In this document: positions 1 through 58,504 of the stretch, piece by piece
How positions within the stretch are numbered: position 1 is the first letter of the stretch
How the letters are laid out: each line of letters starts with the position of its first letter
Source: Fidelibacterota bacterium
GTDB lineage: Bacteria > Pseudomonadota > Alphaproteobacteria > Rhodospirillales > Rhodospirillaceae
DNA: 58,504 nucleotides
NCBI GenBank assembly: GCA_945903705.1
Contig: CAMDOZ010000005.1
Span: 1 to 58,504 of the forward strand
Direction of reading: 5' to 3'
The notes under the pieces: generated by a model
Seen by the model: the letters and a program-made list of their open reading frames with translations, nothing else
Told to the model about the DNA's origin: nothing
The model's database searches: none
Made by a program: the position numbers and the translations under genes

Positions 1-86
1 TCCCCCGTCGTCCCGCCCTGCGCCAGTACGATCTCTGCCTCACGCAGCTTGCCGATAATCTCCTCCGGCTTGTGCCTCTTGCCCAT
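1..86 (-). CDS. IS3-family transposase OrfA, N-terminus (runs off window)
   Basis: Only the first 28 residues are in the window, beginning MGKRHKPEEIIGKLREAE. This is the start of the HTH/leucine-zipper OrfA protein of IS3-family elements, which recognises the element ends and is fused to the DDE subunit OrfB by frameshifting. A strong Shine-Dalgarno (AAGGAGAAGAG) precedes the ATG at 86. The rest of the element lies left of the window, so integrity cannot be judged. Family assignment rests on a short but characteristic N-terminus. Confidence 0.75.
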   Translation of the reverse strand, partial: MGKRHKPEEIIGKLREAEIVLAQGGTTG

Positions 87-149
87 TTCTCTTCTCCTTC
101 ATGATCCAGACTAAAATAGTCGATGGACCACTCGGAAGGGGGCAGATCA
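1..149 (-). mobile_element. Right-hand edge of an IS3-family insertion sequence
   Basis: Reading leftward, the element probably begins with TGATCTGCCCCC near position 149. A TGA-type start is usual for IS3-family ends. The orfA start codon follows about 60 bases further in. The boundary is inferred from where the outer-membrane protein frame stops making sense (after GGTSYT) and from the terminal TGA. The matching other end and the target duplication are outside the window, so the exact border is uncertain by a few bases. Confidence 0.6.
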
Positions 150-522
150 GTGTGTAGGATGTGCCGCCGATGGTCACGGGGCCCGAGGGCGTCGCCGTGA
201 GGTTCACATGGTTGTCGTTGTAGTAGGCGCCGCCGGTGACGCGGAAGCCGCTCTCGAACGGATAGAAGTCGCCGAGCACGCCGAGGGAGCGCAGCTTGAG
301 CTTACCGTCGTATTGGATACCGTCGGACTCCACGTCCTTCGAGTAGCCGAACAAGTTGCCGTTGGCGCGCAGGCCAAAGACATCGCTGACGTCGTAGCCG
401 AATTCGAGACCGAGGCCGGTGGTACCGGCCGTGACACCGACCGACGTTTGTTGGGCCGAAGCGGCGCCCGCAAACATGAGGGCGGCGGTCGCGACGGCCG
501 CAGCAAGAGTGCGTCGATACAT
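150..522 (-). pseudogene. Outer-membrane beta-barrel protein, 3' end removed by IS insertion
   Basis: The start ATG at 522 has a good ribosome site (GGAGGA at 531-536) and opens with a clear Sec signal peptide ending AGAASAQQ. The following about 100 residues show alternating barrel-like strands (LGLEFGYDVSDVFGLRANGNLFGYS, FYPFESGFRVTGGAYYNDNHV), as in small OmpW/Opa-like surface proteins. The frame is then entered by the IS end near 149 and runs on through IS sequence to a stop at 40. The C-terminal strands needed for a closed barrel are missing, so the product is almost certainly non-functional. The native C-terminus may survive beyond the other end of the element. Confidence 0.7.
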
Positions 523-828
523 AAAGAAGTTCCTCCAAAGTTTATCCAAGCGTCCTGCAGGCCCTGTTGATTCGGCGCCGTTCACGGGACGGTGGACTAA
601 CCCCGGCGGCGGAAAGTCGTTCCGCGGCCGGTCGAGCGACGTGCATTTCCGCTCAACTTTTGCGCAGTGACGCCGCGTGAAGGTCGCGTCCCGAAATGCC
701 GCTACGTCAACGTCTTGGCCCAATCTGTTGCAGGATTGCCCGCCCGGATTAAAAACCTTCCGGCGCCGCGCGGCGCACAGTAAAAGTCTAGTCCCTCCCA
801 TTCCCCTTCCCAGCCGGACCTCCTAGAA
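523..828. other. Intergenic region with no gene seen
   Basis: This 306-base gap separates the divergent outer-membrane pseudogene and pmbA. Short open frames cross it, but none has a ribosome site or a convincing protein. It should hold the two divergent promoters. I could not pick out a confident -35/-10 pair, operator or structured RNA. Confidence 0.5.
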
Positions 829-2172
829 ATGGCAAACGATCATCTTCTCAATCTCCTGTCCGACCTGATCGGCGACGCCCGTAAGGCCGGCGCCGACGAA
901 GCGGACGCCATCGTCGCGGACGGCACGTCGCTGTCGATCACCTATCGCCTGGGCAAGCTCGAGCAGCTCGAGCGCGCGGAAGGCGGCGACGTGGGCCTTC
1001 GCGTGCTGATCGGAAAACGCCAGGCGATCGTCTCGTCGGCGGACCGGTCGAAAGAGGCCTTGAAGGAACTGGTGGAACGCGCGGTGGCCATGGCGCGCAC
1101 CGTGCCGGAAGACGAGTTCTGCGGCCTCGCGACCGCGGCGCAGTTGGCCAAGTCGCTTCCGAAGCTCGACATCTGCGACCCGAGCGAGGTGAGTGCGGAG
1201 ACCCTGATCGAGCGCGCGCACGGATGCGAGGACGCGGCGCGCGCGGTGAAGGGTGTGACCAACTCGGACGGCGCGTCGGCGTCGTGGGGGCAATCGAGCG
1301 TCGCGATCGTCGCCTCGAACGGATTTCAGCGCTCGTATTCGTCCTCGGGTTCGTCGCTCAGCGTTTCGGTGCTGGCGGGAAGCGCCGATGAGGGCATGGA
1401 GACGGACTACGACTATAGCTCCGCCGTCTACTTCGCCGACCTGCGGGCCCCTGACGACATCGGGAAGGCCGCGGGCGAACGCGCGGTGAAGAAGCTTGGC
1501 GCACGCAAAATGCCGAGCCAGAAGGTGCCGATCATTTTTGATCCGCGGGTGGCGCGGGGGCTGGTGAGTTCGTTCCTGTCGGCCATCAACGGGGCGGCCG
1601 TCGCGCGCGGGACGACCTTCCTTAAGGACTCCTTGAATAAAGAAGTATTTGGCCCGGGCCTCACCATCACCGAGGATCCGCACCGCGACCGGGGCTTGCG
1701 CTCGAAACCCTGCGACGCAGAGGGATTGGCCAACGCGCGGCGGAACCTGATCGATGCGGGTGTGCTGACGACGTGGATTTTGGATTTGCGTTCGGCGCGG
1801 CAGTTGAAGCTGGCGCCGACCGGCCACGCGGCGCGCGGGCCCGGTGGGCCGCCGAGCCCCTCGACGACCAACGTGTGGCTCGCGGCCGGATCGAGCACGC
1901 CGAAGGCGCTGATGAGCGATATCAAGCAGGGTTTGTATGTGACCGACATGGTCGGCCAGGGTGTGAACATGGTGACGGGCGATTACAGCCGCGGGGCCGT
2001 GGGGTTCTGGATCGAGAACGGGGAGCTGACGTATCCCGTGAGCGAAGTGACCGTGGCGGGGAACATGAAGGACATGTTCAAGCAGATGACGCCCGCGGAC
2101 GATCTGGAGATGCGGTTTGGGATTGATGCGCCTACCGTCAGAGTAGACGGGATGACGATGGCGGGGACGTAG
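829..2172 (+). CDS. pmbA: TldE/PmbA-type metallopeptidase subunit
   Basis: The 447-residue protein matches PmbA (TldE), which pairs with TldD to form a cytosolic zinc protease that trims unfolded peptides and, in some hosts, modified peptides such as microcins. The N-terminal half begins MANDHLLNLLSDLIGDARKAGADEADAIV and carries the GLRVLIGKRQA strand typical of the family. The C-terminal half has the conserved DYSRGAVGFWIENGEL segment and the AGNMKDMF motif. PmbA lacks the metal-binding HExxxH of TldD, and none is seen here. The length is normal. No tldD is nearby. The gene is alone in its transcription unit and converges on a lipoprotein gene across a palindromic repeat. Confidence 0.92.
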   Translation: MANDHLLNLLSDLIGDARKAGADEADAIVADGTSLSITYRLGKLEQLERAEGGDVGLRVLIGKRQAIVSSADRSKEALKELVERAVAMARTVPEDEFCGLATAAQLAKSLPKLDICDPSEVSAETLIERAHGCEDAARAVKGVTNSDGASASWGQSSVAIVASNGFQRSYSSSGSSLSVSVLAGSADEGMETDYDYSSAVYFADLRAPDDIGKAAGERAVKKLGARKMPSQKVPIIFDPRVARGLVSSFLSAINGAAVARGTTFLKDSLNKEVFGPGLTITEDPHRDRGLRSKPCDAEGLANARRNLIDAGVLTTWILDLRSARQLKLAPTGHAARGPGGPPSPSTTNVWLAAGSSTPKALMSDIKQGLYVTDMVGQGVNMVTGDYSRGAVGFWIENGELTYPVSEVTVAGNMKDMFKQMTPADDLEMRFGIDAPTVRVDGMTMAGT

Positions 2173-2191
2173 GTCCGACCGCCACCGCGTT

Positions 2192-2278
2192 CCAAAATTA
2201 TCTCAGAGAAATTTTCGCGCCTGTCGCCGGCGCGTGGGTAAGAGCGCGTTCGCGAAATATCTCTGAGATAATTTTTGC
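2192..2278. repeat. REP-type inverted pair A (AAATTATCTC family)
   Basis: Two AT-rich arms of about 26 bases, 2194-2219 and 2250-2275, are inverted copies of each other around a GC-rich spacer of about 30 bases. Each arm is itself a partial palindrome (ATTATCTCAGAGA / TCTCTGAGATAAT) edged by CGCG. The element lies between the convergent 3' ends of pmbA and the lipoprotein gene. As RNA it would form a long hairpin with U-rich edges in both directions, so it could act as a bidirectional terminator. It shares its core with the repeats at 7013, 10117, 23780 and 31317. Confidence 0.9.
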
Positions 2279-2292
2279 TGGCGCCGGAGATT

Positions 2293-3309
2293 TTAGCTGG
2301 CCGGAATAGTCAGCAGTGGCGCCACCTTGCCAGAATCGCCGGCTTGTAGGGTTAAGAGCATGCTGAGCAGGGCGAAGGTGACTTTGGAGTCGCCGTCAGT
2401 GTCGGCGATGTAGAACCAGGCGTCGCGGTAGCGGACTTTCACGGCGGCGGCGGGCGGCTCGGCTGACGAGCTGCGGATGCGGAAGAGATCCTCGGGCGGA
2501 CCGCCCGGATTGCGTGCGCGGGCGGCGCCCGCGTCGCCCGACGGCACGTCGACACCGTCGGCGAGGAAATATAAAGCCGAATAGATCGAGCGGGTTTGCA
2601 GCGAGGACGGCGCGCCGTTTGCGGGAACGCCGAGGCCGGGGCGGAGCTGGAGCGGTTCGCCGCCGCAGGCCCCGCGTAAGGTCTTGCACACGGTCTGATA
2701 GGCCGGCATGTCGCGCGCGGCCGGCGAGAAGGAGAGCACGATCCCGGGCGGCGTGGCGGCGTCGACGCCGATCACCATGTCGCCGGTGCGCTGCAGATCG
2801 CGCATGGCCGAGATCAGCGCGCGGTATTCCTCGGAGGCGCCGTTGCGAAGGCCGTTCACGGATTCACCGGCGAGGAGGAGGACGCGCTCGACGCTCCAGC
2901 CGGCCTGGAGCACAAGGGCAAGCGTGCGGGTGTCCAAAGGCGTCAGCACTTGGCGGACGAACTTCTCGCCGTTGTTCGGCGTGTAAAAGATGCTGGGTGA
3001 ATCCTCGAGGCGCGGCGCGACATCGGGCGCGAAGGAGCCATTGCTGCCCACGAACGGGATCGTCGCCCGGGCGGTGCCGCCGACGCTGTAGACCGCCTTG
3101 CTGGTGATGTTGGTCACATCCAGAAAGAGGACGGGATCGTTGTAGCGCTGGCGGACGATGTTGAGCAGAAGCTGCTGCGCGTCGGTCTGCTGGACGGCTT
3201 CGTTGTAGAGCGGACGGCCCGCAGCGAGGTAGTTCGGTCCCAGCTGGGCGCAGCCCGCAAGACCAAGCGCGATGACTGCGGCGGCGGCGCGCGCATAACG
3301 ACAGCCCAT
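2293..3309 (-). CDS. Putative lipoprotein of unknown function
   Basis: The start at 3309 is chosen because it has a G-rich ribosome site and opens directly into a lipoprotein signal (MGCRYARAAAAVIALGLAGCAQ) with Cys in an LAGC lipobox. The open frame reaches further upstream but without signal features. The mature part, about 320 residues, contains QQTDAQQLLLNIVRQRYNDPVLFLDVTNI, a segment I have seen in hypothetical alphaproteobacterial lipoproteins. There is no catalytic motif. It is likely anchored in the outer or inner membrane facing the periplasm. It is transcribed alone, divergent from the ABC-transporter pseudogene. I do not recognise a function. Confidence 0.75.
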   Translation of the reverse strand: MGCRYARAAAAVIALGLAGCAQLGPNYLAAGRPLYNEAVQQTDAQQLLLNIVRQRYNDPVLFLDVTNITSKAVYSVGGTARATIPFVGSNGSFAPDVAPRLEDSPSIFYTPNNGEKFVRQVLTPLDTRTLALVLQAGWSVERVLLLAGESVNGLRNGASEEYRALISAMRDLQRTGDMVIGVDAATPPGIVLSFSPAARDMPAYQTVCKTLRGACGGEPLQLRPGLGVPANGAPSSLQTRSIYSALYFLADGVDVPSGDAGAARARNPGGPPEDLFRIRSSSAEPPAAAVKVRYRDAWFYIADTDGDSKVTFALLSMLLTLQAGDSGKVAPLLTIPAS

Positions 3310-3466
3310 AACACTATTCCCCCCGAAGGCGAGCTTAGTCTCAGCTTGCCGCCCGCGTAACTTGTTGCCTCTCGTCAATGGATATACCATTGCGGGAAGC
3401 GCTGCTAAAGGCGCAAGCACTTTTGGGGGAGACGGGCCGCCTTAACGCGGTTCGGTTGCGGGGACG

Positions 3467-4957
3467 ATGGATCGCGGCATTTTTCATTTTATCTGGCGCC
3501 ATAGCGCCCGCGACCAGCTGACCCTGATCCTGCTTTCGGCTGCGGCCCTGCCGCTCCTCTATTTCACGTTCGACCTGCCCAAGACCATCGTCAACCGGGC
3601 CATCGGCGGCGAAGGCGGTTTTCCCAAGGAGATCTTCGGACGGGATTTCGAGCAGGTGCCGTACCTGCTCCTGCTGTGCGGCGCGTTCCTGGCGCTGGTG
3701 CTGGTCAATCTCGGCTTCAAGTACATCACCTCCACTTATAGATACCGCGTGGGGGACCGACTTTTGAGGCGCCTGCGCTTCGATCTGGTCGAGCGGCTGT
3801 TGCGCTTCCCGCCGCGGGAGTTCCGCAATACCTCGAGCGGCCAGGTGGTCTCGATGGTGACCGCCGAGACGTCGCCGCTGGGCTTTTTCATCGCCGAAGC
3901 TTACGCAGTGCCGGCGGTGGCGCTGGGCACGCTCGCGACCATTGTGCTCTTCATGTTCGTCCAGGATTGGATGATGGGCGTGGCGGCGATCGCGCTTCTG
4001 CCGCTGCAGCTTTACCTGATCCCCAAGTTCCAGAAGAAGATCAACCAGCTGCAGCGCGAGGAAGTGCAGGCGGTGCGCCAGATTTCGCAGCGGGTCGGCG
4101 ACATGGTGGCCGGGGCCAATGAAATCCACGGACACGATACGTCGCAGTATGAACTCGCGGATTTCACGCGGCGCTTCGGCGAGGTGTTCAAGACGCGCGT
4201 GCAGATTTCGTCCAACCGCTACGTGGTCAATATCCTGAACGCCTTTTTCGCGCAGCTGACGCCGTTCTTTTTCCTGTCCATCGGCGGATACCTGGTGATC
4301 CAGGGCGAGATTTCCCTGGGCGCCCTGGTGGCCGTGCTCGCGGCTTACAAAGACATGTACGCGCCGTGGAAGGACCTGATCGACTACTACCAGAAAGCCG
4401 CGGATGCGCGGGTGAAGTACGATCAGCTGAAAGAGTTTTTCGAACCCTCCGCCCTTCTCGACCGCGGGGTCCTGACGGCAGAGCCTTCGACCCTTTCCTT
4501 GACCGCGGGCGCGCTGACGATCTCGAACCTTGTCGTGGAATCCGACGACGGTATGCGCTCGGTGGACGGCGCCACGGCGACGCTGGCCCTTCCCGTGCAC
4601 GCCATGATCGTCGCCGGGGGCGGTAGCGGCGGCGAGGAGTTGGGGCAAGCGCTCGCCCGGCAGATTTTCCCGGTTTCGGGCCGCTTGGCGGCCGCGGAGA
4701 TCAATATCGCCGAGCAGCCGGACAGCGTGACGGGGCGAAAGATCGGATATGTGGGCGCGCACACGCACCTGCCCGGGGGCACGCTGCGGGAGGCGCTCAT
4801 CTATCCGCTGCTGCACCGGCCGGCGGCAGCACATGAGGATGAGCCGGAGCGGCGCGAGGCGGAGCGGGCGGGAAATTCGTCCACAGTATCGCGAGCGATT
4901 GGATCGACTATGCGAGCGCGGGGTGCGCGAACCCCGCCGAGCTCGCCGCGCGCATGA
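3467..4957 (+). pseudogene. ABC transporter/cNMP-binding fusion, 5' piece (frameshifted)
   Basis: This piece encodes an ABC-exporter-type membrane domain (about residues 1-330, several hydrophobic helices such as LILLSAAALPLLYF and YLLLLCGAFLALVLVNLGF) and the start of a nucleotide-binding domain. The Walker A region reads VAGGGSGGEE instead of GxxGxGK(S/T), so ATP binding is doubtful even in the intact ancestor. The reading frame is lost near 4877. Downstream family-like sequence (SDWIDYASAGCANPAELAARM) continues in another frame from about 4876. Adding one T in the GAAATTC stretch would join the two. A stop ends this frame at 4957. A sequencing error cannot be excluded. Confidence 0.75.
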
Positions 4958-6705
4958 TCGACGCCTTGCGGATCGTGGGGCTCGATCAGGAGGTCTACGA
5001 GATCGGACTACGGCGCCCCATCGACCTGGTGACCCAGTTCGCCTTCGCCGCGCGATTGATCGCGGCCCGCAAGACCTTCCATGAGCGTCTTGAGCGCGAG
5101 GGGCTTTCCGGTTTCATCGAGCCCTTCGACTCCGGAAAGTATCTGCTCAACGCGTCGGTGGCGGAAAACATCCTGTTCGGCACGCCGGTGGGCTCGTATT
5201 TCGCGGTGGGAAACCTGGGGCGCAACGACTTCGTGCTCAAGGTCATCGAGGAAGTCGGTTTGACCGCCGAGTTCCTGGAGAAAGGCCGCAAGCTGGCGGC
5301 GACCATGGTCGACATCTTCCGCGACCTTCCGCCCGGCCATGAATTCTTCGCGCGCTTCAGCTTCATCAGCGGCGAAGACCTGCCGGCCTTCGAAGCCATC
5401 CTGCGCCGCGCCGATCAACATGGGCTCGACGGCCTCGACGGCGAAGACCGCGCGCATCTTCTGGCGCTGCCGTTCAAGCTGATCGTCAATCAGCATCACG
5501 TGGGGTTGATCGACGCGAAAATACAGGCGCGCCTGTTGGACGCGCGCCGGGTGTTCGCGCGCGCGATCCCGGCGGAGCTGAAAAGCTTCGTGCAGTTCTT
5601 CGACGCCGAGGCCTATAACGCCGCGAGCAGCATCGCCGACAACGTGATCTTCGGGAAAATCGCGGCGCACCGCGCCGACAGCGCGCCGATCATCGGGCGG
5701 CTGCTGTCGGAGGTGGTGGACGAAATGGGTTTGCGCGCCGAGGTGATCGCCGCCGGGCTCGGCTTCGATATCGGCGTCGGCGGCTCGCGTCTCTCAATTC
5801 AGCAGCGCCAGAAACTGGTGCTGGCGCGGACCTTGTTGAAGCGCCCGGACATCCTCGTGCTCGGCGACGCGCTGGCGGCCATCGATCCCGCCGAGCAGGA
5901 ACCGATGCTCGCGCGCATCCAGGGCTCCATGGCGGGCCGGAGCCTGTTCCTGATCGAGCCGACCGACCGCCGCGCGCAGTTCTTCGAGCATGTGCTGCGC
6001 ATGGACCGCGGGCGCATCGCCCTCTCGGAGGAACAGGCGCGCCCATTGACGGAAACGGTGCAGGAACCGCATCCGGACGCGGATGTCGGATTGAACGAGG
6101 TGGTCGCTATCCTGCAGCGCATTCCGCTGTTCAACGGGATCGACCGTTCGAAGCTGAAACTGCTGGCCTTCACCAGCGACCATGCGTCGTTCGACAAGGG
6201 CCAATTCGTCTTCAAGCAGGGCGAGCGCGGCGACAACGCCTATGTGATCATCGATGGCGAGGTCGAGGTGGTGCTGGAATCCATCGGCGGCATGCGCATC
6301 GTCGCGGTCCTCGGTCGCGATCAGGTATTCGGCGAGATGGCGCTTCTGTCGAATGCGCCGCGCTCCACCAGCATCCGCGCGCGGAGTGCAATGAAGGCCG
6401 TGGTGATCACGTCGGACGTGTTCCTGCGCCTGATCGAGGAGAACAGCGCGATCGCGTCGAACATGATGCGCACGCTGGCGAACCGGCTGGCGAGCACGTT
6501 GCAGAACTACGGGAAGGTGAGCGCCTCGCACGACCTCATGACGGAACTCCCGAGCCAGCGGGTGTTCCTGGAAACCGCAAAGCAGGCGCAGGCGCGGCGC
6601 AAGCGCAGCGGCAAAGAGACGGCGATCATGGTTTTCGACCTGGGGGCCTTGTCCACCGCTGTGAAAGCCATAGCGCGCGACGAAATTCCGGCGACGTTCA
6701 AGTAG
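4954..6705 (+). pseudogene. ABC transporter/cNMP-binding fusion, middle piece
   Basis: This continues the same ancestral protein after the frameshift; family-like sequence in this frame starts about 4876, before the nominal ATG. It holds the rest of the nucleotide-binding region with a worn signature and Walker B (GGSRLSIQQRQKLVLARTLL, DILVLGDALAAIDP). A well-preserved cyclic-nucleotide-binding domain follows (IPLFNGIDRSKLKLLAF ... VFKQGERGDNAYVIIDGEVEV ... GEMALLSNAPRSTSIRA), with the phosphate-binding cassette GEMALLxxxxRS. It then enters a GGDEF-like tail (SHDLMTELPSQRVFLETAKQA). A TAG at 6703-6705 stops it in mid-domain. The ATG at 4954 overlaps the previous stop as ATGA, so coupled translation of a separate protein is possible but less likely. 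Confidence 0.72.
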
Positions 6706-6993
6706 GCCGCCCAACGCATGCGCGAATGCCTGCGCGGGACCGACATCCTCGCACACCTGCGCGACAATCAGTACGGGGTGATCCTGACGGAGTTTGCCGG
6801 CGAGCAGGATGCGCGGGCGGCCGCGGCCCGAATCTCGGAGGCCTTGCGCGCGCCGTTCAAGGTGGCGGGTCAGGCGGTCGACTTCAAAGGGACGATCGAG
6901 TTTCGTGTGCTGCCGCTCGATGAAGGTCAGGTGACGCAGACGCTCGAGCGCTGCCGGAGCGAGGATGCGACGACATTTGTACTGGCGTCGTAG
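6706..6993 (+). pseudogene. ABC/cNMP fusion, 3' remnant (degenerate GGDEF-like tail)
   Basis: The frame continues without a shift after the TAG at 6703-6705 and encodes AAQRMRECLRGTDILAHLRDNQYGVIL and the end of the domain to a natural stop at 6993. This matches the second half of a GGDEF domain, but where a cyclase has (R/A)xGGDEF this has LRDNQYG, so no cyclase activity is expected. Because the protein match runs straight through the TAG, the stop looks like a nonsense mutation and not the end of the gene. An internal ATG at 6718 has no strong ribosome site. Confidence 0.65.
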
Positions 6994-7012
6994 GGGCTGG
7001 TTGCATCGAGTT

Positions 7013-7104
7013 CCAAAATTATCTCAGAGAAATTTTCGCGCCCGGCTGCGGTGCGTGTGAGATAGCTGGTTCGCGAAAATTTCTCTGAGATAATTTTTGC
7101 GCGC
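7013..7104. repeat. REP-type inverted pair B (AAATTATCTC family)
   Basis: The arms at 7015-7040 and 7072-7097 are perfect 26-base inverted copies (AAAATTATCTCAGAGAAATT... against its complement), again edged by CGCG and separated by a GC-rich spacer. The element sits between the end of the ABC-transporter remnant and the end of the lipid kinase gene, which converge. It is the best preserved paired copy in the window. Confidence 0.92.
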
Positions 7105-7112
7105 GCCGGTGT

Positions 7113-8021
7113 TTATGCCGGATAGACGAGCCGGACGGGCTCGGGATCGACCTGGATACGGACGGGAAGTGCTGCGATGATGTCGCCGTCGGCTTGTACG
7201 GCTTGGCCGGCCGTGCCGGCGATCGCCACGTCGCGGCCGGTGATGATATCGACGTCGGGCCACAAGCCCACTTTCCCGACCAGAAGTGCCGCACCGTAAC
7301 GCGTCACACTGAGGGGGCCGCGACCCTTCATGAGGACGACCTGGAAACTATCGTCGGCGAAGTTGGCATCGGGCGCCGCGGTGAACGGGCCGCCGTAGCG
7401 CCGGCCGTTGCAGGCCACCACGGAAACACTTTTGTAGGCCGCCCCGTCGATGATCACATCGCAAGCCGCGAAGGGATCGCGGAAGCCTTGCACGCCCGCG
7501 GTCCAGACATAGGCGAGCGGGCCCAACACCTTCTTGAGGGCGAGCGAGACGCGGGCGACCACATTGGCGTCGAATCCGACACCCGCCATCATCACAAAGC
7601 GCCGTCCGTTGCAGAGGCCGACATGGATCGGCTTGACCAGGCCTTCGGCGAGTGTGCGCGCGACGGTCGCGGGATCTTTCTTGAGGCCGATCTCGTCCGC
7701 GACCACGTTGGCGGTGCCGAGCGGGATGATGCCCAGCGCGACGCCGGTGCCGCGCAAGCCGTTCACCACTTCATTAATAGTGCCGTCACCGCCGGCGGCC
7801 GCGACGATGTCGATCTCGCCGGCCTTTGCGCCGCGCGCGATCTCCTCGGCGTGCCCGGGCCTTTCCGTCACACGGACGGTGACGTTGCAGCCTGCTTTTC
7901 GCAGAAGAGTCACGATTTCGTCGAACCGCTGACGCCGATTCCGTCCGGCGGCCGGATTGAATATTGCAATTATGTGACGGGATGAGGCGGGAGATGAGCC
8001 CGCCGACTCGGCTTTTTCCAT
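7113..8021 (-). CDS. Diacylglycerol/lipid kinase (DagK catalytic family)
   Basis: This 302-residue lipid kinase transfers phosphate from ATP to diacylglycerol or a related lipid at the inner membrane. It has the family's NPAAGRNRR nucleotide loop near residue 20, the AAAGGDGTINEVVNGL signature near 80, and GIIPLGTANVVADEIG. The start at 8021 has a GGAGG site. It is divergent from a PlcP-type phospholipase and an Agt-type glycosyltransferase. The likely role is recycling the diacylglycerol that PlcP releases. Lipid specificity cannot be read from the sequence; YegS-like and sphingosine-kinase-like enzymes share the fold. Confidence 0.85.
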   Translation of the reverse strand: MEKAESAGSSPASSRHIIAIFNPAAGRNRRQRFDEIVTLLRKAGCNVTVRVTERPGHAEEIARGAKAGEIDIVAAAGGDGTINEVVNGLRGTGVALGIIPLGTANVVADEIGLKKDPATVARTLAEGLVKPIHVGLCNGRRFVMMAGVGFDANVVARVSLALKKVLGPLAYVWTAGVQGFRDPFAACDVIIDGAAYKSVSVVACNGRRYGGPFTAAPDANFADDSFQVVLMKGRGPLSVTRYGAALLVGKVGLWPDVDIITGRDVAIAGTAGQAVQADGDIIAALPVRIQVDPEPVRLVYPA

Positions 8022-8058
8022 GAGTCCTCCGCTTACAGTATGAAGACTCGGCGGAAAA

Positions 8059-8076
8059 GTGACAGTTCTGTTTCAG
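8059..8076. promoter_or_regulatory. Possible Pho box between lipid kinase and plcP
   Basis: On the minus strand this reads CTGAAAC-AGAA-CTGTCAC: two 7-base half sites spaced 11 bases apart, like the alphaproteobacterial PhoB box (CTGTCAT repeated every 11 bases). One half matches well (6 of 7) and the other poorly. It lies 38-55 bases upstream of the lipid kinase start and about 100 bases upstream of plcP. The gene content makes PhoB control plausible; the sequence match alone would not. Confidence 0.35.
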
Positions 8077-8175
8077 CCCCGTGAAGAGTTCGGGAAGACA
8101 GGGGTCCACCCCCTATGCACCCGAGTCCGCCTCACATAGATGGAGATCGCGCATGTAGCGTTTTAGGAGAACAGG

Positions 8176-9036
8176 TTGCGCGAGATCGGTGCCCCGCTCA
8201 AATACCGTACCTTATTCATCTCCGACATTCATTTAGGCACGGCCGGCTGCAAAGCCGACTTTCTCCTCGATTTCCTCAAGCATACCGAGTCAGACAAGCT
8301 CTATCTCGTCGGCGACATCATCGACGGGTGGCGCCTGAAGAAATACTGGTTCTGGCCCCAGGCTCACAACGACGTGGTGCAGAAGCTGCTGCGCAAGGCG
8401 CGCAAAGGCACCGACGTCATCTTCATTCCGGGCAATCACGACTCCTTCGGCCGCGATTTCCTCGGCCATGAGTTCGGCCAGATCAAGGTCCGGCGCGACG
8501 ACATCCACGTCACCGTCTCCGGCAAACGCTTCCTGGTCATGCACGGCGACGAGTGCGACGGCGTGATGAAGTATGCGAAGTGGCTGGCGGTGCTGGGCGA
8601 CCACGCCTACAGCGCGGCCCTGAAACTCAACAACTGGTACAATTCCTACCGCCGCCTGATGGGCCGTCCCTACTGGTCCCTCTCGAAATACTTGAAGCAC
8701 AAGGTCAAGAACGCGGTCGCCTTCATCTCGAACTATGAAGAGACCATGGCGCGTGTCGCCCGCGAACGCGGCGCCGACGGCGTGGTCTGCGGCCACATCC
8801 ACCACGCGGAAATCCGCTCGATCGACGGCATTGCCTATCTAAACGACGGCGACTGGGTGGAGAGCTGCACGGCGCTGGCTGAGCACTACGACGGCCGCTG
8901 GGAAATCATCGACTGGGCCGAGATGCGCGGCGTGCTGCCGACCGACCTCGCGCGCGACGACGACCCGATGGTCGAGCCGACGCTGCCGCTTCCCCTTCCC
9001 ACCGTGCCCCGGCGCACTCCCGAAGTCGCGAACTAG
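8176..9036 (+). CDS. plcP: PlcP-type phospholipase C (LpxH-like metallophosphoesterase)
   Basis: The 286-residue protein has the full calcineurin-type metal set: SDIHLG, GDIIDGW, GNHD, HGDECD and GHIHH. Such proteins are often named UDP-2,3-diacylglucosamine diphosphatase. The Sinorhizobium meliloti relative PlcP instead cleaves phosphatidylcholine and other phospholipids during phosphate starvation, releasing phosphate-bearing headgroups and leaving diacylglycerol. The next gene, 12 bases downstream, is a GT4 glycosyltransferase, the same pairing as plcP-agt, which favours the phospholipase reading over lipid A synthesis. The start is TTG at 8176 with AGGAGA just upstream; no ATG fits the conserved N-terminus better. 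Confidence 0.75.
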   Translation: MREIGAPLKYRTLFISDIHLGTAGCKADFLLDFLKHTESDKLYLVGDIIDGWRLKKYWFWPQAHNDVVQKLLRKARKGTDVIFIPGNHDSFGRDFLGHEFGQIKVRRDDIHVTVSGKRFLVMHGDECDGVMKYAKWLAVLGDHAYSAALKLNNWYNSYRRLMGRPYWSLSKYLKHKVKNAVAFISNYEETMARVARERGADGVVCGHIHHAEIRSIDGIAYLNDGDWVESCTALAEHYDGRWEIIDWAEMRGVLPTDLARDDDPMVEPTLPLPLPTVPRRTPEVAN

Positions 9037-9048
9037 GCGAAAAGCAAC

Positions 9049-10101
9049 ATGCGCATCCTCATCGTTACCGACGCGTGGCACCCGCAGGTCAACGGTGTCG
9101 TCCGCACGCTGACCACGCTGAAGCAACATCTGACGACGGGCGGCTACGAGCCGGTGATGATCACGCCCGATCAGTTCAGGAGCATGCCCTGCCCCTCCTA
9201 CCCGGAAATCCGCCTTGCGCTGTTTCCCGGCCGCAAGATGGCCCGCACCATCGAAAGCTTCCGGCCTTGCGTCGTGCACATCGCGACCGAGGGCCCCCTC
9301 GGCTTTACCGCACGAAGGTACTGCGTTCGCCGGGGCATCCCTTTCACCACCGCCTATCACACCAAGTTTCCCGAATATCTCGAGGCGCGCTCGCCCATTC
9401 CGGCCAAGTGGACCTACAAGACAATGCGCTGGTTCCACCGGCCGTCGTCGGCGGTGATGGTGGCGACCCAGACCGTGGAGAACGAACTGGTGCGTCAGGG
9501 CTTCGGGAACATCAAGCGCTGGAGCCGCGGTGTGGATACCAACGTGTTCCGCCCACGTGACAAGAGTTTTCTCGATCTGCCGCGCCCGATCGGCCTCTAT
9601 GTCGGCCGCGTTGCGGTGGAAAAGAATATCGAGGCCTTCCTCGCCCTCCCTGAGCCCAAGAGCAAGGTGGTGGTGGGCGACGGCCCGCAGATGGCGGAGC
9701 TTTCCAAGAAATATCCGGAAGTGAAGTTCGTGGGCCTGAAGGAAGGCGAGGAGCTCGCGCGCTACTATGCGGCGGCGGACGTGTTCGTCTTCCCGAGCCT
9801 CACCGACACCTTCGGCCTTGTCCTGCTCGAAGCCTTGGCCTGTGGCGTTCCTGTCGCCGCCTATCCGGTGGCGGGTCCGCTCGACGTCATCGGCGACGCG
9901 CCGGTGGGGTGTTTGCACGAGGATTTGACTGTTGCCGTTCGCGAGGCGTTGAAAGCCTCGCCGGACGCGTGCCGGGCGCATGCGGAGAAATATTCCTGGG
10001 CGGCAAGCACGGCGCAGTTCCTCGATAATGTGCGGCCGTTTCCGCCGGGGGCGTTTTTCCCGGACCGCGCGCCGAGCACGCCGGCGGCGGTCGCGGTTTA
10101 G
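9049..10101 (+). CDS. agt: GT4 glycosyltransferase, probable diacylglycerol glycosyltransferase (Agt-like)
   Basis: The N-terminus MRILIVTDAWHPQVNGVVRTL is the acceptor-side signature of GT4 enzymes related to SqdX and to Agrobacterium Agt. The nucleotide-sugar side has GLYVGRVAVEKNIEAFL and the FVFPSLTDTFGLVLLEALACGVPVAA motif with the donor-binding E(x7)E spacing. Length (350 residues) is normal. It follows plcP by 12 bases in the same direction. Together they would turn phospholipids into glycolipids: PlcP makes diacylglycerol and this enzyme glycosylates it. A mannosyltransferase role in surface polysaccharide is the main alternative. Confidence 0.75.
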   Translation: MRILIVTDAWHPQVNGVVRTLTTLKQHLTTGGYEPVMITPDQFRSMPCPSYPEIRLALFPGRKMARTIESFRPCVVHIATEGPLGFTARRYCVRRGIPFTTAYHTKFPEYLEARSPIPAKWTYKTMRWFHRPSSAVMVATQTVENELVRQGFGNIKRWSRGVDTNVFRPRDKSFLDLPRPIGLYVGRVAVEKNIEAFLALPEPKSKVVVGDGPQMAELSKKYPEVKFVGLKEGEELARYYAAADVFVFPSLTDTFGLVLLEALACGVPVAAYPVAGPLDVIGDAPVGCLHEDLTVAVREALKASPDACRAHAEKYSWAASTAQFLDNVRPFPPGAFFPDRAPSTPAAVAV

Positions 10102-10116
10102 GGCGCGATTCCAACC

Positions 10117-10205
10117 CGCGAAAATTATATCAGATAAATTTTCGCGCCATGCGACGGAGCGTGGACGAGCGCGAGTCCGCGAAATATATCTGATATAATT
10201 TTCGC
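10117..10205. repeat. REP-type inverted pair C (TATATC variant)
   Basis: The arms at 10117-10146 and 10178-10205 are inverted copies of CGCGAAAATTATATCAGATAA-type sequence, a variant of the family with TATATC for TATCTC. It lies between the convergent glycosyltransferase gene and the small membrane protein gene. In each arm the outward-facing strand contains TGATATAAT, a perfect extended -10 box. Confidence 0.9.
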
Positions 10206-10228
10206 TCCCAGCCAGCCCGTGGCCCGCC

Positions 10229-10561
10229 CTATTTCACCGGCGGTGCGACGTCCGGCGGCATCATCTCGGCCGGGGCCATGTCCGGCACCATCATTTTCGA
10301 CTCTCCGGATTCCTGCTCCAGGCGGCGCTGGGCGTCTTCGGCCTCGCGCGCGGTGATCTCCGCCGGGCTCGAGGCGTCGGCGGGGCTCAAGGACACCGGA
10401 CTCCGGCGCGCAGGCGTCGCGAGGACCGGAGGCGGCGCGGACGGGGCGGCGTCGGCCTGAGGCGCGGGCGGGGCGTCAGGAACGGAGCGGAAGAAAACAA
10501 GGCCGGCGATGACAAAACCCAACAGGGCCACGGTCGCCAATAAAATTCGCACAAACGGCAT
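10229..10561 (-). CDS. Small membrane-anchored Pro/Ala-rich protein, unknown
   Basis: This 110-residue ORF begins MPFVRILLATVALLGFVIAGLVFF, a single N-terminal membrane segment. A low-complexity Pro/Ala/Ser tail of about 85 residues follows and ends in MMVPDMAPAEMMPPDVAPPVK. No domain is recognised. The tail is probably periplasmic. It is divergent from the acyltransferase gene, sharing a promoter region of about 80 bases with an inverted repeat. Codon use is similar to its neighbours, so it is probably real. Confidence 0.55.
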   Translation of the reverse strand: MPFVRILLATVALLGFVIAGLVFFRSVPDAPPAPQADAAPSAPPPVLATPARRSPVSLSPADASSPAEITAREAEDAQRRLEQESGESKMMVPDMAPAEMMPPDVAPPVK

Positions 10562-10598
10562 CGCTCTTTCCCGGGTGGCGTGAGGCCCACGGCCCCCC

Positions 10599-10618
10599 TA
10601 TTGTCATAAGACACAATA
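10599..10618. promoter_or_regulatory. Inverted repeat TATTGT-N8-ACAATA in divergent promoter region
   Basis: TATTGT and ACAATA flank an 8-base centre, a perfect 6-base dyad. It lies between the start of the small membrane protein (10561, leftward) and the TTG start of the acyltransferase (10640, rightward). The position fits an operator or overlapping divergent promoters. No regulator can be named. Confidence 0.35.
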
Positions 10619-10639
10619 ATACACGCGACTGGACCCACT

Positions 10640-11359
10640 TTGGGCAAGCTTTTGAAGAAAGTCGGCCGCAGGCCCGCCGTGCAACGCATGGTGGGAGCAA
10701 CCTTGGCGGCGCATATCGGTCTCGTGCGGCGCACCACGCGCTGGCGGGCGGTGAATGACGAGGCCGCGCGCGCCGCCTGGGCAGGCGAGCGTCCGGTGAT
10801 CGTGGCCTTCTGGCACAACCGGCTGGCCATGATGCCCTACTGCTGGCCGTCGGCGCGGCCGTTCCACATGCTCATCTCCTCGCATCCGGACGGGCAGTTG
10901 ATCGCGCGGACGGTGAAACACTTCGGCATCGAGACCGTGGCGGGATCCTCGACCCGCGGCGGCAGCGAGGCGCTGCGCTCGCTCGTGCGCCTGATCAAGA
11001 GCGGCGTGTCGGTGGGCATCACGCCCGACGGGCCGCGGGGTCCGCGCATGCACGCCTCCGACGGCGCGATTGCACTCGCGCGCCTCTCAGGCACGCCGAT
11101 CCTGCCGGCCGCTGTGTCGGTGAGCCGGCGCATGGTGATGAACTCGTGGGACAAGCTGATCGTCGCGCTTCCTTTTGGGGATGGCGCGATGGTGTGGGGC
11201 GAGCCGATTCACGTAACCGGCGACGCCGACGCGGGCGCGCTTCGCCAGCGCCTGGAGTCAGAGTTGAACCGCGTCAGCGCCGAGGCCGATCAGCTGGTCG
11301 GCCACGCGCCCATCATGCCCGCACCTTTGCCTCAGGACTTCGCCGATGCGCGCGCCTGA
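10640..11359 (+). CDS. DUF374 lysophospholipid acyltransferase-family protein
   Basis: This 239-residue protein of the DUF374 group within the LpxL/PlsC-like acyltransferases contains AFWHNRLAMMPYCW (catalytic His region), SSHPDGQLIA and VGITPDGPRGPRM. It overlaps lpxK by 14 bases, the usual neighbour in alphaproteobacteria, which suggests a role in adding a secondary acyl chain to lipid A. The TTG at 10640 is the first in-frame start in the gap after the divergent gene; another start a few codons on is possible. It acts at the cytosolic face of the inner membrane. Confidence 0.82.
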   Translation: MGKLLKKVGRRPAVQRMVGATLAAHIGLVRRTTRWRAVNDEAARAAWAGERPVIVAFWHNRLAMMPYCWPSARPFHMLISSHPDGQLIARTVKHFGIETVAGSSTRGGSEALRSLVRLIKSGVSVGITPDGPRGPRMHASDGAIALARLSGTPILPAAVSVSRRMVMNSWDKLIVALPFGDGAMVWGEPIHVTGDADAGALRQRLESELNRVSAEADQLVGHAPIMPAPLPQDFADARA

Positions 11360-12323
11360 CTTCTGGCTCACGGACAACGTGCTTTCGCGTTTCCTCGATC
11401 CCTTCGGCCAGATCGCCGGCGGCATCACGGCGCGGCGAGCGGCGCGGGCGCCTTTGGTGCGCGCCGGTGCCCCCGTGATCTGCGTCGGCAATCTCACCAC
11501 GGGCGGGACGGGAAAAACCCCGGTCGCTGCGTCGATCGTACGGCGGCTCGGCACCATGGGCCGTACGCCGGCGGTGGTGATGCGCGGTTATGGCGGCCGG
11601 CTGAAAGGCCCCGTGCGGGTCGATCCGCGCAAGCATGTGGTCGACGACGTGGGCGATGAAGCCTTGCTGCACGCCCGGCGCGGTGCGGTGTGGGTGTCGC
11701 ATGTGCGTGCACAAGCGGCAGCCCCGGCGCTCGCGGACGGGGCCGATGTGCTGGTGATGGACGACGGCCATCAACATTCGACGCTGGCGAAGGACCTCTC
11801 GATCCTGGTGGTGGACGGACGCATCGGGTTCGGGAACGGCCGCATCTTCCCCGCGGGTCCCTTGCGCGAGCCGGTGCGGGGCGGCCTGAAGCGCGCGCAG
11901 GCCGCCGTGATCATGGGCGAGGACCGTCTCGGTCTCGCCGTGGCCTTGGGGGAACATCTCCCGGTGCTGCGCGCGCGCCTCGTGCCGGGCCCGGAGCGCG
12001 CGCGTCTCAAAGGCGAGCGCGTCGTCGCCTTCGCCGGCATCGGCGATCCGCAGAAATTCTACGAGGCCCTGCTCGAAGTCGGCGCCCGGGTGAGCGCCTT
12101 CCATCCCTTCGCCGATCACTACAGCTTCGACGTGGCCGACATCCAGCCGATCCTGGATGAGGCTTTTGCGATCAATGCCATTCCGGTCACCACCGAAAAG
12201 GACGCCGTGCGCCTTGAGCCCGATCAGCGCCAGCAGGTGAACGTGCTGTCGGTGGACGTGGCGTGGGAGAAACCCGAGGCGCTCGACGCACTTCTCCAGG
12301 ATGTTCTGCGCAAGACGCGCTAA
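11346..12323 (+). CDS. lpxK: Tetraacyldisaccharide 4'-kinase
   Basis: LpxK phosphorylates the 4' position of the lipid A precursor using ATP at the inner membrane. The Walker A motif is in VGNLTTGGTGKTPVA (residues about 41-55), followed by VVMRGYGGRLKG and MDDGHQHSTLAKDLSILVVD, all typical of LpxK. At 325 residues the length is normal. The start overlaps the end of the DUF374 acyltransferase gene, so the two are translated together. Confidence 0.95.
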   Translation: MRAPDFWLTDNVLSRFLDPFGQIAGGITARRAARAPLVRAGAPVICVGNLTTGGTGKTPVAASIVRRLGTMGRTPAVVMRGYGGRLKGPVRVDPRKHVVDDVGDEALLHARRGAVWVSHVRAQAAAPALADGADVLVMDDGHQHSTLAKDLSILVVDGRIGFGNGRIFPAGPLREPVRGGLKRAQAAVIMGEDRLGLAVALGEHLPVLRARLVPGPERARLKGERVVAFAGIGDPQKFYEALLEVGARVSAFHPFADHYSFDVADIQPILDEAFAINAIPVTTEKDAVRLEPDQRQQVNVLSVDVAWEKPEALDALLQDVLRKTR

Positions 12324-12431
12324 TCAGCGACAATTATTGAGCAGTTAGCGCCAATCTTGGTCCGGCGGCGTTCTCGCGCGCGCGAGGAGCGCTACTGTCC
12401 GCGACGTCGAAACCAACATTCGAGGTCGCAC

Positions 12432-13184
12432 ATGAGCATTGAACTGGATCGCCGCGCTGTTCTCACCGCGGGCATCGCCACCGGACTGGCGGGCGCCCTG
12501 TCGTCCACCGCCCATGCGGCGGCGGCCAACGCCACGCTTGTTCCTCTGCCCAAGCCTGAGAGCCCCGTCACCGTGGCCATTATGATGGACGAAGGGGCGA
12601 CGATGATCGACTTCGCCGGGCCCTGGGAAGCGTTTCAAGACGCGCGGGTCGCCAAAGTACCGGGATTCGAACTTTATACGGTGGCGCCGTCCAAGGAGCC
12701 GATCCACACCACCGGCAACGGTCATGGCGCCGCGCGGCCGGGCATGCGTGTGATCCCGGACTTCACCTTTGCGGATGCGCCGCAGCCGAAGGTGGTGATC
12801 ATGGGTGCGCAGAGCCGCGCCGACATGCCGGAAAAGATCGAATGGATCAAAAAGGTGGCGCCCGCGTGCGACATCGTCATGTCGGTGTGCACCGGCGCGT
12901 TCCTGCTCGCGCGGACCGGACTGATTGACGGGCTTTCCGCGACCACTCATCATGATTACTACGAGAGTTTCGAACGAACCTTCAAAGACCGCCGCATCAC
13001 CCTTCTCAAGGATCGCCGCTTTGTCGACAACGGCAAGTTCATCACGGCGGGCGGACTCACCTCCGGCGTCGACGGCGCACTGCATGTGGTCGCGCGCTAC
13101 TACGGCGTCGAGGCGGCGCGGGTCAGCGCGGCCTACATGGAACACAACGGCGAAGGCTGGCTCTCGGGGATGCGTCACGCCTGA
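12432..13184 (+). CDS. Tat-exported DJ-1/PfpI-family protein
   Basis: The start at 12432 gives a twin-arginine signal (LDRRAVLTAGIATGLAGAL ... AHAAAAN), so the protein is probably exported folded. The remaining 220 residues form a DJ-1/PfpI domain with DFAGPWEAF near the N-terminus and SVCTGAFLLARTGLIDG with the nucleophile-elbow Cys, then TTHHDYYESF and TAGGLTSGVDGALHVV. It is 24 bases upstream of a GlxA-type regulator whose N-terminal domain is of the same family, so the pair is probably co-transcribed. Enzymatic function is unknown; isonitrile hydratase-like and amidase-like members exist. Confidence 0.8.
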   Translation: MSIELDRRAVLTAGIATGLAGALSSTAHAAAANATLVPLPKPESPVTVAIMMDEGATMIDFAGPWEAFQDARVAKVPGFELYTVAPSKEPIHTTGNGHGAARPGMRVIPDFTFADAPQPKVVIMGAQSRADMPEKIEWIKKVAPACDIVMSVCTGAFLLARTGLIDGLSATTHHDYYESFERTFKDRRITLLKDRRFVDNGKFITAGGLTSGVDGALHVVARYYGVEAARVSAAYMEHNGEGWLSGMRHA

Positions 13185-13208
13185 CGAACCCTCCGCGGAT
13201 GGCCTACC

Positions 13209-14171
13209 ATGAGGGCCATCCGCATCCTCGCCTATCCCGGCGCCAATCTTTTAGACGTGACGGGCCCGGCTCAGGTGTTCGCCTCCGCCTCCCACTACGC
13301 GATGGAGATGGGAGAGACCGCCGCGCCCTCTTACGCGGTCTCGGTGGTGAGCCTCGCAGGTGGAGCGATCATCACATCGGCGGGGGTGGTCCTCGTGACC
13401 GACAAGGCGAGCCTTAAAGCGGTCGATACCTTCCTTGTCGCCGGCGGCTTCGGATCCGATGCGGCAACGGCCGACGCAAAGCTCGTCAAGTTTGTGCGCG
13501 ATCAGTCGCGCATGGCAGGGCGCACGGGATCGGTCTGTACGGGTGCGTTCCTGCTTGCGCAGGCGGGGCTTCTCAACGGCCGAAAGGCGACGACCCACTG
13601 GAATTATTGCGCGCGCCTCGCGCGCGAGTATCCCAAGCTCAAACTGAAGGCAGACGCCGTCTACACCGAAGACGCCAAGGTCTGGACGTCGGCCGGTGTG
13701 CTGGCGGGGGTCGACTTGGCGCTGGCCATGGTCGAACGCGACCTCGGACGCGCCGTCGCAGACTATACGGCCCGCACTTTGGTGGCACCCACGCGACGCA
13801 GCCTCGGTGAATCGCAGATCAGCCCGCAGCTGGTCGCCCAAGAGGCCGAGATCGGGCGGATCCGAAAGCTCATGGAGTGGATTGCCGGCCATCCGGCGGA
13901 AGATTTATCGCCGCCGGCGCTCGCGAAACGCGCGGCCTTAAGCAAACGAAGCCTGCATCGACATTTTCAGTCCGAAGCCCGCATGACGCCGGCGGCCTTT
14001 GTCGAAACCGCGCGGGTTGCAGCCGCGCGACGGCTGCTCGCGAAAACGACGAAGGCGACCGAGCAGGTCGCGCGCGCCGCGGGATTTGGGACGCTCGCAA
14101 CGATGCGCAGAGCTTTCGTGCGCGTGCTGGGCGTGACGCCGGTGCAGTTCCGGCGCGAGTTGAAAGGTTAA
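13209..14171 (+). CDS. GlxA-type transcriptional regulator (DJ-1/PfpI + AraC HTH)
   Basis: Residues 1-190 are a DJ-1/PfpI-like sensor domain (LLDVTGPAQVFASASHY, GSVCTGAFLLAQAGLLNGRKATTHW). Residues about 225-320 are an AraC/XylS double HTH (LSKRSLHRHFQSEARMTPAAFVETARVAAARRLL, AGFGTLATMRRAFVRVLGVTPVQFRREL). This is the GlxA architecture of cytosolic activators. The upstream gene encodes an exported protein with the same sensor fold, so regulator and enzyme may answer the same small molecule. Its stop overlaps the convergent M23 peptidase stop by four bases. Confidence 0.88.
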   Translation: MRAIRILAYPGANLLDVTGPAQVFASASHYAMEMGETAAPSYAVSVVSLAGGAIITSAGVVLVTDKASLKAVDTFLVAGGFGSDAATADAKLVKFVRDQSRMAGRTGSVCTGAFLLAQAGLLNGRKATTHWNYCARLAREYPKLKLKADAVYTEDAKVWTSAGVLAGVDLALAMVERDLGRAVADYTARTLVAPTRRSLGESQISPQLVAQEAEIGRIRKLMEWIAGHPAEDLSPPALAKRAALSKRSLHRHFQSEARMTPAAFVETARVAAARRLLAKTTKATEQVARAAGFGTLATMRRAFVRVLGVTPVQFRRELKG

Positions 14172-15010
14172 CGCTTCGCGGCCGGCATTGCGGCCAAGAT
14201 AGTCTCGGGATCGAGGCGCTCGTCGAACCAGGAGAGGCCGAAATGCAGATGCGCTCCGGTGACGCGGCCGGTCGCGCCGGCGGCGCCGATGACGTCGCCC
14301 TGTTTCACCTGCTGCCCTTCGGTGACGCCGATCTTGCTCAAGTGGATGTAGGTCGATTTCAGCCCATAGCCGTGATCGATCATCACGGTCTGACCGGAAA
14401 GGACCATGTCCGGTTTGGTGAGCACCACGACGCCGTCGGCGGAGGCGCGCGCCGGCGTACCCTCGTTCGCGCCGATGTCGAGCCCGGCATGGAACGCCGT
14501 CGGCTCGCCGTTCAAGACGCGGGAATTTCCGAATTTGGCGGAGATCGGTCCGGCGGCGGGTCGGATGAAGCCCGAGGCGTAGAAGGCCTGCTTCTCGAGG
14601 CGTGCCCGCGCTTTCCGTAAGAGCTCGCTGTCCTCGGCGATCTGCTTCGCGGTCTTGGGATCGGGTGTCACGAGGTTCTGCGGCAGTTCGTCGATGCGCT
14701 CCTGGTCCCAGGCGCGCTTTGAGATGCCGATGGTGCGGGTTTCGATTTCTTTTCCGCTCCTGATGATGATCTCGGCGACGGCCGGCGCGTCACGATCCAA
14801 CCCGAGGATGAACCTGCCGTCTTCGGCAACGGGGACATTGTGTTTGCGGAATTGAACCGTCGAGCCGGCGGGCGCCTTTCCGATCACGACGCCGCCCTGC
14901 TCCAATCGCCCGTTGACGGTCACGTCGAAGGCGAAGGCCGACGAGGAGCTGAAAAGAAGCAATAGCAGAGCTGATATTCGCACGAGGGTTGTCCTTAGGG
15001 AGGCAGTCAT
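14168..15010 (-). CDS. M23-family peptidoglycan endopeptidase (copy 1)
   Basis: The start at 15010 is preferred over an upstream in-frame start because AAGGAG precedes it and it begins a clean signal peptide (MTASLRTTLVRISALLLLLFSSSSAFAF). The C-terminal LytM/M23 domain has HAGLDIGA (first zinc ligands, HxxxD) and GAHLHFG (HLH). It should cut peptide cross-links in the periplasm. The gene 174 bases upstream encodes a close paralogue with the same layout. The intervening DNA carries strong inverted repeats. Confidence 0.88.
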   Translation of the reverse strand: MTASLRTTLVRISALLLLLFSSSSAFAFDVTVNGRLEQGGVVIGKAPAGSTVQFRKHNVPVAEDGRFILGLDRDAPAVAEIIIRSGKEIETRTIGISKRAWDQERIDELPQNLVTPDPKTAKQIAEDSELLRKARARLEKQAFYASGFIRPAAGPISAKFGNSRVLNGEPTAFHAGLDIGANEGTPARASADGVVVLTKPDMVLSGQTVMIDHGYGLKSTYIHLSKIGVTEGQQVKQGDVIGAAGATGRVTGAHLHFGLSWFDERLDPETILAAMPAAKR

Positions 15011-15063
15011 CTCCTTGAGATAAGCGCCGACTAGCCAAAGACAAATGGAATACATGTTTGCAA

Positions 15064-15185
15064 CCCCTCACCCTCCCAGCGCTACGCGCTGGGGCCCTCC
15101 CTCTCCCGCAAGCGGGAGAGGGTTAGGTAGCGCGCTCCGCTGAAGCTCCCTCTCCCGCTTGCGGGAGAGGGTTGGGGTGAGGGCT
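15064..15185. repeat. GC-rich REP-like inverted repeat pair
   Basis: Two perfect 24-base palindromes at 15099-15122 and 15148-15171, built on CCCTCTCCCGC / GCGGGAGAGGG, sit inside longer edges (CCCCTCACCCT at the left, GGGTTGGGGTGAGGG at the right). This is a dispersed GC-rich element common in alphaproteobacterial genomes and unrelated to the AT-rich family here. It fills the gap between two paralogous M23 genes and could act as an intercistronic hairpin that terminates or stabilises mRNA. Confidence 0.85.
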
Positions 15186-15999
15186 AATCCTTCGCCGCCG
15201 GCAACAACGCGAGGATCGTATCCGGGTCGAGGCTGGTGTCGAACCACAGGACCGAGAAGTGCAGATGCGGACCCGTGACGCGGCCCGTGGCGCCGATGGC
15301 GCCGATCACATCGCCCTGTTTCACGCGCTGGCCGTCGGCGACGTCGATGCGGCTCATGTGGATGTAGCTCGTCTGCAATCCGTAGCCGTGATTGAGGAGC
15401 ACCGTGCCACCCGACATCACCATGGTGGGATGCGCAAGAGTAACCACGCCGTCGGCCGCCGCCTTGATGGGCGTGCCGGTGGGGGCCGCGATATCGAGCC
15501 CGGCATGGACGTTGCGCGGCTCGCCGTTGAGGATGCGCTGGCTGCCGTAGATGCCGGAAATGCGGCCTTCCGCGGGACGGATGAATCCGGTGCGGTAGAA
15601 GGCTTGGGTTTCAAAGCGCGCGCGTGCGGCGCGGAGGAGCTTACTGTCCTCGGCGATGCGCGCTTCGGTTTCGGGATCGGGCGTGACCAGATTCTGGGGC
15701 ACGCCGTTCACCTTGTCGATTTTCCAGTCGCGGCGTGCGACGGCGATGGAGAGCGTTTCGGTTTCGCCGGCGAGGGTGTCGATCTTCACTGCGAGCGCGG
15801 CCGGCGCGTTGCGCCCGAGGCCCACGAAGAAGGTGCCGTCGGCGGCGGCCGGCACGCGGCGCTCGCCGACGGTGATCGAGGAGCCCGGAGGCGCCGTGCC
15901 GATGACAAGGCCGCCCTGCTCGAGCTTTCCGCCGATGGTGACGTCGAGGGCGAACGCGGGCGTTGAGAACAGGAGTGCTGCGAGAAGCAAGGATCTCAT
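15184..15999 (-). CDS. M23-family peptidoglycan endopeptidase (copy 2)
   Basis: The 271-residue protein has the signal peptide [18 protein letters not shown] and the same domain order as the neighbouring copy: a beta-rich N-terminal domain (VTIGGKLEQGGLVIGTAPPGSSI), then an M23 domain with HAGLDIAAP and GPHLHFS. The zinc ligands are intact. Its start overlaps the end of xseA by four bases, so it is translated with xseA. The two peptidases are clearly a tandem duplication that has diverged. Confidence 0.9.
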   Translation of the reverse strand: MRSLLLAALLFSTPAFALDVTIGGKLEQGGLVIGTAPPGSSITVGERRVPAAADGTFFVGLGRNAPAALAVKIDTLAGETETLSIAVARRDWKIDKVNGVPQNLVTPDPETEARIAEDSKLLRAARARFETQAFYRTGFIRPAEGRISGIYGSQRILNGEPRNVHAGLDIAAPTGTPIKAAADGVVTLAHPTMVMSGGTVLLNHGYGLQTSYIHMSRIDVADGQRVKQGDVIGAIGATGRVTGPHLHFSVLWFDTSLDPDTILALLPAAKD

Positions 16000-17429
16000 A
16001 GCAAGGTGCCTTGGCCGGGATCGGGTTTGCGCACCGGTTTGACTTGGGGCTTAGCGCCGCCCCCTTCCGCACGGGCGCTCACCTTGCCGTCGTTGAATTC
16101 GATCTCGAGCGCCGCACCCGCCGCCACGCCTGCCGCGGAAAGAACCGGCACGCCGGCTGCGTCGCGCACGAGCGCATAGCCGCGCTTCAGCGGGCTAAGA
16201 GGCGAGCTTGATTCCAGGCGCGCGGCGAGGGATTCCCATTTGGCGGTGCAATCGTCGACGGCGCGGCCGGCCGCGCGGGCGAAGCGCTGGGCGAGTTTCT
16301 CAACGTCTTGGACGTGGCGCTCGATGTCGCGGCGGAAGCGGTCGAGATTGAGTTTCGCGCTGACGACAGCGAGGTCCTGGCTCTTGGTTTGCAGAAGACT
16401 GCGCGGGCCGAGCGAGAGACGTTCCGCGAGCACGTCGAGGTCTTGGGTTTTCTGAGCGACGATGGCATCGAGGCGCGGGATGCCGCGGATCAGGCCTTCA
16501 AGATGGATGCGCCGTTCGGTGAGCACGCGTGTGACCGCCTGCACCAGGCGTCCGTGGCGGGTCTGCACGTTGCAGAGGAGCTCGAGCCGCACCGGCACGG
16601 CCATTTCGGCGGCCCCCGTCGGCGTGGGCGCACGGCGGTCGGCGGCGTAGTCGATGAGCGTCCAGTCGGTCTCGTGTCCGACGGCGGAGATGAGCGGAAT
16701 CGCGGAGGCCGCCGCGGCGCGCACCACGTTCTCCTCGTTGAAGCACCAGAGGTCTTCCAGACTGCCGCCGCCGCGGGCGACGATGATCACGTCAGGCCGC
16801 GGGATCGCGCCGTCTTCGGGAAGTGCGTTGAAACCGTTGATAGCGGCGGTGATCTCGTCGGCGGCGCCTTCGCCTTGCACGCGCACCGGCCAGACGATAA
16901 CCCGGCAGGGGCAGCGCTCAGAGATCCGGTGGAGGATGTCGCGGATGACAGCGCCGGTGGGCGAGGTCACCACGCCGATCACGGTGGGAAGGAACGGCAG
17001 CGGCTTCTTGCGCGAGTCCTCGAACAGGCCTTCGGCGGCGAGTTTCTTGCGCCGGTCCTCGAGGAGCTTGAGAAGCGCCCCCTGCCCCGCGAGTTCCAGG
17101 CTCTCGATGATGATCTGGTAGCTCGACCGCCCGGGGTAGGTGGTGAGCTTGCCCGTGGCGATGACTTCCATGCCCTCTTCGGGCCGGATCGAAAGGCGCG
17201 AGAGCGTGCCGCGCCAGATGATGGCGTCGAGGGCCGCGTCCTCGTCCTTGAGGCGCAGGTAACAATGGCCCGACCCGGGCACCTTGGGCTGAGACACCTC
17301 GCCGCGTACCCGCACATAGCCGAAGGATTCCTCGACCTTGCGCTTCAAGGCCTGGGAGAGTTCGGAGACCGTCAGGGGCGGCGCGTTATGGTCCGGCCCC
17401 GGGGCATCGCGGGATAGCAAGTCGCTCAT
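15996..17429 (-). CDS. xseA: Exodeoxyribonuclease VII large subunit
   Basis: XseA cuts single-stranded DNA together with XseB. The protein opens with the OB-fold domain ([44 protein letters not shown]). The catalytic domain follows, with [38 protein letters not shown] and [24 protein letters not shown]. The C-terminal coiled-coil region is present. The start at 17429 is used because the upstream codons are not conserved-like. It is divergent from purD by about 50 bases. No xseB is in the window. Confidence 0.96.
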
Positions 17430-17479
17430 GGCTCTGTTATGCCACTGCCGAGGCGGCAAAGGAACGGGATCGAAGAGCG

Positions 17480-18769
17480 ATGCGAGTGCTGGTGGTCGGC
17501 GGCGGCGGGCGCGAACACGCGTTGTGCTGGAAAATTTCGGCCTCTCCCCTGTGCGACATCCTTTACTGCGCCCCCGGCAATCCCGGAATCGCCGACGTGG
17601 CGACCTGCGTGGCCATCGGCGCCGAGGATCTCGACGGCCTCGTTAAGTTTTCCCAGGACGAACATATCGATTTCGTTGTGGTGGGGCCGGAGGCGCCCCT
17701 GGTGGCGGGCCTCGTGGATCGCCTGTCGGCCGTCGGCATCAAATCCTTCGGACCGACGAAGGCGGCGGCCCAGCTCGAGGGCTCCAAGGGCTTCACCAAG
17801 GATCTGCTCGCCAAATACAACATCCCGACCGGCGCCTATGGCCGATTCACGGATGTGGCTACCGCGAAAAAGTTCATCGCCCAAAAAGGCGCACCCATTG
17901 TGGTGAAGGCGGATGGTCTCGCGGCGGGCAAGGGCGTGATCCTGTGCCAGACCGTCGACGAAGCCAACGCCGCGGTCGACAGCATCATGACCGCGCGCAC
18001 ATTCGGCGCGGCGGGCAACGAAGTGGTGATCGAGGAATTCCTGTACGGCGAAGAGGCGAGCTTTTTTGCGCTGGTGGACGGCAGGACCGCGCTGCCGCTG
18101 GCGGCCGCGCAGGACCACAAGGCCGTGGGCGACGGCGATACCGGTCCCAACACCGGCGGCATGGGCGCCTACTCGCCCACGCCTGTCGTTGATGCCGCCA
18201 TGCACGCGCGCATCATGCGCGAGATCGTCACGCCGACCATCGAAGGCATGGCGAAAGAGGGTACGCCGTTCACCGGCGTGCTGTTCGTGGGCCTCATGAT
18301 CGGCACCGACGGCCCCAAGGTGATCGAGTTCAATGCCCGCTTCGGCGACCCTGAGTGCGAGGCACTGATGATGCGCCTGAAATCGGATCTCCTGCCTGCG
18401 CTGATCGCCACCGCTGACGGCCAACTCGCCCATTTCGATCTGCGCTGGTACGACGACGTGGCGCTGACGGTAATCATGGCGGCGAATGGATACCCCGGCA
18501 CGCCGCAGAAAGGCACCGTGATCACAGGCCTCGCGGCCGCGAACGAAGTCGAAGGCGCCATGGTGTTCCACGCGGGCACCAAGGAAGAGACGCGCGGCAA
18601 GGACAAGGTGATCGTCGCGAACGGGGGACGGGTGCTTGCAGTGACCGCCATCGGAAAGACCGTGCGCGAGGCGCAAGCGCGCGCCTATCAGGCGGTCGAC
18701 AGGATCAAGTGGCCAGAAGGATTCAGCCGCCGCGATATTGGGTGGCGCGCGATCGCAAGAGAGAAGTGA
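17480..18769 (+). CDS. purD: Phosphoribosylamine-glycine ligase
   Basis: PurD joins glycine to 5-phosphoribosylamine with ATP in purine synthesis. The start [17 protein letters not shown] is the PurD signature. The ATP-grasp domain shows [15 protein letters not shown] and [19 protein letters not shown], and [14 protein letters not shown] marks the metal-binding end. At 429 residues the length is normal. The stop overlaps a GTG start of a COQ7-type gene (GTGA), so translation of the two may be coupled. Confidence 0.97.
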
Positions 18770-19314
18770 GCAATTCGTCGCTGAGCTCAAGAGCCACGAG
18801 CGAGGAAATAGCCGACCGTATCGTTAAGGTGGACCATGCAGGCGAGCACGGTGCGGTAAATATCTATCGCGGCCAAATCCTGATGTGTCGTTGGCGGGCA
18901 CCGCGGTTAGTACCAGAGCTGCAGAGCTTCATGGCTCACGAGGAACGGCACCGCGACATCTTCGCTAATGAACTCGTACGACGCGGCCGTGCGCGGTGCT
19001 GGAGCTATCACCTGTGCGGCCTTGGCGGACTGACCCTTGGACTTGTTACAGGCTTGTGCGGTCCTGGAGCGGTCTCTGCTACGACATATGCCGTAGAACG
19101 AGTAGTTCTCAAGCACCTTGAGGAGCAGATGAAAGTGCTCGGCCCTCTCGATGCCGCGGCTTTCGCGGCCGTGGCCGCGATCGTCACCGAGGAGAAAGCG
19201 CATTACGATTCAGCGCTTGGACAGTCATCTGCAGAAAGCGTCTGGTTCAAAGTGCTCGCGCCCATCGTGAGCCTGTCGACCGAGGTCGTGATCTGGCTCG
19301 GTATGAAACTCTAG
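18766..19314 (+). CDS. COQ7-type demethoxyubiquinone hydroxylase, divergent copy
   Basis: The GTG at 18766 overlaps the purD stop and gives 182 residues. The di-iron ligands expected in COQ7 can be placed: [40 protein letters not shown] and TEEKAHYD. Overall similarity to the second COQ7 in this window (57426-57980) is modest. Third positions use noticeably more A and T (tta, gta, aat, aca) than the flanking genes, which suggests acquisition by transfer. It probably hydroxylates a ubiquinone or rhodoquinone precursor, but the substrate could differ from the other copy. A terminator-like hairpin follows. Confidence 0.8.
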
Positions 19315-19338
19315 GCTTCGAGTGCTTGGAAAAATGGA

Positions 19339-19394
19339 TCCCGGATCGCGCCGCTACGCGGCTTGTCCGGGATGACCCTCGCTATGCGAGGGTC
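19339..19394. repeat. Dispersed inverted repeat with terminator-like hairpin
   Basis: TCCCGGAT ... GTCCGGGA (19339-19372) frames a GC-rich loop containing CCGCTACGCGG. Immediately after, GACCCTCGC-TAT-GCGAGGGTC (19374-19394) is a perfect 9-base-pair hairpin with a 3-base loop. The block lies between the convergent coq7-like gene and a secreted-protein gene and just touches the latter's stop codon. It resembles repeats widespread in alphaproteobacteria and may serve as a terminator for both genes, though there is no T-tract. Confidence 0.6.
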
Positions 19395-19995
19395 ACTTAC
19401 ACTGCGACGACAACGTCGTCGAACGCGGATCGAGCGTTGTCGAGGGAGGCGCCGAACCGACCGTCACGCCGACGGCGGCGCGGGCCTGTTCCCGTTGCTC
19501 CGCGATGCGCGCGTCGCCCTTGGCGGCGCTCTTGGCTTTCTCTGCTGCCCCGCTCGACGATCCGGCGCTCGCGCCGCCTGACGGCAGCATGTTCTGGTCG
19601 TCGAGGAACTCAACCGCCGCGAAGTAGGTCTTGTCGGTATTGGCTATGGCGACATTGAGGATCTTTTCCCTGAGCACGTCCTTGCGCTGGCCGGAGAAGT
19701 CCGCCTGCTGGAGATTGGCCTTGTGCAGCCACAAGAGGATCTTCTCGTGGAGGACCGGAATCATGAAGCAGGCCGGCCGCTCCTTTTCCGGGTCGGGGGT
19801 GAGCACGAGGCGCAACGTCACGACCTCGTAGCGGGTGTTCCGGCCGACCTTGTACGGCGCCATCATGGGCATCAGCTGAATCTTGATCGGTGTGCCGTAG
19901 CCGACCCGTTCGCTATCGGCGGCCGATGCATTCGGAGTCCAGGCGTGGGGCGCGAGGCCGATGGTCAGGGCTGCCGCGAGGAAAATTGTTCTCAT
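19393..19995 (-). CDS. Secreted protein of unknown function
   Basis: The start at 19995 opens a signal peptide (MRTIFLAAALTIGLAPHAW...ASAADS). The central part (TRYEVVTLRLVLTPDPEKERPACFMIPVLHEKILLWLH, then REKILNVAIAN) looks like the conserved core of periplasmic FliL-type proteins, but I cannot assign it. A Ser/Ala/Gly-rich tail follows. No flagellar genes are nearby. It lies directly after tadA on the same strand, 19 bases apart, so may be co-transcribed with it. Confidence 0.65.
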   Translation of the reverse strand: MRTIFLAAALTIGLAPHAWTPNASAADSERVGYGTPIKIQLMPMMAPYKVGRNTRYEVVTLRLVLTPDPEKERPACFMIPVLHEKILLWLHKANLQQADFSGQRKDVLREKILNVAIANTDKTYFAAVEFLDDQNMLPSGGASAGSSSGAAEKAKSAAKGDARIAEQREQARAAVGVTVGSAPPSTTLDPRSTTLSSQCK

Positions 19996-20014
19996 GGCGA
20001 CCATCCTATCATTC

Positions 20015-20470
20015 TCACCTGCGGGCCGCGAAGAAGCCTTTGAGCAGAATTTCGGCCTGACTCGCAGAAACGCCCCCTACCACCTCCGGCGCATGGTGAC
20101 AGGTGGGCTGGGCGAAGATGCGCGGGCCGTGCTCGACTCCGCCGCCCTTGGGGTCGTAAGCGCCGAAGACGATTCGCCTCAACCGCGCGAAGGAGGCGGC
20201 GGTGGCGCACATGGCGCAAGGCTCGAGCGTTACGTAGAGGTCGCAGTCCACAAGACGCGGCGCGCCCAGCTTTTCGCCGGCGGCGCGGATAACAAGGAGC
20301 TCGGCATGGGCGGTGGGATCGTTGCGCGCTTCCACTTCGTTGCCGGCGCGCGCGAGCACTTCGCCCGTGGATGCCACGACGACCGCCCCGATGGGCACTT
20401 CGCCGCGCGCCTCGGCGGCGCGCGCCTCGGCGAGCGCCAGTTCCATGTAATCCTGTGAAACCAAGGGCAT
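20015..20470 (-). CDS. tadA: tRNA-specific adenosine deaminase
   Basis: TadA converts A34 to inosine in tRNA-Arg(ACG). The zinc site is complete: TAHAELLVI supplies the His and the catalytic Glu, and LEPCAMCATAAS supplies both Cys. The 151-residue length and the EVPIGAVVV segment near residue 25 are typical of TadA. General cytidine/guanine deaminases share the motif, but the length and motif spacing favour TadA. It is divergent from a transglycosylase-like gene by about 70 bases. Confidence 0.92.
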   Translation of the reverse strand: MPLVSQDYMELALAEARAAEARGEVPIGAVVVASTGEVLARAGNEVEARNDPTAHAELLVIRAAGEKLGAPRLVDCDLYVTLEPCAMCATAASFARLRRIVFGAYDPKGGGVEHGPRIFAQPTCHHAPEVVGGVSASQAEILLKGFFAARR

Positions 20471-20541
20471 AGAGCGTTCTTAACGATTGCTAAGGATTTC
20501 GTAACTAGTGTGGTCAGACACCTTTAGCCGTATAGGGCCCA

Positions 20542-21567
20542 ATGGTCCAACCCTTGAATGACCTTGTGAAGATTGCAGGACAGTCCGTGGAGCGATCCAC
20601 CCTGACCGGCCTCAAGGTCGCGAGCGCCAAGAGCGGCGTGAGCTTCCAATATCTCGTGGCGAAGGCCGCCCAGGAAAGCAGCCTCAACACCGAGGCACAA
20701 GCGAGCACGTCGTCGGCCGCGGGCCTGTTCCAGTTCACGCGCGGCACCTGGCTCGACATGATGCATCGCTACGGCAGCCAGTATGGCTACGGCGACCTCG
20801 CCCAGAAGATTAGCGTCAGCGACGCAGGTAAGACAGTCGTCGCGGACGCGGGCGCCGAGCGGCGCCTGCTCGACCTGCGCGAAGATCCGGAAGCGTCGGG
20901 CCTCATGGCCGCCGCCTATGCACAAGACAATGCCGCGACGCTTGAAAATACGTTGGGGCGCCTTCCCGATTCCGCCGATCTTTATCTCGCGCATTTCCTC
21001 GGCGCTTCAGGCGCCTCGATTGTCCTCAATGCCGCGCAGGAAACACCGGAGATGGCGGCCGCGAGCATGTTGCCCGCCGCAGCCAAGGCCAACCGCGCCG
21101 TGTTCTTCACGAAGGACGGCGCACCCCGGAGCGCCGCCGATGTCGTGACTCTCGTGCGCGAACGCTTCACGTCGCAACTGGACCGCTTCGCCGATACCGC
21201 CGCGCCTGCCGAACCGCAGGCGCCCGACGCGCCGAAAGCGAAGTCCCGCACGGCGACCACACAGGTCGCGCGCGGCTTCGAGCGTCTGGACAAAAACGAC
21301 ACCGCCAAGAAGATGATGCAGATGATGGTGCTGGAGGAGATGGCCAAGCTCATCGCGCTCCGCCCCATGCAGATGATCGACGGCGAGGGCGAGGAAGACA
21401 TGTACAGCCAGCTCGTCTCGCCGGCGGGGTTCCACGGCCAGGATTTCACCGCCGCCATGATGCGCTCGAACGCGGAACCGGCAGCGGTGGGCCTTCCGAA
21501 GCAAAAGCGAGGCGCCACGGCCTATCAGGGCCCCGCTCCCCTGCCGAACCTCGACGATCTGCTCTAG
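20542..21567 (+). CDS. Lytic transglycosylase-like (SLT-domain) protein
   Basis: Residues about 25-90 resemble a lysozyme-like SLT domain: FQYLVAKAAQESSLNTEAQASTSSAAGLFQFTRGTW, with the catalytic Glu in AAQES and the AGLFQFT strand. The remainder, about 250 residues, is Ala/Pro-rich with a Met-rich helix (KKMMQMMVLEEMAKLIAL) and no known domain. There is no signal peptide, which is odd for a peptidoglycan enzyme; export by a flagellar or other type III-like route is possible. It stands alone between divergent tadA and the C26 gene. Confidence 0.75.
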   Translation: MVQPLNDLVKIAGQSVERSTLTGLKVASAKSGVSFQYLVAKAAQESSLNTEAQASTSSAAGLFQFTRGTWLDMMHRYGSQYGYGDLAQKISVSDAGKTVVADAGAERRLLDLREDPEASGLMAAAYAQDNAATLENTLGRLPDSADLYLAHFLGASGASIVLNAAQETPEMAAASMLPAAAKANRAVFFTKDGAPRSAADVVTLVRERFTSQLDRFADTAAPAEPQAPDAPKAKSRTATTQVARGFERLDKNDTAKKMMQMMVLEEMAKLIALRPMQMIDGEGEEDMYSQLVSPAGFHGQDFTAAMMRSNAEPAAVGLPKQKRGATAYQGPAPLPNLDDLL

Positions 21568-21646
21568 AGAGGGTTGCGCGGCGCGCACGGCTTCTTTCTT
21601 CAGACGCCCCGCCCTTCATGCTAAGAGGTCCCCGAAAGAGGACCCC

Positions 21647-22360
21647 ATGAAACAGCCCATTATCGGGATTACCGCCGACAGCGAAGAGCCCGGCGGCTAT
21701 TCCAAATACCCCTGGTATGCCCTCCGGCAGAACTATTGCTCGGCCGTGCGCGAGGCCGGCGGCGTGCCGGTCGTGCTGCCCCATGAGCTGAGCCTGGTGG
21801 CCGAGTACGCCGCGATGATCGACGGCATCGTCGTTTCCGGCGGCAATTTCGACGTCGACCCCAAGCTGTTCGGCGCGGCCGAACGCCATCCGAAGGTCAC
21901 GCTGAAGGAAGGCCGCACGGACTTCGAACTCGCCATCACCCGGGCGATGCTCGCGGCGAACAAGCCGATCCTGGGCATCTGCGGCGGGCAGCAATTGTTG
22001 GCCGTGGCGCTCGGCGGGACGCTGATCCAGCACATCCCGGACGAAGTGAACAATCCCCTCGCCCACGAACAGCCGAACCCGCGCCATCAGGCGGGCCACG
22101 ACGTGACGGTGAAAGAAGGCACGGTGCTGCACCGTGTCGTGGGTGAAACCAAACTGCCTGTGAACAGCGCGCACCACCAGGCGGTGAAGAACATGCCGAA
22201 GGAATTGATGGTCGACGCTGTGGCGCCCGACGGAGTCATCGAAGGGGTCGAGGACCCCAGCCGGAAATTCTGCATCGGCGTGCAGTGGCATCCCGAGTTC
22301 CACATCAGCCCGGCGGACGTGAAGCTGTTTGCGGCCTTCGTCGAAGCCTGCCGCTCATGA
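21647..22360 (+). CDS. Class I glutamine amidotransferase-like hydrolase (peptidase C26)
   Basis: This 237-residue protein is of the PuuD/gamma-glutamyl-gamma-aminobutyrate hydrolase group, which releases glutamate from gamma-glutamyl conjugates in polyamine and related catabolism. It has DGIVVSGGNFDVDP, the nucleophile elbow LGICGGQQLLAVALGG with Cys, and the His-Glu pair in VQWHPEF. Its stop overlaps the rluB start (ATGA), so it heads an operon with two RNA-modification genes, a pairing with no obvious biochemical logic. Substrate is unknown. Confidence 0.88.
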   Translation: MKQPIIGITADSEEPGGYSKYPWYALRQNYCSAVREAGGVPVVLPHELSLVAEYAAMIDGIVVSGGNFDVDPKLFGAAERHPKVTLKEGRTDFELAITRAMLAANKPILGICGGQQLLAVALGGTLIQHIPDEVNNPLAHEQPNPRHQAGHDVTVKEGTVLHRVVGETKLPVNSAHHQAVKNMPKELMVDAVAPDGVIEGVEDPSRKFCIGVQWHPEFHISPADVKLFAAFVEACRS

Positions 22361-23148
22361 GCGACGAGAAAGCGGAAAAAGGCGAACGCATCGCCAAAGT
22401 GATGGCGCGCGCCGGGCTATGCTCGCGCCGCGATGCGGAGAAATGGATCGCTGACGGACGCGTCAGCGTGAACGGCGAGGTTTTGAAGACACCCGCGCGC
22501 ACGGTGACCGAGGCCGACGACGTGATGGTCGACGGCGAACCACTGCCGGTCGCGGACCGCGCGCGGCTGTGGCGGTTCCACAAGCCGACGGGCCTTGTGA
22601 CCACTCAGAAGGACGAAAAGGGCCGGACCACGGTGTTCGACGTGCTGCCGCCGGAGATGCCGCGGGTGGTGAAGGTCGGGCGCCTCGATCTCAATTCCGA
22701 AGGCCTCCTGCTCCTGACCAATGACGGTGATCTCGCGCGCGAGCTGGAACTGCCGGACCGCGGCTGGATGCGCCGCTACCGGGTGCGCGTGCATGGACGT
22801 GTCGATGCGAAGATGCTGGCACGCCTCAAGGACGGTGTGACGGTCGAAGGCGTGCGCTATGGGCCGATCGCTGCGAGCCTCGACGGCGAAACCGACCCCA
22901 CCAAGGGACCGGCCAAAAGCAACGTCTGGGTGACCGTGTCGTTGGCCGAAGGCAAGAACCGCGAAGTGCGCAAGGTGATGGCGTATCTCGGGCTTTCGGT
23001 GACGCGATTGATCCGCGTGTCCTACGGGCCGTTCCAGTTGGGCAAGCTCGAGCCCGGACATATTGAAGAAGTGCCGGGGCAAGTGGTGCGCCAGCAGCTG
23101 GGAGCAGCCGCGCCCAAGGGCCTCTCGCGCAAACGGAAGCGCCGTTGA
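22357..23148 (+). CDS. rluB: 23S rRNA pseudouridine synthase (RluB family)
   Basis: The protein has an N-terminal S4 RNA-binding domain (ERIAKVMARAGLCSRRDAEKWIADGRVSVNG). The RsuA-type catalytic domain follows, with the active Asp in VGRLDLNSEGLLLLTNDGDLA and the later GKNREVRKVMAYLGLSVTRLIRVSYG. It converts a uridine in 23S rRNA (position 2605 in E. coli RluB) to pseudouridine. RluE/RluF-like specificity cannot be excluded. The start ATG overlaps the upstream stop, and the end overlaps the TTG of rsmD. Confidence 0.9.
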   Translation: MSDEKAEKGERIAKVMARAGLCSRRDAEKWIADGRVSVNGEVLKTPARTVTEADDVMVDGEPLPVADRARLWRFHKPTGLVTTQKDEKGRTTVFDVLPPEMPRVVKVGRLDLNSEGLLLLTNDGDLARELELPDRGWMRRYRVRVHGRVDAKMLARLKDGVTVEGVRYGPIAASLDGETDPTKGPAKSNVWVTVSLAEGKNREVRKVMAYLGLSVTRLIRVSYGPFQLGKLEPGHIEEVPGQVVRQQLGAAAPKGLSRKRKRR

Positions 23149-23777
23149 AGCCGACAGGAAATAAACTGGGGGGCAAGACGCCGGCGCCCGCCAAGGGTCC
23201 CATTAAGCCGAACCGCCTGCGTATCATCGGCGGCGCGTGGCGCGGCCGGTTGATCGAGGCACCGGCGGACGACACGATCCGTCCCACGTCGGATCGCGTG
23301 CGTGAATCTCTTTTCAATCGCCTGATGCACGGCGCGGCCGGGACGGATTTCGTCTTAAGCGGCGCGCGCGTCGCCGACGTGTTTGCCGGCACCGGCGCCA
23401 TGGGGCTCGAGGCGCTCTCGCGCGGCGCGGCCCACGCCACCTTCATCGAGCGCGACATGGGGGCGCACGCGCTCATCCGCCGCAACGTGGCAACCCTTGG
23501 CGCGGAGGACCGCGCGAGCCTCATGTCGGCGGACGCGACCAATCTGCCGCGGGCGGCGCTTGCGCACGACCTGGCGCTTTTGGATCCGCCGTACAAAGAG
23601 GGGCTTCTCGCACCGGCGATGCTGAGCCTCGCGCGCCAGGGCTGGCTGAAACCGGGGGCGTTGGTGTCGGCCGAGATGGATGCCGGCACGCCCGCGCCCG
23701 AGGTGGTGGGTTTCCGGCTTCTCGACCGCCGGGAGGCGGGGCGGATCGCGGTCGCCCTCTACCAGTTCCAAAGCTAG
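23145..23777 (+). CDS. rsmD: 16S rRNA (guanine-966-N2)-methyltransferase
   Basis: RsmD methylates G966 of 16S rRNA using S-adenosylmethionine. The conserved start RIIGGAWRGR, PTSDRVRESLFN, the SAM-binding loop DVFAGTGAMGLEALSRGA and the catalytic LLDPPY are all present. Translation starts at TTG 23145, which overlaps the rluB stop (TTGA). Three bases after its stop begins the paired palindrome that precedes the RAYT gene. Confidence 0.94.
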   Translation: MKPTGNKLGGKTPAPAKGPIKPNRLRIIGGAWRGRLIEAPADDTIRPTSDRVRESLFNRLMHGAAGTDFVLSGARVADVFAGTGAMGLEALSRGAAHATFIERDMGAHALIRRNVATLGAEDRASLMSADATNLPRAALAHDLALLDPPYKEGLLAPAMLSLARQGWLKPGALVSAEMDAGTPAPEVVGFRLLDRREAGRIAVALYQFQS

Positions 23778-23779
23778 AG

Positions 23780-23821
23780 AAATTATCTCAGAGATAATTT
23801 AAATTATCTCTGATATAATTT
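23780..23821. repeat. REP-type palindromes D, adjacent to the RAYT gene
   Basis: Two 21-base palindromes abut: 23780-23800 (AAATTATCTC-A-GAGATAATTT, perfect around one centre base) and 23801-23821 (AAATTATCTC-T-GATATAATTT, one mismatch). They carry the same core as the repeats at 2192, 7013, 10117 and 31317, but lack the CGCG edges. They fill the space between rsmD and the RAYT start codon, five bases short of the ATG. RAYT genes are typically flanked by the REPs they act on, so these are the likely cognate sites. Confidence 0.92.
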
Positions 23822-23826
23822 TTAGT
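23811..23826 (+). promoter_or_regulatory. Extended -10 promoter for a leaderless RAYT mRNA
   Basis: TGATATAAT (23811-23819) is a perfect extended -10 element (TGnTATAAT) made by the variant half of the second palindrome. The expected start of transcription, about 7 bases on, falls at or next to the ATG at 23827. No Shine-Dalgarno fits before the ATG, which agrees with a leaderless message. No good -35 is seen; an extended -10 can work without one. Confidence 0.5.
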
Positions 23827-24468
23827 ATGAGTTTTAGGGGCTTTTCGGCCGGGACGACGGTTCACGTCCTCCAGCGGGGCAATAACAAGGGGCGGATTTT
23901 CGACTCCGCCAAGGATAGCGGCCTTTACCTCGAATGGCTGACGGAGGCCGCCCGAGCCTTTGGCCTTTCGGTCCACGCCTACGTGCTGATGACCAACCAT
24001 ATCCACCTGCTCGCCTCCCTCGGATCGAAGGACAGCCTTGCCCGTACGATGCAGTCGGTGGGCATCCGCTATACGCGATACTTCAACGGGACACGCGAAC
24101 GGACCGGGACTCTTTGGGAAGGCCGGTACCGGTCCTGTGTCATCGCCCGCGATGATTATTTTCTCGCCTGCTCGCGCTACATCGAGATGAACCCGGTGCG
24201 CGCGGGACTCGCGGCGACGCCTGAGGTCTATCGCTGGTCGAGCTACAAGGCGAATGCGCTGGGGCGTGAAGACGCGTTGGTCACCCCGCACGAGGTCTAT
24301 CAACGCTTAGGGACGACCGATGAGGCGCGCCGCCGCGGTTACCGCGATCTGTTCGAAAAACCCTCGGACGCCTTCGACGATCGCCTGCGCGCAGCCACCA
24401 ATCGTGGCATCGGTCTCGATGAAGTGGATCAGATCAGAAAAGTCGGGCGGCCGCGAAAAGCGGCCTGA
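23827..24468 (+). CDS. REP-associated tyrosine transposase (RAYT, Y1/HUH family)
   Basis: RAYTs are single-copy domesticated relatives of IS200/IS605 transposases that cut and join single-stranded REP hairpins. This 213-residue protein has the family start (VHVLQRGNNKGRIFD), the HUH metal motif as NHIHLL (His58, His60), and the tyrosine helix VGIRYTRYFN with Tyr82/Tyr85, one of which should be the nucleophile. The diagnostic GTLWEGRYRSCVIARDDYFLACSRYIEMNPVRAGL follows. The C-terminus is basic (KVGRPRKAA). All key residues are present, so it may be active. Palindromes matching a family dispersed through the window touch its start codon. Confidence 0.95.
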   Translation: MSFRGFSAGTTVHVLQRGNNKGRIFDSAKDSGLYLEWLTEAARAFGLSVHAYVLMTNHIHLLASLGSKDSLARTMQSVGIRYTRYFNGTRERTGTLWEGRYRSCVIARDDYFLACSRYIEMNPVRAGLAATPEVYRWSSYKANALGREDALVTPHEVYQRLGTTDEARRRGYRDLFEKPSDAFDDRLRAATNRGIGLDEVDQIRKVGRPRKAA

Positions 24469-24510
24469 TTATTTAGTTGCGCGCCTTCGCGCGCGCCCGC
24501 GCAAAGCGGC

Positions 24511-25437
24511 TTAGCGTTCCGGAATAATGTCCCCCAGCGGATCGCGCGTTTCTTCTTCGGGCAACGGCGCGTCGTCGTCGAGGCTTGGCGGAAGCGCCAT
24601 CTCGGCGGCGGCCTTCGCCTTTTCCTCTTCGGTCAGATTGTGCTGATAGACCTTGCCGACGACCGTATGGACGTAGTCGTGGGTAGGATGGTCTTCCGGA
24701 TGCGGGGCCGCCACCCAATCCCATTCTTCGTTATGTACGATCGTCGCCGTGAGCGGCAACTTCAGCGCCTTCAGGAGATCCGTGCGCGAGACAGTGTGAT
24801 TGCCCTGCATGGCGAACCGGTCGGTGTCGGTGATGATGACGCCGATCCCGGTCGCCTCCTCGGCAATGGCTTTCGCGTGCCGATCCATGATCTGGTAGGC
24901 GACCTTGTCTGAATCGAGATCGGAGAACCCTCGGGTCTCCTCGAAGTATTTGTTGAAGGGGCCCGCGAGCGACGTGAGGCAGTTGCAGGAGACGATGAGA
25001 TCGGCCTCCTTCAAATGCGGGATCAGGGGCGGCGGCGCCGGCTGGTTCGGCCCCGGTGGGCGGCGCTCCTTCATGGCCTTGAACACGCCGGTGACGTCGC
25101 CGGTCAGGATCTTCACATTGAAGAACTTCTTCGCCTCGCGCGCCGCTTGGGGCATGTGAAAGATATCGACCAGGATCACACGCTCGAAGCGCTCGCTCAA
25201 GGCTTTCAGCGGCACCTCAAGCAGGAGGCCCGACCCCAACACGACGCAAATCCTTTGCTGGGCGCAAAGGTCGGCGGCCTTGGTGATGAAGTTCTTGCAG
25301 TTGCGCTGATGCTCGGCCCACGCGGCCTCGCACCGCTTCGCACGGAATTCGAGGGCGATCAGGCTCTTCAAATAGCCGAACTTGCGCACGCGTTCGGGCG
25401 CCAAGGTCGTCAGGTAGCGGATAAATTCCCCAAACAT
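24511..25437 (-). CDS. Unknown protein with Rossmann-like core, downstream of mutL
   Basis: The 308-residue soluble protein contains RICVVLGSGLLLEVPLKALSERFERVILVDIFH, which looks like the first strands of a Rossmann or methyltransferase fold (GSG loop, then an acidic residue closing strand two). A later segment is LKEADLIVSCNCLTSL. The C-terminus is acidic and Pro-rich. I do not recognise the family. It is 26 bases downstream of mutL and probably in one operon with pgi and mutL. It converges on the RAYT gene. Confidence 0.7.
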   Translation of the reverse strand: MFGEFIRYLTTLAPERVRKFGYLKSLIALEFRAKRCEAAWAEHQRNCKNFITKAADLCAQQRICVVLGSGLLLEVPLKALSERFERVILVDIFHMPQAAREAKKFFNVKILTGDVTGVFKAMKERRPPGPNQPAPPPLIPHLKEADLIVSCNCLTSLAGPFNKYFEETRGFSDLDSDKVAYQIMDRHAKAIAEEATGIGVIITDTDRFAMQGNHTVSRTDLLKALKLPLTATIVHNEEWDWVAAPHPEDHPTHDYVHTVVGKVYQHNLTEEEKAKAAAEMALPPSLDDDAPLPEEETRDPLGDIIPER

Positions 25438-25463
25438 CCCGCTCTAAATCCCCCGGGTCCCCT

Positions 25464-27296
25464 TCAACGCCTGCCGAACAGGCGTTCAATATCTTTCAAC
25501 TTCAGCTCGACGTAGGTCGGCCGCCCATGATTGCACTGACCGGCGTGCGGCGTCACTTCCATCTGACGTAACAGAGCGTTCATCTCCGGTCCGTTCAGGC
25601 GCCGGCCGGCCCGGATGGAGCTGTGGCAGGCGAGCGTTCCGCACACATCGCCGAGCTTGTCCTTGAGGCTCAAGGCTTCGTCGACGGAGGCGAGATCGTC
25701 CGCAAGGTCGCGGATGAGGCCCGGCACGTCGGTGTCGCCCAGCAAGGACGGCACTTCGCGTACCACGATGGCGCCGGCGCCGAAGGCCTCGATCACGAGA
25801 CCCAGTTCGGAAAGCTCGGCCGCCCGCGCGGCGATGCGCGTCGCACCCGTCTCATCGAGCTCCACGACCTCCGGGATGAGCAGGATCTGGCGGGTGATCC
25901 CGCCGTTCGCAAGCGCCGCCTTCATGCGCTCGTACACCAGACGTTCGTGAGCCGCGTGCTGATCGACGATGACGATGCCGTCCGCCGTCTGCGCGACGAT
26001 GTAGGTTTCGTGCACCTGAGCGCGGGCGACGCCCAACGGATGGGACTGGTAGTCGGCTTCGACCACCTGTACCGGCGTTGCGTCGGGGGCCGAGGGCGCC
26101 AGCGCAAAGAGCGAGGGCGCCTCGCTTTCCGCAAGGCCCTGGTTTTCGTCGCCGCCTTCAAGCGGCGCCTGCATATCGTAAGCCAGCGTCCCTGCGCCTT
26201 GCGTCATGGCGGGGCGGGTCGCAAAGCCGCGGCCGTCGCCGGGACGGAAGGCGCCGAGGGCGGCGCCGGCCACAGTGGTCGAGGCGCGGTGGCCGGCCTC
26301 GGCGAGCGCGTGTTTGAGCGCGCCGACGATCAGTCCGCGCACCAACCCGGCGTCGCGGAACCGCACTTCGGCTTTGGCGGGGTGAACATTCACGTCCACG
26401 TCCCTTTGCGGCAATTCGAGGAAGAGGACGACATAAGGGTGCCGGTTGGGGGCGAGGAAATCCTGATACGCGCCGCGCACGGCGCCGTGCAGAAGCCGGT
26501 CGCGGACCGGCCGGCCGTTCACGAACAGATACTGCGCCAGCGCATTCCCGCGATTGAACGTCGGCACGCCGATATAGCCGTAGAGCTTGAGCCCTTCGCG
26601 TTCGGCGGCCACCGGCACGGCATTCGCGCCGAACTCCTTGCCGAGGACAGCCGCGATCCGCTCGAGATGAACATCAAAGAGATCGCCCTGCAGGTGTCCG
26701 GCAGGAAGGTTGAGGCGTTGCTTGCCATCGGCCGTGAGCGTGAAGGCGATATTGGGATTTGCCATGCCGAGGCGCTTGATCGCATCCACCGCGTAGGAGA
26801 GCTCGGTGGAGGCAGCTTTGAGGAATTTGAGGCGCGCGGGCGTCGAATAAAAGATGTCGCGCACTTCGATGCGGGTGCCGCGGGGATGAGGCGCCGGCAC
26901 CGGGCCGTCCTTGCGTCCGCCCGCCACCACCACATACCAACCGGAATCAGCACCGGCGGTGCGGCTGGTCACGGTGAGCCGCGCGACCGAACCGATGGCC
27001 GGCAGCGCTTCGCCGCGAAAGCCGAGATAGTTGATGTCGAGAAGGTCGTCGCTCGGGAGCTTCGACGTCGCGTGACGGTCGACCGCTACGATCAATTCCT
27101 GCGACGTCATGCCGCAGCCGTTGTCCGTAACCACGATCAGCGAGCGGCCGCCGTCGTTCAGCACGATGTCGATACGGGTCGCACCGGCATCGATGGAATT
27201 CTCGACAAGCTCCTTCAGCGCCGACGCCGGACGTTCAACCACTTCGCCGGCGGCGATCTGGTTGACGAGGTTCGGCGGCAGGAGACGAATGGTCAC
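25464..27296 (-). CDS. mutL: DNA mismatch repair protein MutL
   Basis: MutL links MutS mismatch recognition to strand removal. The N-terminal GHKL ATPase has [34 protein letters not shown] and [14 protein letters not shown]. The C-terminal domain keeps [12 protein letters not shown], the DQHA(x)2E(x)4E endonuclease motif, so this MutL should nick DNA itself, as expected where MutH is absent. Translation begins at GTG 27296; no ATG fits the conserved [19 protein letters not shown] start. The C-terminal Zn-site residues CNHGRPT are present. It lies 25 bases after pgi. Confidence 0.96.
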
Positions 27297-27321
27297 GTGT
27301 TCGCCTTCAAAGATTTCGCCT

Positions 27322-28977
27322 TCACTTTTGCGCCTTGGCCTGCAGGTAAGCGAGGGCCAGGCCCGCCGTGGAACTGTCGCGCGCCTTGAGAACGCCTTCG
27401 GCCGTCGCTGGCCCATTTACGATCAAGGCTGGATCGAAGAAGACCGGGACCAGGCTCTTGGCGAGCTCCTTCCCCAATTCGACACCCCACTGGTCGAATG
27501 AGTTAAGCCCCCAAATCAACCCCTGGACGAATACCTTATGTTCGTACAAGGCGATCAACATGCCAAGCACATAGGGGGATAATTCGTCCAAAAGCAGCGT
27601 ATTTGAGGGGCGATTCCCGCTGAATTCCCGATGGGAACGTAAACCCTCGGGTGTATCGGCCAGTTCGACGGCCTTGCGTCCCTTCATGAGCGCCTCGGTC
27701 TGGGCGAGCGCATTGGCCATGAGGAGGTCGCGGCTGGGCCCCGACCCATCGGCCCCCTTTAGGGCGATGATGAAGTCGCACGGGATCAGCCGCGGACTTT
27801 GGTGGAGAAGCTGGAAGAAAGAATGCTGGCTGTCGGAGCCGCCGCCGCCGAACACGACCGGTCCGGTCTTGGTCTCCACCGGCGTTCCGTCCTTGGTGAC
27901 GCCTTTGCCGTTGCTCTCCATGTCGAGCTGCTGGAGGTGGAACGGGAAAAGCTTCAAGCGATGATCGTAGGGCATCACCGCCACGGCCGGCGCATCGAAG
28001 AAATCGGTGTACCAGAGTCCGATGAGGGCCAGGATCACCGGAAGATTTTGCTCGAGGGAGGCGGTTTCGAAGTGCCGGTCCATGGCCTCGGCGCCGGCGA
28101 GCATCTGGTCGAAGGCCTCGAACCCGCAGGCGAGGATCACCGGGAGCCCGATGGCGGACCATACCGAGTAGCGTCCGCCGACCCAGTCCCACATGGGGAA
28201 CACGGCGTCCGGATGAATGCCGAACTTCACGGCCGCATCGACGTTCGTCGACACGGCGGCGAAATGTTTGGCGACCGCGGATTCACCAAGGCGCGACGTG
28301 AGCCACGCGCGCGCCGCATCGGCGTTCGCGGTGGTTTCGGCGGTGGTAAAGGTTTTAGAGCAGATAACGAAAAGGGTGTTCGCGGGATCGAGCGGGGCGA
28401 GTACCTCGTCGAGCTGTGCGCGATCGGGGTTGGAGACGAACGCCACGGACAGGTCCGGTTTCTGGAAGTCCTTGAGGGCGTCGGCGACAAACATCGGGCC
28501 CAGATGCGAGCCCCCAATGCCGATATTGACGATGTGCTTGATCCACTTGTCAGTCGCCCCTTTCCACTGACCCGACCGTACCTTGTCACTGAACGCTTTG
28601 AGACGCGCGCGGGTTGCACGGACCTCGGGCATGACGTCGATTCCGTCCACCATCATGGGACGTTCTTCGCGGTTGCGGAGCGCCACATGGAGAACGGCGC
28701 GGTTCTCGGTGGTGTTGATGCGCTCGCCGGCGAACATGGCCGCGCGGCCGGCCTCCACGCCGCGGGCGCGCGCGAGCTCGGCCAAGAGGCCGATGGTCTC
28801 GGGCGTGATGCGGTTCTTCGAGTAGTCGGCGCGAATGGGCCCGAAGGAAAACGACAGGCGCGCGAAGCGGTCCGGATCGGCCGCGAACAGCTCGCGCATA
28901 TGCTGGCCGCCGATGACGGCGGCGTGGGTTTGAAGCGCCTGCCAGGCGGGCAGCGTTGTCAGGGACGGTGAACTCAT
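27322..28977 (-). CDS. pgi: Glucose-6-phosphate isomerase
   Basis: Pgi interconverts glucose-6-phosphate and fructose-6-phosphate. The 551 residues include [18 protein letters not shown], the PGI signature around [14 protein letters not shown] and [17 protein letters not shown] with the catalytic His region, and the C-terminal [15 protein letters not shown]. Length and motifs are those of the E. coli-type enzyme. It leads the pgi-mutL-orf set on the minus strand. Confidence 0.97.
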
Positions 28978-29141
28978 TTAACGCTAATTTCCGGTTCGAA
29001 ACTGAGGGCGGGGCACCATATCAACCCGGCGGGAGCCTGCCAAACCGGCCCTCCCGGACGTGTGGGGAATCAATCGATTAGGAACGCCGCTTCAGGCCTT
29101 GGTTTCCGTTTTAGTTATTCTCCGTTGCATTGCAGCGTTTC

Positions 29142-29160
29142 TATGTTGCGGCGCAACATA
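29142..29160. promoter_or_regulatory. Perfect palindrome upstream of the RidA/oxidase operon
   Basis: TATGTTGC-GGC-GCAACATA is a perfect 8-base dyad with a 3-base centre, ending 36 bases before the GTG of the exported RidA gene. Its size and place suit the operator of a dimeric repressor or activator of the MarR, GntR or LysR kind. No regulator gene is adjacent. Confidence 0.45.
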
Positions 29161-29196
29161 CCCTTGTGAAATCCTTTCAAGCATGGAGAGACCGTC

Positions 29197-29691
29197 GTGA
29201 AAGCAACTGCACGCATCGCTACAGGAGTTCTGGCACTCCTGATCGCCCATTCCGCCGACGCGGCGGAGATCACGCGCCACGGCGGCGCCAACGCGCTCAT
29301 TCATCAGTCTGTCGTCATCCCCGCCGGCAGCGAGACAGTGCTGCTCTCGGGCCTCACGCCCACGCCGATCGTTGCCGGCAAGACCGATAGCTTCGAAGCC
29401 TTCGGCAACACCAAGACGCAAACCATCGCAGTCATGGAGCGCATCAAGGCCGCCCTCGCGGACCGCGGCTACGCCATGTCGGACGTGGTGAAGCTCACGG
29501 TGTTCCTGGTCGGCGATCCCGCGCTCGGCGGCAAGATGGATTTCGCCGGCATGAACGAGGCCTACCGCATGTACTTCGGCTCGGCCGACAACAAGAACCT
29601 GGTCACGCGTTCCACTATTCAAGTCGCCGCGCTGGCCGCGCCCTACTACCTGGTCGAGATCGAAGCGACGGCCGCCAAGGCGCCGAAATAA
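29197..29691 (+). CDS. Exported RidA-family protein
   Basis: RidA proteins hydrolyse reactive enamines and imines released by amino-acid-metabolising enzymes; they are normally cytosolic. Here a signal peptide (MKATARIATGVLALLIAHSADAA) precedes the RidA fold (VLLSGLTPTPI, TKTQTIAVMERIKAALADRGYAMSDVVKLTVFLVGD, NEAYRMYF, RSTIQVAALAAPYYLVEIEATA), with the conserved Arg before the final strand. The start is GTG with GGAGAG upstream. The next gene, 51 bases on, encodes a Tat-exported flavin amine oxidase whose product would be an imine, which gives a clear partner in the periplasm. Confidence 0.82.
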   Translation: MKATARIATGVLALLIAHSADAAEITRHGGANALIHQSVVIPAGSETVLLSGLTPTPIVAGKTDSFEAFGNTKTQTIAVMERIKAALADRGYAMSDVVKLTVFLVGDPALGGKMDFAGMNEAYRMYFGSADNKNLVTRSTIQVAALAAPYYLVEIEATAAKAPK

Positions 29692-29742
29692 GCGAAGGCG
29701 CCTGCCACGCCGGCCCTTCGCTCCGAACGGAGATTGAAGGCC

Positions 29743-31305
29743 ATGACGATCACGCGGCGCCATTTGATTCGAAAGCTTGGAACCATCGGCGGCACGGGCG
29801 CCGCCTTTGGCGCCATGAGCGCTCTCGGCTTTTTCCCGCGTAACGCCGCGGCTTTCGCGGCTCTGCCTGCGGATGCGGGTCGAGGTGTGCGGGTCGCCGT
29901 GCTGGGCGCGGGCATCGCTGGTCTCACTGCGGCCTATGAACTCGAGCGCGCCGGTTTTGCCATTACGGTCCTCGAAGCCCGCGACCGTCTTGGCGGCCGG
30001 TCGTGGACCGTCAAGAACGGCAGCCGCATCGAGATGCAGGGCGAGGACACGCAAGTCTGCTCGTTCGCAGAAAATGTCTACTTCAACGCAGGTCCCGCCC
30101 GCATCCCCAGCCACCACGAAGCGCTGCTCGGGTATTGCCGCAAGCTCGGCGTCGCCCTCGAGGTCGAGGTCAATTCCTCGCGCAGCGCCTTCCTCATGGG
30201 GGACGACGGTAAGACCCTCCAGATGCGCGCCGCCGTCAACGACACTCGTGGCCATGTCTCCGAGCTGCTCGCCAAGGCCCTGAATCAGGGCGCGCTCGAT
30301 ACGGCGCTCTCCGCCGAGGATAAAGAGAAACTTCTGCCGTTCCTGAAAGGCTACGGCGATCTCGATGAGAATTTCACCTATGGGGGCAGCGAGCGCTCCG
30401 GTTATGCGACGGCACCCGGCGCTTTCCTGACCAAGGGCACGGCGAAGCCGCCGGTGCCGCTCGCAGAGTTGTTGGCCAACCAACGCATTTCCAGCGCGCT
30501 GTTCGACGAAACCATCACCATGCAGGCGACGATGTTCCAGCCGGTGGGCGGCATGCAGCAGATCGCCGAGGGCTTCGGCCGCGCCATTGCGGCCCCCATC
30601 CACCGCAATGCCGAGGTACGCGAGATCCGCACGCGCGGGGACAGCGTGACCATCGCCTGGCGCAACACCGCCACGCGGCAGATGAACACACTCGAGGCCG
30701 ACTATGTGCTGTGTACCGTTCCGTTGACGGTGCTTGCCAAGATCGACGCGGACTTCTCGTCGCCGGTGAAGCGGGCCATTGCCGGCGTGCCTTACGCCTC
30801 GTCGAACAAGGTCGCGTTTGAAAGCCCGCGCTTCTGGGAGAAGCAGCAGATCTACGGCGGCATCTCGTTCGTCGGCGGTGAGACCTCGCTGGTCTGGTAT
30901 CCGAGCACCGGCCTCAACACCGACACGCCGGCCATGCTGCTCGCCTGCTACGTCAGCGGCCGCGACGCGGTCACCTTCGCCAAGCGCCCCCTCGCCGAGC
31001 AGATCGCCATGGCGCGGGCATCGGTGGAACGCCTCCATCCCGGCCACGGCGCGGACCTTGCCAAGCCGATGGTCGTGAACTGGAGCAAGGTGCCTTACAA
31101 CATGGGCGCCTGGTCGAGCTGGAATGCCGACACGGCGGTGGCCGACTTCAATCTCCTGAATCAGCCGGACGGACGCGTCTATTTCACCGGCGCGCACTTG
31201 AGCCAGATGCCGGCGTGGCAGGAAGGCGCCGTGCTCGCCGCACAGCGCACCGTCGGGATGCTCGCGGACCGTGTCAGAGAAACGAGGCTGGTGCGCGCGG
31301 GATAG
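29743..31305 (+). CDS. Tat-exported flavin-containing amine/amino-acid oxidase
   Basis: The start at 29743 begins a twin-arginine signal (MTITRRHLIRKLGTIGG ... NAAAFA). The FAD-binding dinucleotide fold follows at about residue 50: VAVLGAGIAGLTAAYELERAGFAITVLEARDRLGGRSWT. The C-terminal VYFTGAHLSQMPAWQEGAVLAAQRTV is the flavin-contact end of amine oxidases. The fold covers L-amino-acid oxidase, monoamine oxidase and tryptophan monooxygenase relatives, so the substrate is open. It is co-directional with the exported RidA gene; oxidase makes imine and RidA hydrolyses it. Confidence 0.87.
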   Translation: MTITRRHLIRKLGTIGGTGAAFGAMSALGFFPRNAAAFAALPADAGRGVRVAVLGAGIAGLTAAYELERAGFAITVLEARDRLGGRSWTVKNGSRIEMQGEDTQVCSFAENVYFNAGPARIPSHHEALLGYCRKLGVALEVEVNSSRSAFLMGDDGKTLQMRAAVNDTRGHVSELLAKALNQGALDTALSAEDKEKLLPFLKGYGDLDENFTYGGSERSGYATAPGAFLTKGTAKPPVPLAELLANQRISSALFDETITMQATMFQPVGGMQQIAEGFGRAIAAPIHRNAEVREIRTRGDSVTIAWRNTATRQMNTLEADYVLCTVPLTVLAKIDADFSSPVKRAIAGVPYASSNKVAFESPRFWEKQQIYGGISFVGGETSLVWYPSTGLNTDTPAMLLACYVSGRDAVTFAKRPLAEQIAMARASVERLHPGHGADLAKPMVVNWSKVPYNMGAWSSWNADTAVADFNLLNQPDGRVYFTGAHLSQMPAWQEGAVLAAQRTVGMLADRVRETRLVRAG

Positions 31306-31316
31306 AGCGGCGCTAA

Positions 31317-31343
31317 CGAAAATTATCTCTGAGATAATTTTCG
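31317..31343. repeat. REP-type palindrome E (single perfect copy)
   Basis: This is a perfect 27-base palindrome: 13 bases (CGAAAATTATCTC), a central T, then the exact complement. It is a single-arm member of the family, with the CGCG edge shortened to CG. It lies 12 bases after the oxidase stop and 20 bases before the convergent M16 gene's stop, a position suited to a two-way terminator. Confidence 0.92.
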
Positions 31344-31362
31344 CCGCTGGTGCCGGTAGCGC

Positions 31363-32727
31363 CTACGGTTTCGCCTTGGCGGCGGGTTTTGCCGCCGCCG
31401 CAGGCTTTGCCGCCGCCGGTTTCGCCATGGCCGGATCCGGCCCGACGATCACCACGACCAAATTGTCCGGGTCATAGAGCTTCGCCGAAAACGCCTTCGC
31501 CTGCTCGAGGGTGACCGCTTCGATCAAGCTGTTGCGCTTGTCGATGTAATCGAGGCCGAGGTTGTCGCGCTGCACGGCGAGCAGAATGTCGGCGATGCTT
31601 CCGGTGGAGGTGAACCTGAGCGGCCAGGCCCCGGTGAGGTATTGCTTGGCGTCGTTGAGCTCGTCCTGCGTCGGGCCGCCGTCGTGCATCTTGCGCCACT
31701 CGTCGCGGATCACTTTGAGGCTTTCTTCCGCCTGGTCCGCACGCGTGCCGACGGAGGCCATCATCATCGCGCCCGCGTCGTAGGGCGCTAAACCCGTGCC
31801 GACGCTGTAGGCAAGGCCGCGCTTCTCGCGCACTTCGTCCATGAGGCGCGAGGCGAAGCTGCCGCCGCCGAAGACATAGTCGACGACCTGCGCCTTGTAC
31901 CAATCGGGATCCTCGCGCATGAGGCCCTTCTGGCCGATATAGACGATGCTCTGCGGCAGGTTCTTGTGAATACGAATCACTTTACCTGTCCCGACGATGG
32001 GCGCCGGCGGAACCTCGGCGTTGAGACCGGTCGCGGCCGGCAGCGGCCCGAAAATCTGGTCGAGGGTCGTTCCGAGCTGCGCCGCGGTGATGTCGCCGGA
32101 CGCGCCGACGATCAGGCGGTCGCGGGCAAAGCGGCTCTTCACCCAGCCGCGCAAATCATCGACCGTGATGCCCTTGATCGTCTCGGGCGTGCCTTCGTCT
32201 TCGCGCGCATAGGGATGTTTGCCGAAGAGCTCTTGCATCAGACGCTCGCCGGCAATGCGGCCCGGGCTCTCGAGCCGCGACTGGATACCAACCAGGATCT
32301 GGCGGCGGATGCGCTCGACCGGCTCCTGATCGAAGCGCGGCTGCGTCATCGCCAGGCGGACGAGTTCATAGGCTTTCGGCGCGTTGGGGGTCGTGGTGAC
32401 GATCTGCCCGGTGAGGCCGTCACTATCGGCGTTGAAGCGCAACGTGATCGCGCGGTCCTGAAGCTCGGTCTGGAAGGCGAAGGAGTCGAGCGTGCCGGCG
32501 CCCTCGTCCAAGAGCGAGGTCACCATGCCCGAGAGGCCGAGCTTGGCGTCGGCGTCGATCGCGGAGCCGCCCTTGAAGCCGAAGGTGATCGCGATAATGG
32601 GTGTGGTGTGGTCTTCGGCGAGATAGGCGGTGATGCCGCCCTTGCTTTTCACTTCACGGACGGTGATGGCGAAGGCCGGTGCGGCGAACACGCACGCGGC
32701 AACGACAAGCGCTAAAACCTTTTTCAT
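31363..32727 (-). CDS. M16-family peptidase-like subunit, zinc site absent
   Basis: The 454-residue exported protein (MKKVLALVVAACVFAAPAFAI) has the two-lobe M16 fold. Where an active protease has HxxEH it shows GLSGMVTSLLDEG, so it is the non-catalytic partner. The conserved Arg-Tyr patch of the second lobe is present (REKRGLAYSVGTG). The C-terminus is an Ala/Lys/Pro run (AAAKPAAAAKPAAKAKP). The start overlaps the stop of the catalytic partner by four bases, so the two are made together and likely form a periplasmic heterodimer. The substrate is unknown. Confidence 0.9.
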   Translation of the reverse strand: MKKVLALVVAACVFAAPAFAITVREVKSKGGITAYLAEDHTTPIIAITFGFKGGSAIDADAKLGLSGMVTSLLDEGAGTLDSFAFQTELQDRAITLRFNADSDGLTGQIVTTTPNAPKAYELVRLAMTQPRFDQEPVERIRRQILVGIQSRLESPGRIAGERLMQELFGKHPYAREDEGTPETIKGITVDDLRGWVKSRFARDRLIVGASGDITAAQLGTTLDQIFGPLPAATGLNAEVPPAPIVGTGKVIRIHKNLPQSIVYIGQKGLMREDPDWYKAQVVDYVFGGGSFASRLMDEVREKRGLAYSVGTGLAPYDAGAMMMASVGTRADQAEESLKVIRDEWRKMHDGGPTQDELNDAKQYLTGAWPLRFTSTGSIADILLAVQRDNLGLDYIDKRNSLIEAVTLEQAKAFSAKLYDPDNLVVVIVGPDPAMAKPAAAKPAAAAKPAAKAKP

Positions 32728-34082
32728 GGTGTGGGCCCTCCGGCGACCTGCCTAGGTTCGGGCAGAAGGATTCCTGTGACCGATGAATTCTCGGCGAACA
32801 ATTTGCGCGCGGCCGCCTGCACCTGCGCAAGCGTCACTTTGTTGACGGCGTCGGGCCAGTTCTCGATGTCATCGAGGCTGATGCCCGAGGCGAGCGAGGT
32901 GCCGACGCCGCGGGCCGCCGACATAGGCGAATCCTTGGCAAAGGCGAGCCGGGCGGCGAAGCGATTCTTCGCCTGGGCGATATCGGCTTCGGTGAGTCCG
33001 TTGGCAATCAACTCCGCGAGCGCCTTCTCGAAGGCCGCCTCGGCCTGCTCGATGGAAACACCCGGGCTGGGCGTCATGGAGAAAAAGAACGAGCCGTAGG
33101 AGACCGCGTCGGTGTCGTATCCGGCGCCGAACGCGGCAGCCACCTGCTGCTCGATGACGAGCTTGCGATAGAGCTTGGTGGTCGATCCTCCGCCGATGAT
33201 CTCGCTGAACACTTCGAGAGCATGCACATCCGTGCGGTCGCCGACGTTGTAGCTGGGCGCGATGATCTGCCGGCTCCACGAGGGCTGGGTCACGCGCTCG
33301 TGGTGCAACGTGATGCGGGTGTCTGCCTTCTGGTACAGGAACGTCGGCCGCGCGCGGGGCTTCGGATCGCCGCTCTTGGGAATGGCGCCGTAGTACTTCT
33401 CGGCCAGCGGCTTCAGCTTATCCATCGTGATGTCGCCGGCCACCACGAGGATCGCATTGTGAGGCGCGTAATAGGCTTTATAGATCGAGAGGTTGTCCTC
33501 GAGGTTGAGGCCGCGCATCTCGTGCTCCCAGCCGATGACCGGGATGCCATAGGTGTTGGTCATCCAGAGCGCCGTGGCCATGCGTTCGCCCAGGAGCGCT
33601 GACGGCGAATTCTCGACGCGCATGCGGCGCTCTTCGATGATGACCTCGCGTTCGGTCACCACGTCTTTTTCCGCGAGGACGAGGTTGCGCATGCGGTCGG
33701 CTTCCATATCCATCATCAGCGGCAGGCGGTCGACGGCGATATTCTGGAAGTAGCCGGTATAGTCGGTCGTGGTGAAGGCGTTCTGGTTGCCGCCATTACG
33801 CGCGACGATGTCCGTCATGGCGCCTTCGGGAAAGCGCGGCGTGCCCTTGAACAGGAGGTGTTCGAGGAAGTGCGCGATGCCCGACTTGCCGGGCGGTTCG
33901 TCGGCCGAGCCGACTTTGTAGAAGACCATGTGGCTGACGACGGGCGCGCGGTGATTAGGGATCAGCACCACCTGCATGCCGTTGGCGAGGGTGAAGGTTT
34001 GGGCGCCGTAGACCTCGGCGCGGGCATTCGGCGCGGCCAGAGATATGACGGCGGCAAGCAGCGAAGCGATGATGCGGAGCAT
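32724..34082 (-). CDS. M16-family zinc peptidase, catalytic subunit
   Basis: The start at 34082 is chosen because it opens the signal peptide MLRIIASLLAAVISLAAPNARAEV; the frame reaches further upstream without signal features. The inverted zinc motif HFLEHLLFKGT (HxxEH) and the downstream Glu in EREVIIEERRMR are intact. The protein should degrade peptides in the periplasm with the following subunit. The pair sits next to the DUF3035-lspA-ileS block, a common arrangement in alphaproteobacteria. Confidence 0.92.
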   Translation of the reverse strand: MLRIIASLLAAVISLAAPNARAEVYGAQTFTLANGMQVVLIPNHRAPVVSHMVFYKVGSADEPPGKSGIAHFLEHLLFKGTPRFPEGAMTDIVARNGGNQNAFTTTDYTGYFQNIAVDRLPLMMDMEADRMRNLVLAEKDVVTEREVIIEERRMRVENSPSALLGERMATALWMTNTYGIPVIGWEHEMRGLNLEDNLSIYKAYYAPHNAILVVAGDITMDKLKPLAEKYYGAIPKSGDPKPRARPTFLYQKADTRITLHHERVTQPSWSRQIIAPSYNVGDRTDVHALEVFSEIIGGGSTTKLYRKLVIEQQVAAAFGAGYDTDAVSYGSFFFSMTPSPGVSIEQAEAAFEKALAELIANGLTEADIAQAKNRFAARLAFAKDSPMSAARGVGTSLASGISLDDIENWPDAVNKVTLAQVQAAARKLFAENSSVTGILLPEPRQVAGGPTP

Positions 34083-34210
34083 GATGATCCCTGGAGAATC
34101 TCGGGGACGGAAACCATAGCCCGCCGGGAATGCGTGCGTAAATCCGTGGTTACAACTAAGATAGGATTGCCCGTGCCAAGGACTTGTCACAGGCGCGAGA
34201 GGTCAATGCC

Positions 34211-35101
34211 TTGAATACACTTCCTGAGAAGTTCCCGGTTTGGGGCACGGCGATGGATGCCATGGACTATGTCTGGCAGCGCCGCCCGCTTGCGCTCCGC
34301 TTCGGCGGGATTCCCCTCGCTGTCGGGATGATCGCGTCCTGGGCCATGCTTGGGTTCAAAGTGTCGCAATCGGAGCCGTCGGTCGAACTGTTCACAATCG
34401 CGGCCGTGCAAGTGCTCATTTTCCTGGCGCCGACCGTGACGTGGTATCGCATCGTCGTCTATGGCGAAGAGGAAGCGGCGCGGCGGCCGGTGGTCGCGCT
34501 CGGCCGTCTCGAAATTCGGGTCCTCCTTTGGCAGATTCTCCTGTTGATATTGTTGATTGCGATTGCCGCGCCCCTCTTCTTCATCGGAACCTGGCTGCTC
34601 ATACCCATCGCAACTGTCCTCAAAACGCTCGGGGGCGACGCGCTTCTCGTCGGGACCATCACCCGTGGCGATGCATTGGTCATTGCGGTTTTTGGGCCTG
34701 CCGCCCTCGGCTGCGCCTTTCTCATGCTTGTGGGAGGCGCACGCCTCTCGATGATCGTCGCATTGGCGAGTCTGGATACGCCCGCCGGCTTCAAGCGCGC
34801 CTGGCGCGTGACACGCGGCGTCGCGTTCCGGATGACCGGCGCGCTGATCGTCATCATTCTCGCGATCGTGCTGTTCATCGCCCTTGCCGAACTCTTGGCC
34901 TGGCTGCTGGGCATGATGCTCGCGATCGCCGCCGACACGGGCTCGGCGGAGATCTTGCCCTTCGTGCGCGTCACCGCTCAGGCGGTGATCAATCTCGCGG
35001 GGCTGTTCTCGATGGCGACCTTGTTCGGCTTTGTCTACAAGATGCGCGCGGACATGGCGGAGCCTGCGGCCGAACCGCCGCCGTCAATCCCTGTGCTTTA
35101 G
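34211..35101 (+). CDS. Polytopic inner-membrane protein, unknown
   Basis: About six hydrophobic segments are visible (IPLAVGMIASWAMLGF, LFTIAAVQVLIFLAPTVTW, LLWQILLLILLIAIAAPLFFIGTWLLI, ALVIAVFGPAALGCAFLMLV, ALIVIILAIVLFIALAELLAWLLGMMLAI, VINLAGLFSMATLFGFV). No transporter or enzyme motif is recognised. The TTG at 34211 has GAGGT eight bases upstream and is preferred to the earlier TTG at 34184. It is divergent from the M16 pair and interrupts the usual M16-DUF3035 run. Confidence 0.65.
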   Translation: MNTLPEKFPVWGTAMDAMDYVWQRRPLALRFGGIPLAVGMIASWAMLGFKVSQSEPSVELFTIAAVQVLIFLAPTVTWYRIVVYGEEEAARRPVVALGRLEIRVLLWQILLLILLIAIAAPLFFIGTWLLIPIATVLKTLGGDALLVGTITRGDALVIAVFGPAALGCAFLMLVGGARLSMIVALASLDTPAGFKRAWRVTRGVAFRMTGALIVIILAIVLFIALAELLAWLLGMMLAIAADTGSAEILPFVRVTAQAVINLAGLFSMATLFGFVYKMRADMAEPAAEPPPSIPVL

Positions 35102-35104
35102 CTG

Positions 35105-35653
35105 CTAGTTCGAGCCGAGGATGCCGCGGCCGCCGCGGCGGATGACGGGCGAGCCGCCTTCGTTCGGCTTCTTGCCTTCGGCGGCGTTCTGTCCGAGGCG
35201 CTTCATTTCTGCAGCCGGGTCGAGCACGGCCGCTCCGCCGCTGCCGCCGCCCCAGCTCAAGAGCCGGTCGGTGAAGGCGCGTTCTTCGGGCGCGAAGGTC
35301 GAGACTTCCTTGTTGAGCGTCGAGCGAATATCGGGAAGCACGGCGTCGGCGCCGGCAAGGCCCAGCACCGCCGTCTCGCCACCCGAGAAGCCGCGCTTTT
35401 GGTAGTCGAGCAGGCGCGCGCGCCCCAAAAGAACGGCGCGGCCCGCTTCGGCCGGCGACGCTTCTTCAACGCGCTCGGACCCGGGCGCGGGCGGACGCAG
35501 GTTGAAATCGGGCGGGATTGCCAGCGGGGCCGGCGTGGCCACCGCGAATTCATCAGGCACGGTCTTATTGAGGCCGAGGGTGCGGCGCGTTCTGTCGCAG
35601 CCGGTCAAAGCGACCGCCGCCACAAGCATGATAGCAATGGATAAATAACGCAT
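35105..35653 (-). CDS. DUF3035-type lipoprotein
   Basis: The start ATG at 35653 has GAGGACG upstream and opens the lipoprotein signal MRYLSIAIMLVAAVALTGCD (lipobox LTGC). The conserved VPDEFAVATPAPLAIPPDFNLRPPAPG stretch is the hallmark of DUF3035 proteins found after lspA in alphaproteobacteria. The function is unknown. The tail is Gly-rich (GRGILGSN). It follows lspA by 14 bases in the ileS-lspA transcript. Confidence 0.88.
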   Translation of the reverse strand: MRYLSIAIMLVAAVALTGCDRTRRTLGLNKTVPDEFAVATPAPLAIPPDFNLRPPAPGSERVEEASPAEAGRAVLLGRARLLDYQKRGFSGGETAVLGLAGADAVLPDIRSTLNKEVSTFAPEERAFTDRLLSWGGGSGGAAVLDPAAEMKRLGQNAAEGKKPNEGGSPVIRRGGRGILGSN

Positions 35654-35667
35654 CGTCGTCCTCATAA

Positions 35668-36207
35668 TTACGTAGGTGGTGTTTTGCCATCGTGCGGGCG
35701 CTCGAACAAGGCGTCAAGCAGCACAATTATGGCACCGACGGTGATACAGCTATCGGCAATATTGAAAGTCGGGAAGTGCCAGTCCTGCCAGTAAACATGC
35801 AGGAAATCGGCAACCGCGCCGATACTCACCCGGTCGATGATATTTCCAAGTGCGCCCCCGACAATCAGGCCGAGGCCGATCTGCAGCCAGCCGCGTGGCG
35901 TGCGCCACATCCAGGTGAAGAGAATGACGGTGATCAGGCTGGTGAGCGCAACCAGGGCCCAGCGCGCATCGCTCGAACTGAAAAGGGAGAAGCTGATGCC
36001 CTCGTTCCACGACAGGCGGAACTGAAACACCGGAAGGATGTCGATCACTACCGGGCTGAGAAAGGGCGCGTCGGTTACGCCTTCCGGACGGAAGACGCGC
36101 TCGACCATGTAGTACTTCGAGATCTGGTCCGCGAGCACGGCCGCAGCGGCGCACGCCAAACCGGCGCGCGGGGCAGCGAGCTTGATTGCGGAGACGCTCT
36201 CGCTCAT
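35668..36207 (-). CDS. lspA: Lipoprotein signal peptidase
   Basis: LspA cleaves the signal peptide of diacylated prolipoproteins in the inner membrane. Four membrane helices are visible. The two catalytic aspartates lie in GNIIDR and FNIADS, with the conserved NEGISFSLFSS segment between. The start at 36207 overlaps the ileS stop (ATGA). The neighbour DUF3035 lipoprotein is one likely client. Confidence 0.96.
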   Translation of the reverse strand: MSESVSAIKLAAPRAGLACAAAAVLADQISKYYMVERVFRPEGVTDAPFLSPVVIDILPVFQFRLSWNEGISFSLFSSSDARWALVALTSLITVILFTWMWRTPRGWLQIGLGLIVGGALGNIIDRVSIGAVADFLHVYWQDWHFPTFNIADSCITVGAIIVLLDALFERPHDGKTPPT

Positions 36208-39035
36208 GCGGCCCGCACTTCGTCGACGGCGTCCGTGCAGCGCTCGCACACGCCGGGGTGACGGTGTTTGCCCACATCGGGCAGTACCTTCCAGCAGCGC
36301 AGGCACTTCTCGCCGCCGGCGAGTTCGATGATCACGCCGACGCCGGGCACGTCGGGAAGCATGTAGGCGCCGGCGGGTGCGGCCCCTTCCTCGAACGTGA
36401 TGGCCGAGGTGATGCTGATGTCATCCATCGGCAGGCCCTTGATGGCTTCGAGATAGTCGTTCGTCGCCCAGACCTTCGGGTGCGCCTGCAACGAAGCGCC
36501 GATTTTCTTCGCCGCACGCTCGAGCTCGATGGCCCCGGTGACGACGCGGCGCAAGTCGCGCACCTTCGCCCACTTCGCGGCGAGGCCGTCGTCGCGCCAG
36601 TAGGCCGGCAGGTTCGGGAATTGCTCGAGATGCACGGAGCCGTTCTCGCTGGGATGGCGCGCGAGCCAGGCTTCTTCCGTCGTGAAACAGAGGAACGGCG
36701 CGAGCCATTTCACGAGGCAGTCGTAGAGCGTGTCCAGCACGGTGCGGCAGGCGCGCCGGCGCATCGAGGACGGCGCGTCGCAGTACAGGACATCCTTGCG
36801 GATGTCGAAGTAGAAGGCCGAGAGTTCCACCGCGCAAAAGTTATGGAGTTCGTTGAACAGGCCGTGGAAGTCGTAGGTGTCGCAGGCGTTGCGGATCAAG
36901 CGGTCGAGTTCGCATACGCGGTGCAGGATGAAGCGCTCGAGCTCGGGCATGTCGGCGGCGTTTACCCGTTCGGACTCGGTGAAGCCGGAAAGATTGCCGA
37001 GCAGATAGCGGAGCGTGTTGCGCAGGCGCCGGTAAAGGTCGCTCATCTGCTTCAAGATGTTCGGGCCGATGGAGAGATCCTGCTCGTAGGCCGAGGCCAC
37101 GACCCAGAGGCGCAGGATATCGGCGCCCGACTGGGCCATGACGTCCTGGGGCGCGACCACATTGCCGAGGGACTTCGACATCTTGCGTCCCTTCTCATCC
37201 AGCACGAAGCCATGGGTGAGCACGGCATCGAACGGCGCACGTCCGCGCGTGCCGCTGCTTTCGAGAAGCGAGGTATGGAACCAGCCGCGATGCTGGTCGG
37301 AGCCTTCGAGATAGAGGTCCGCGGGCCATTTCAGATCGGGGCGCTGCTCCAGGCAGAAGGCGTGCGTGGATCCGGAATCGAACCAGACCTCGACGATGTC
37401 GGTGACCTGCTCCCACTCCTCGGTCTTATATTTATTGCCGAGGAAGCGTTCCGGCGGCGAGGTGAGCCACGCGTCGCCGCCTTCTTTCATGAAGGCTTCC
37501 GAGACACGATCGATGACGGCCTGATCCTTCAGGACTTCGCGGGTCTCCTTGTGGAGGAACAAACCGAGCGGCACGCCCCACTGGCGTTGGCGTGAGATGC
37601 ACCAATCGGGCCGCTGTTCGATCATGGCCTGGATACGGTTGCGCCCGCCGGCCGGGACCCAGGTGGTCGCAGCGATGGCGTCGAGGGCGGTCTTGCGAAG
37701 CCCGGTCGATTCCATCGAGATGAACCACTGCGGCGTATTCCTAAAGATGAGCGGCGCCTTCGAGCGCCAGGAATGCGGATAGCTGTGCACCAGCTTGCCG
37801 TGGGCGAGCAGCCCGCCGGCGTCCTTCAGCGCGGCGATCATGTCCGGATCGATCTTGAACACATGCTTGCCGGCGAACAGCGGAACGTGAGGATAGTACT
37901 TGCCCTCGCCGTCCACGGTTTCCGGGATCGCGATCTTGAACTGCAGGGCGAGGTGGTAATCGTCCTCGCCGTGGCCCGGCGCCGTATGCACGTAGCCGGT
38001 GCCGGCTTCGGTCGTCACGTGATCGCCGGGCAGAACCGGCACATCGAAGTCGTAGCCAAGCCCGTGCAGCGGATGATGGCAGACGGTGCCTTCCAGCTCG
38101 GCGCCCTTGAAGCGCGCGACGACCTCATGGCCCGTGATGCCGGCGCTCTTCAGCACATCTTCCAGGAGATCGACGTTCACGGAAAAGCGTTCGCCGACGC
38201 GGGCGAGGCTCTTTTCGTTGACAGCGTTCACCTGGACCAGCGCGTAGTTCATCGTCGGGCCGTAGGCGATGGCGCGGTTGCCCGGCATGGTCCAGGGCGT
38301 CGTCGTCCAGATGACGATGGTCGCACCCTTGATCGCCTCCAGATTGGTCTTCACCACCGGAAAGCGCACCCAGACGGTGGTGGAGGTGTGATCCTCGTAT
38401 TCGACTTCGGCGTCGGCCAGCGCGGTCTTTTCCACCACCGACCACAAGACGGGTTTGGAGCCGCGGTAGAGGCTGCCGTTCATGAGGAACTTGCCGACTT
38501 CGCGCACGATATGCCCTTCGGCTTCGAAGGCCATGGTCTTGTAGGGATTGTCCCAGTCGCCGACGACACCGAGGCGCTTGAACTCTTCCTTCTGCACTTC
38601 GATCCACTTGGCGGCGAAGTCGCGGCACTGCTTGCGGAACTCGACGACGGGAACGGCGTCCTTGTTCTGGCCCTTCGCGCGGTACTCCTCCTCGATCTTC
38701 CATTCGATGGGAAGGCCGTGGCAGTCCCAGCCGGGCACGTAATTGGAATCGTAGCCGGTCATCTGCCGCGCGCGGACGATGGTGTCCTTCAGGATCTTGT
38801 TGAGGGCATGCCCGATGTGCAGATGGCCGTGGGCATAGGGCGGGCCGTCGTGCAGCACGAATTTTTCGCGGCCCTTCGCGGACTCGCGAAGCTTCTTGTA
38901 CATGTCCATCTTCTCCCAGCGCGCGAGCAACTTGGGCTCGAGCTGCGGGAGACCGGCCTTCATGGGAAAGTCGGTGGTGGGAAGAAAGACGGTCGAACGA
39001 TAGTCGGGAGCAGAAGAGTCAGCCGTGTCGGCCAT
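36204..39035 (-). CDS. ileS: Isoleucyl-tRNA synthetase
   Basis: The 943-residue enzyme charges tRNA-Ile. The HIGH-class motif is in PPYAHGHLHIGHALNK near residue 70 and KMSKS in GRKMSKSLGN near residue 620. The editing domain (TTPWTMPGNRAIAYGP) lies between. A C-terminal zinc finger (CLRCW ... CERC) marks the bacterial type. Its stop overlaps lspA. About 230 bases separate it from the gene upstream, including a strong palindrome. Confidence 0.97.
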   Translation of the reverse strand: MADTADSSAPDYRSTVFLPTTDFPMKAGLPQLEPKLLARWEKMDMYKKLRESAKGREKFVLHDGPPYAHGHLHIGHALNKILKDTIVRARQMTGYDSNYVPGWDCHGLPIEWKIEEEYRAKGQNKDAVPVVEFRKQCRDFAAKWIEVQKEEFKRLGVVGDWDNPYKTMAFEAEGHIVREVGKFLMNGSLYRGSKPVLWSVVEKTALADAEVEYEDHTSTTVWVRFPVVKTNLEAIKGATIVIWTTTPWTMPGNRAIAYGPTMNYALVQVNAVNEKSLARVGERFSVNVDLLEDVLKSAGITGHEVVARFKGAELEGTVCHHPLHGLGYDFDVPVLPGDHVTTEAGTGYVHTAPGHGEDDYHLALQFKIAIPETVDGEGKYYPHVPLFAGKHVFKIDPDMIAALKDAGGLLAHGKLVHSYPHSWRSKAPLIFRNTPQWFISMESTGLRKTALDAIAATTWVPAGGRNRIQAMIEQRPDWCISRQRQWGVPLGLFLHKETREVLKDQAVIDRVSEAFMKEGGDAWLTSPPERFLGNKYKTEEWEQVTDIVEVWFDSGSTHAFCLEQRPDLKWPADLYLEGSDQHRGWFHTSLLESSGTRGRAPFDAVLTHGFVLDEKGRKMSKSLGNVVAPQDVMAQSGADILRLWVVASAYEQDLSIGPNILKQMSDLYRRLRNTLRYLLGNLSGFTESERVNAADMPELERFILHRVCELDRLIRNACDTYDFHGLFNELHNFCAVELSAFYFDIRKDVLYCDAPSSMRRRACRTVLDTLYDCLVKWLAPFLCFTTEEAWLARHPSENGSVHLEQFPNLPAYWRDDGLAAKWAKVRDLRRVVTGAIELERAAKKIGASLQAHPKVWATNDYLEAIKGLPMDDISITSAITFEEGAAPAGAYMLPDVPGVGVIIELAGGEKCLRCWKVLPDVGKHRHPGVCERCTDAVDEVRAA

Positions 39036-39081
39036 GGCGCAGAGTCCGGATATGAGAGGGGCGAAGAAAAGCGCTGGCAGT

Positions 39082-39106
39082 CCCCATTCCTAATTAGGGA
39101 ATGGGG
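39082..39106. repeat. Palindrome between ileS and the LamG protein gene
   Basis: CCCCATTCC and GGAATGGGG are exact inverted 9-mers around a 7-base AT-rich centre (TAATTAG). It lies 47 bases upstream of the ileS start and about 160 bases after the LamG gene's stop, on the path of both leftward genes. It could be a regulatory site for ileS or an intergenic hairpin; there is no T-tract to make it a clear terminator. Confidence 0.5.
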
Positions 39107-39265
39107 CGGCTAATTCGCGCCAACTCTGCGTAAACCAATGACATGGGCGCTGAGATATCAGGGATATCCGCGGGCTTCAATGCGCTGGCGGACGAGATCG
39201 CGCTCACCTGGTCATAAGATATTGTAATTGTAGTATTTTTAGCGGGTCCGGGCGCGGCCCGGCCC

Positions 39266-42007
39266 TCACCAGAGCAGGACGACCGCGCCCGATTGTCCGC
39301 CCGGGGGAGTGACCAACGAACCATCCGCGCCATAGCCCGGCATTTCAATCTCGGCGCCTTCCAGCGTGTAATGCTCGTCCGTGCACGGGTTTCCAAGAAC
39401 GGTTATTGCCGGCACGCATCCCGGTTGCCGGTCCGTGTCGCCGACCGTCGGGAATATGGTGCTGGTGATGTACGTACCGCCGCCAAGGATTTCGCCGATG
39501 CCGGACGTCCCATCCACCGAGTTCGTCCCGGCCCCGCCAAGGTTCCCGGTCACGCGTTGAGACCCCTGATCGAGGTAGGAGTCCGCCCCAGCCTGGCCAT
39601 TGGCGGCGCTGTTGCCGCCGCGGCCAACCCGGATGTCTACGTCCTGACCGGTGTTCGCGAAGAGAGCGCCGGCAAAGCCGCCACCGCCGCCGTCATTGTC
39701 GGCGCTCATATCGGCGCCGCCGCCGCCGCCCCAGACCTTCGCGTAGAACGTCGCCATACCGCCCAGGTCTTCGCCGTCGATCCCGACGGTGATGTTCGTG
39801 TTATTGCCGGCGGCCGTGGTGCGGTAGTCGCAGCGGAAGGCCCCGACCCGGAATCCCGAACAGATGGCGGTCGAGTCCGGGCGGTGGGTGAAAAGGAGCG
39901 CGCCGGCCCAGGTGGCGGTCCCTACAAGATTGCCGGGGCTACCGGCACTGCCCGGCTCCTCCAGGGCCTGCGTCGAGGCAAAACCGCCGGACTCTCGATC
40001 GAGCCGCCAGTTGACGCGGAGGGTGTCAAGGAAGTTATCCGCGTTCACCAACGGCAGACGGCGATCGTACCAGGTCGCGATCTCGTCGGCGTCGCGCACG
40101 GCATTCCACACCCTGACGTCGGAGACCATGCCGTCGTAGAAATTTTGACCCGCAGTGCCGTTCAGGTTAGCACCGACCACGAAGTGCTCGGTCGCGTTGC
40201 GAATGTCGTTGCCCGACAGTGTTTGTCCGGTGATCGTGTTCACGAGTTCGCCGTCTATATAGACGGTAACCTCGCCGTTCGTGACATCGGGATCGTAGGT
40301 GACGGCGACGTGGGTCCACGTGTCCACTGCAAGAGAGGCGCCGAGCGTCTCCGTGTCCGTCGTGTTGCCCGTAGCGGTGCCGAGGGAAAGAGAAAGCGCT
40401 CCGCCTGCCGACATGAACAAGCGAAATGAGCCAGTAGTGTTGGGCGTGAGGCTGTCCCATTGGGAGATGAGGGTGGCGGTATTGACGCCTGTGGGCAGCG
40501 ATCGCGGCCGAAACCAACCCTCCAACGTCAGGGCATCATCGTTCGTACCATTCTGGTTGCCCGTCGTCTCGACGTAGCCGGCGCCGCGGGTGTCCAAGGC
40601 GAGCGTCGGACGGCCGACAACAAGGTTGTCGAGACGACTCTCGGAGGCCGTTCCGTTGACGATGGCGACCCGGGTGCCGGTGGTATCGCCCGTAACGCTC
40701 GTCGCGTGGGCATAGGCGCGATTGCTGGTGAGGTTTTTCTCTGTGATCTGTATCCAGGCTTCGGTGCCGTTGTCATAGACCTCGAGCAGGTAGGTTTGAC
40801 CGAAGTCCATCGTGAAGGTGCCGGCAGATGTTGCGACCGCGGCCCCGTTGTTCATGATCGAAATCGTGTTCGCGCCCTCAGCCGCGGAACTGAAAAACCT
40901 GAACGTAATTCCAGGATCGAAAACGTCGGTAGCATCCAGTGTGCTGGCCGTCGGCGTCGCATTGGCGCGAGTGACAATGGAGAAGCCGCCGGCGGCGGCG
41001 CCCGCATCCGGCGTCCAATCGGCCGAGATATAGAGCGGGCGTTCCGTCGAGTTCAACGTGTAGGAACCCGCCGTGGTCATATAGGCGCTCGCATTGGCGA
41101 ACACGGCTTCGCCGCCCTCCTGCTGAACTTCCGGGCCGCCGTTGACCGTATCGAATTTGTCCTGGTCGACGTCGCCGTCGTCGCCGGCGAAATCCTCGGT
41201 GAGATCGGCGTTGAGCGCCCCGCCCGGGGTTTTCTGCTCGCAAATCCCCGCGAGGTCGCTGGTGGCCGGCGCCCACACGCTGTCGTCGAAATAGGTCTCC
41301 GCGTCCGTATCGTAGGGTCCGGTGTAGATGGTCGTTGGATTGGCGGTGGCATTGACGAGTTCTTCGAATCCAGCGTCCGGATCCGCAATCGGCGTACCAC
41401 TCGAACCGGAAATGCCGCCGAGGCGATTCTTGCCGTGGCTAATGAGCGCGAACGGAACATAGGTGCCCGTTGCACCGGCCGTCGTCGCCATCACCTGAAG
41501 ATCTTCAAAGGGGAGGCTCTCGCCGGTGAACTCCGGCGCGGCGGTGTCGTCGTAATCGTTCGGGATGGAAATACACAGGTCCTTGGAGGTGTCGGCGACA
41601 ACGTAGGTGTAATACGTGCCGTAGGTGTCAATCGCATCGTCTTTGGAGGAACCCATCGTGGACCACGGCAGCGTGCCGGACGTAGCCGCGCCTCCGGAAC
41701 ATGCGTCTTCGTCGCCATCCTGATCGGCATCGGGACATGGCATTTCGCCAAACTGATTGAAGTAAACCATCAGGCTGGCCTTGAGGATTTTCTCTTGACC
41801 ACCGACGTTCTTCAATTTCGCAAGCTCGTGGATCGGCCCGGTGTGCTTGCTGACGAAGACGGTCAATGCGGTGAATGAGACGATCATGATCATGATCGCC
41901 ATGGCGAGCCCGGCCACACCTGAATCGTCGCTGAGATGCCGCACCGCGCGACCGCGGCGCATGATCAGCCTGAGGCGATCAACGCGCCGGTGAAACCATC
42001 TACACAT
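39266..42007 (-). CDS. Large pilin-like membrane-anchored LamG-domain surface protein
   Basis: The protein is 913 residues from 42007; an ATG at 41962 with an AGG site is an equally possible start. Residues 31-53 form one hydrophobic helix (VAGLAMAIMIMIVSFTALTVFV) after a short basic leader ending SDDSG, like TadE/prepilin N-termini. Residues 80-180 (FGEMPCPDAD, GTLPWSTMG, YYTYVV) resemble large prepilin-like proteins. Residues about 310-465 and 470-645 are beta-rich; the second is a LamG/concanavalin-like domain (EGWFRPRSL, WTHVAVTYD, VYIDGELV, DVRVWNAVRDADEI). Residues 755-913 are Gly-rich. Asp-rich stretches may bind calcium. It separates ribF from ileS, which are usually adjacent. Confidence 0.75.
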   Translation of the reverse strand: MCRWFHRRVDRLRLIMRRGRAVRHLSDDSGVAGLAMAIMIMIVSFTALTVFVSKHTGPIHELAKLKNVGGQEKILKASLMVYFNQFGEMPCPDADQDGDEDACSGGAATSGTLPWSTMGSSKDDAIDTYGTYYTYVVADTSKDLCISIPNDYDDTAAPEFTGESLPFEDLQVMATTAGATGTYVPFALISHGKNRLGGISGSSGTPIADPDAGFEELVNATANPTTIYTGPYDTDAETYFDDSVWAPATSDLAGICEQKTPGGALNADLTEDFAGDDGDVDQDKFDTVNGGPEVQQEGGEAVFANASAYMTTAGSYTLNSTERPLYISADWTPDAGAAAGGFSIVTRANATPTASTLDATDVFDPGITFRFFSSAAEGANTISIMNNGAAVATSAGTFTMDFGQTYLLEVYDNGTEAWIQITEKNLTSNRAYAHATSVTGDTTGTRVAIVNGTASESRLDNLVVGRPTLALDTRGAGYVETTGNQNGTNDDALTLEGWFRPRSLPTGVNTATLISQWDSLTPNTTGSFRLFMSAGGALSLSLGTATGNTTDTETLGASLAVDTWTHVAVTYDPDVTNGEVTVYIDGELVNTITGQTLSGNDIRNATEHFVVGANLNGTAGQNFYDGMVSDVRVWNAVRDADEIATWYDRRLPLVNADNFLDTLRVNWRLDRESGGFASTQALEEPGSAGSPGNLVGTATWAGALLFTHRPDSTAICSGFRVGAFRCDYRTTAAGNNTNITVGIDGEDLGGMATFYAKVWGGGGGADMSADNDGGGGGFAGALFANTGQDVDIRVGRGGNSAANGQAGADSYLDQGSQRVTGNLGGAGTNSVDGTSGIGEILGGGTYITSTIFPTVGDTDRQPGCVPAITVLGNPCTDEHYTLEGAEIEMPGYGADGSLVTPPGGQSGAVVLLW

Positions 42008-42207
42008 GATGCGCGAAAAGTAACCGAGCGCCGCCTAACCACATCCTAACTTTGCGGAGAGTCGTTGGCACAAACAACGAAGACTCACGCGCTGCGTGCG
42101 CCTGTCGAGATCGTTTCACTCAGCAGTCATTCCCAGCGCTACTGAGAGATGAGTTTTCTGACGTGCTCGCGTGCGGACGATGTGAGATCAAAACTGCGCA
42201 ATGTCGT

Positions 42208-43188
42208 TCATCGCGCAAAGGCGACGAAGGGCGCCAGTGTTTTGGGAAAATTCTCGGCCGTCAGCAAACGCCGCGCCGTCTCGCTGTCGTTCGCGATTTG
42301 CGCTTTCAGCGCCTCCAACCCGTCGAACTTCTTTTCTTCGCGGAGATAATCGATCAACGCAACGCGCAGATGTTTGCCGTAGAGGTCTTCGTCGGTGTCG
42401 AACAGGTGTGCTTCCAGAAGCACATCTGTCTTGTCGAAAGTCGGGCGATTGCCGAAGTTCGCGACACCGTCGCGCCAGATCGTCTCAGATCCATGGTCGA
42501 CCCCGGCGCGGATGGCGTAGACGCCTTTCCGGGGATGCAGGTAATCGCGGTAGGGAAGGTTTGCGGTGGGGAAACCAAGCTGCCGGCCGCGCTTGTCGCC
42601 GGGCACCACCCTGCCCTCGATCTCCCAGTAGCGCCCGAGCATGCGCGCGGCGTCACGCGGCTTTCCCTCGCGCAGAAGCGTGCGGATATTGGTCGAGGAA
42701 AAACGCTCTTCGCCGGCGCCGAGTTTTTCGATCGCCGTGACCTCGAAGCCGTATTTGGCCGCGAGCGCGCGCAAGATCTCGACGTTGCCCTTGCGCTGAT
42801 GGCCGAAGACATAGTCGTAACCGACGACGATGTGGGAGATGCCGAGGCCGCCGACGAGAATTTCAGAGACGAAGTTTTCGGGCGAGCGCTGGGAGAATTC
42901 CTTGTCGAACGTCTGGACGTAGAGATAGTCCAGCCCAAGCGCCTCGATCACGCGGACCTTCATGCGAAACGGCGACAGGCGGAAGGGTTCCTGGTCGGGC
43001 TTGAAGAACATGCGCGGATGCGGCTCGAAGGTCATGACCGCGGCGGCGACGCCTTTCGTCCGCGCAAGACCGAGCGCGCGGCCGATCACGGCCTGATGGC
43101 CGAGATGCAGACCGTCAAAATTGCCGAGCGCGATCACACCGCCCTTGAGGGCGGCGGGCACTTCGCTCCAGGTGCGAAAGATGTGCAT
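42208..43188 (-). CDS. ribF: Bifunctional riboflavin kinase/FAD synthetase
   Basis: RibF makes FMN and then FAD from riboflavin. The FAD-synthetase half shows GGVIALGNFDGLHLGHQAVIG and the later FSSTNIRTLLREG. The kinase half has GRYWEIEGRVVPGDKRGRQLGFPTANL and GVYAIRAG. The start at 43188 opens the conserved N-terminus; the frame extends upstream without support. It follows the MaoC gene by 16 bases, so the two are probably co-transcribed. Confidence 0.96.
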   Translation of the reverse strand: MHIFRTWSEVPAALKGGVIALGNFDGLHLGHQAVIGRALGLARTKGVAAAVMTFEPHPRMFFKPDQEPFRLSPFRMKVRVIEALGLDYLYVQTFDKEFSQRSPENFVSEILVGGLGISHIVVGYDYVFGHQRKGNVEILRALAAKYGFEVTAIEKLGAGEERFSSTNIRTLLREGKPRDAARMLGRYWEIEGRVVPGDKRGRQLGFPTANLPYRDYLHPRKGVYAIRAGVDHGSETIWRDGVANFGNRPTFDKTDVLLEAHLFDTDEDLYGKHLRVALIDYLREEKKFDGLEALKAQIANDSETARRLLTAENFPKTLAPFVAFAR

Positions 43189-43204
43189 GGCGCGCCTCTT
43201 CAGC

Positions 43205-43636
43205 TCATGCGCGGGAGGGAACCTTGAGGACCGCTTCGCCTTCGACCACGACCTTCTCCCCAACAAGGCATTGCGTCTTGAAGATCACAAACTTCTTCTC
43301 CGGCACGAAGCCGGTCACTTCCACGCGGGCGGTCACATCATCTCCGAGCCGTACTGGGGCCTTGAACTTGAATTCCTGGGAGACATAGATACATCCGGCG
43401 CCCGGCAACCGCGTAGCGAAAACCGACGAAATATGCGAGGCCGTCAGCATGCCGTGGGCGATGCGGGTCTTGAAAATCGAGCCCCTGGCGAAGTCCTCGT
43501 CGAGATGGATGGGATTGGTGTCGCCGGTGGCCGCGGCGAAACTGCGGATGTCCGCGTCCGTCATGGTCCGCGTAATACTGGCGGACATGCCGACGGCAAG
43601 ATCTTCAAACATGGTTTGCGGGGCCGGTAACGCCAT
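43205..43636 (-). CDS. MaoC-like (R)-specific enoyl-CoA hydratase
   Basis: The 143-residue hot-dog-fold protein has the hydratase motif DTNPIHLDEDFARGSIFKTRIAHGMLTASHISSVFA, with the catalytic Asp and His. It hydrates trans-2-enoyl-CoA to the (R)-3-hydroxy form, linking beta-oxidation to polyhydroxyalkanoate or lipid synthesis. It is the first gene of the ribF-ileS-lspA direction and is divergent from a small lipoprotein gene. Confidence 0.9.
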   Translation of the reverse strand: MALPAPQTMFEDLAVGMSASITRTMTDADIRSFAAATGDTNPIHLDEDFARGSIFKTRIAHGMLTASHISSVFATRLPGAGCIYVSQEFKFKAPVRLGDDVTARVEVTGFVPEKKFVIFKTQCLVGEKVVVEGEAVLKVPSRA

Positions 43637-43676
43637 GCGACACTCATTTTTAGTATGTTAAGTCGGGAGAGTTCGG

Positions 43677-44045
43677 GTGGCGAAACAAACAGGTCCCCTG
43701 CGCGCGGTCAAGAAAAAGCAACATTTGCTTCAGCGCGGCCTTCTCGTCGTCGGCCTGACAGCGGGTGCCATAACCGCCGGCTGCGCGAGCACATGGCACC
43801 ATCCCCGGAAAGAAGGCGCGGAAGCGGCGGCGGACGAGCGCGAATGCTCGCAGCGGGCCGAGGAGAATACGCTGACCCGCGCGGGGCGGCAGCGGGTGGA
43901 CTACCGCCTCGGCACGCCGGATCCCAATCCCGGCATGAGCCGCGGTCCTAGCCCCATGCAGATGCTGGACCGGCGCGAGACCCAGGACGATTTTGGCCGT
44001 GACTTCGAGAACTGCATGACCTCTAAAGGCTACAGCAAGGACTAG
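43677..44045 (+). CDS. Small putative lipoprotein
   Basis: The 122-residue protein starts at GTG 43677 with GGGAGAG upstream. A basic leader (KKKQHLLQRG) and a hydrophobic stretch (LLVVGLTAGAITAGC) end in a TAGC lipobox-like motif. The mature part has two Cys (RECSQRAEE, ENCMTSKGY). The end MTSKGYS resembles small outer-membrane lipoproteins of unknown role in alphaproteobacteria. It leads a three-gene set with a MarR regulator and a secreted protein. Confidence 0.68.
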   Translation: MAKQTGPLRAVKKKQHLLQRGLLVVGLTAGAITAGCASTWHHPRKEGAEAAADERECSQRAEENTLTRAGRQRVDYRLGTPDPNPGMSRGPSPMQMLDRRETQDDFGRDFENCMTSKGYSKD

Positions 44046-44059
44046 CGCGGCTTCGTGCC

Positions 44060-44488
44060 ATGGCCATCCGGCGCATCGACTCACTCGGCTACCAGCTCGG
44101 CCTTCTCAACCGGCTTTACGACCGCTGTTTGCAGGACGCGTTGAAGGAATACGGCGTCGCCCCCGGGCAATTCGCGCCTTTGGTGATGCTGTTCGAGGAA
44201 GACGGCCTGACGCAGGCCGAGCTTTGCCGGCGCATCAACGTCGAGCAGCCCACCATGGCCAATACCCTCGAGCGCATGGAGCGCGACGGCCTCGTCAAGC
44301 GCAAGGCCGACAGCGACGACCGCCGGCGCGCCCACGTGTTTCTCACCGCGCGCGCCAAGGACATCCAGGCGCAGGTGATGGAAGCGGCGCGCGCCGTCTC
44401 GAACCGCACCGTGGGGCGGCTTTCCGCCGGCGAGCAGGACGACATGTTCCGGCTGGTCGCGCGCATGGTCGAAAACCTGAAAGCTTGA
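44060..44488 (+). CDS. MarR-family transcriptional regulator
   Basis: The 142-residue winged-helix protein has GVAPGQFAPLVMLFEEDGLTQAELCRRINVEQPTMANTLERMERDGLVKRKADSDDRRRAHVFLTARA: recognition helix, then the DxRxR wing. MarR proteins usually bind a palindrome near their own gene and respond to phenolic or oxidative signals. It is 14 bases after the lipoprotein gene and 2 bases before a secreted-protein gene, so may control that set. No clear operator was seen. Confidence 0.9.
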   Translation: MAIRRIDSLGYQLGLLNRLYDRCLQDALKEYGVAPGQFAPLVMLFEEDGLTQAELCRRINVEQPTMANTLERMERDGLVKRKADSDDRRRAHVFLTARAKDIQAQVMEAARAVSNRTVGRLSAGEQDDMFRLVARMVENLKA

Positions 44489-44490
44489 AG

Positions 44491-45084
44491 ATGGGTGTGA
44501 TGCGCATTTCAAGGACCGCCGCCGCCCTCTTCGCAGCTCTTTGCCTGGGCGCCGCCGACACGCGCGCCCAATCCGACGCCGCGCGCACCATTTCGGAGGA
44601 CGCCGCGATCCTGTTCGGCGAGCTGTGCGTCACCACGCGGGGCGACGCCAAACGCATCGACGAGATCATCACCAAGCAACGCCTGCAGGCGCTGCCGCTG
44701 TCGGAAGATGGCGTGAGGGACCTCCTGGAGGGAAAGCCCGGCGACCTTGGGTGGATCGTGCGCACCGACCGCGGAACGGGCCTGCAGCTTCATCTGACGC
44801 CGACGATGTGCAATATGCGCGCGATGGACACCGACGATGCCGCGGTGAACCAGGTGCTCGCCGCTTTGCTCGAGGGGCTCGCGGTAGCTGAGAACTTCAA
44901 AGTCGAAAAGGTCATGGACGAGCGGCGCCCGACCAACGGCGGCGAGGAGCGCCTGGTGGGTTACAGGCTGACCTGGCAGGCGGTGAATTGGAGCGCCAAT
45001 CTCGGCATTTCGCATATCGCCGGCGACGGCAAGGACATCCCGCCCCAGGTCAGCATTACGCTGGCGCTGCGCCAGTCGACCTAA
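44491..45084 (+). CDS. Secreted protein of unknown function
   Basis: ATGs at 44491 and 44500 are both possible; the second gives the neater signal peptide (MRISRTAAALFAALCLGAADTRAQS). The mature protein, about 170 residues, contains FGELCVTTRGDAKRIDEII and LTPTMCNMRAMD, with two Cys that could pair in the periplasm. No catalytic motif is recognised. It follows the MarR gene closely. Confidence 0.72.
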   Translation: MGVMRISRTAAALFAALCLGAADTRAQSDAARTISEDAAILFGELCVTTRGDAKRIDEIITKQRLQALPLSEDGVRDLLEGKPGDLGWIVRTDRGTGLQLHLTPTMCNMRAMDTDDAAVNQVLAALLEGLAVAENFKVEKVMDERRPTNGGEERLVGYRLTWQAVNWSANLGISHIAGDGKDIPPQVSITLALRQST

Positions 45085-45217
45085 GCGTCTGATCTTCCGT
45101 GAATTTTAGGAGGAGCGCCCACCCAGGCGATTGCGGCCCGCGCCGCCAAATGAAATGATGGCCCGCCGCCCGGTTGGCGGCTAAGAAAAAAGACCCTTGG
45201 GGACGATACAAAGCGAT

Positions 45218-46888
45218 ATGGCGGACGCTGAAGCACTCTTTGCCGCGGTTTTGGACGCCACCGCCGACGCCGTCATGGTGACGGACCGGGCGGGAACCAT
45301 TTGCCGCATCAATCCGGCCTTCCATCGCCTGACCGGTTTCCCCTCGGACGCGCTCGTGGGCCGCGACGCGCGCGAGCTGTTCAGCGAGATCAATAGCGCC
45401 GAATTCTGCGACGAACTGTGGACGGAAGACGGGGACACGCGCTTTTATCCATCGGTGCGCTCGAAGCACGCCGACGGCCGCGCGCAGCTTCACGCCCTCA
45501 ACATGACGCCGATCCAGGATTCCGCCGGGCAGCCGAGCCGCTTCGTCGCGGTGATCCTTTCGGATTCCTTCCAGTCCGATGCCGCCTCCGGTGAGACAAG
45601 GCGTGTCGGGTACGACGCTCTGACCAACCTGCCCGACCGCACCCTGCTCGCCGACCGCGTCGAGCAGAACATCCTGAACGCCAAGCGCGCCAACAAATCC
45701 ATTGCCCTTCTGGTGATGGGCCTCGATCGATTCACCGTGATCAACGATGCGCTCGGGTACGCGGCCGGCGACATTCTGTTGCACGAAGTCGCCGAACGCC
45801 TCGCGAAAGTGATCCGAACCAGCGACACGGCGGCGCGCCTCGACGGCGACAAATTCGCGGTGATGACGCCCATCAGCGCCATCGACGACAGCGTGATCGT
45901 CGCCGAGAAGGTGCTGGCCGCGATCAAGAAGCCCTTCACGATCAGGGGCGAAGAAGTCTTCGTCACCTTCTCGATCGGCATCAGCATCTATCCCACAGAC
46001 GGCGAGACCTTCGACGATCTGTTGAAGGACAGTCTTTCGGCGATGCAGTTCGCCAAAGCCTCCGGTGGCGCCGGCTACCAGTTCTTCGCCAGCGACATGA
46101 ATGCCAAGGCGCGCAACCGCTTGAGCTTGGAGAAGCGCATGCGGGCCGCCCTCGTGAACAAGGAATTTCTGCTCTACTACCAGCCGAAGATGGACGCGAC
46201 CACCGGCAAAGTGAAGGGCGGGGAGGCCTTGATCCGCTGGCAGGATCCGCAGCACGGCTTTATCGGGCCCGGCGAGTTCATTCCGGTGGCTGAAGAAACC
46301 GGTCTGATCGTGGAAATCGGCACCTGGGTGATGCGCGAGGCCTGCTTCCAGATCAAGAAGTGGCAGGACATGGGCTACGAGCCGATCCGGATGTCGGTGA
46401 ACGTCTCGGCCCACCAGTTCAAGGCAAAAGACCTTCTGGACAAGGTGAAGTCGGCGCTGGCGGATTCAGGCCTCGAAGCAAAGTGGCTCGAACTCGAGAT
46501 CACCGAGAGCATGCTGATGAACGACGTCGAGTCCGCGATCGCCCGCATGCAGGCGGTCCGCGATCTCGGCTGCGGCCTGTCCATCGACGATTTCGGAACA
46601 GGCTATTCGAGCTTGAGCTACCTCGGGCGCTTCCCGATCACGACCCTCAAGATCGACCGCGCCTTCATCCGCGACGTTCAGGAAAATCAGAACACCAAGG
46701 AAATCGCCCGCGCCATCATCGGGCTCAGCCGCGGCCTCAATCTCGAGGTCGTCGCCGAGGGCGCCGAAATTCTCGAGCATGTGGAATTCCTGAGAGATAA
46801 CGGCTGCGACGTCATCCAGGGCTTCTATTTCTCGAAGCCCTTGGACGTCAAAGCTTTTGAAGCCAAACTGTCGAAGAAGGCCTCTTAG
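45218..46888 (+). CDS. PAS-GGDEF-EAL cyclic-di-GMP phosphodiesterase
   Basis: The PAS domain spans residues 1-120 (ATADAVMVTDRAGTICRINPAFHRLTG). A GGDEF-like domain follows, but its active loop reads ARLDGDKFAVM, so it should not make c-di-GMP. The EAL domain is complete: GGEALIRWQ, VNVSAHQF, LELEITES, DDFGTGYSSL, LKIDRAFI, VAEGAE and DVIQGFYFSKP. The protein should therefore degrade c-di-GMP, with the PAS domain sensing a signal. It is cytosolic. The ATG at 45218 is used, but a TTG at 45197 is possible. Its stop overlaps the convergent phoU stop by four bases. Confidence 0.9.
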   Translation: MADAEALFAAVLDATADAVMVTDRAGTICRINPAFHRLTGFPSDALVGRDARELFSEINSAEFCDELWTEDGDTRFYPSVRSKHADGRAQLHALNMTPIQDSAGQPSRFVAVILSDSFQSDAASGETRRVGYDALTNLPDRTLLADRVEQNILNAKRANKSIALLVMGLDRFTVINDALGYAAGDILLHEVAERLAKVIRTSDTAARLDGDKFAVMTPISAIDDSVIVAEKVLAAIKKPFTIRGEEVFVTFSIGISIYPTDGETFDDLLKDSLSAMQFAKASGGAGYQFFASDMNAKARNRLSLEKRMRAALVNKEFLLYYQPKMDATTGKVKGGEALIRWQDPQHGFIGPGEFIPVAEETGLIVEIGTWVMREACFQIKKWQDMGYEPIRMSVNVSAHQFKAKDLLDKVKSALADSGLEAKWLELEITESMLMNDVESAIARMQAVRDLGCGLSIDDFGTGYSSLSYLGRFPITTLKIDRAFIRDVQENQNTKEIARAIIGLSRGLNLEVVAEGAEILEHVEFLRDNGCDVIQGFYFSKPLDVKAFEAKLSKKAS

Positions 46889-47622
46889 CGCCGGCCAACG
46901 GCCTGAAGGCTGTCGCCGCCCTTCGGGCGCTCGGCCGTCTTCCACCCACCGGACAGTTGGAACTGGATGACTTCGGCGATGTTGGTCGCGTGATCGCCAA
47001 CGCGCTCCAGGTTCTTGGTGACGAACAGGAGATGCGTCGAGCACTCCACTTCTTCGGTGGTCTTCGCCGTGTTCGCGATCAGGTCCTGGGACATGCGCGA
47101 GATCACCTGGCGCATGACGCGCGCGACGAGGTCGTCGAGTTCATGATCATGCTGCCACACCATCTCGGCCTTGTGGGCGTCGCGGGTGGTGAAAGAGTCC
47201 ATCACGTCGCGCACGGTCCGCTGCGCGAGGGAACCGAGGGCCGCCATGTCGGGCGGAACCTGCAGGCGGTTCTTGGTGAGGATCAGGCTGCGCTTGGCGA
47301 TGTTCTTGGCATAGTCGCCGATGCGCTCGAGGGAGCCCGCGATCTTCACGTTGCCGAACACATAGCGCAGGTCGTTGGCCATGGGCTGGCGGCGGGCGAT
47401 GATCGAAAGCGCGCTGGCTTCGATCTTGCGCTCGCACTCGTCGATTTCGGAATCGCGTCCGATGAGCGCCTGGGCCGCCTCGGCATCCTGGCGGACAAGG
47501 GCTTCCATCGCGTCCCTGAGCTGGGCCTCGGCGAGGCCGCCCATTTCGAGGACCTTGCGCTCGAGTTGCGCGAGGTCGTTATCGAATGACGACACGATAT
47601 GAGAATGTTCGCCTTGGTTCAT
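46885..47622 (-). CDS. phoU: Phosphate-specific transport regulator PhoU
   Basis: The 245-residue helical protein has two PhoU repeats, with metal-binding motifs in LERIGDYAKNIAKR and LERVGDHATNIAEV (E/DxxxD type). PhoU signals phosphate status from the Pst transporter to PhoR. It stands apart from pst genes here, though phoB often follows it elsewhere. It links by theme to the plcP-agt locus at 8176, a classic Pho target. Confidence 0.95.
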   Translation of the reverse strand: MNQGEHSHIVSSFDNDLAQLERKVLEMGGLAEAQLRDAMEALVRQDAEAAQALIGRDSEIDECERKIEASALSIIARRQPMANDLRYVFGNVKIAGSLERIGDYAKNIAKRSLILTKNRLQVPPDMAALGSLAQRTVRDVMDSFTTRDAHKAEMVWQHDHELDDLVARVMRQVISRMSQDLIANTAKTTEEVECSTHLLFVTKNLERVGDHATNIAEVIQFQLSGGWKTAERPKGGDSLQAVGRR

Positions 47623-47860
47623 GCTTCGTCCCGACCATACGCGCTTCAGAAGGGGAATCTAACATAGCTCTCGAGGTTAAATACGCCGCGGAACCATATG
47701 ATCCTTGTGAAATATTTGTGACCGGACACGGAAAAATGCGGTGTCTTGGGGCCTTCCGGCGCCTCCGCCCTCGCGCCGAAGCCTGGATTCTTGGGTCCTA
47801 AAGGCTTATGTGGTCTGCCACATTAACCCCTTGGGCAGGGCCTAAACCCCGCGCCGGCCG

Positions 47861-48493
47861 ATGACTTATAGCGTCAAAGAGATTTTCTATACCTTGCAGG
47901 GCGAAGGCGCCAACACCGGGAAACCCGCCGTGTTCTGTCGCTTTGCCGGCTGCAATCTATGGAGCGGACTGGAAGAGGACCGCGCCGCGGCGACCTGCCG
48001 GTTCTGCGACACCGACTTTGTCGGCACCGACGGTGCGGGCGGCGGCAAGTTCAAGACCGCCGACGACCTGGCGGCGGCGGTCGCGGCGACCTGGCAAGGC
48101 ACCGGCGGCGAGAAGTTCGTGGTGTGCACGGGCGGCGAGCCGCTCTTGCAAATCGACGCCGCGCTGATCGCGGCCCTTCATGCCAAGGGATTCAAGATCG
48201 CGGTGGAGACCAACGGCACGATGCCGGTTCCCGCCGGCCTCGATTGGGTCTGCGTGAGCCCGAAAGCGGACGCCAACCTGGTGGTGACGGCAGGCGACGA
48301 GCTGAAGCTCGTCTACCCGCAGGACGGCGGCGCGCCGTCACGCTACGAGCAACTCGCCTTCCGCCACTGGTTCCTACAACCGATGGACGGCCCGGCGCGC
48401 GATACCAACAGCAGAGAGGCGATCGCCTACTGCCTCGCCCATCCGAAGTGGCGACTTTCGATGCAAACTCACAAGTATCTTGGGATAGCTTAA
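47861..48493 (+). CDS. queE: 7-carboxy-7-deazaguanine synthase
   Basis: QueE is the radical-SAM enzyme that makes the deazaguanine ring of queuosine. VKEIFYTLQGEGANTGKPAVFCRFAGCNLW begins the domain. The cluster Cys are FCRFAGC and CRFCDTDF, an extended-spacing CX14CX2C-type arrangement typical of QueE. VVCTGGEPLLQ and FKIAVETNGT are the SAM-binding strands. It begins the queE-queD-queC operon. The 238-base upstream gap, shared with divergent phoU, shows no preQ1 riboswitch I can support. Confidence 0.94.
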   Translation: MTYSVKEIFYTLQGEGANTGKPAVFCRFAGCNLWSGLEEDRAAATCRFCDTDFVGTDGAGGGKFKTADDLAAAVAATWQGTGGEKFVVCTGGEPLLQIDAALIAALHAKGFKIAVETNGTMPVPAGLDWVCVSPKADANLVVTAGDELKLVYPQDGGAPSRYEQLAFRHWFLQPMDGPARDTNSREAIAYCLAHPKWRLSMQTHKYLGIA

Positions 48494-48497
48494 GCAC

Positions 48498-48869
48498 ATG
48501 TCTGGACGGTTCGAGATCGTCAAGGAATTCGGCTTCGAGGCCGCGCACGCTTTTGGGCACAAGCCCGAGGGCCACGAAAACACGCGCGTGCATGGGCACT
48601 CGTTCCGCGTCGAGGTGGCCCTCCGCGGCGAGCCCGACGAGGCGACCGGCTGCGTCGTCGACTTCGAGAAAGTGACCGCGGCGCTCGACACCGTCCGCGG
48701 CAAGCTCGACCACCATTTCCTCAACAAGATCCCGGGCCTCGAGACGCCGTCGCTGGAGAACATCGCCTGCTGGATCGCCGGTGAGCTACGGCTTCTGCTG
48801 CCTCAGCTGACCGCCGTGACCGTACGCCGCCCGTCGCTGGGCGAGACCTGCCGGTTCGACGTGGCATGA
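48498..48869 (+). CDS. queD: 6-carboxy-5,6,7,8-tetrahydropterin synthase
   Basis: QueD acts before QueE in queuosine synthesis, converting dihydroneopterin triphosphate. The 123-residue protein has the zinc histidines in FEAAHAF and RVHGHSF, then CVVDFEKV, DHHFLN and SLENIACWIAGEL, as in the PTPS/QueD family. It starts 4 bases after queE and overlaps queC (ATGA). Confidence 0.95.
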   Translation: MSGRFEIVKEFGFEAAHAFGHKPEGHENTRVHGHSFRVEVALRGEPDEATGCVVDFEKVTAALDTVRGKLDHHFLNKIPGLETPSLENIACWIAGELRLLLPQLTAVTVRRPSLGETCRFDVA

Positions 48870-49537
48870 GTAAGACGTCCGTGAGACCGAAGGCCGTCGT
48901 TCTGCACTCGGGCGGTCTCGATTCCACCGTGTGCCTTCTCCTCGCGCGGTCCCGCGGGCGGGATGCTTACAGCTTCGGCATCAACTACGGCCAGCGCCAG
49001 CAGATCGAGCTCGAATTCGCGAACCGCCAGTGCGAACGCTTCGGCTTCGAGCGCCGCATCGTAGACGTCGGCTGGCAAAAGCCCGAGATCCACGTTCCCA
49101 AAGACCGCACCGTCGCCGAGATGAAAGCGGGCATCGCGCCCACGTTCCTGCCCGGACGCAATGCAGTGTTCCTGGCGCTGGCCTGCGCCGAAGCCGCGGG
49201 CACGGGCGCCAGTGAAGTCTGGCTCGGGGTGAACGCCGTCGATTATTCCGGTTACCCGGATTGCCGGGGATCGTTCCTCGACGCCTTCCGCAAGATGTGG
49301 GCTGAAGCGGTGCCGACGCCGCCGCGCATCGTTGCACCCCTTGTGCAGCTCACGAAGCCGCAGATTGCAGCACTTGCGGACGAACTCGGCTTAAAGTCGG
49401 GCGAGACGTGGAGCTGCTATGCACCGGAGGAGAAGAACGGCGTCACACAGCCTTGCGGCCATTGCGACGCCTGCCTTCTGCATGCGCACGCCTGGCGCGA
49501 GGCGAAGATCGCGCCGGCCGGAAATCTCGAGATCTAG
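48866..49537 (+). CDS. queC: 7-cyano-7-deazaguanine synthase
   Basis: QueC converts the carboxy-deazaguanine to preQ0 with ATP and ammonia. The PP-loop is AVVLHSGGLDSTVCLLLA. INYGQRQQIEL follows, and the zinc-binding Cys cluster closes the protein (WSCYAPEE ... CGHCDACLLH). At 223 residues the length is normal. It is the last gene of the operon and converges on the TonB-receptor fragment with overlapping stops. Confidence 0.96.
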   Translation: MSKTSVRPKAVVLHSGGLDSTVCLLLARSRGRDAYSFGINYGQRQQIELEFANRQCERFGFERRIVDVGWQKPEIHVPKDRTVAEMKAGIAPTFLPGRNAVFLALACAEAAGTGASEVWLGVNAVDYSGYPDCRGSFLDAFRKMWAEAVPTPPRIVAPLVQLTKPQIAALADELGLKSGETWSCYAPEEKNGVTQPCGHCDACLLHAHAWREAKIAPAGNLEI

Positions 49538-50227
49538 AATCGCCCCGTCGCCGTAATCCCGAACGTGCGCGGCAGGCCCGGGAACGTCTCATTGAACCCG
49601 AGGCTCGCGTTGGCGAGGCCGGAGACGAAGTACTTTTCGTTGAAGAGGTTCTTGACCCAGAGACTGACGGTGTAGCGCTCGTTGGCGCTGCGTAAGGCCA
49701 CGCTCGTGTTCGCCAACCAATAGCCGTTCTCGTAGATCACGGGATTGTTGTCGGGCGTGAAATAGTGGCCGCCGGTGTAAGAGCCGTCCGCCTGGAGGCC
49801 GAGCGTATGAGCGCCGAGCGGGATGTCGTAACGCGCAAGGCCCGCCAACGTCAGCTTGGGCGAGGACGCCGTGCGGTTGCCGGCGAGGCTCGAGGCGGGA
49901 TTGCTGGGGTCGAACAGGAATTCGCTGAACTTCGCATCGAGCAGCCCGGCTTTCGCCTGGACGAACAGCGCATCGGTCGGCATGGCGTTGATCTCGAGCT
50001 CGGCGCCATAGACCCGCGTCTTCGCGGCGTTGGTGAGACTCTGGAGCGAGACCAATGATCCGGGGACCAGTTGCGAGACCTGTTGGTCCTTGAAGTCGTA
50101 GTAGAAAACCGCGCCCTCGAAGGAGAGGCGGCGGTCCGGGGTCGAACCCTTCACCCCGACTTCATAGCTGTCGACGAATTCCGGATTCACGATCGACGCC
50201 TCGGCCGGCGAAAACAAGGCGCCGCCG
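49534..50227 (-). pseudogene. TonB-dependent receptor, C-terminal barrel fragment only
   Basis: The frame encodes the last about 230 residues of a TonB-dependent outer-membrane receptor: NPEFVDSYEVGVKGSTPDRRLSFEGAVFYYDFKDQQVS, VYGAELEINAMPTD, then the final strands VSLWVKNLFNEKYFVSGL and the C-terminal aromatic RTFGITATGRF. The plug and most of the barrel, normally over 400 residues, are missing. The match stops abruptly at about 50225, where a LuxR fragment begins on the other strand. No signal peptide or start is available, so this is a remnant. Confidence 0.85.
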
Positions 50228-50230
50228 TGT

Positions 50231-50617
50231 GTGACCGTGCCGGTCCATGGACCCGGCGGCGAACTGGGCGTCATGTCGCTCTATTCGGACCTGAACGAGA
50301 AAGTTTTCGCGAACACGGTCGACGAATATCAATACGACGTGCACGTGCTGTCGATGCACTTCCACGACGCCGTGCAAAAGGCGTTAATGAAGGTCGAGAA
50401 GGTCCCGAAACCAATCCCGCTGACCGAACGCGAGGTCGAAATCCTTCAGTGGACCGCCACCGGCAAGACCGCGTGGGAAATCGGCTCGATCCTGAACATC
50501 TCGGAACGCACGGTGAATTTCCACCTGCAGAACGCCATGGGCAAGTTCGGCGTCCACAACAAGGTCCACGCCGCCGCGAAGGCGATGAGCATCGGCCTTA
50601 TTTCTTCCGCTAACTAG
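50231..50617 (+). pseudogene. LuxR-family quorum-sensing regulator, N-terminally truncated
   Basis: The sequence starts in the last strand of an AHL-binding domain (VTVPVHGPGGELGVMSLYSD), then gives a complete LuxR-type HTH (LTEREVEILQWTATGKTAWEIGSILNISERTVNFHLQNAMGKFGVHNK). About 130 N-terminal residues that bind the acyl-homoserine lactone are gone. The truncation coincides with the truncation of the TonB-receptor gene on the opposite strand. A GTG at 50231 or ATG at 50273 could start a short protein. HTH-only LuxR fragments can act without the signal, so residual function is possible. Confidence 0.8.
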
Positions 50618-50630
50618 CACTGCCACCTCT

Positions 50631-51992
50631 CTAGTGACGGCGCCGTGGCGACACTTTCGCCATGATGTCGTATTTCGGCCTGAGCGTGATCAGGTTTGAA
50701 AGCTCGGGCTCCAGGTCCGATGTGATCTTCACATCGAAGCGCCGCTGCATCATCGCGAGCAGGAATTGCATCTCCATGGTCGCAAAGGCCGACGCGACGC
50801 ACACGCGTGGGCCCGCTCCAAACGGGAGATAGGCGAACTTCGACCGTCTCACGGACTGCTCGGGCTCGAAACGGTCCGGATCGAAGCGCTCGGGGTCTTC
50901 CCACACACTCGGATTGCGGTGGATGAGGTACTGCGAGATCAGCACCGTGGTTCCCGCCTTGATGGTTTCGCCGGCGATATTGTCGTCGCTGATCGCCGTG
51001 CGCGCCACCCACCAGATCGGTGGCTTGAGGCGCGCGACTTCCTGCACGACGCGCTTGGTATATTCGAGCTGGCGCACGTCCTCGGCCACCGGGTCGCGGC
51101 CGGCGAGCACGGTGTCCGCCTCGTCGCGCATGCGTTCGAGCGCGGCCGGATTCTGCGCGAGCAGAAGGAAGGCCCAGCTAAGCGCCACGGCCGTGGTTTC
51201 ATGGCCCGAGAGGAGCAGCGTAAGCACTTCATCACGGAGCTGCTTATCGCTCATGGCCTCGTCGGTGTCGGCGTCGCGGGCGTCGATCAGCACGCCCAGG
51301 AGATCGTCCTGGCGCAGGTCGGCTTTGCGGCGCTCGTTGATAATGCGGCTGACGATCCGGTCCAGCGTATTGGCGGCGCCGTTGTAGGCGCGGTTTTCCC
51401 GCGTGGGCAGGATCTCGCCGAGCCGGGTCATTTCCCACAGGCGCTTGGCGGTAATTTCGTTGGCGACATGCAGCGCGTCCGAGATTGCGTTGGCCTCTTC
51501 GCGCGGCAGGCTGTTCCCGAACATCGTGCGCAGCGCGACTTCAAGCGCGAGGTAGGACATGTCGAGCGAGAGGCTAAACTCCTCGCCGCTTACGGCGAGC
51601 TTGTCCCACATTGCCACGTGATCCTTGATCACGTCGATCATCGTGCCACCCATCGCCTCGACGCGCTGGCGGTGGAACGACGGCTGAACAAGCTTTCTCT
51701 GGCGCGTCCACAGTTCGTCTTCGCTGATGAACAGGCCCTCGCCCAGAATGGGCTTGAACTTGTCCATCATCTTCGTCTTGCGATAGTTGCGATAGTTCGT
51801 CTGCAGGACGTGTTCGATGTGCTTCGGATGATTAAGGAGATACGCTGTGCTCATGAACATTCTCATTGGAACTAAATCGCCGTAAGTCTTGGCGACGTGA
51901 TCTAGAAAACCCAGTGTATTCGCCCGCAACTGGGGTATTACGCCCAGCAAGGGATACCCCTTGGGCCCGTTCTTCGCTTCCCGCCAAAACAT
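50631..51992 (-). CDS. Cytochrome P450
   Basis: The 453-residue soluble P450 carries the I-helix LLLSGHETTAVALSWAF (oxygen activation), the K-helix ExxR in QEVARLKPP, RFDPDRFEPE, and the haem loop FAYLPFGAGPRVC with Cys at about residue 398. The style is that of CYP4/CYP102-like fatty-acid or isoprenoid hydroxylases. It starts 39 bases after luxI on the same strand, so it is almost surely in the quorum-controlled transcript. No ferredoxin or reductase gene is nearby. The product may be a modified signal or a secondary metabolite. Confidence 0.92.
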   Translation of the reverse strand: MFWREAKNGPKGYPLLGVIPQLRANTLGFLDHVAKTYGDLVPMRMFMSTAYLLNHPKHIEHVLQTNYRNYRKTKMMDKFKPILGEGLFISEDELWTRQRKLVQPSFHRQRVEAMGGTMIDVIKDHVAMWDKLAVSGEEFSLSLDMSYLALEVALRTMFGNSLPREEANAISDALHVANEITAKRLWEMTRLGEILPTRENRAYNGAANTLDRIVSRIINERRKADLRQDDLLGVLIDARDADTDEAMSDKQLRDEVLTLLLSGHETTAVALSWAFLLLAQNPAALERMRDEADTVLAGRDPVAEDVRQLEYTKRVVQEVARLKPPIWWVARTAISDDNIAGETIKAGTTVLISQYLIHRNPSVWEDPERFDPDRFEPEQSVRRSKFAYLPFGAGPRVCVASAFATMEMQFLLAMMQRRFDVKITSDLEPELSNLITLRPKYDIMAKVSPRRRH

Positions 51993-52031
51993 TCAGGTCT
52001 CGGACTTTCAGAACGCCGAATTTACTCGCGG

Positions 52032-52670
52032 TTATGCTGCGGCCTTGAGCTCGGCTTCGTAGTGCATCATAGGCGCAGCCGCGAGGAGCTTAGCCTGGGC
52101 GCGGCGCTGATTCAGCTCGGAAACATCCGCGTAGCCGGAGACGGCGCGCGTGACGCCGATCTGCAGGGGCGGACCATAACGGTGCGAGAGCAGGCCCGCG
52201 CGCTTCAAGATGCGCTCGAAGCGGACATCGGAGACTGCGACGATGCGCGAGATATTGCGGCGTTTGGCAAAGGCTCCCAATTGCTCGAGCAGCATGTCGG
52301 TCACCATATTTATGGTGCCGAGGGATTCGTTGCCGATCACGCGCTTCGACACCGCGAAACGGCTGATCTCCCACACGTCGGGAGCTTCCGGTGCCGGCAT
52401 GCCGTGGAGGAGTTCGGGGAAAACGTCCTTCAGCATGTAGGGCCGCGTGGTGGGAAGCAGGCGCCAGGAGCCAAGCACTTCGCCCTGGTTTTCGCAGACG
52501 ATGTAGACGGGATCGAGATCGTCGAACATGTCACGCTCCTTGCCGCCGGCGGAGCCGACTTCCCAGGCAAGGCGTTCCTTGAAGACTTCGTGACGGAGTT
52601 TGAACATGCCCTCGAGCTTGCGAGAGGCCTCAAGCGTGTTTTCCGGCATTTCGATAATCGAAGTGAGCAT
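52032..52670 (-). CDS. Acyl-homoserine-lactone synthase (LuxI family)
   Basis: LuxI enzymes join an acyl group to S-adenosylmethionine to make the diffusible AHL signal. The family's invariant residues can be placed: Arg26, Phe30 and Trp36 in LRHEVFKERLAWEV, Asp50/Asp53 in FDDLDPVYIV, Arg70 in GSWRLLP, and Glu101/Arg104 in WEISRF. The start at 52670 follows GGGGGAA. The protein has 212 residues. The acyl chain cannot be predicted. A perfect lux-box palindrome is centred about 74 bases upstream, suggesting positive feedback. Confidence 0.93.
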   Translation of the reverse strand: MLTSIIEMPENTLEASRKLEGMFKLRHEVFKERLAWEVGSAGGKERDMFDDLDPVYIVCENQGEVLGSWRLLPTTRPYMLKDVFPELLHGMPAPEAPDVWEISRFAVSKRVIGNESLGTINMVTDMLLEQLGAFAKRRNISRIVAVSDVRFERILKRAGLLSHRYGPPLQIGVTRAVSGYADVSELNQRRAQAKLLAAAPMMHYEAELKAAA

Positions 52671-52997
52671 TGTTCCCCCGAACCGACTCACGAATGGTTT
52701 CGGGAACAGACCACCATATCGTTAAGGATCCAGGACCTGTCAGGACTGACAGGTCCCGCCATTTCCAGGCCGGTGCAGGCTCATTGTTATCGGCTAGCGT
52801 CAGCAAAAATAAAATGTCAATAACACTGTCTAATCAAAGGCTTAGGCTAGGCTTCGCTCGCCCCGCCGAGTCTCTGGGGAGTACTCGAAACGACCACTGC
52901 GACCCCTCGGACGCCACAGGTCTGTCTCTGTCAGGCCGGTGGATATAAGCCGCAAAAGGCACCGTCCGGGACAACACTTGGAACTTGGAGCAGGATC
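52671..52997. other. Divergent regulatory region of the quorum-sensing locus
   Basis: This 327-base gap between luxI (leftward) and the small-ORF operon (rightward) holds the lux-box palindrome at 52733-52756. An AT-rich stretch follows at about 52785-52845 (AAAAATAAAATGTCAATAACACTG), out of keeping with the GC-rich surroundings. GGATATAAGCC at 52941 could be the -10 of the rightward operon. A poorer palindrome-like CTGTCTCTGTCAGG lies at 52923-52936. No additional gene is convincing. Confidence 0.55.
52733..52756. promoter_or_regulatory. lux box: LuxR-type binding palindrome
   Basis: A perfect 24-base palindrome (11 + 2 + 11) contains the 20-base core ACCTGTCAGGACTGACAGGT at 52735-52754. 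It has the same ACCTGT...ACAGGT ends as the classic lux box. It lies 63-86 bases upstream of the luxI start, followed toward luxI by CCTTAACGATATGG, which could supply a -10 at a normal distance. LuxR-type activators bind here to switch on the synthase and P450. Confidence 0.8.
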
Positions 52998-53222
52998 ATG
53001 ACGCACCACCACAGCAAGCTGCCCCGCGTGCGGGCAGTGCGCACCGCCCACCCCTCGACGCGCCACAGCTATGCCGCCGCCGCCCCGACGCAGATCGCGG
53101 CCGCGCGGACGTCGACGACGCTAGCCATGTCCATGATGGTGGCCTTGCGCTACCTCGAGGGACGACCGAGCCGCCCGCCGGAACCTTCCGCAGACGTGAT
53201 CCCCCTCCCGGCTCTTTCGTAG
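52998..53222 (+). CDS. Small ORF 1 of the quorum-sensing locus, unknown
   Basis: The 74-residue ORF has a clear ribosome site (TTGGAGCAGG) before ATG 52998 and strongly GC-ended codons like its neighbours. It starts MTHHHSKLPRVRAVRTAHP, is basic and His-rich at first, has an Ala/Thr/Met middle (TSTTLAMSMMVALRYL) and a Pro-rich end. No family is recognised. It is first in a rightward set with small ORF 2 and the aminotransferase-like gene. It could be a small accessory protein or a precursor peptide; nothing decides between them. Confidence 0.55.
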   Translation: MTHHHSKLPRVRAVRTAHPSTRHSYAAAAPTQIAAARTSTTLAMSMMVALRYLEGRPSRPPEPSADVIPLPALS

Positions 53223-53236
53223 CCAGCGGGGCTCCC

Positions 53237-53461
53237 ATGCAGGAATTTCCGAGAACGGGCGGTACGTCGAATGACGGACGCGCCGCACCCCACGCTCGCC
53301 TGTTCGCCACCTTCAAATTGGCGACGCCCTACATCGAGATGGTGCAGCAGCGTACGGTGGCGGGCGAGGCCCGGGCGGCCGCCAACGTCAATCGCGTCGG
53401 CCTTGTGCCCGAGGACTTGAATCGCCAGGACCTGGACCTTCCGAGGCCGGACCACCCATGA
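53237..53461 (+). CDS. Small ORF 2 of the quorum-sensing locus, unknown
   Basis: A 74-residue ORF from ATG 53237, beginning MQEFPRTGGTSNDG and containing a possible helix (FATFKLATPYIEMVQQRTVAGEARAAANVNRVG). The end is acidic and then Pro-rich. The stop overlaps the aminotransferase start as ATGA, which argues that it is translated and coupled to that gene. No strong ribosome site is seen. It is not recognised as any family and is about the same length as small ORF 1, but with no clear similarity. Confidence 0.5.
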   Translation: MQEFPRTGGTSNDGRAAPHARLFATFKLATPYIEMVQQRTVAGEARAAANVNRVGLVPEDLNRQDLDLPRPDHP

Positions 53462-54876
53462 CGGTGGTTTCGCCAACCTCGGTTATCCGGGAGGCGCTCA
53501 ATAACCGTGCCGACCGCGCCCTGTCGGCGCTGGAAGCGCGCACGTGCCACTCGTGGAAGATGAGCCTCGACCGCACGAACGTCCTCCCCCGCACCGAGGA
53601 CTTCGTCGGAAATCCCGCATTCCATCTGTACATCCGTGAGGGCCTGGGCGCCCGGGTCGCCGACCTGGACGGCAATTGCTTCATCGATCTCAGCATGGGT
53701 TTTGGCGCGCAGCTCCTGGGGCACGGGGTGCAATCGGTCCAGGATGCGGTCGTCGCACAGGCGGCCCGCGGCTGGCACTTCGGCGTCGTGAACGAGAAAC
53801 AATTGGAGCTGGCCCGCCTCATCCAGGCGGCAAGTGCCGCCAACGAGCGGGTTGTGTTTTGCAATTCCGGCTGCGATGCAACGGCCTACGCGATGCGCGC
53901 GGCGCGCGCTTTCACCGGCCGCGACCTCATCGCCGTTTTCAGCGGATCATCGCACGGGACCCACGACTACGGCCTCGCGGGCGAGGAAGTTCGTCGTCAG
54001 ATGCCGGAGCCTGAGGAAAGCGGTGCGTTGTTCGCGCGCCCCTGGAACCGGCGCCCCCAACGTCACCCAGGCATACCGCAATCGGTGATGGATGCCAGCG
54101 TCAGCCTCACGTACGGCCACGCGTCGGCTTTCGATCAGCTCCGCCGGCGGCGGCGCGAACTGGCCGCCGTGATCGTCGAGCCCGTGCGCGCGCTCGATCC
54201 CAGCTTCGAGCATGCGAAGTGGCTGAATGAGCTGGCGAACGTCTGCGGCGAGACCGGCATTCTTCTGATCTTCGATGAGCGGCTTACGGGATTTCGTCTC
54301 GCCTACGGCGGCGCCCAGGAGCGCTTCGGCGTGATGGCCGATCTCGTGGCCTACGGCGAGAATATCGGGGGCGGCTTGCCGCTGGGCGCCGTTGCCGGGC
54401 GCGCGGACGTGCTCGGCAGTATTGCCGGCCGCGAGAGCCTGGCCCGCACGCTCACCGAGCGGGGGACGAGCGGGAGCATGCTGAGTATTGCCGCGGGCGC
54501 TTCAACGCTCGAGCAGCTTTCGACGCGGCGCACTACGCTATACCCAGCGCTTGCCGAGAAAGGCCGGCTGCTCGCCGAGACATTCAATTCCTTCGCCGAA
54601 CAGAACGACATGCCGGCGAGACTGAGGATCGCAGGGTCGATCTTCCGCATTCAGTTCAGGCGCCCCACCCACGCCGCGTCCGGCCGTAGCGGCTATCCCG
54701 CCGCCGAGGCGGCCTTCTATGCGCTCGCCCTGAGCAAGGGAGTCCTGGTGCACGCCTCGCGGCTTGCGTTCTTATCGGCCGCGCATACGGCGAGCGACGT
54801 CAACCAGGTAGCGGGCATTTTCCAAGGCGCGCTCACGGACGTCAAAAATGACGGGTTGTTCAATCCGAAGGCGTAA
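53458..54876 (+). CDS. Class-III aminotransferase-fold protein lacking the PLP lysine
   Basis: The 472-residue protein follows the glutamate-1-semialdehyde aminomutase fold: VADLDGNCFIDLSMGFGAQLLGHG, FCNSGCDATAYAMRAARAFTGRD, SSHGTHDY, ILLIFDERLTGFRLAYGGAQERFGV (the Asp that holds the PLP ring nitrogen). The cofactor lysine normally found just before the Gly run, as in GKxIGGG, is Glu301 here (AYGENIGGGLPLGAVAG; codon GAG at 54358-54360). It should not form the usual internal aldimine. Possible readings are a pseudoenzyme, a novel chemistry, or one point mutation (AAG to GAG). It overlaps small ORF 2. Confidence 0.85.
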   Translation: MTVVSPTSVIREALNNRADRALSALEARTCHSWKMSLDRTNVLPRTEDFVGNPAFHLYIREGLGARVADLDGNCFIDLSMGFGAQLLGHGVQSVQDAVVAQAARGWHFGVVNEKQLELARLIQAASAANERVVFCNSGCDATAYAMRAARAFTGRDLIAVFSGSSHGTHDYGLAGEEVRRQMPEPEESGALFARPWNRRPQRHPGIPQSVMDASVSLTYGHASAFDQLRRRRRELAAVIVEPVRALDPSFEHAKWLNELANVCGETGILLIFDERLTGFRLAYGGAQERFGVMADLVAYGENIGGGLPLGAVAGRADVLGSIAGRESLARTLTERGTSGSMLSIAAGASTLEQLSTRRTTLYPALAEKGRLLAETFNSFAEQNDMPARLRIAGSIFRIQFRRPTHAASGRSGYPAAEAAFYALALSKGVLVHASRLAFLSAAHTASDVNQVAGIFQGALTDVKNDGLFNPKA

Positions 54877-54888
54877 GGCCTAATCAGC

Positions 54889-55266
54889 CTATTTGGTGAG
54901 CGTCGCGGTCAGATCGCTGCAACGCGTGTTGATCACCGACATATCCACCTTGTTGGCCGCCGCAGCTTTCTTGCGGCGATCATCGGTGGTGCAGAAGTCG
55001 TCGAACGCCTTGCGCACGCTGGCAAGCAACGCTTCGGGACATGGGACGCGGCTGCCGTCCTCCATGAACTCGTGATTGGGCGGATTTCCCTCAAACAGCG
55101 GTCGATCGCCGATCATGATGCCGACGAGCGGCGGATTGACCGGAACGACGACTTTGTTCGCGTCGAGGAAGCGCAATTCAAAGCATTGCGGAGCTGCGAG
55201 CGCGGGCGATGCAATGAAAGCAGCGGAGAAGGCAGCGGCGATGGCGCTAAGGCCGAGTCTTTTCAT
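54889..55266 (-). CDS. Small secreted protein, unknown
   Basis: The start at 55266 has GAGGATT upstream and opens a signal peptide (MKRLGLSAIAAAFSAAFIASPALAAP); the longer upstream frame is not protein-like. The mature part, about 100 residues, has four Cys (QCFELRFLD, VPCPEALL, FCTTDD, TRCSDL), which suggests disulfides in the periplasm. It converges on the aminotransferase-like gene. No function is recognised. Confidence 0.7.
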   Translation of the reverse strand: MKRLGLSAIAAAFSAAFIASPALAAPQCFELRFLDANKVVVPVNPPLVGIMIGDRPLFEGNPPNHEFMEDGSRVPCPEALLASVRKAFDDFCTTDDRRKKAAAANKVDMSVINTRCSDLTATLTK

Positions 55267-55451
55267 GGAATCCTCGAAGGGGTCGGTGCGGATAAGCACC
55301 GGTATACCAGGGAAATGCTGTCTCACAAGAGGGGCGGAAATGAGGCGTCCCTCTCCATAAAAGGCTCTCAAATTTGCAAGGAAATCGTGTTTTCGGCCCT
55401 TTCGGTCTGACATGATGCGCCTTCCTTGAGGAACCTTGAGGCGAGCCCCGC

Positions 55452-56252
55452 ATGACCTCCCGCGCCCTGATCACCGCCCTTTGCGCCCTAATCGCAGCCC
55501 CTGTTGCGGCGTTTGCGGCCAGTAAGGACGTCTATTTCGACGTCCCCTACGTCGCCACGCCGCCGGCCGTGGTGGAGGGCATGCTGAAGCTGGCGGGGGT
55601 CGGCCCGAACGACGTGGTTTACGACCTCGGCAGCGGCGACGGGCGCATCGTCATCGCCGCGGCCCGCGACTTCAAGGTCAAGAAAGGCATCGGCATCGAT
55701 CTCGATCCGGAGCTCGTGACCCTCGCCACAAAGAACGCGCAGGCGGCGGGCGTCGCGGACCGGGTGAGTTTCACCCGCGGCGACATTTTCAAAATGGACT
55801 TCAAGGACGCGACGGTGCTGACCTTGTACCTGCTTCCCGATGTGAATGTGACGCTGCGCCCGCGCATCCTCGACCTTGCGCCCGGCACGCGCGTGGTGAG
55901 CCACGCCTTCAACATGGGCGATTGGGTGCCCGACGGCGCCGGCAGCATCGACATGCGGCGAATCTATCTGTGGATCGTGCCGGCGAAAGTTCAAGGGGGC
56001 TGGACCGCGACGGTGGGCGGCGTGCCCTACCGGCTGGACCTCACGCAGCAGTACCAGAACGCGGGCGGGAAGGTAAAAGTCGGGCCTAAGGAAACCGCCT
56101 TCGAAATGGGGATTGTGAAGAGCGACGTCTTCACCTTCACCGCCGCCGGGCCGATCACCTTCGAAGGCAAGGTCGCGGGCGACACCATGACCGGCACGCT
56201 GACGGCCGGAGGCCGGCGCACGCCGCTGACGCTGACGCGGGACGCGAAGTAG
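55452..56252 (+). CDS. Signal-peptide-bearing class I SAM methyltransferase-like protein
   Basis: The N-terminus MTSRALITALCALIAAPVAAFAAS is a convincing signal peptide. The following domain has the methyltransferase SAM loop DVVYDLGSGDGRIVIAAA, the acidic GIGIDLDPELV, and VSFTRGDIFKMDF. The C-terminal about 90 residues are beta-rich (FTFTAAGPITFEGKVAGDTMTGTLTAGGRRTPLTLTR). A SAM-dependent enzyme outside the cytosol is unexpected because SAM is cytosolic, although this exported methyltransferase type does occur in bacteria. It is alone, convergent with a cupin gene. Confidence 0.8.
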   Translation: MTSRALITALCALIAAPVAAFAASKDVYFDVPYVATPPAVVEGMLKLAGVGPNDVVYDLGSGDGRIVIAAARDFKVKKGIGIDLDPELVTLATKNAQAAGVADRVSFTRGDIFKMDFKDATVLTLYLLPDVNVTLRPRILDLAPGTRVVSHAFNMGDWVPDGAGSIDMRRIYLWIVPAKVQGGWTATVGGVPYRLDLTQQYQNAGGKVKVGPKETAFEMGIVKSDVFTFTAAGPITFEGKVAGDTMTGTLTAGGRRTPLTLTRDAK

Positions 56253-56254
56253 AT

Positions 56255-56587
56255 TCAGTCCACGATAAAAAGTTTGGCGCCGGATTTCGTCGAAGACCGA
56301 TGCGCGGCATCGCCGTTGTCCGAAACCTGGTAGCTCATTCCTGGCGTGAGCGTGAATCTGCGGCCGTCCTTGAGCTCGGTATCGAGTTCGCCTTCGAGCA
56401 CATAGAGGACATGACCGCGATCGCACCAATGATCGGCCAGATAGCCGGGTGTGTACTCGACCGAGCGTACGCGCAGATCGCCGATGGTGAAGGTGCGCCA
56501 GAGGGCTTTACCGGTAACGCCGGGATGTTCGGTGGCGGGGACAGTGGACCAGTCGGTGAGTGTGAAGGGCAGAGGGGGGATTTTCAT
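56255..56587 (-). CDS. Cupin-fold protein with DHWC motif
   Basis: The 110-residue single-domain cupin contains DHWCDRGHVLYVLEGELDTELKDGR, where the metal-binding His/Glu of the first cupin motif meet the DHWC sequence that names a small family. GMSYQVSDNGDAAHRS forms the second motif. The role is unknown; related proteins bind a metal and may act on small molecules. It is transcribed alone. Confidence 0.82.
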   Translation of the reverse strand: MKIPPLPFTLTDWSTVPATEHPGVTGKALWRTFTIGDLRVRSVEYTPGYLADHWCDRGHVLYVLEGELDTELKDGRRFTLTPGMSYQVSDNGDAAHRSSTKSGAKLFIVD

Positions 56588-56684
56588 GAGTGAGTCCTTC
56601 GCCTATGTGCGGAGAGGCGGCCTGCCGAGCCGAAGCTCGCGGCAACAGTCCGCCTTCGCCCTGGCGGGCTACGGCGCGACAGCC

Positions 56685-56703
56685 ACGCTCGCTTCGCGAG
56701 CGT
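56685..56703. repeat. Perfect hairpin downstream of tRNA-Leu
   Basis: ACGCTCGC-TTC-GCGAGCGT is an 8-base-pair stem with a 3-base loop, 5 bases beyond the encoded CCA of the leftward tRNA-Leu. It could end the tRNA transcript, but there is no T-run. The preceding GC-rich stretch (GCGGGCTACGGCGCGACAGCC) resembles dispersed alphaproteobacterial intergenic repeats. Confidence 0.45.
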
Positions 56704-56707
56704 AGGC

Positions 56708-56793
56708 TGGTGCGGGCAGAGGGAATCGAACCCACACTTCCAGAGGAAACCAGATTTTGAGTCTGGCGCGTCTACCAGTTCCGCCATGCCCGC
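56708..56793 (-). tRNA. tRNA-Leu (anticodon CAA)
   Basis: Read on the minus strand from 56793, the acceptor GCGGGCA pairs with the 3' end TGCCCGC followed by ACCA, so CCA is encoded. The anticodon stem CCAGA/TCTGG encloses the loop CTCAAAA, giving anticodon CAA (codon UUG). A long variable arm (TTTCCTCTGGAAGT) marks it as class II, as expected for Leu. The T arm GTGGGTTCGATTCCC is normal. Confidence 0.95.
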
Positions 56794-56931
56794 ACAGCCG
56801 ACCGATATAAAGGGCATTCCGGGCCGGTTCAAGCATTCCTCACAAATGCGAAAGGTCGGCAGAAAAGGGCTATAAATGGCTGCAAAAGCGCAGCAATCTG
56901 GGGCCGTAAACGAGCCCTCACCCGACCGAAA

Positions 56932-57429
56932 ATGGCCGAAACCAAATCCCACCTCACCATGACCCTGATCGCTGTGGCCTCCGCCGGAGCCCTCGGTCTC
57001 GCCTATCTCGCGCAGTATGGCTTCGCGCTGTGGCCCTGCAATCTCTGCTGGGGGCAGCGGGTGCCCTATGCGCTGGCGATGGTTTTTGCATTGATCGCCA
57101 CGACGCCGGGGGTGGATGGCCCGACGCGGCGCCAAGTCGCGCTGCTGTGCGCAGCGCTTTTTCTCTTCAACGCAGGCTTCGCCTTCTATCACGTGGGCGT
57201 GGAACAGAAGTGGTGGCTCGGCCCCGAGGAATGCGTCGGCCGTCCGATGGATTTTTCGACGCTGGACCTAGCTGCCGCCCTCACCCAGACCGGACGCACG
57301 GGCTGCGACGAAGTGGCGTTCAGTCTCTTCGGAATATCCATGGCCGGCTATAACGTGATGGCGGGGCTCGCCCTCTGCGTTGGCCTCATGTGGGCCGCCG
57401 CACGCGAGGCCTGGTGGACGAGATCATGA
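56932..57429 (+). CDS. dsbB: Disulfide bond formation protein B
   Basis: DsbB reoxidises DsbA by passing electrons to ubiquinone in the inner membrane. Four membrane helices are visible. The first redox pair is LWPCNLCWGQRVPY (CxxC) and the second pair is in the loop with EECVGRP and RTGCDEV. The length of 165 residues is right. Its stop overlaps the coq7 start, so this quinone-using enzyme is translated with a quinone-synthesis gene. Confidence 0.93.
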   Translation: MAETKSHLTMTLIAVASAGALGLAYLAQYGFALWPCNLCWGQRVPYALAMVFALIATTPGVDGPTRRQVALLCAALFLFNAGFAFYHVGVEQKWWLGPEECVGRPMDFSTLDLAAALTQTGRTGCDEVAFSLFGISMAGYNVMAGLALCVGLMWAAAREAWWTRS

Positions 57430-57980
57430 CAAAAATCACCGCCGACGACCGCCTGCCGGGCGATCCGGACAAGAAAACGCTCATCGACCAGATCATCCGC
57501 GTCGACCAGGCGGGCGAGTATGGCGCGAAGCGCATCTACGAAGGCCAGCTCGCGGTGCTCGGCGGCACCTCAACCGGCCCCGTCTTGCGCTCCATGCTGG
57601 CGCAGGAGGAAGAGCACCTCGCGCGCTTCAACGGCATCATGGCCGCGCGCGGCACCCGACCGACCGCCCTGCAACCCTTGTGGCACGTGGCCGGCTACGC
57701 CCTCGGCGCCGCTACCGCGCTCCTCGGCAAGGAAGCGGCCATGGCGTGCACCGTGGCCGTCGAAGACGTCATCGGCGAGCACTACCGGGAACAGGCTTCG
57801 CTGCTTGGCGACGACGAAAAGGATCTGCGCGAGACCATCACCGCCTTTCGCGAAGACGAGCTTCACCACAGAGACGTCAGCCTCGCGCACGGCGCCACGG
57901 CGGCGCCCGGTTACGAAGCTTTGACCGCCGCCGTCAAGACCGGAACGCGGATCGCCATCTGGCTCGCGAAGCGCATCTGA
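57426..57980 (+). CDS. coq7: Demethoxyubiquinone hydroxylase (COQ7)
   Basis: COQ7 carries out the last hydroxylation in ubiquinone synthesis. The di-iron ligands are in VDQAGEYGAKRIYEGQ, AQEEEHLARF, TVAVEDVIGEHYREQ and FREDELHHRD. The 184-residue length and all carboxylate-bridged motifs are typical, and codon use matches the neighbours. The ATG at 57426 overlaps the dsbB stop. This looks like the resident copy, in contrast to the divergent copy after purD. Confidence 0.95.
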   Translation: MTKITADDRLPGDPDKKTLIDQIIRVDQAGEYGAKRIYEGQLAVLGGTSTGPVLRSMLAQEEEHLARFNGIMAARGTRPTALQPLWHVAGYALGAATALLGKEAAMACTVAVEDVIGEHYREQASLLGDDEKDLRETITAFREDELHHRDVSLAHGATAAPGYEALTAAVKTGTRIAIWLAKRI

Positions 57981-58169
57981 CGTTTCAAGGTGCGCGTGGA
58001 CGTCAGGCCGCCGGCGCGAAATCGAACCAACCAATACGCCGGAAAATCGAAAAATTGTGGCACGCGGGAAATTCCGCGCGCTCTTTCGCGCGCGCACGAA
58101 AATGCGAAACTTACTAGCGTCTTCGCAGTTAGCATGACAAAAGAAGAGTCCGCTTAGGAACGTTCCAAA

Positions 58170-58504
58170 TGGTCACAAAAGCACGTACGGCCAGAAAAAA
58201 TCCCGGACGCAAATCTACGGGAGAACGGCGAGCTCACCGCCTCGCGACTCAAGCCTCGAAGCGCCAGCGCGCGGTTCAAAAACAGGTTGAGCGCGCGGAC
58301 AAGAAGCGTCCTGCGAAAGAGTCGAAACGCGCCGTACAAACCGGCGCGCGAAAATACCCCGCGCCGCCGATGCCGAAGACGCATTTGAAGAAGCCGGGGC
58401 ATGAGGCGGATCTTAAGCTCCAACCGATGTACGATGCGCCGTTCTACAAGGGCTCGGACAAGCTCAAGGACAAGGTGGCGGTCATCACCGGCGGCGATTC
58501 AGGA
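58170..58504 (+). CDS. SDR-family oxidoreductase with Lys/Arg-rich extension (partial)
   Basis: The gene runs off the window. From ATG 58170 (AGGA upstream) a highly basic, Lys/Arg/Ala-rich extension of about 65 residues (TARKNPGRKSTGERR ... KQVERADKKRPAKESKR) comes before HLKKPGHEADLKLQPMYDAPFYKGSDKLKDKVAVITGGDSG. The latter is the N-terminus and nucleotide-binding loop (TGGDSG) of the YhdF-like short-chain dehydrogenases. The basic extension is unusual for the family and might bind DNA or polyanions. The catalytic part is not in view. Confidence 0.85.

Follow-up and report, generated by a model that had tools for sequence, protein, structure and literature searches.

We found that an AHL quorum-sensing locus of this genome encodes a class III aminotransferase-like (AT) protein in which a glutamate stands in place of the PLP-binding lysine, an observation that is new. 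The explanation that we favor, and to which we give about an even chance, is that of a lineage-specific AHL quorum-sensing locus whose AT-like protein has been kept under selection as a non-transaminating partner. The literature listings and abstract openings contained no description of this locus. The window, by which we mean the whole stretch of DNA that was analyzed, is an entire contig of 58,504 nucleotides from a genome of 3.4 Mb (240 contigs, 93% complete).

Organization of the locus

From left to right, the locus consists of the C-terminal part of a TonB-dependent receptor gene (49534-50274, minus strand), the C-terminal half of luxR (50231-50617, plus strand), a cytochrome P450 gene (50631-51992, minus strand; Pfam p450, 3.7e-91), luxI (52032-52670, minus strand; Pfam Autoind_synth, 3.8e-39; start taken at ATG 52670), a lux box assigned to neither strand (52735-52754), smORF1 (52998-53222, plus strand), smORF2 (53237-53461, plus strand), and the AT gene (53458-54876, plus strand; Pfam Aminotran_3, 1.3e-41). 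The box separates two operons. In one of them, the P450 gene follows luxI after a gap of 39 bases; in the other, smORF1 and smORF2, of 74 residues each, precede the AT gene, with which smORF2 overlaps in an ATGA. Coordinates, orientations, the 39-base gap, the two 74-residue ORFs, and the ATGA coupling are all as given in the first-pass annotation, from which the luxR remnant beside the P450 gene was absent. According to the ORF list, the remaining window looks like ordinary chromosome, and a PADLOC search for defense systems gave no result.

LuxI contains an autoinducer synthase domain (PF00765, 134.6 bits against a cut-off of 24, residues 13 to 189). The residues R26, F30, W36, D47, D50, R70, E101, and R104, which we take to be the defining conserved set of LuxI AHL synthases, are all present in the window and invariant in 13 aligned rows, and the closest PDB relative is LasI (1ro5, 8e-38). 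On sequence grounds, we regard it as an intact synthase of the LasI type, predicted to make an acyl-homoserine lactone. Its gene is under stricter constraint (dN/dS 0.05 to 0.13) than the AT gene.

A single lux box lies between the two operons

The box reads ACCTGTCAG-GA-CTGACAGGT and begins 64 bases upstream of the start codon of luxI; smORF1 follows at a distance of 263 bases, counted from start to start. It had been annotated as a perfect palindrome, which holds for both 9-base arms and not for the 2-base center; the box matches its own reverse complement at 18 of 20 positions. Such an inverted repeat of about 20 bases upstream of luxI is kept among relatives. Indeed, the exact box was found in 17 of the 317 genomes of the order, every time beside luxI, with a second copy in G049 only. 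The box is beyond chance, given that ACCTGTCAGNNCTGACAGGT has a single occurrence in the 3.4 Mb of this genome and that the control pattern, read backward, is missing from all 317 genomes. Additionally, short conserved blocks flank it on both sides in the 17 aligned loci, which fits a putative promoter in each direction.

A box is visible at 19 loci. All 16 of these that have a full luxR carry the exact sequence, as does the window, while one mismatch each was seen in G061, where luxR is split into two frames, and in G053, where it is missing. This coincidence of box mismatches with luxR damage ties the box, albeit in small numbers, to the receptor and suggests that at least some of the receptor losses are real.

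We also searched for further sites. A genome-wide search with CTG-N10-CAG was uninformative, as it returned 562 sites, fewer than the control. Five sites of the window genome differ from the box at up to 3 positions. The best extra one is a tandem pair on contig C28, flanked by genes for an efflux membrane-fusion protein and a hydrolase; we rejected it as an AHL site, since it recurs in G044, G051, and G054, all of which are devoid of a luxI match.

The locus is conserved within one family

An orthologue of luxI (E up to 1e-88) was detected in 20 of the 317 genomes, all of them among the 73 genomes of the window's family, while four more distant matches (E 1e-41 to 1e-44) fall in other families. 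With the exact box always at luxI, there is good support for an AHL locus that is conserved and whose lux box serves both directions. The proposal of the first-pass annotation was to be given up if no relative conserved the neighborhood; instead, the P450 gene adjoins luxI in 19 of the 20 genomes, the exception being G053, and the AT subfamily is present in 18 of them (all except G057 and G009) versus 4 of the 53 family genomes without luxI, counts that leave out weaker matches of about 35% identity as well as matches embedded in very long frames of G002, G034, and G037. The association of luxI with AT gave 2e-11 in a Fisher test, for species that are not independent of one another. The gene order is conserved, with AT on the luxI contig, in 16 of the 20 genomes; in G008 and G056, AT is on another contig. 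The four AT copies without luxI in the family belong to G041, where the gene lies at a contig end with smORF1 adjoining, and to G006, G066, and G071.

Some loci are incomplete. G057, which is 100% complete, carries luxR, the P450 gene, luxI, the box, and smORF1, and is devoid of AT and smORF2, while G053 has neither the P450 gene nor luxR beside luxI. Since one genome dispenses with AT and the other with the P450 gene, neither is indispensable. These missing parts would also be expected of an ordinary LuxI/LuxR locus with passenger genes, in which the P450, the small ORFs, and AT are functionally unlinked. We give this explanation only a slim chance, because co-conservation and the common box span five genus groups.

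Beyond the family, AT copies were found in 6 other genomes of the 385 of the class, with no luxI match in the 12 to 17 kb fetched around each of them. Two of these loci, L181 and L183, share a block of acyl-CoA-ligase-like, SDR, and WS-DGAT-like genes (Pfam, run on the L183 genes), which is a hint at an acyl substrate and nothing more.

The AT-like protein has lost its Schiff-base lysine

The AT-like protein belongs to the class III, fold type I aminotransferases, by sequence (PF00202, 143 bits) as well as by fold. Its predicted structure (pLDDT 86.1) matched best the AMT domain of the mycosubtilin synthase MycA (6kfm), the closest relative by sequence (1.2e-60) and by fold (2.3e-32), and GSAM is also among the nearest solved relatives. 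Unlike these enzymes, the protein stands alone, would be under quorum-sensing control, and has exchanged the lysine for a glutamate. Additionally, its match to NCBIfam hemL (252 bits) is far below the cut-off of 527.

In the alignment to the lysine of the MycA AMT and GSAM chains, the Schiff-base position is occupied by E301 (codon 54358-54360, plus strand), while the pyridine-binding aspartate is retained as D273 in an FDE motif. This position is at least 90% lysine in a 42-row alignment, and among 80 named relatives the pattern read a lysine in 55, an arginine in 1 (the G056 copy), and gave no reading in 24. A base-calling error could be discarded, since the same glutamate is found in G047 and G048. 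In 22 family members, the position is K in 12, E in 3, D in 1, N in 3, and R in 3, and all six outside rows have K. The residues E, D, N, and R are each restricted to their own branch of the AT tree (14 of 25 inner branches starred, 5 open), which requires as a minimum 3 changes between K and non-K, or 4 by residue; two losses and one regain of lysine also make 3 changes.

Loss of the lysine is not the only lesion. GSAM has a gating loop. Five members of the window's genus keep K yet show 37 to 41 gaps relative to the window within positions 164 to 301, against 12 in intact outside copies; 25 to 29 loop residues are therefore missing in these five lysine-bearing copies. The arginine copies show 45 to 50 gaps over the same positions. 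Altogether, 11 of 11 AT proteins of the genus have lost the lysine or part of the active-site loop. The window also lacks the ring-side YHG motif, which G065, G070, G071, and the outside rows retain. Copies with both lysine and full loop (G041 to G043, G065, G070, and G071) may be active enzymes.

ColD-type sugar dehydratases do without this lysine and work with another residue, and AT could likewise still catalyze a PMP- or PLP-dependent reaction. We consider this improbable. The FDE aspartate is indeed kept in the window, as are the glycine-rich PLP environment and the fold, and nearly all rows have a D or E flank. However, the occurrence of E, D, N, or R across sister clades leaves no constant alternative base, the window copy has no ring-side tyrosine of YHG, and eight other copies have lost residues of the loop. 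From the P450, the aminotransferase-like protein, and the small ORFs, the first-pass annotation had derived a small secondary-metabolite or modified-signal pathway. With transamination as one of its steps, this proposal is not well supported: AT lacks the PLP lysine here and sister loci have lost the lysine or part of the loop, which makes such a step unlikely in this genome.

Lysine-less copies are under purifying selection

We then compared substitution rates among AT copies. Pairwise dN/dS values (Nei-Gojobori; 3 of 13 pairs saturated) were 0.14, 0.20, and 0.07 in the glutamate clade and 0.17 and 0.24 in the arginine clade, compared to 0.21, 0.21, and 0.25 for loop-deleted copies with K and 0.34 and 0.20 for K-intact copies. 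The window copy gave 0.23 to 0.42 against other clades. By this measure, the lysine-less copies are not visibly relaxed and are under purifying selection. Because the lysine was lost in separate branches and the lysine-less pairs (0.07 to 0.24) are not above the lysine-containing ones, we regard AT as most likely a pseudoenzyme kept by selection.

Could AT instead be functionless and decaying after loss of its pathway? The repeated loss of catalytic residues and the loss of AT from G057 would agree with this, as would the copies of G006 and G066, which lack luxI and are truncated to 360 and 207 residues. In luxI genomes, however, the frames are open, dN/dS (0.07 to 0.25) is like that of lysine-intact copies, and the gene is kept in 18 of 20; we therefore regard decay as having a low probability.

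Two small coding ORFs accompany AT

Neither smORF1 nor smORF2 matched Pfam, NCBIfam, or PADLOC. Substitutions at codon positions 1, 2, and 3 relative to G047 and G048 amounted to 0.28, 0.17, and 0.42 in smORF1 and 0.30, 0.18, and 0.48 in smORF2, compared to 0.32, 0.38, and 0.29 upstream, a substitution pattern typical of coding sequence in both ORFs. Their dN/dS values were 0.31 to 0.32 and 0.37 to 0.38, respectively, and smORF2 is 56 to 67% identical to its G047 and G048 copies.

In leave-one-out searches with sequence sets chosen by eye (18 for smORF1, 11 for smORF2), 16 of 18 smORF1 copies were recovered, all except those of G045 and G052, and the window copy was the top match of 1,009 frames (E 4.7e-6). 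This small-protein family starts with MTH and has an ALRYLxxR motif. The window smORF2 could not be placed in a genus-wide family, as only 7 of 11 copies were recovered and those of the window, G047, G048, and G052 were not. Searching the 317 genomes with the smORF1 model, with at most 19 candidates scored per genome, gave at least 24 matches at E 0.01. Of these, 16 are strong and are rows of the model itself; the other 8 (5.8e-5 to 0.0055), located elsewhere, were taken for chance.

The P450 may act on the signal

Both P450 motifs are present in the window, the heme motif as FGAGPRVCV and the I-helix motif as SGHETT; by the patterns that we set, they are found in 13 and 11 of 15 rows. The best PDB matches are the putative bacterial P450s 7wzl and 3dbg, and the solved relatives include the fatty-acid hydroxylases CYP102 and CYP4B1. 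CYP102A1 oxidizes AHLs. It is possible that the P450 of this locus acts on the signal.

Small ORFs, AHL control, and a P450 with a weak match to NCBIfam ApyO (176 bits against a cut-off of 525) could also describe a quorum-sensing-controlled, RiPP-like natural-product pathway, with the small ORFs as precursors modified by the P450. This seems to us quite unlikely: other P450 families score higher, the P450 gene shares an operon with luxI and the small ORFs form part of another, the conserved block contains no protease, transporter, or other maturase, and the conserved portion of smORF1 is a short helix-like motif followed by a variable tail.

The receptor gene is cut in the window

At 17 of the 20 loci that carry luxI, LuxR aligns over its whole length. 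The exceptions are G061 with its two frames, G053, where no luxR was found within the 19 kb fetched around luxI, and the window. Here, luxR retains GerE (1.9e-22) and only positions 103 to 149 of Autoind_bind, and aligns to residues 123 to 249 of the 250 of G045 LuxR; a search of the window genome recovered neither another luxR N terminus nor another AHL-binding domain (Autoind_bind at E 0.001). Near 50228, the sequence switches from the TonB receptor gene, of which residues 541 to 771 of 771 align to the G047 receptor, to luxR residue 123. Relatives carry about 2.3 kb extra at this junction, with both genes whole, and the junction may be either a real deletion or a misassembly. Furthermore, the luxR-P450 part is closer to G045 and G052 (84% identity for the P450) than to G047 and G048 (60 to 62%), while the TonB receptor and AT are closer to G047 and G048. 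These opposite affinities point to a mosaic locus, formed either by recombination or by the assembly of two strains.

Comparison with known systems and proposed function

The locus shares with known LuxI/LuxR loci, among which LasI is the nearest solved LuxI, the synthase residues, a LuxR with GerE HTH in relatives, and the lux-box palindrome. It differs from them in that one box would serve two divergent operons, in its conserved companions, which are a P450, an AT-fold protein, and two families of small proteins, and in the cut receptor of the window genome. The loci of Magnetospirillum sp. UT-4 (L058) and of a Rhodospirillales MAG (L055) have the arrangement LuxR-LuxI-small ORF-AT, with AT of the same subfamily (40 to 42% identity) next to luxI and only the small ORF between. 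However, this AT has both lysine and YHG, luxI is only 42% identical, the small ORF was not found by the smORF1 model, and the loci contain no P450 match. The MycA AMT domain acts on 3-oxoacyl chains. Since these two distant lysine-bearing AT proteins adjoin another luxI, and considering this MycA activity, our guess by analogy is that the substrate of the ancestral AT was an acyl compound connected with the signal.

We thus propose that LuxR-AHL would bind the box and switch on luxI-P450 and smORF1-smORF2-AT. The P450 would oxidize an acyl chain, be it that of the AHL or of a related lipid. Transamination by the AT-like protein would have ceased, its fold being kept for ligand or partner binding together with smORF1; the ligand is perhaps the acyl product on which lysine-bearing ancestors acted. 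LuxR proteins that lack their N terminus can be active in the absence of signal. With its receptor cut to the DNA-binding half, the window genome may express the locus constitutively or not at all, provided that the junction is not an artifact of assembly. A more specific version, which we advance tentatively and hold for doubtful as a whole, is a quorum-sensing module around a pseudoenzyme: an ancestral beta-aminotransferase on acyl substrates would have been put under AHL control, lost catalysis in more than one lineage, and been kept as a binding partner that, along with the lineage-specific small proteins smORF1 and smORF2, senses, sequesters, or presents the signal after its modification by the P450.

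If our favored explanation is true, one bacterial family would offer a natural series leading from an intact to a catalytically dead enzyme while quorum-sensing control stayed the same, and the reason for keeping the dead enzyme would be testable with orthologues side by side. It would also add the smORF1 family of small proteins, which is linked to a single lineage of luxI, as well as loci that have kept the signal synthase despite damage to the receptor.

Composition of the luxI locus and related sites

By its sequence, the window locus is a mosaic, since the segment at 50231-52000, comprising the P450 gene and the luxR remnant, is closer to the relatives G045 and G052, while the flanking parts are closer to G047 and G048. 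At 50220-50240, luxR and a TonB-receptor gene, each incomplete, are joined end to end, whereas in relatives ~2.3 kb lies between them, indicating either a misassembly or a deletion. The luxI locus of G053 (L047, 7000-7850) contains neither luxR nor P450; a 31-residue receptor remnant adjoins luxI, with a single mismatch in the lux box.

Elsewhere in the window's genome (contig C28, L191), two tandem lux-box-like palindromes (24764-24816) precede an efflux membrane-fusion-protein gene, and similar sites were found in G044, G051, and G054, all lacking luxI. G049 harbors a second exact lux box (L152, 4174-4193), ~12.5 kb from the first; a gene starts 25 bases away from it, and the encoded protein, judged by eye, resembles a membrane acyltransferase. 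Another distant box, with two mismatches, lies ~12 kb from luxI in G058.

Small ORFs separate luxI from the lysine-bearing aminotransferase gene in a Rhodospirillales MAG (L055, 7768-7965) and Magnetospirillum sp. UT-4 (L058, 7799-7970). Both contain an A-I-x-Y-L stretch reminiscent of the smORF1 A-L-R-Y-L; the smORF1 model matched neither.

In G191, from a different family, luxR, luxI, and a P450 gene are consecutive (L165), the P450 sharing 29% identity with that of the window. The luxI-P450 pairing may therefore extend beyond the window's family.
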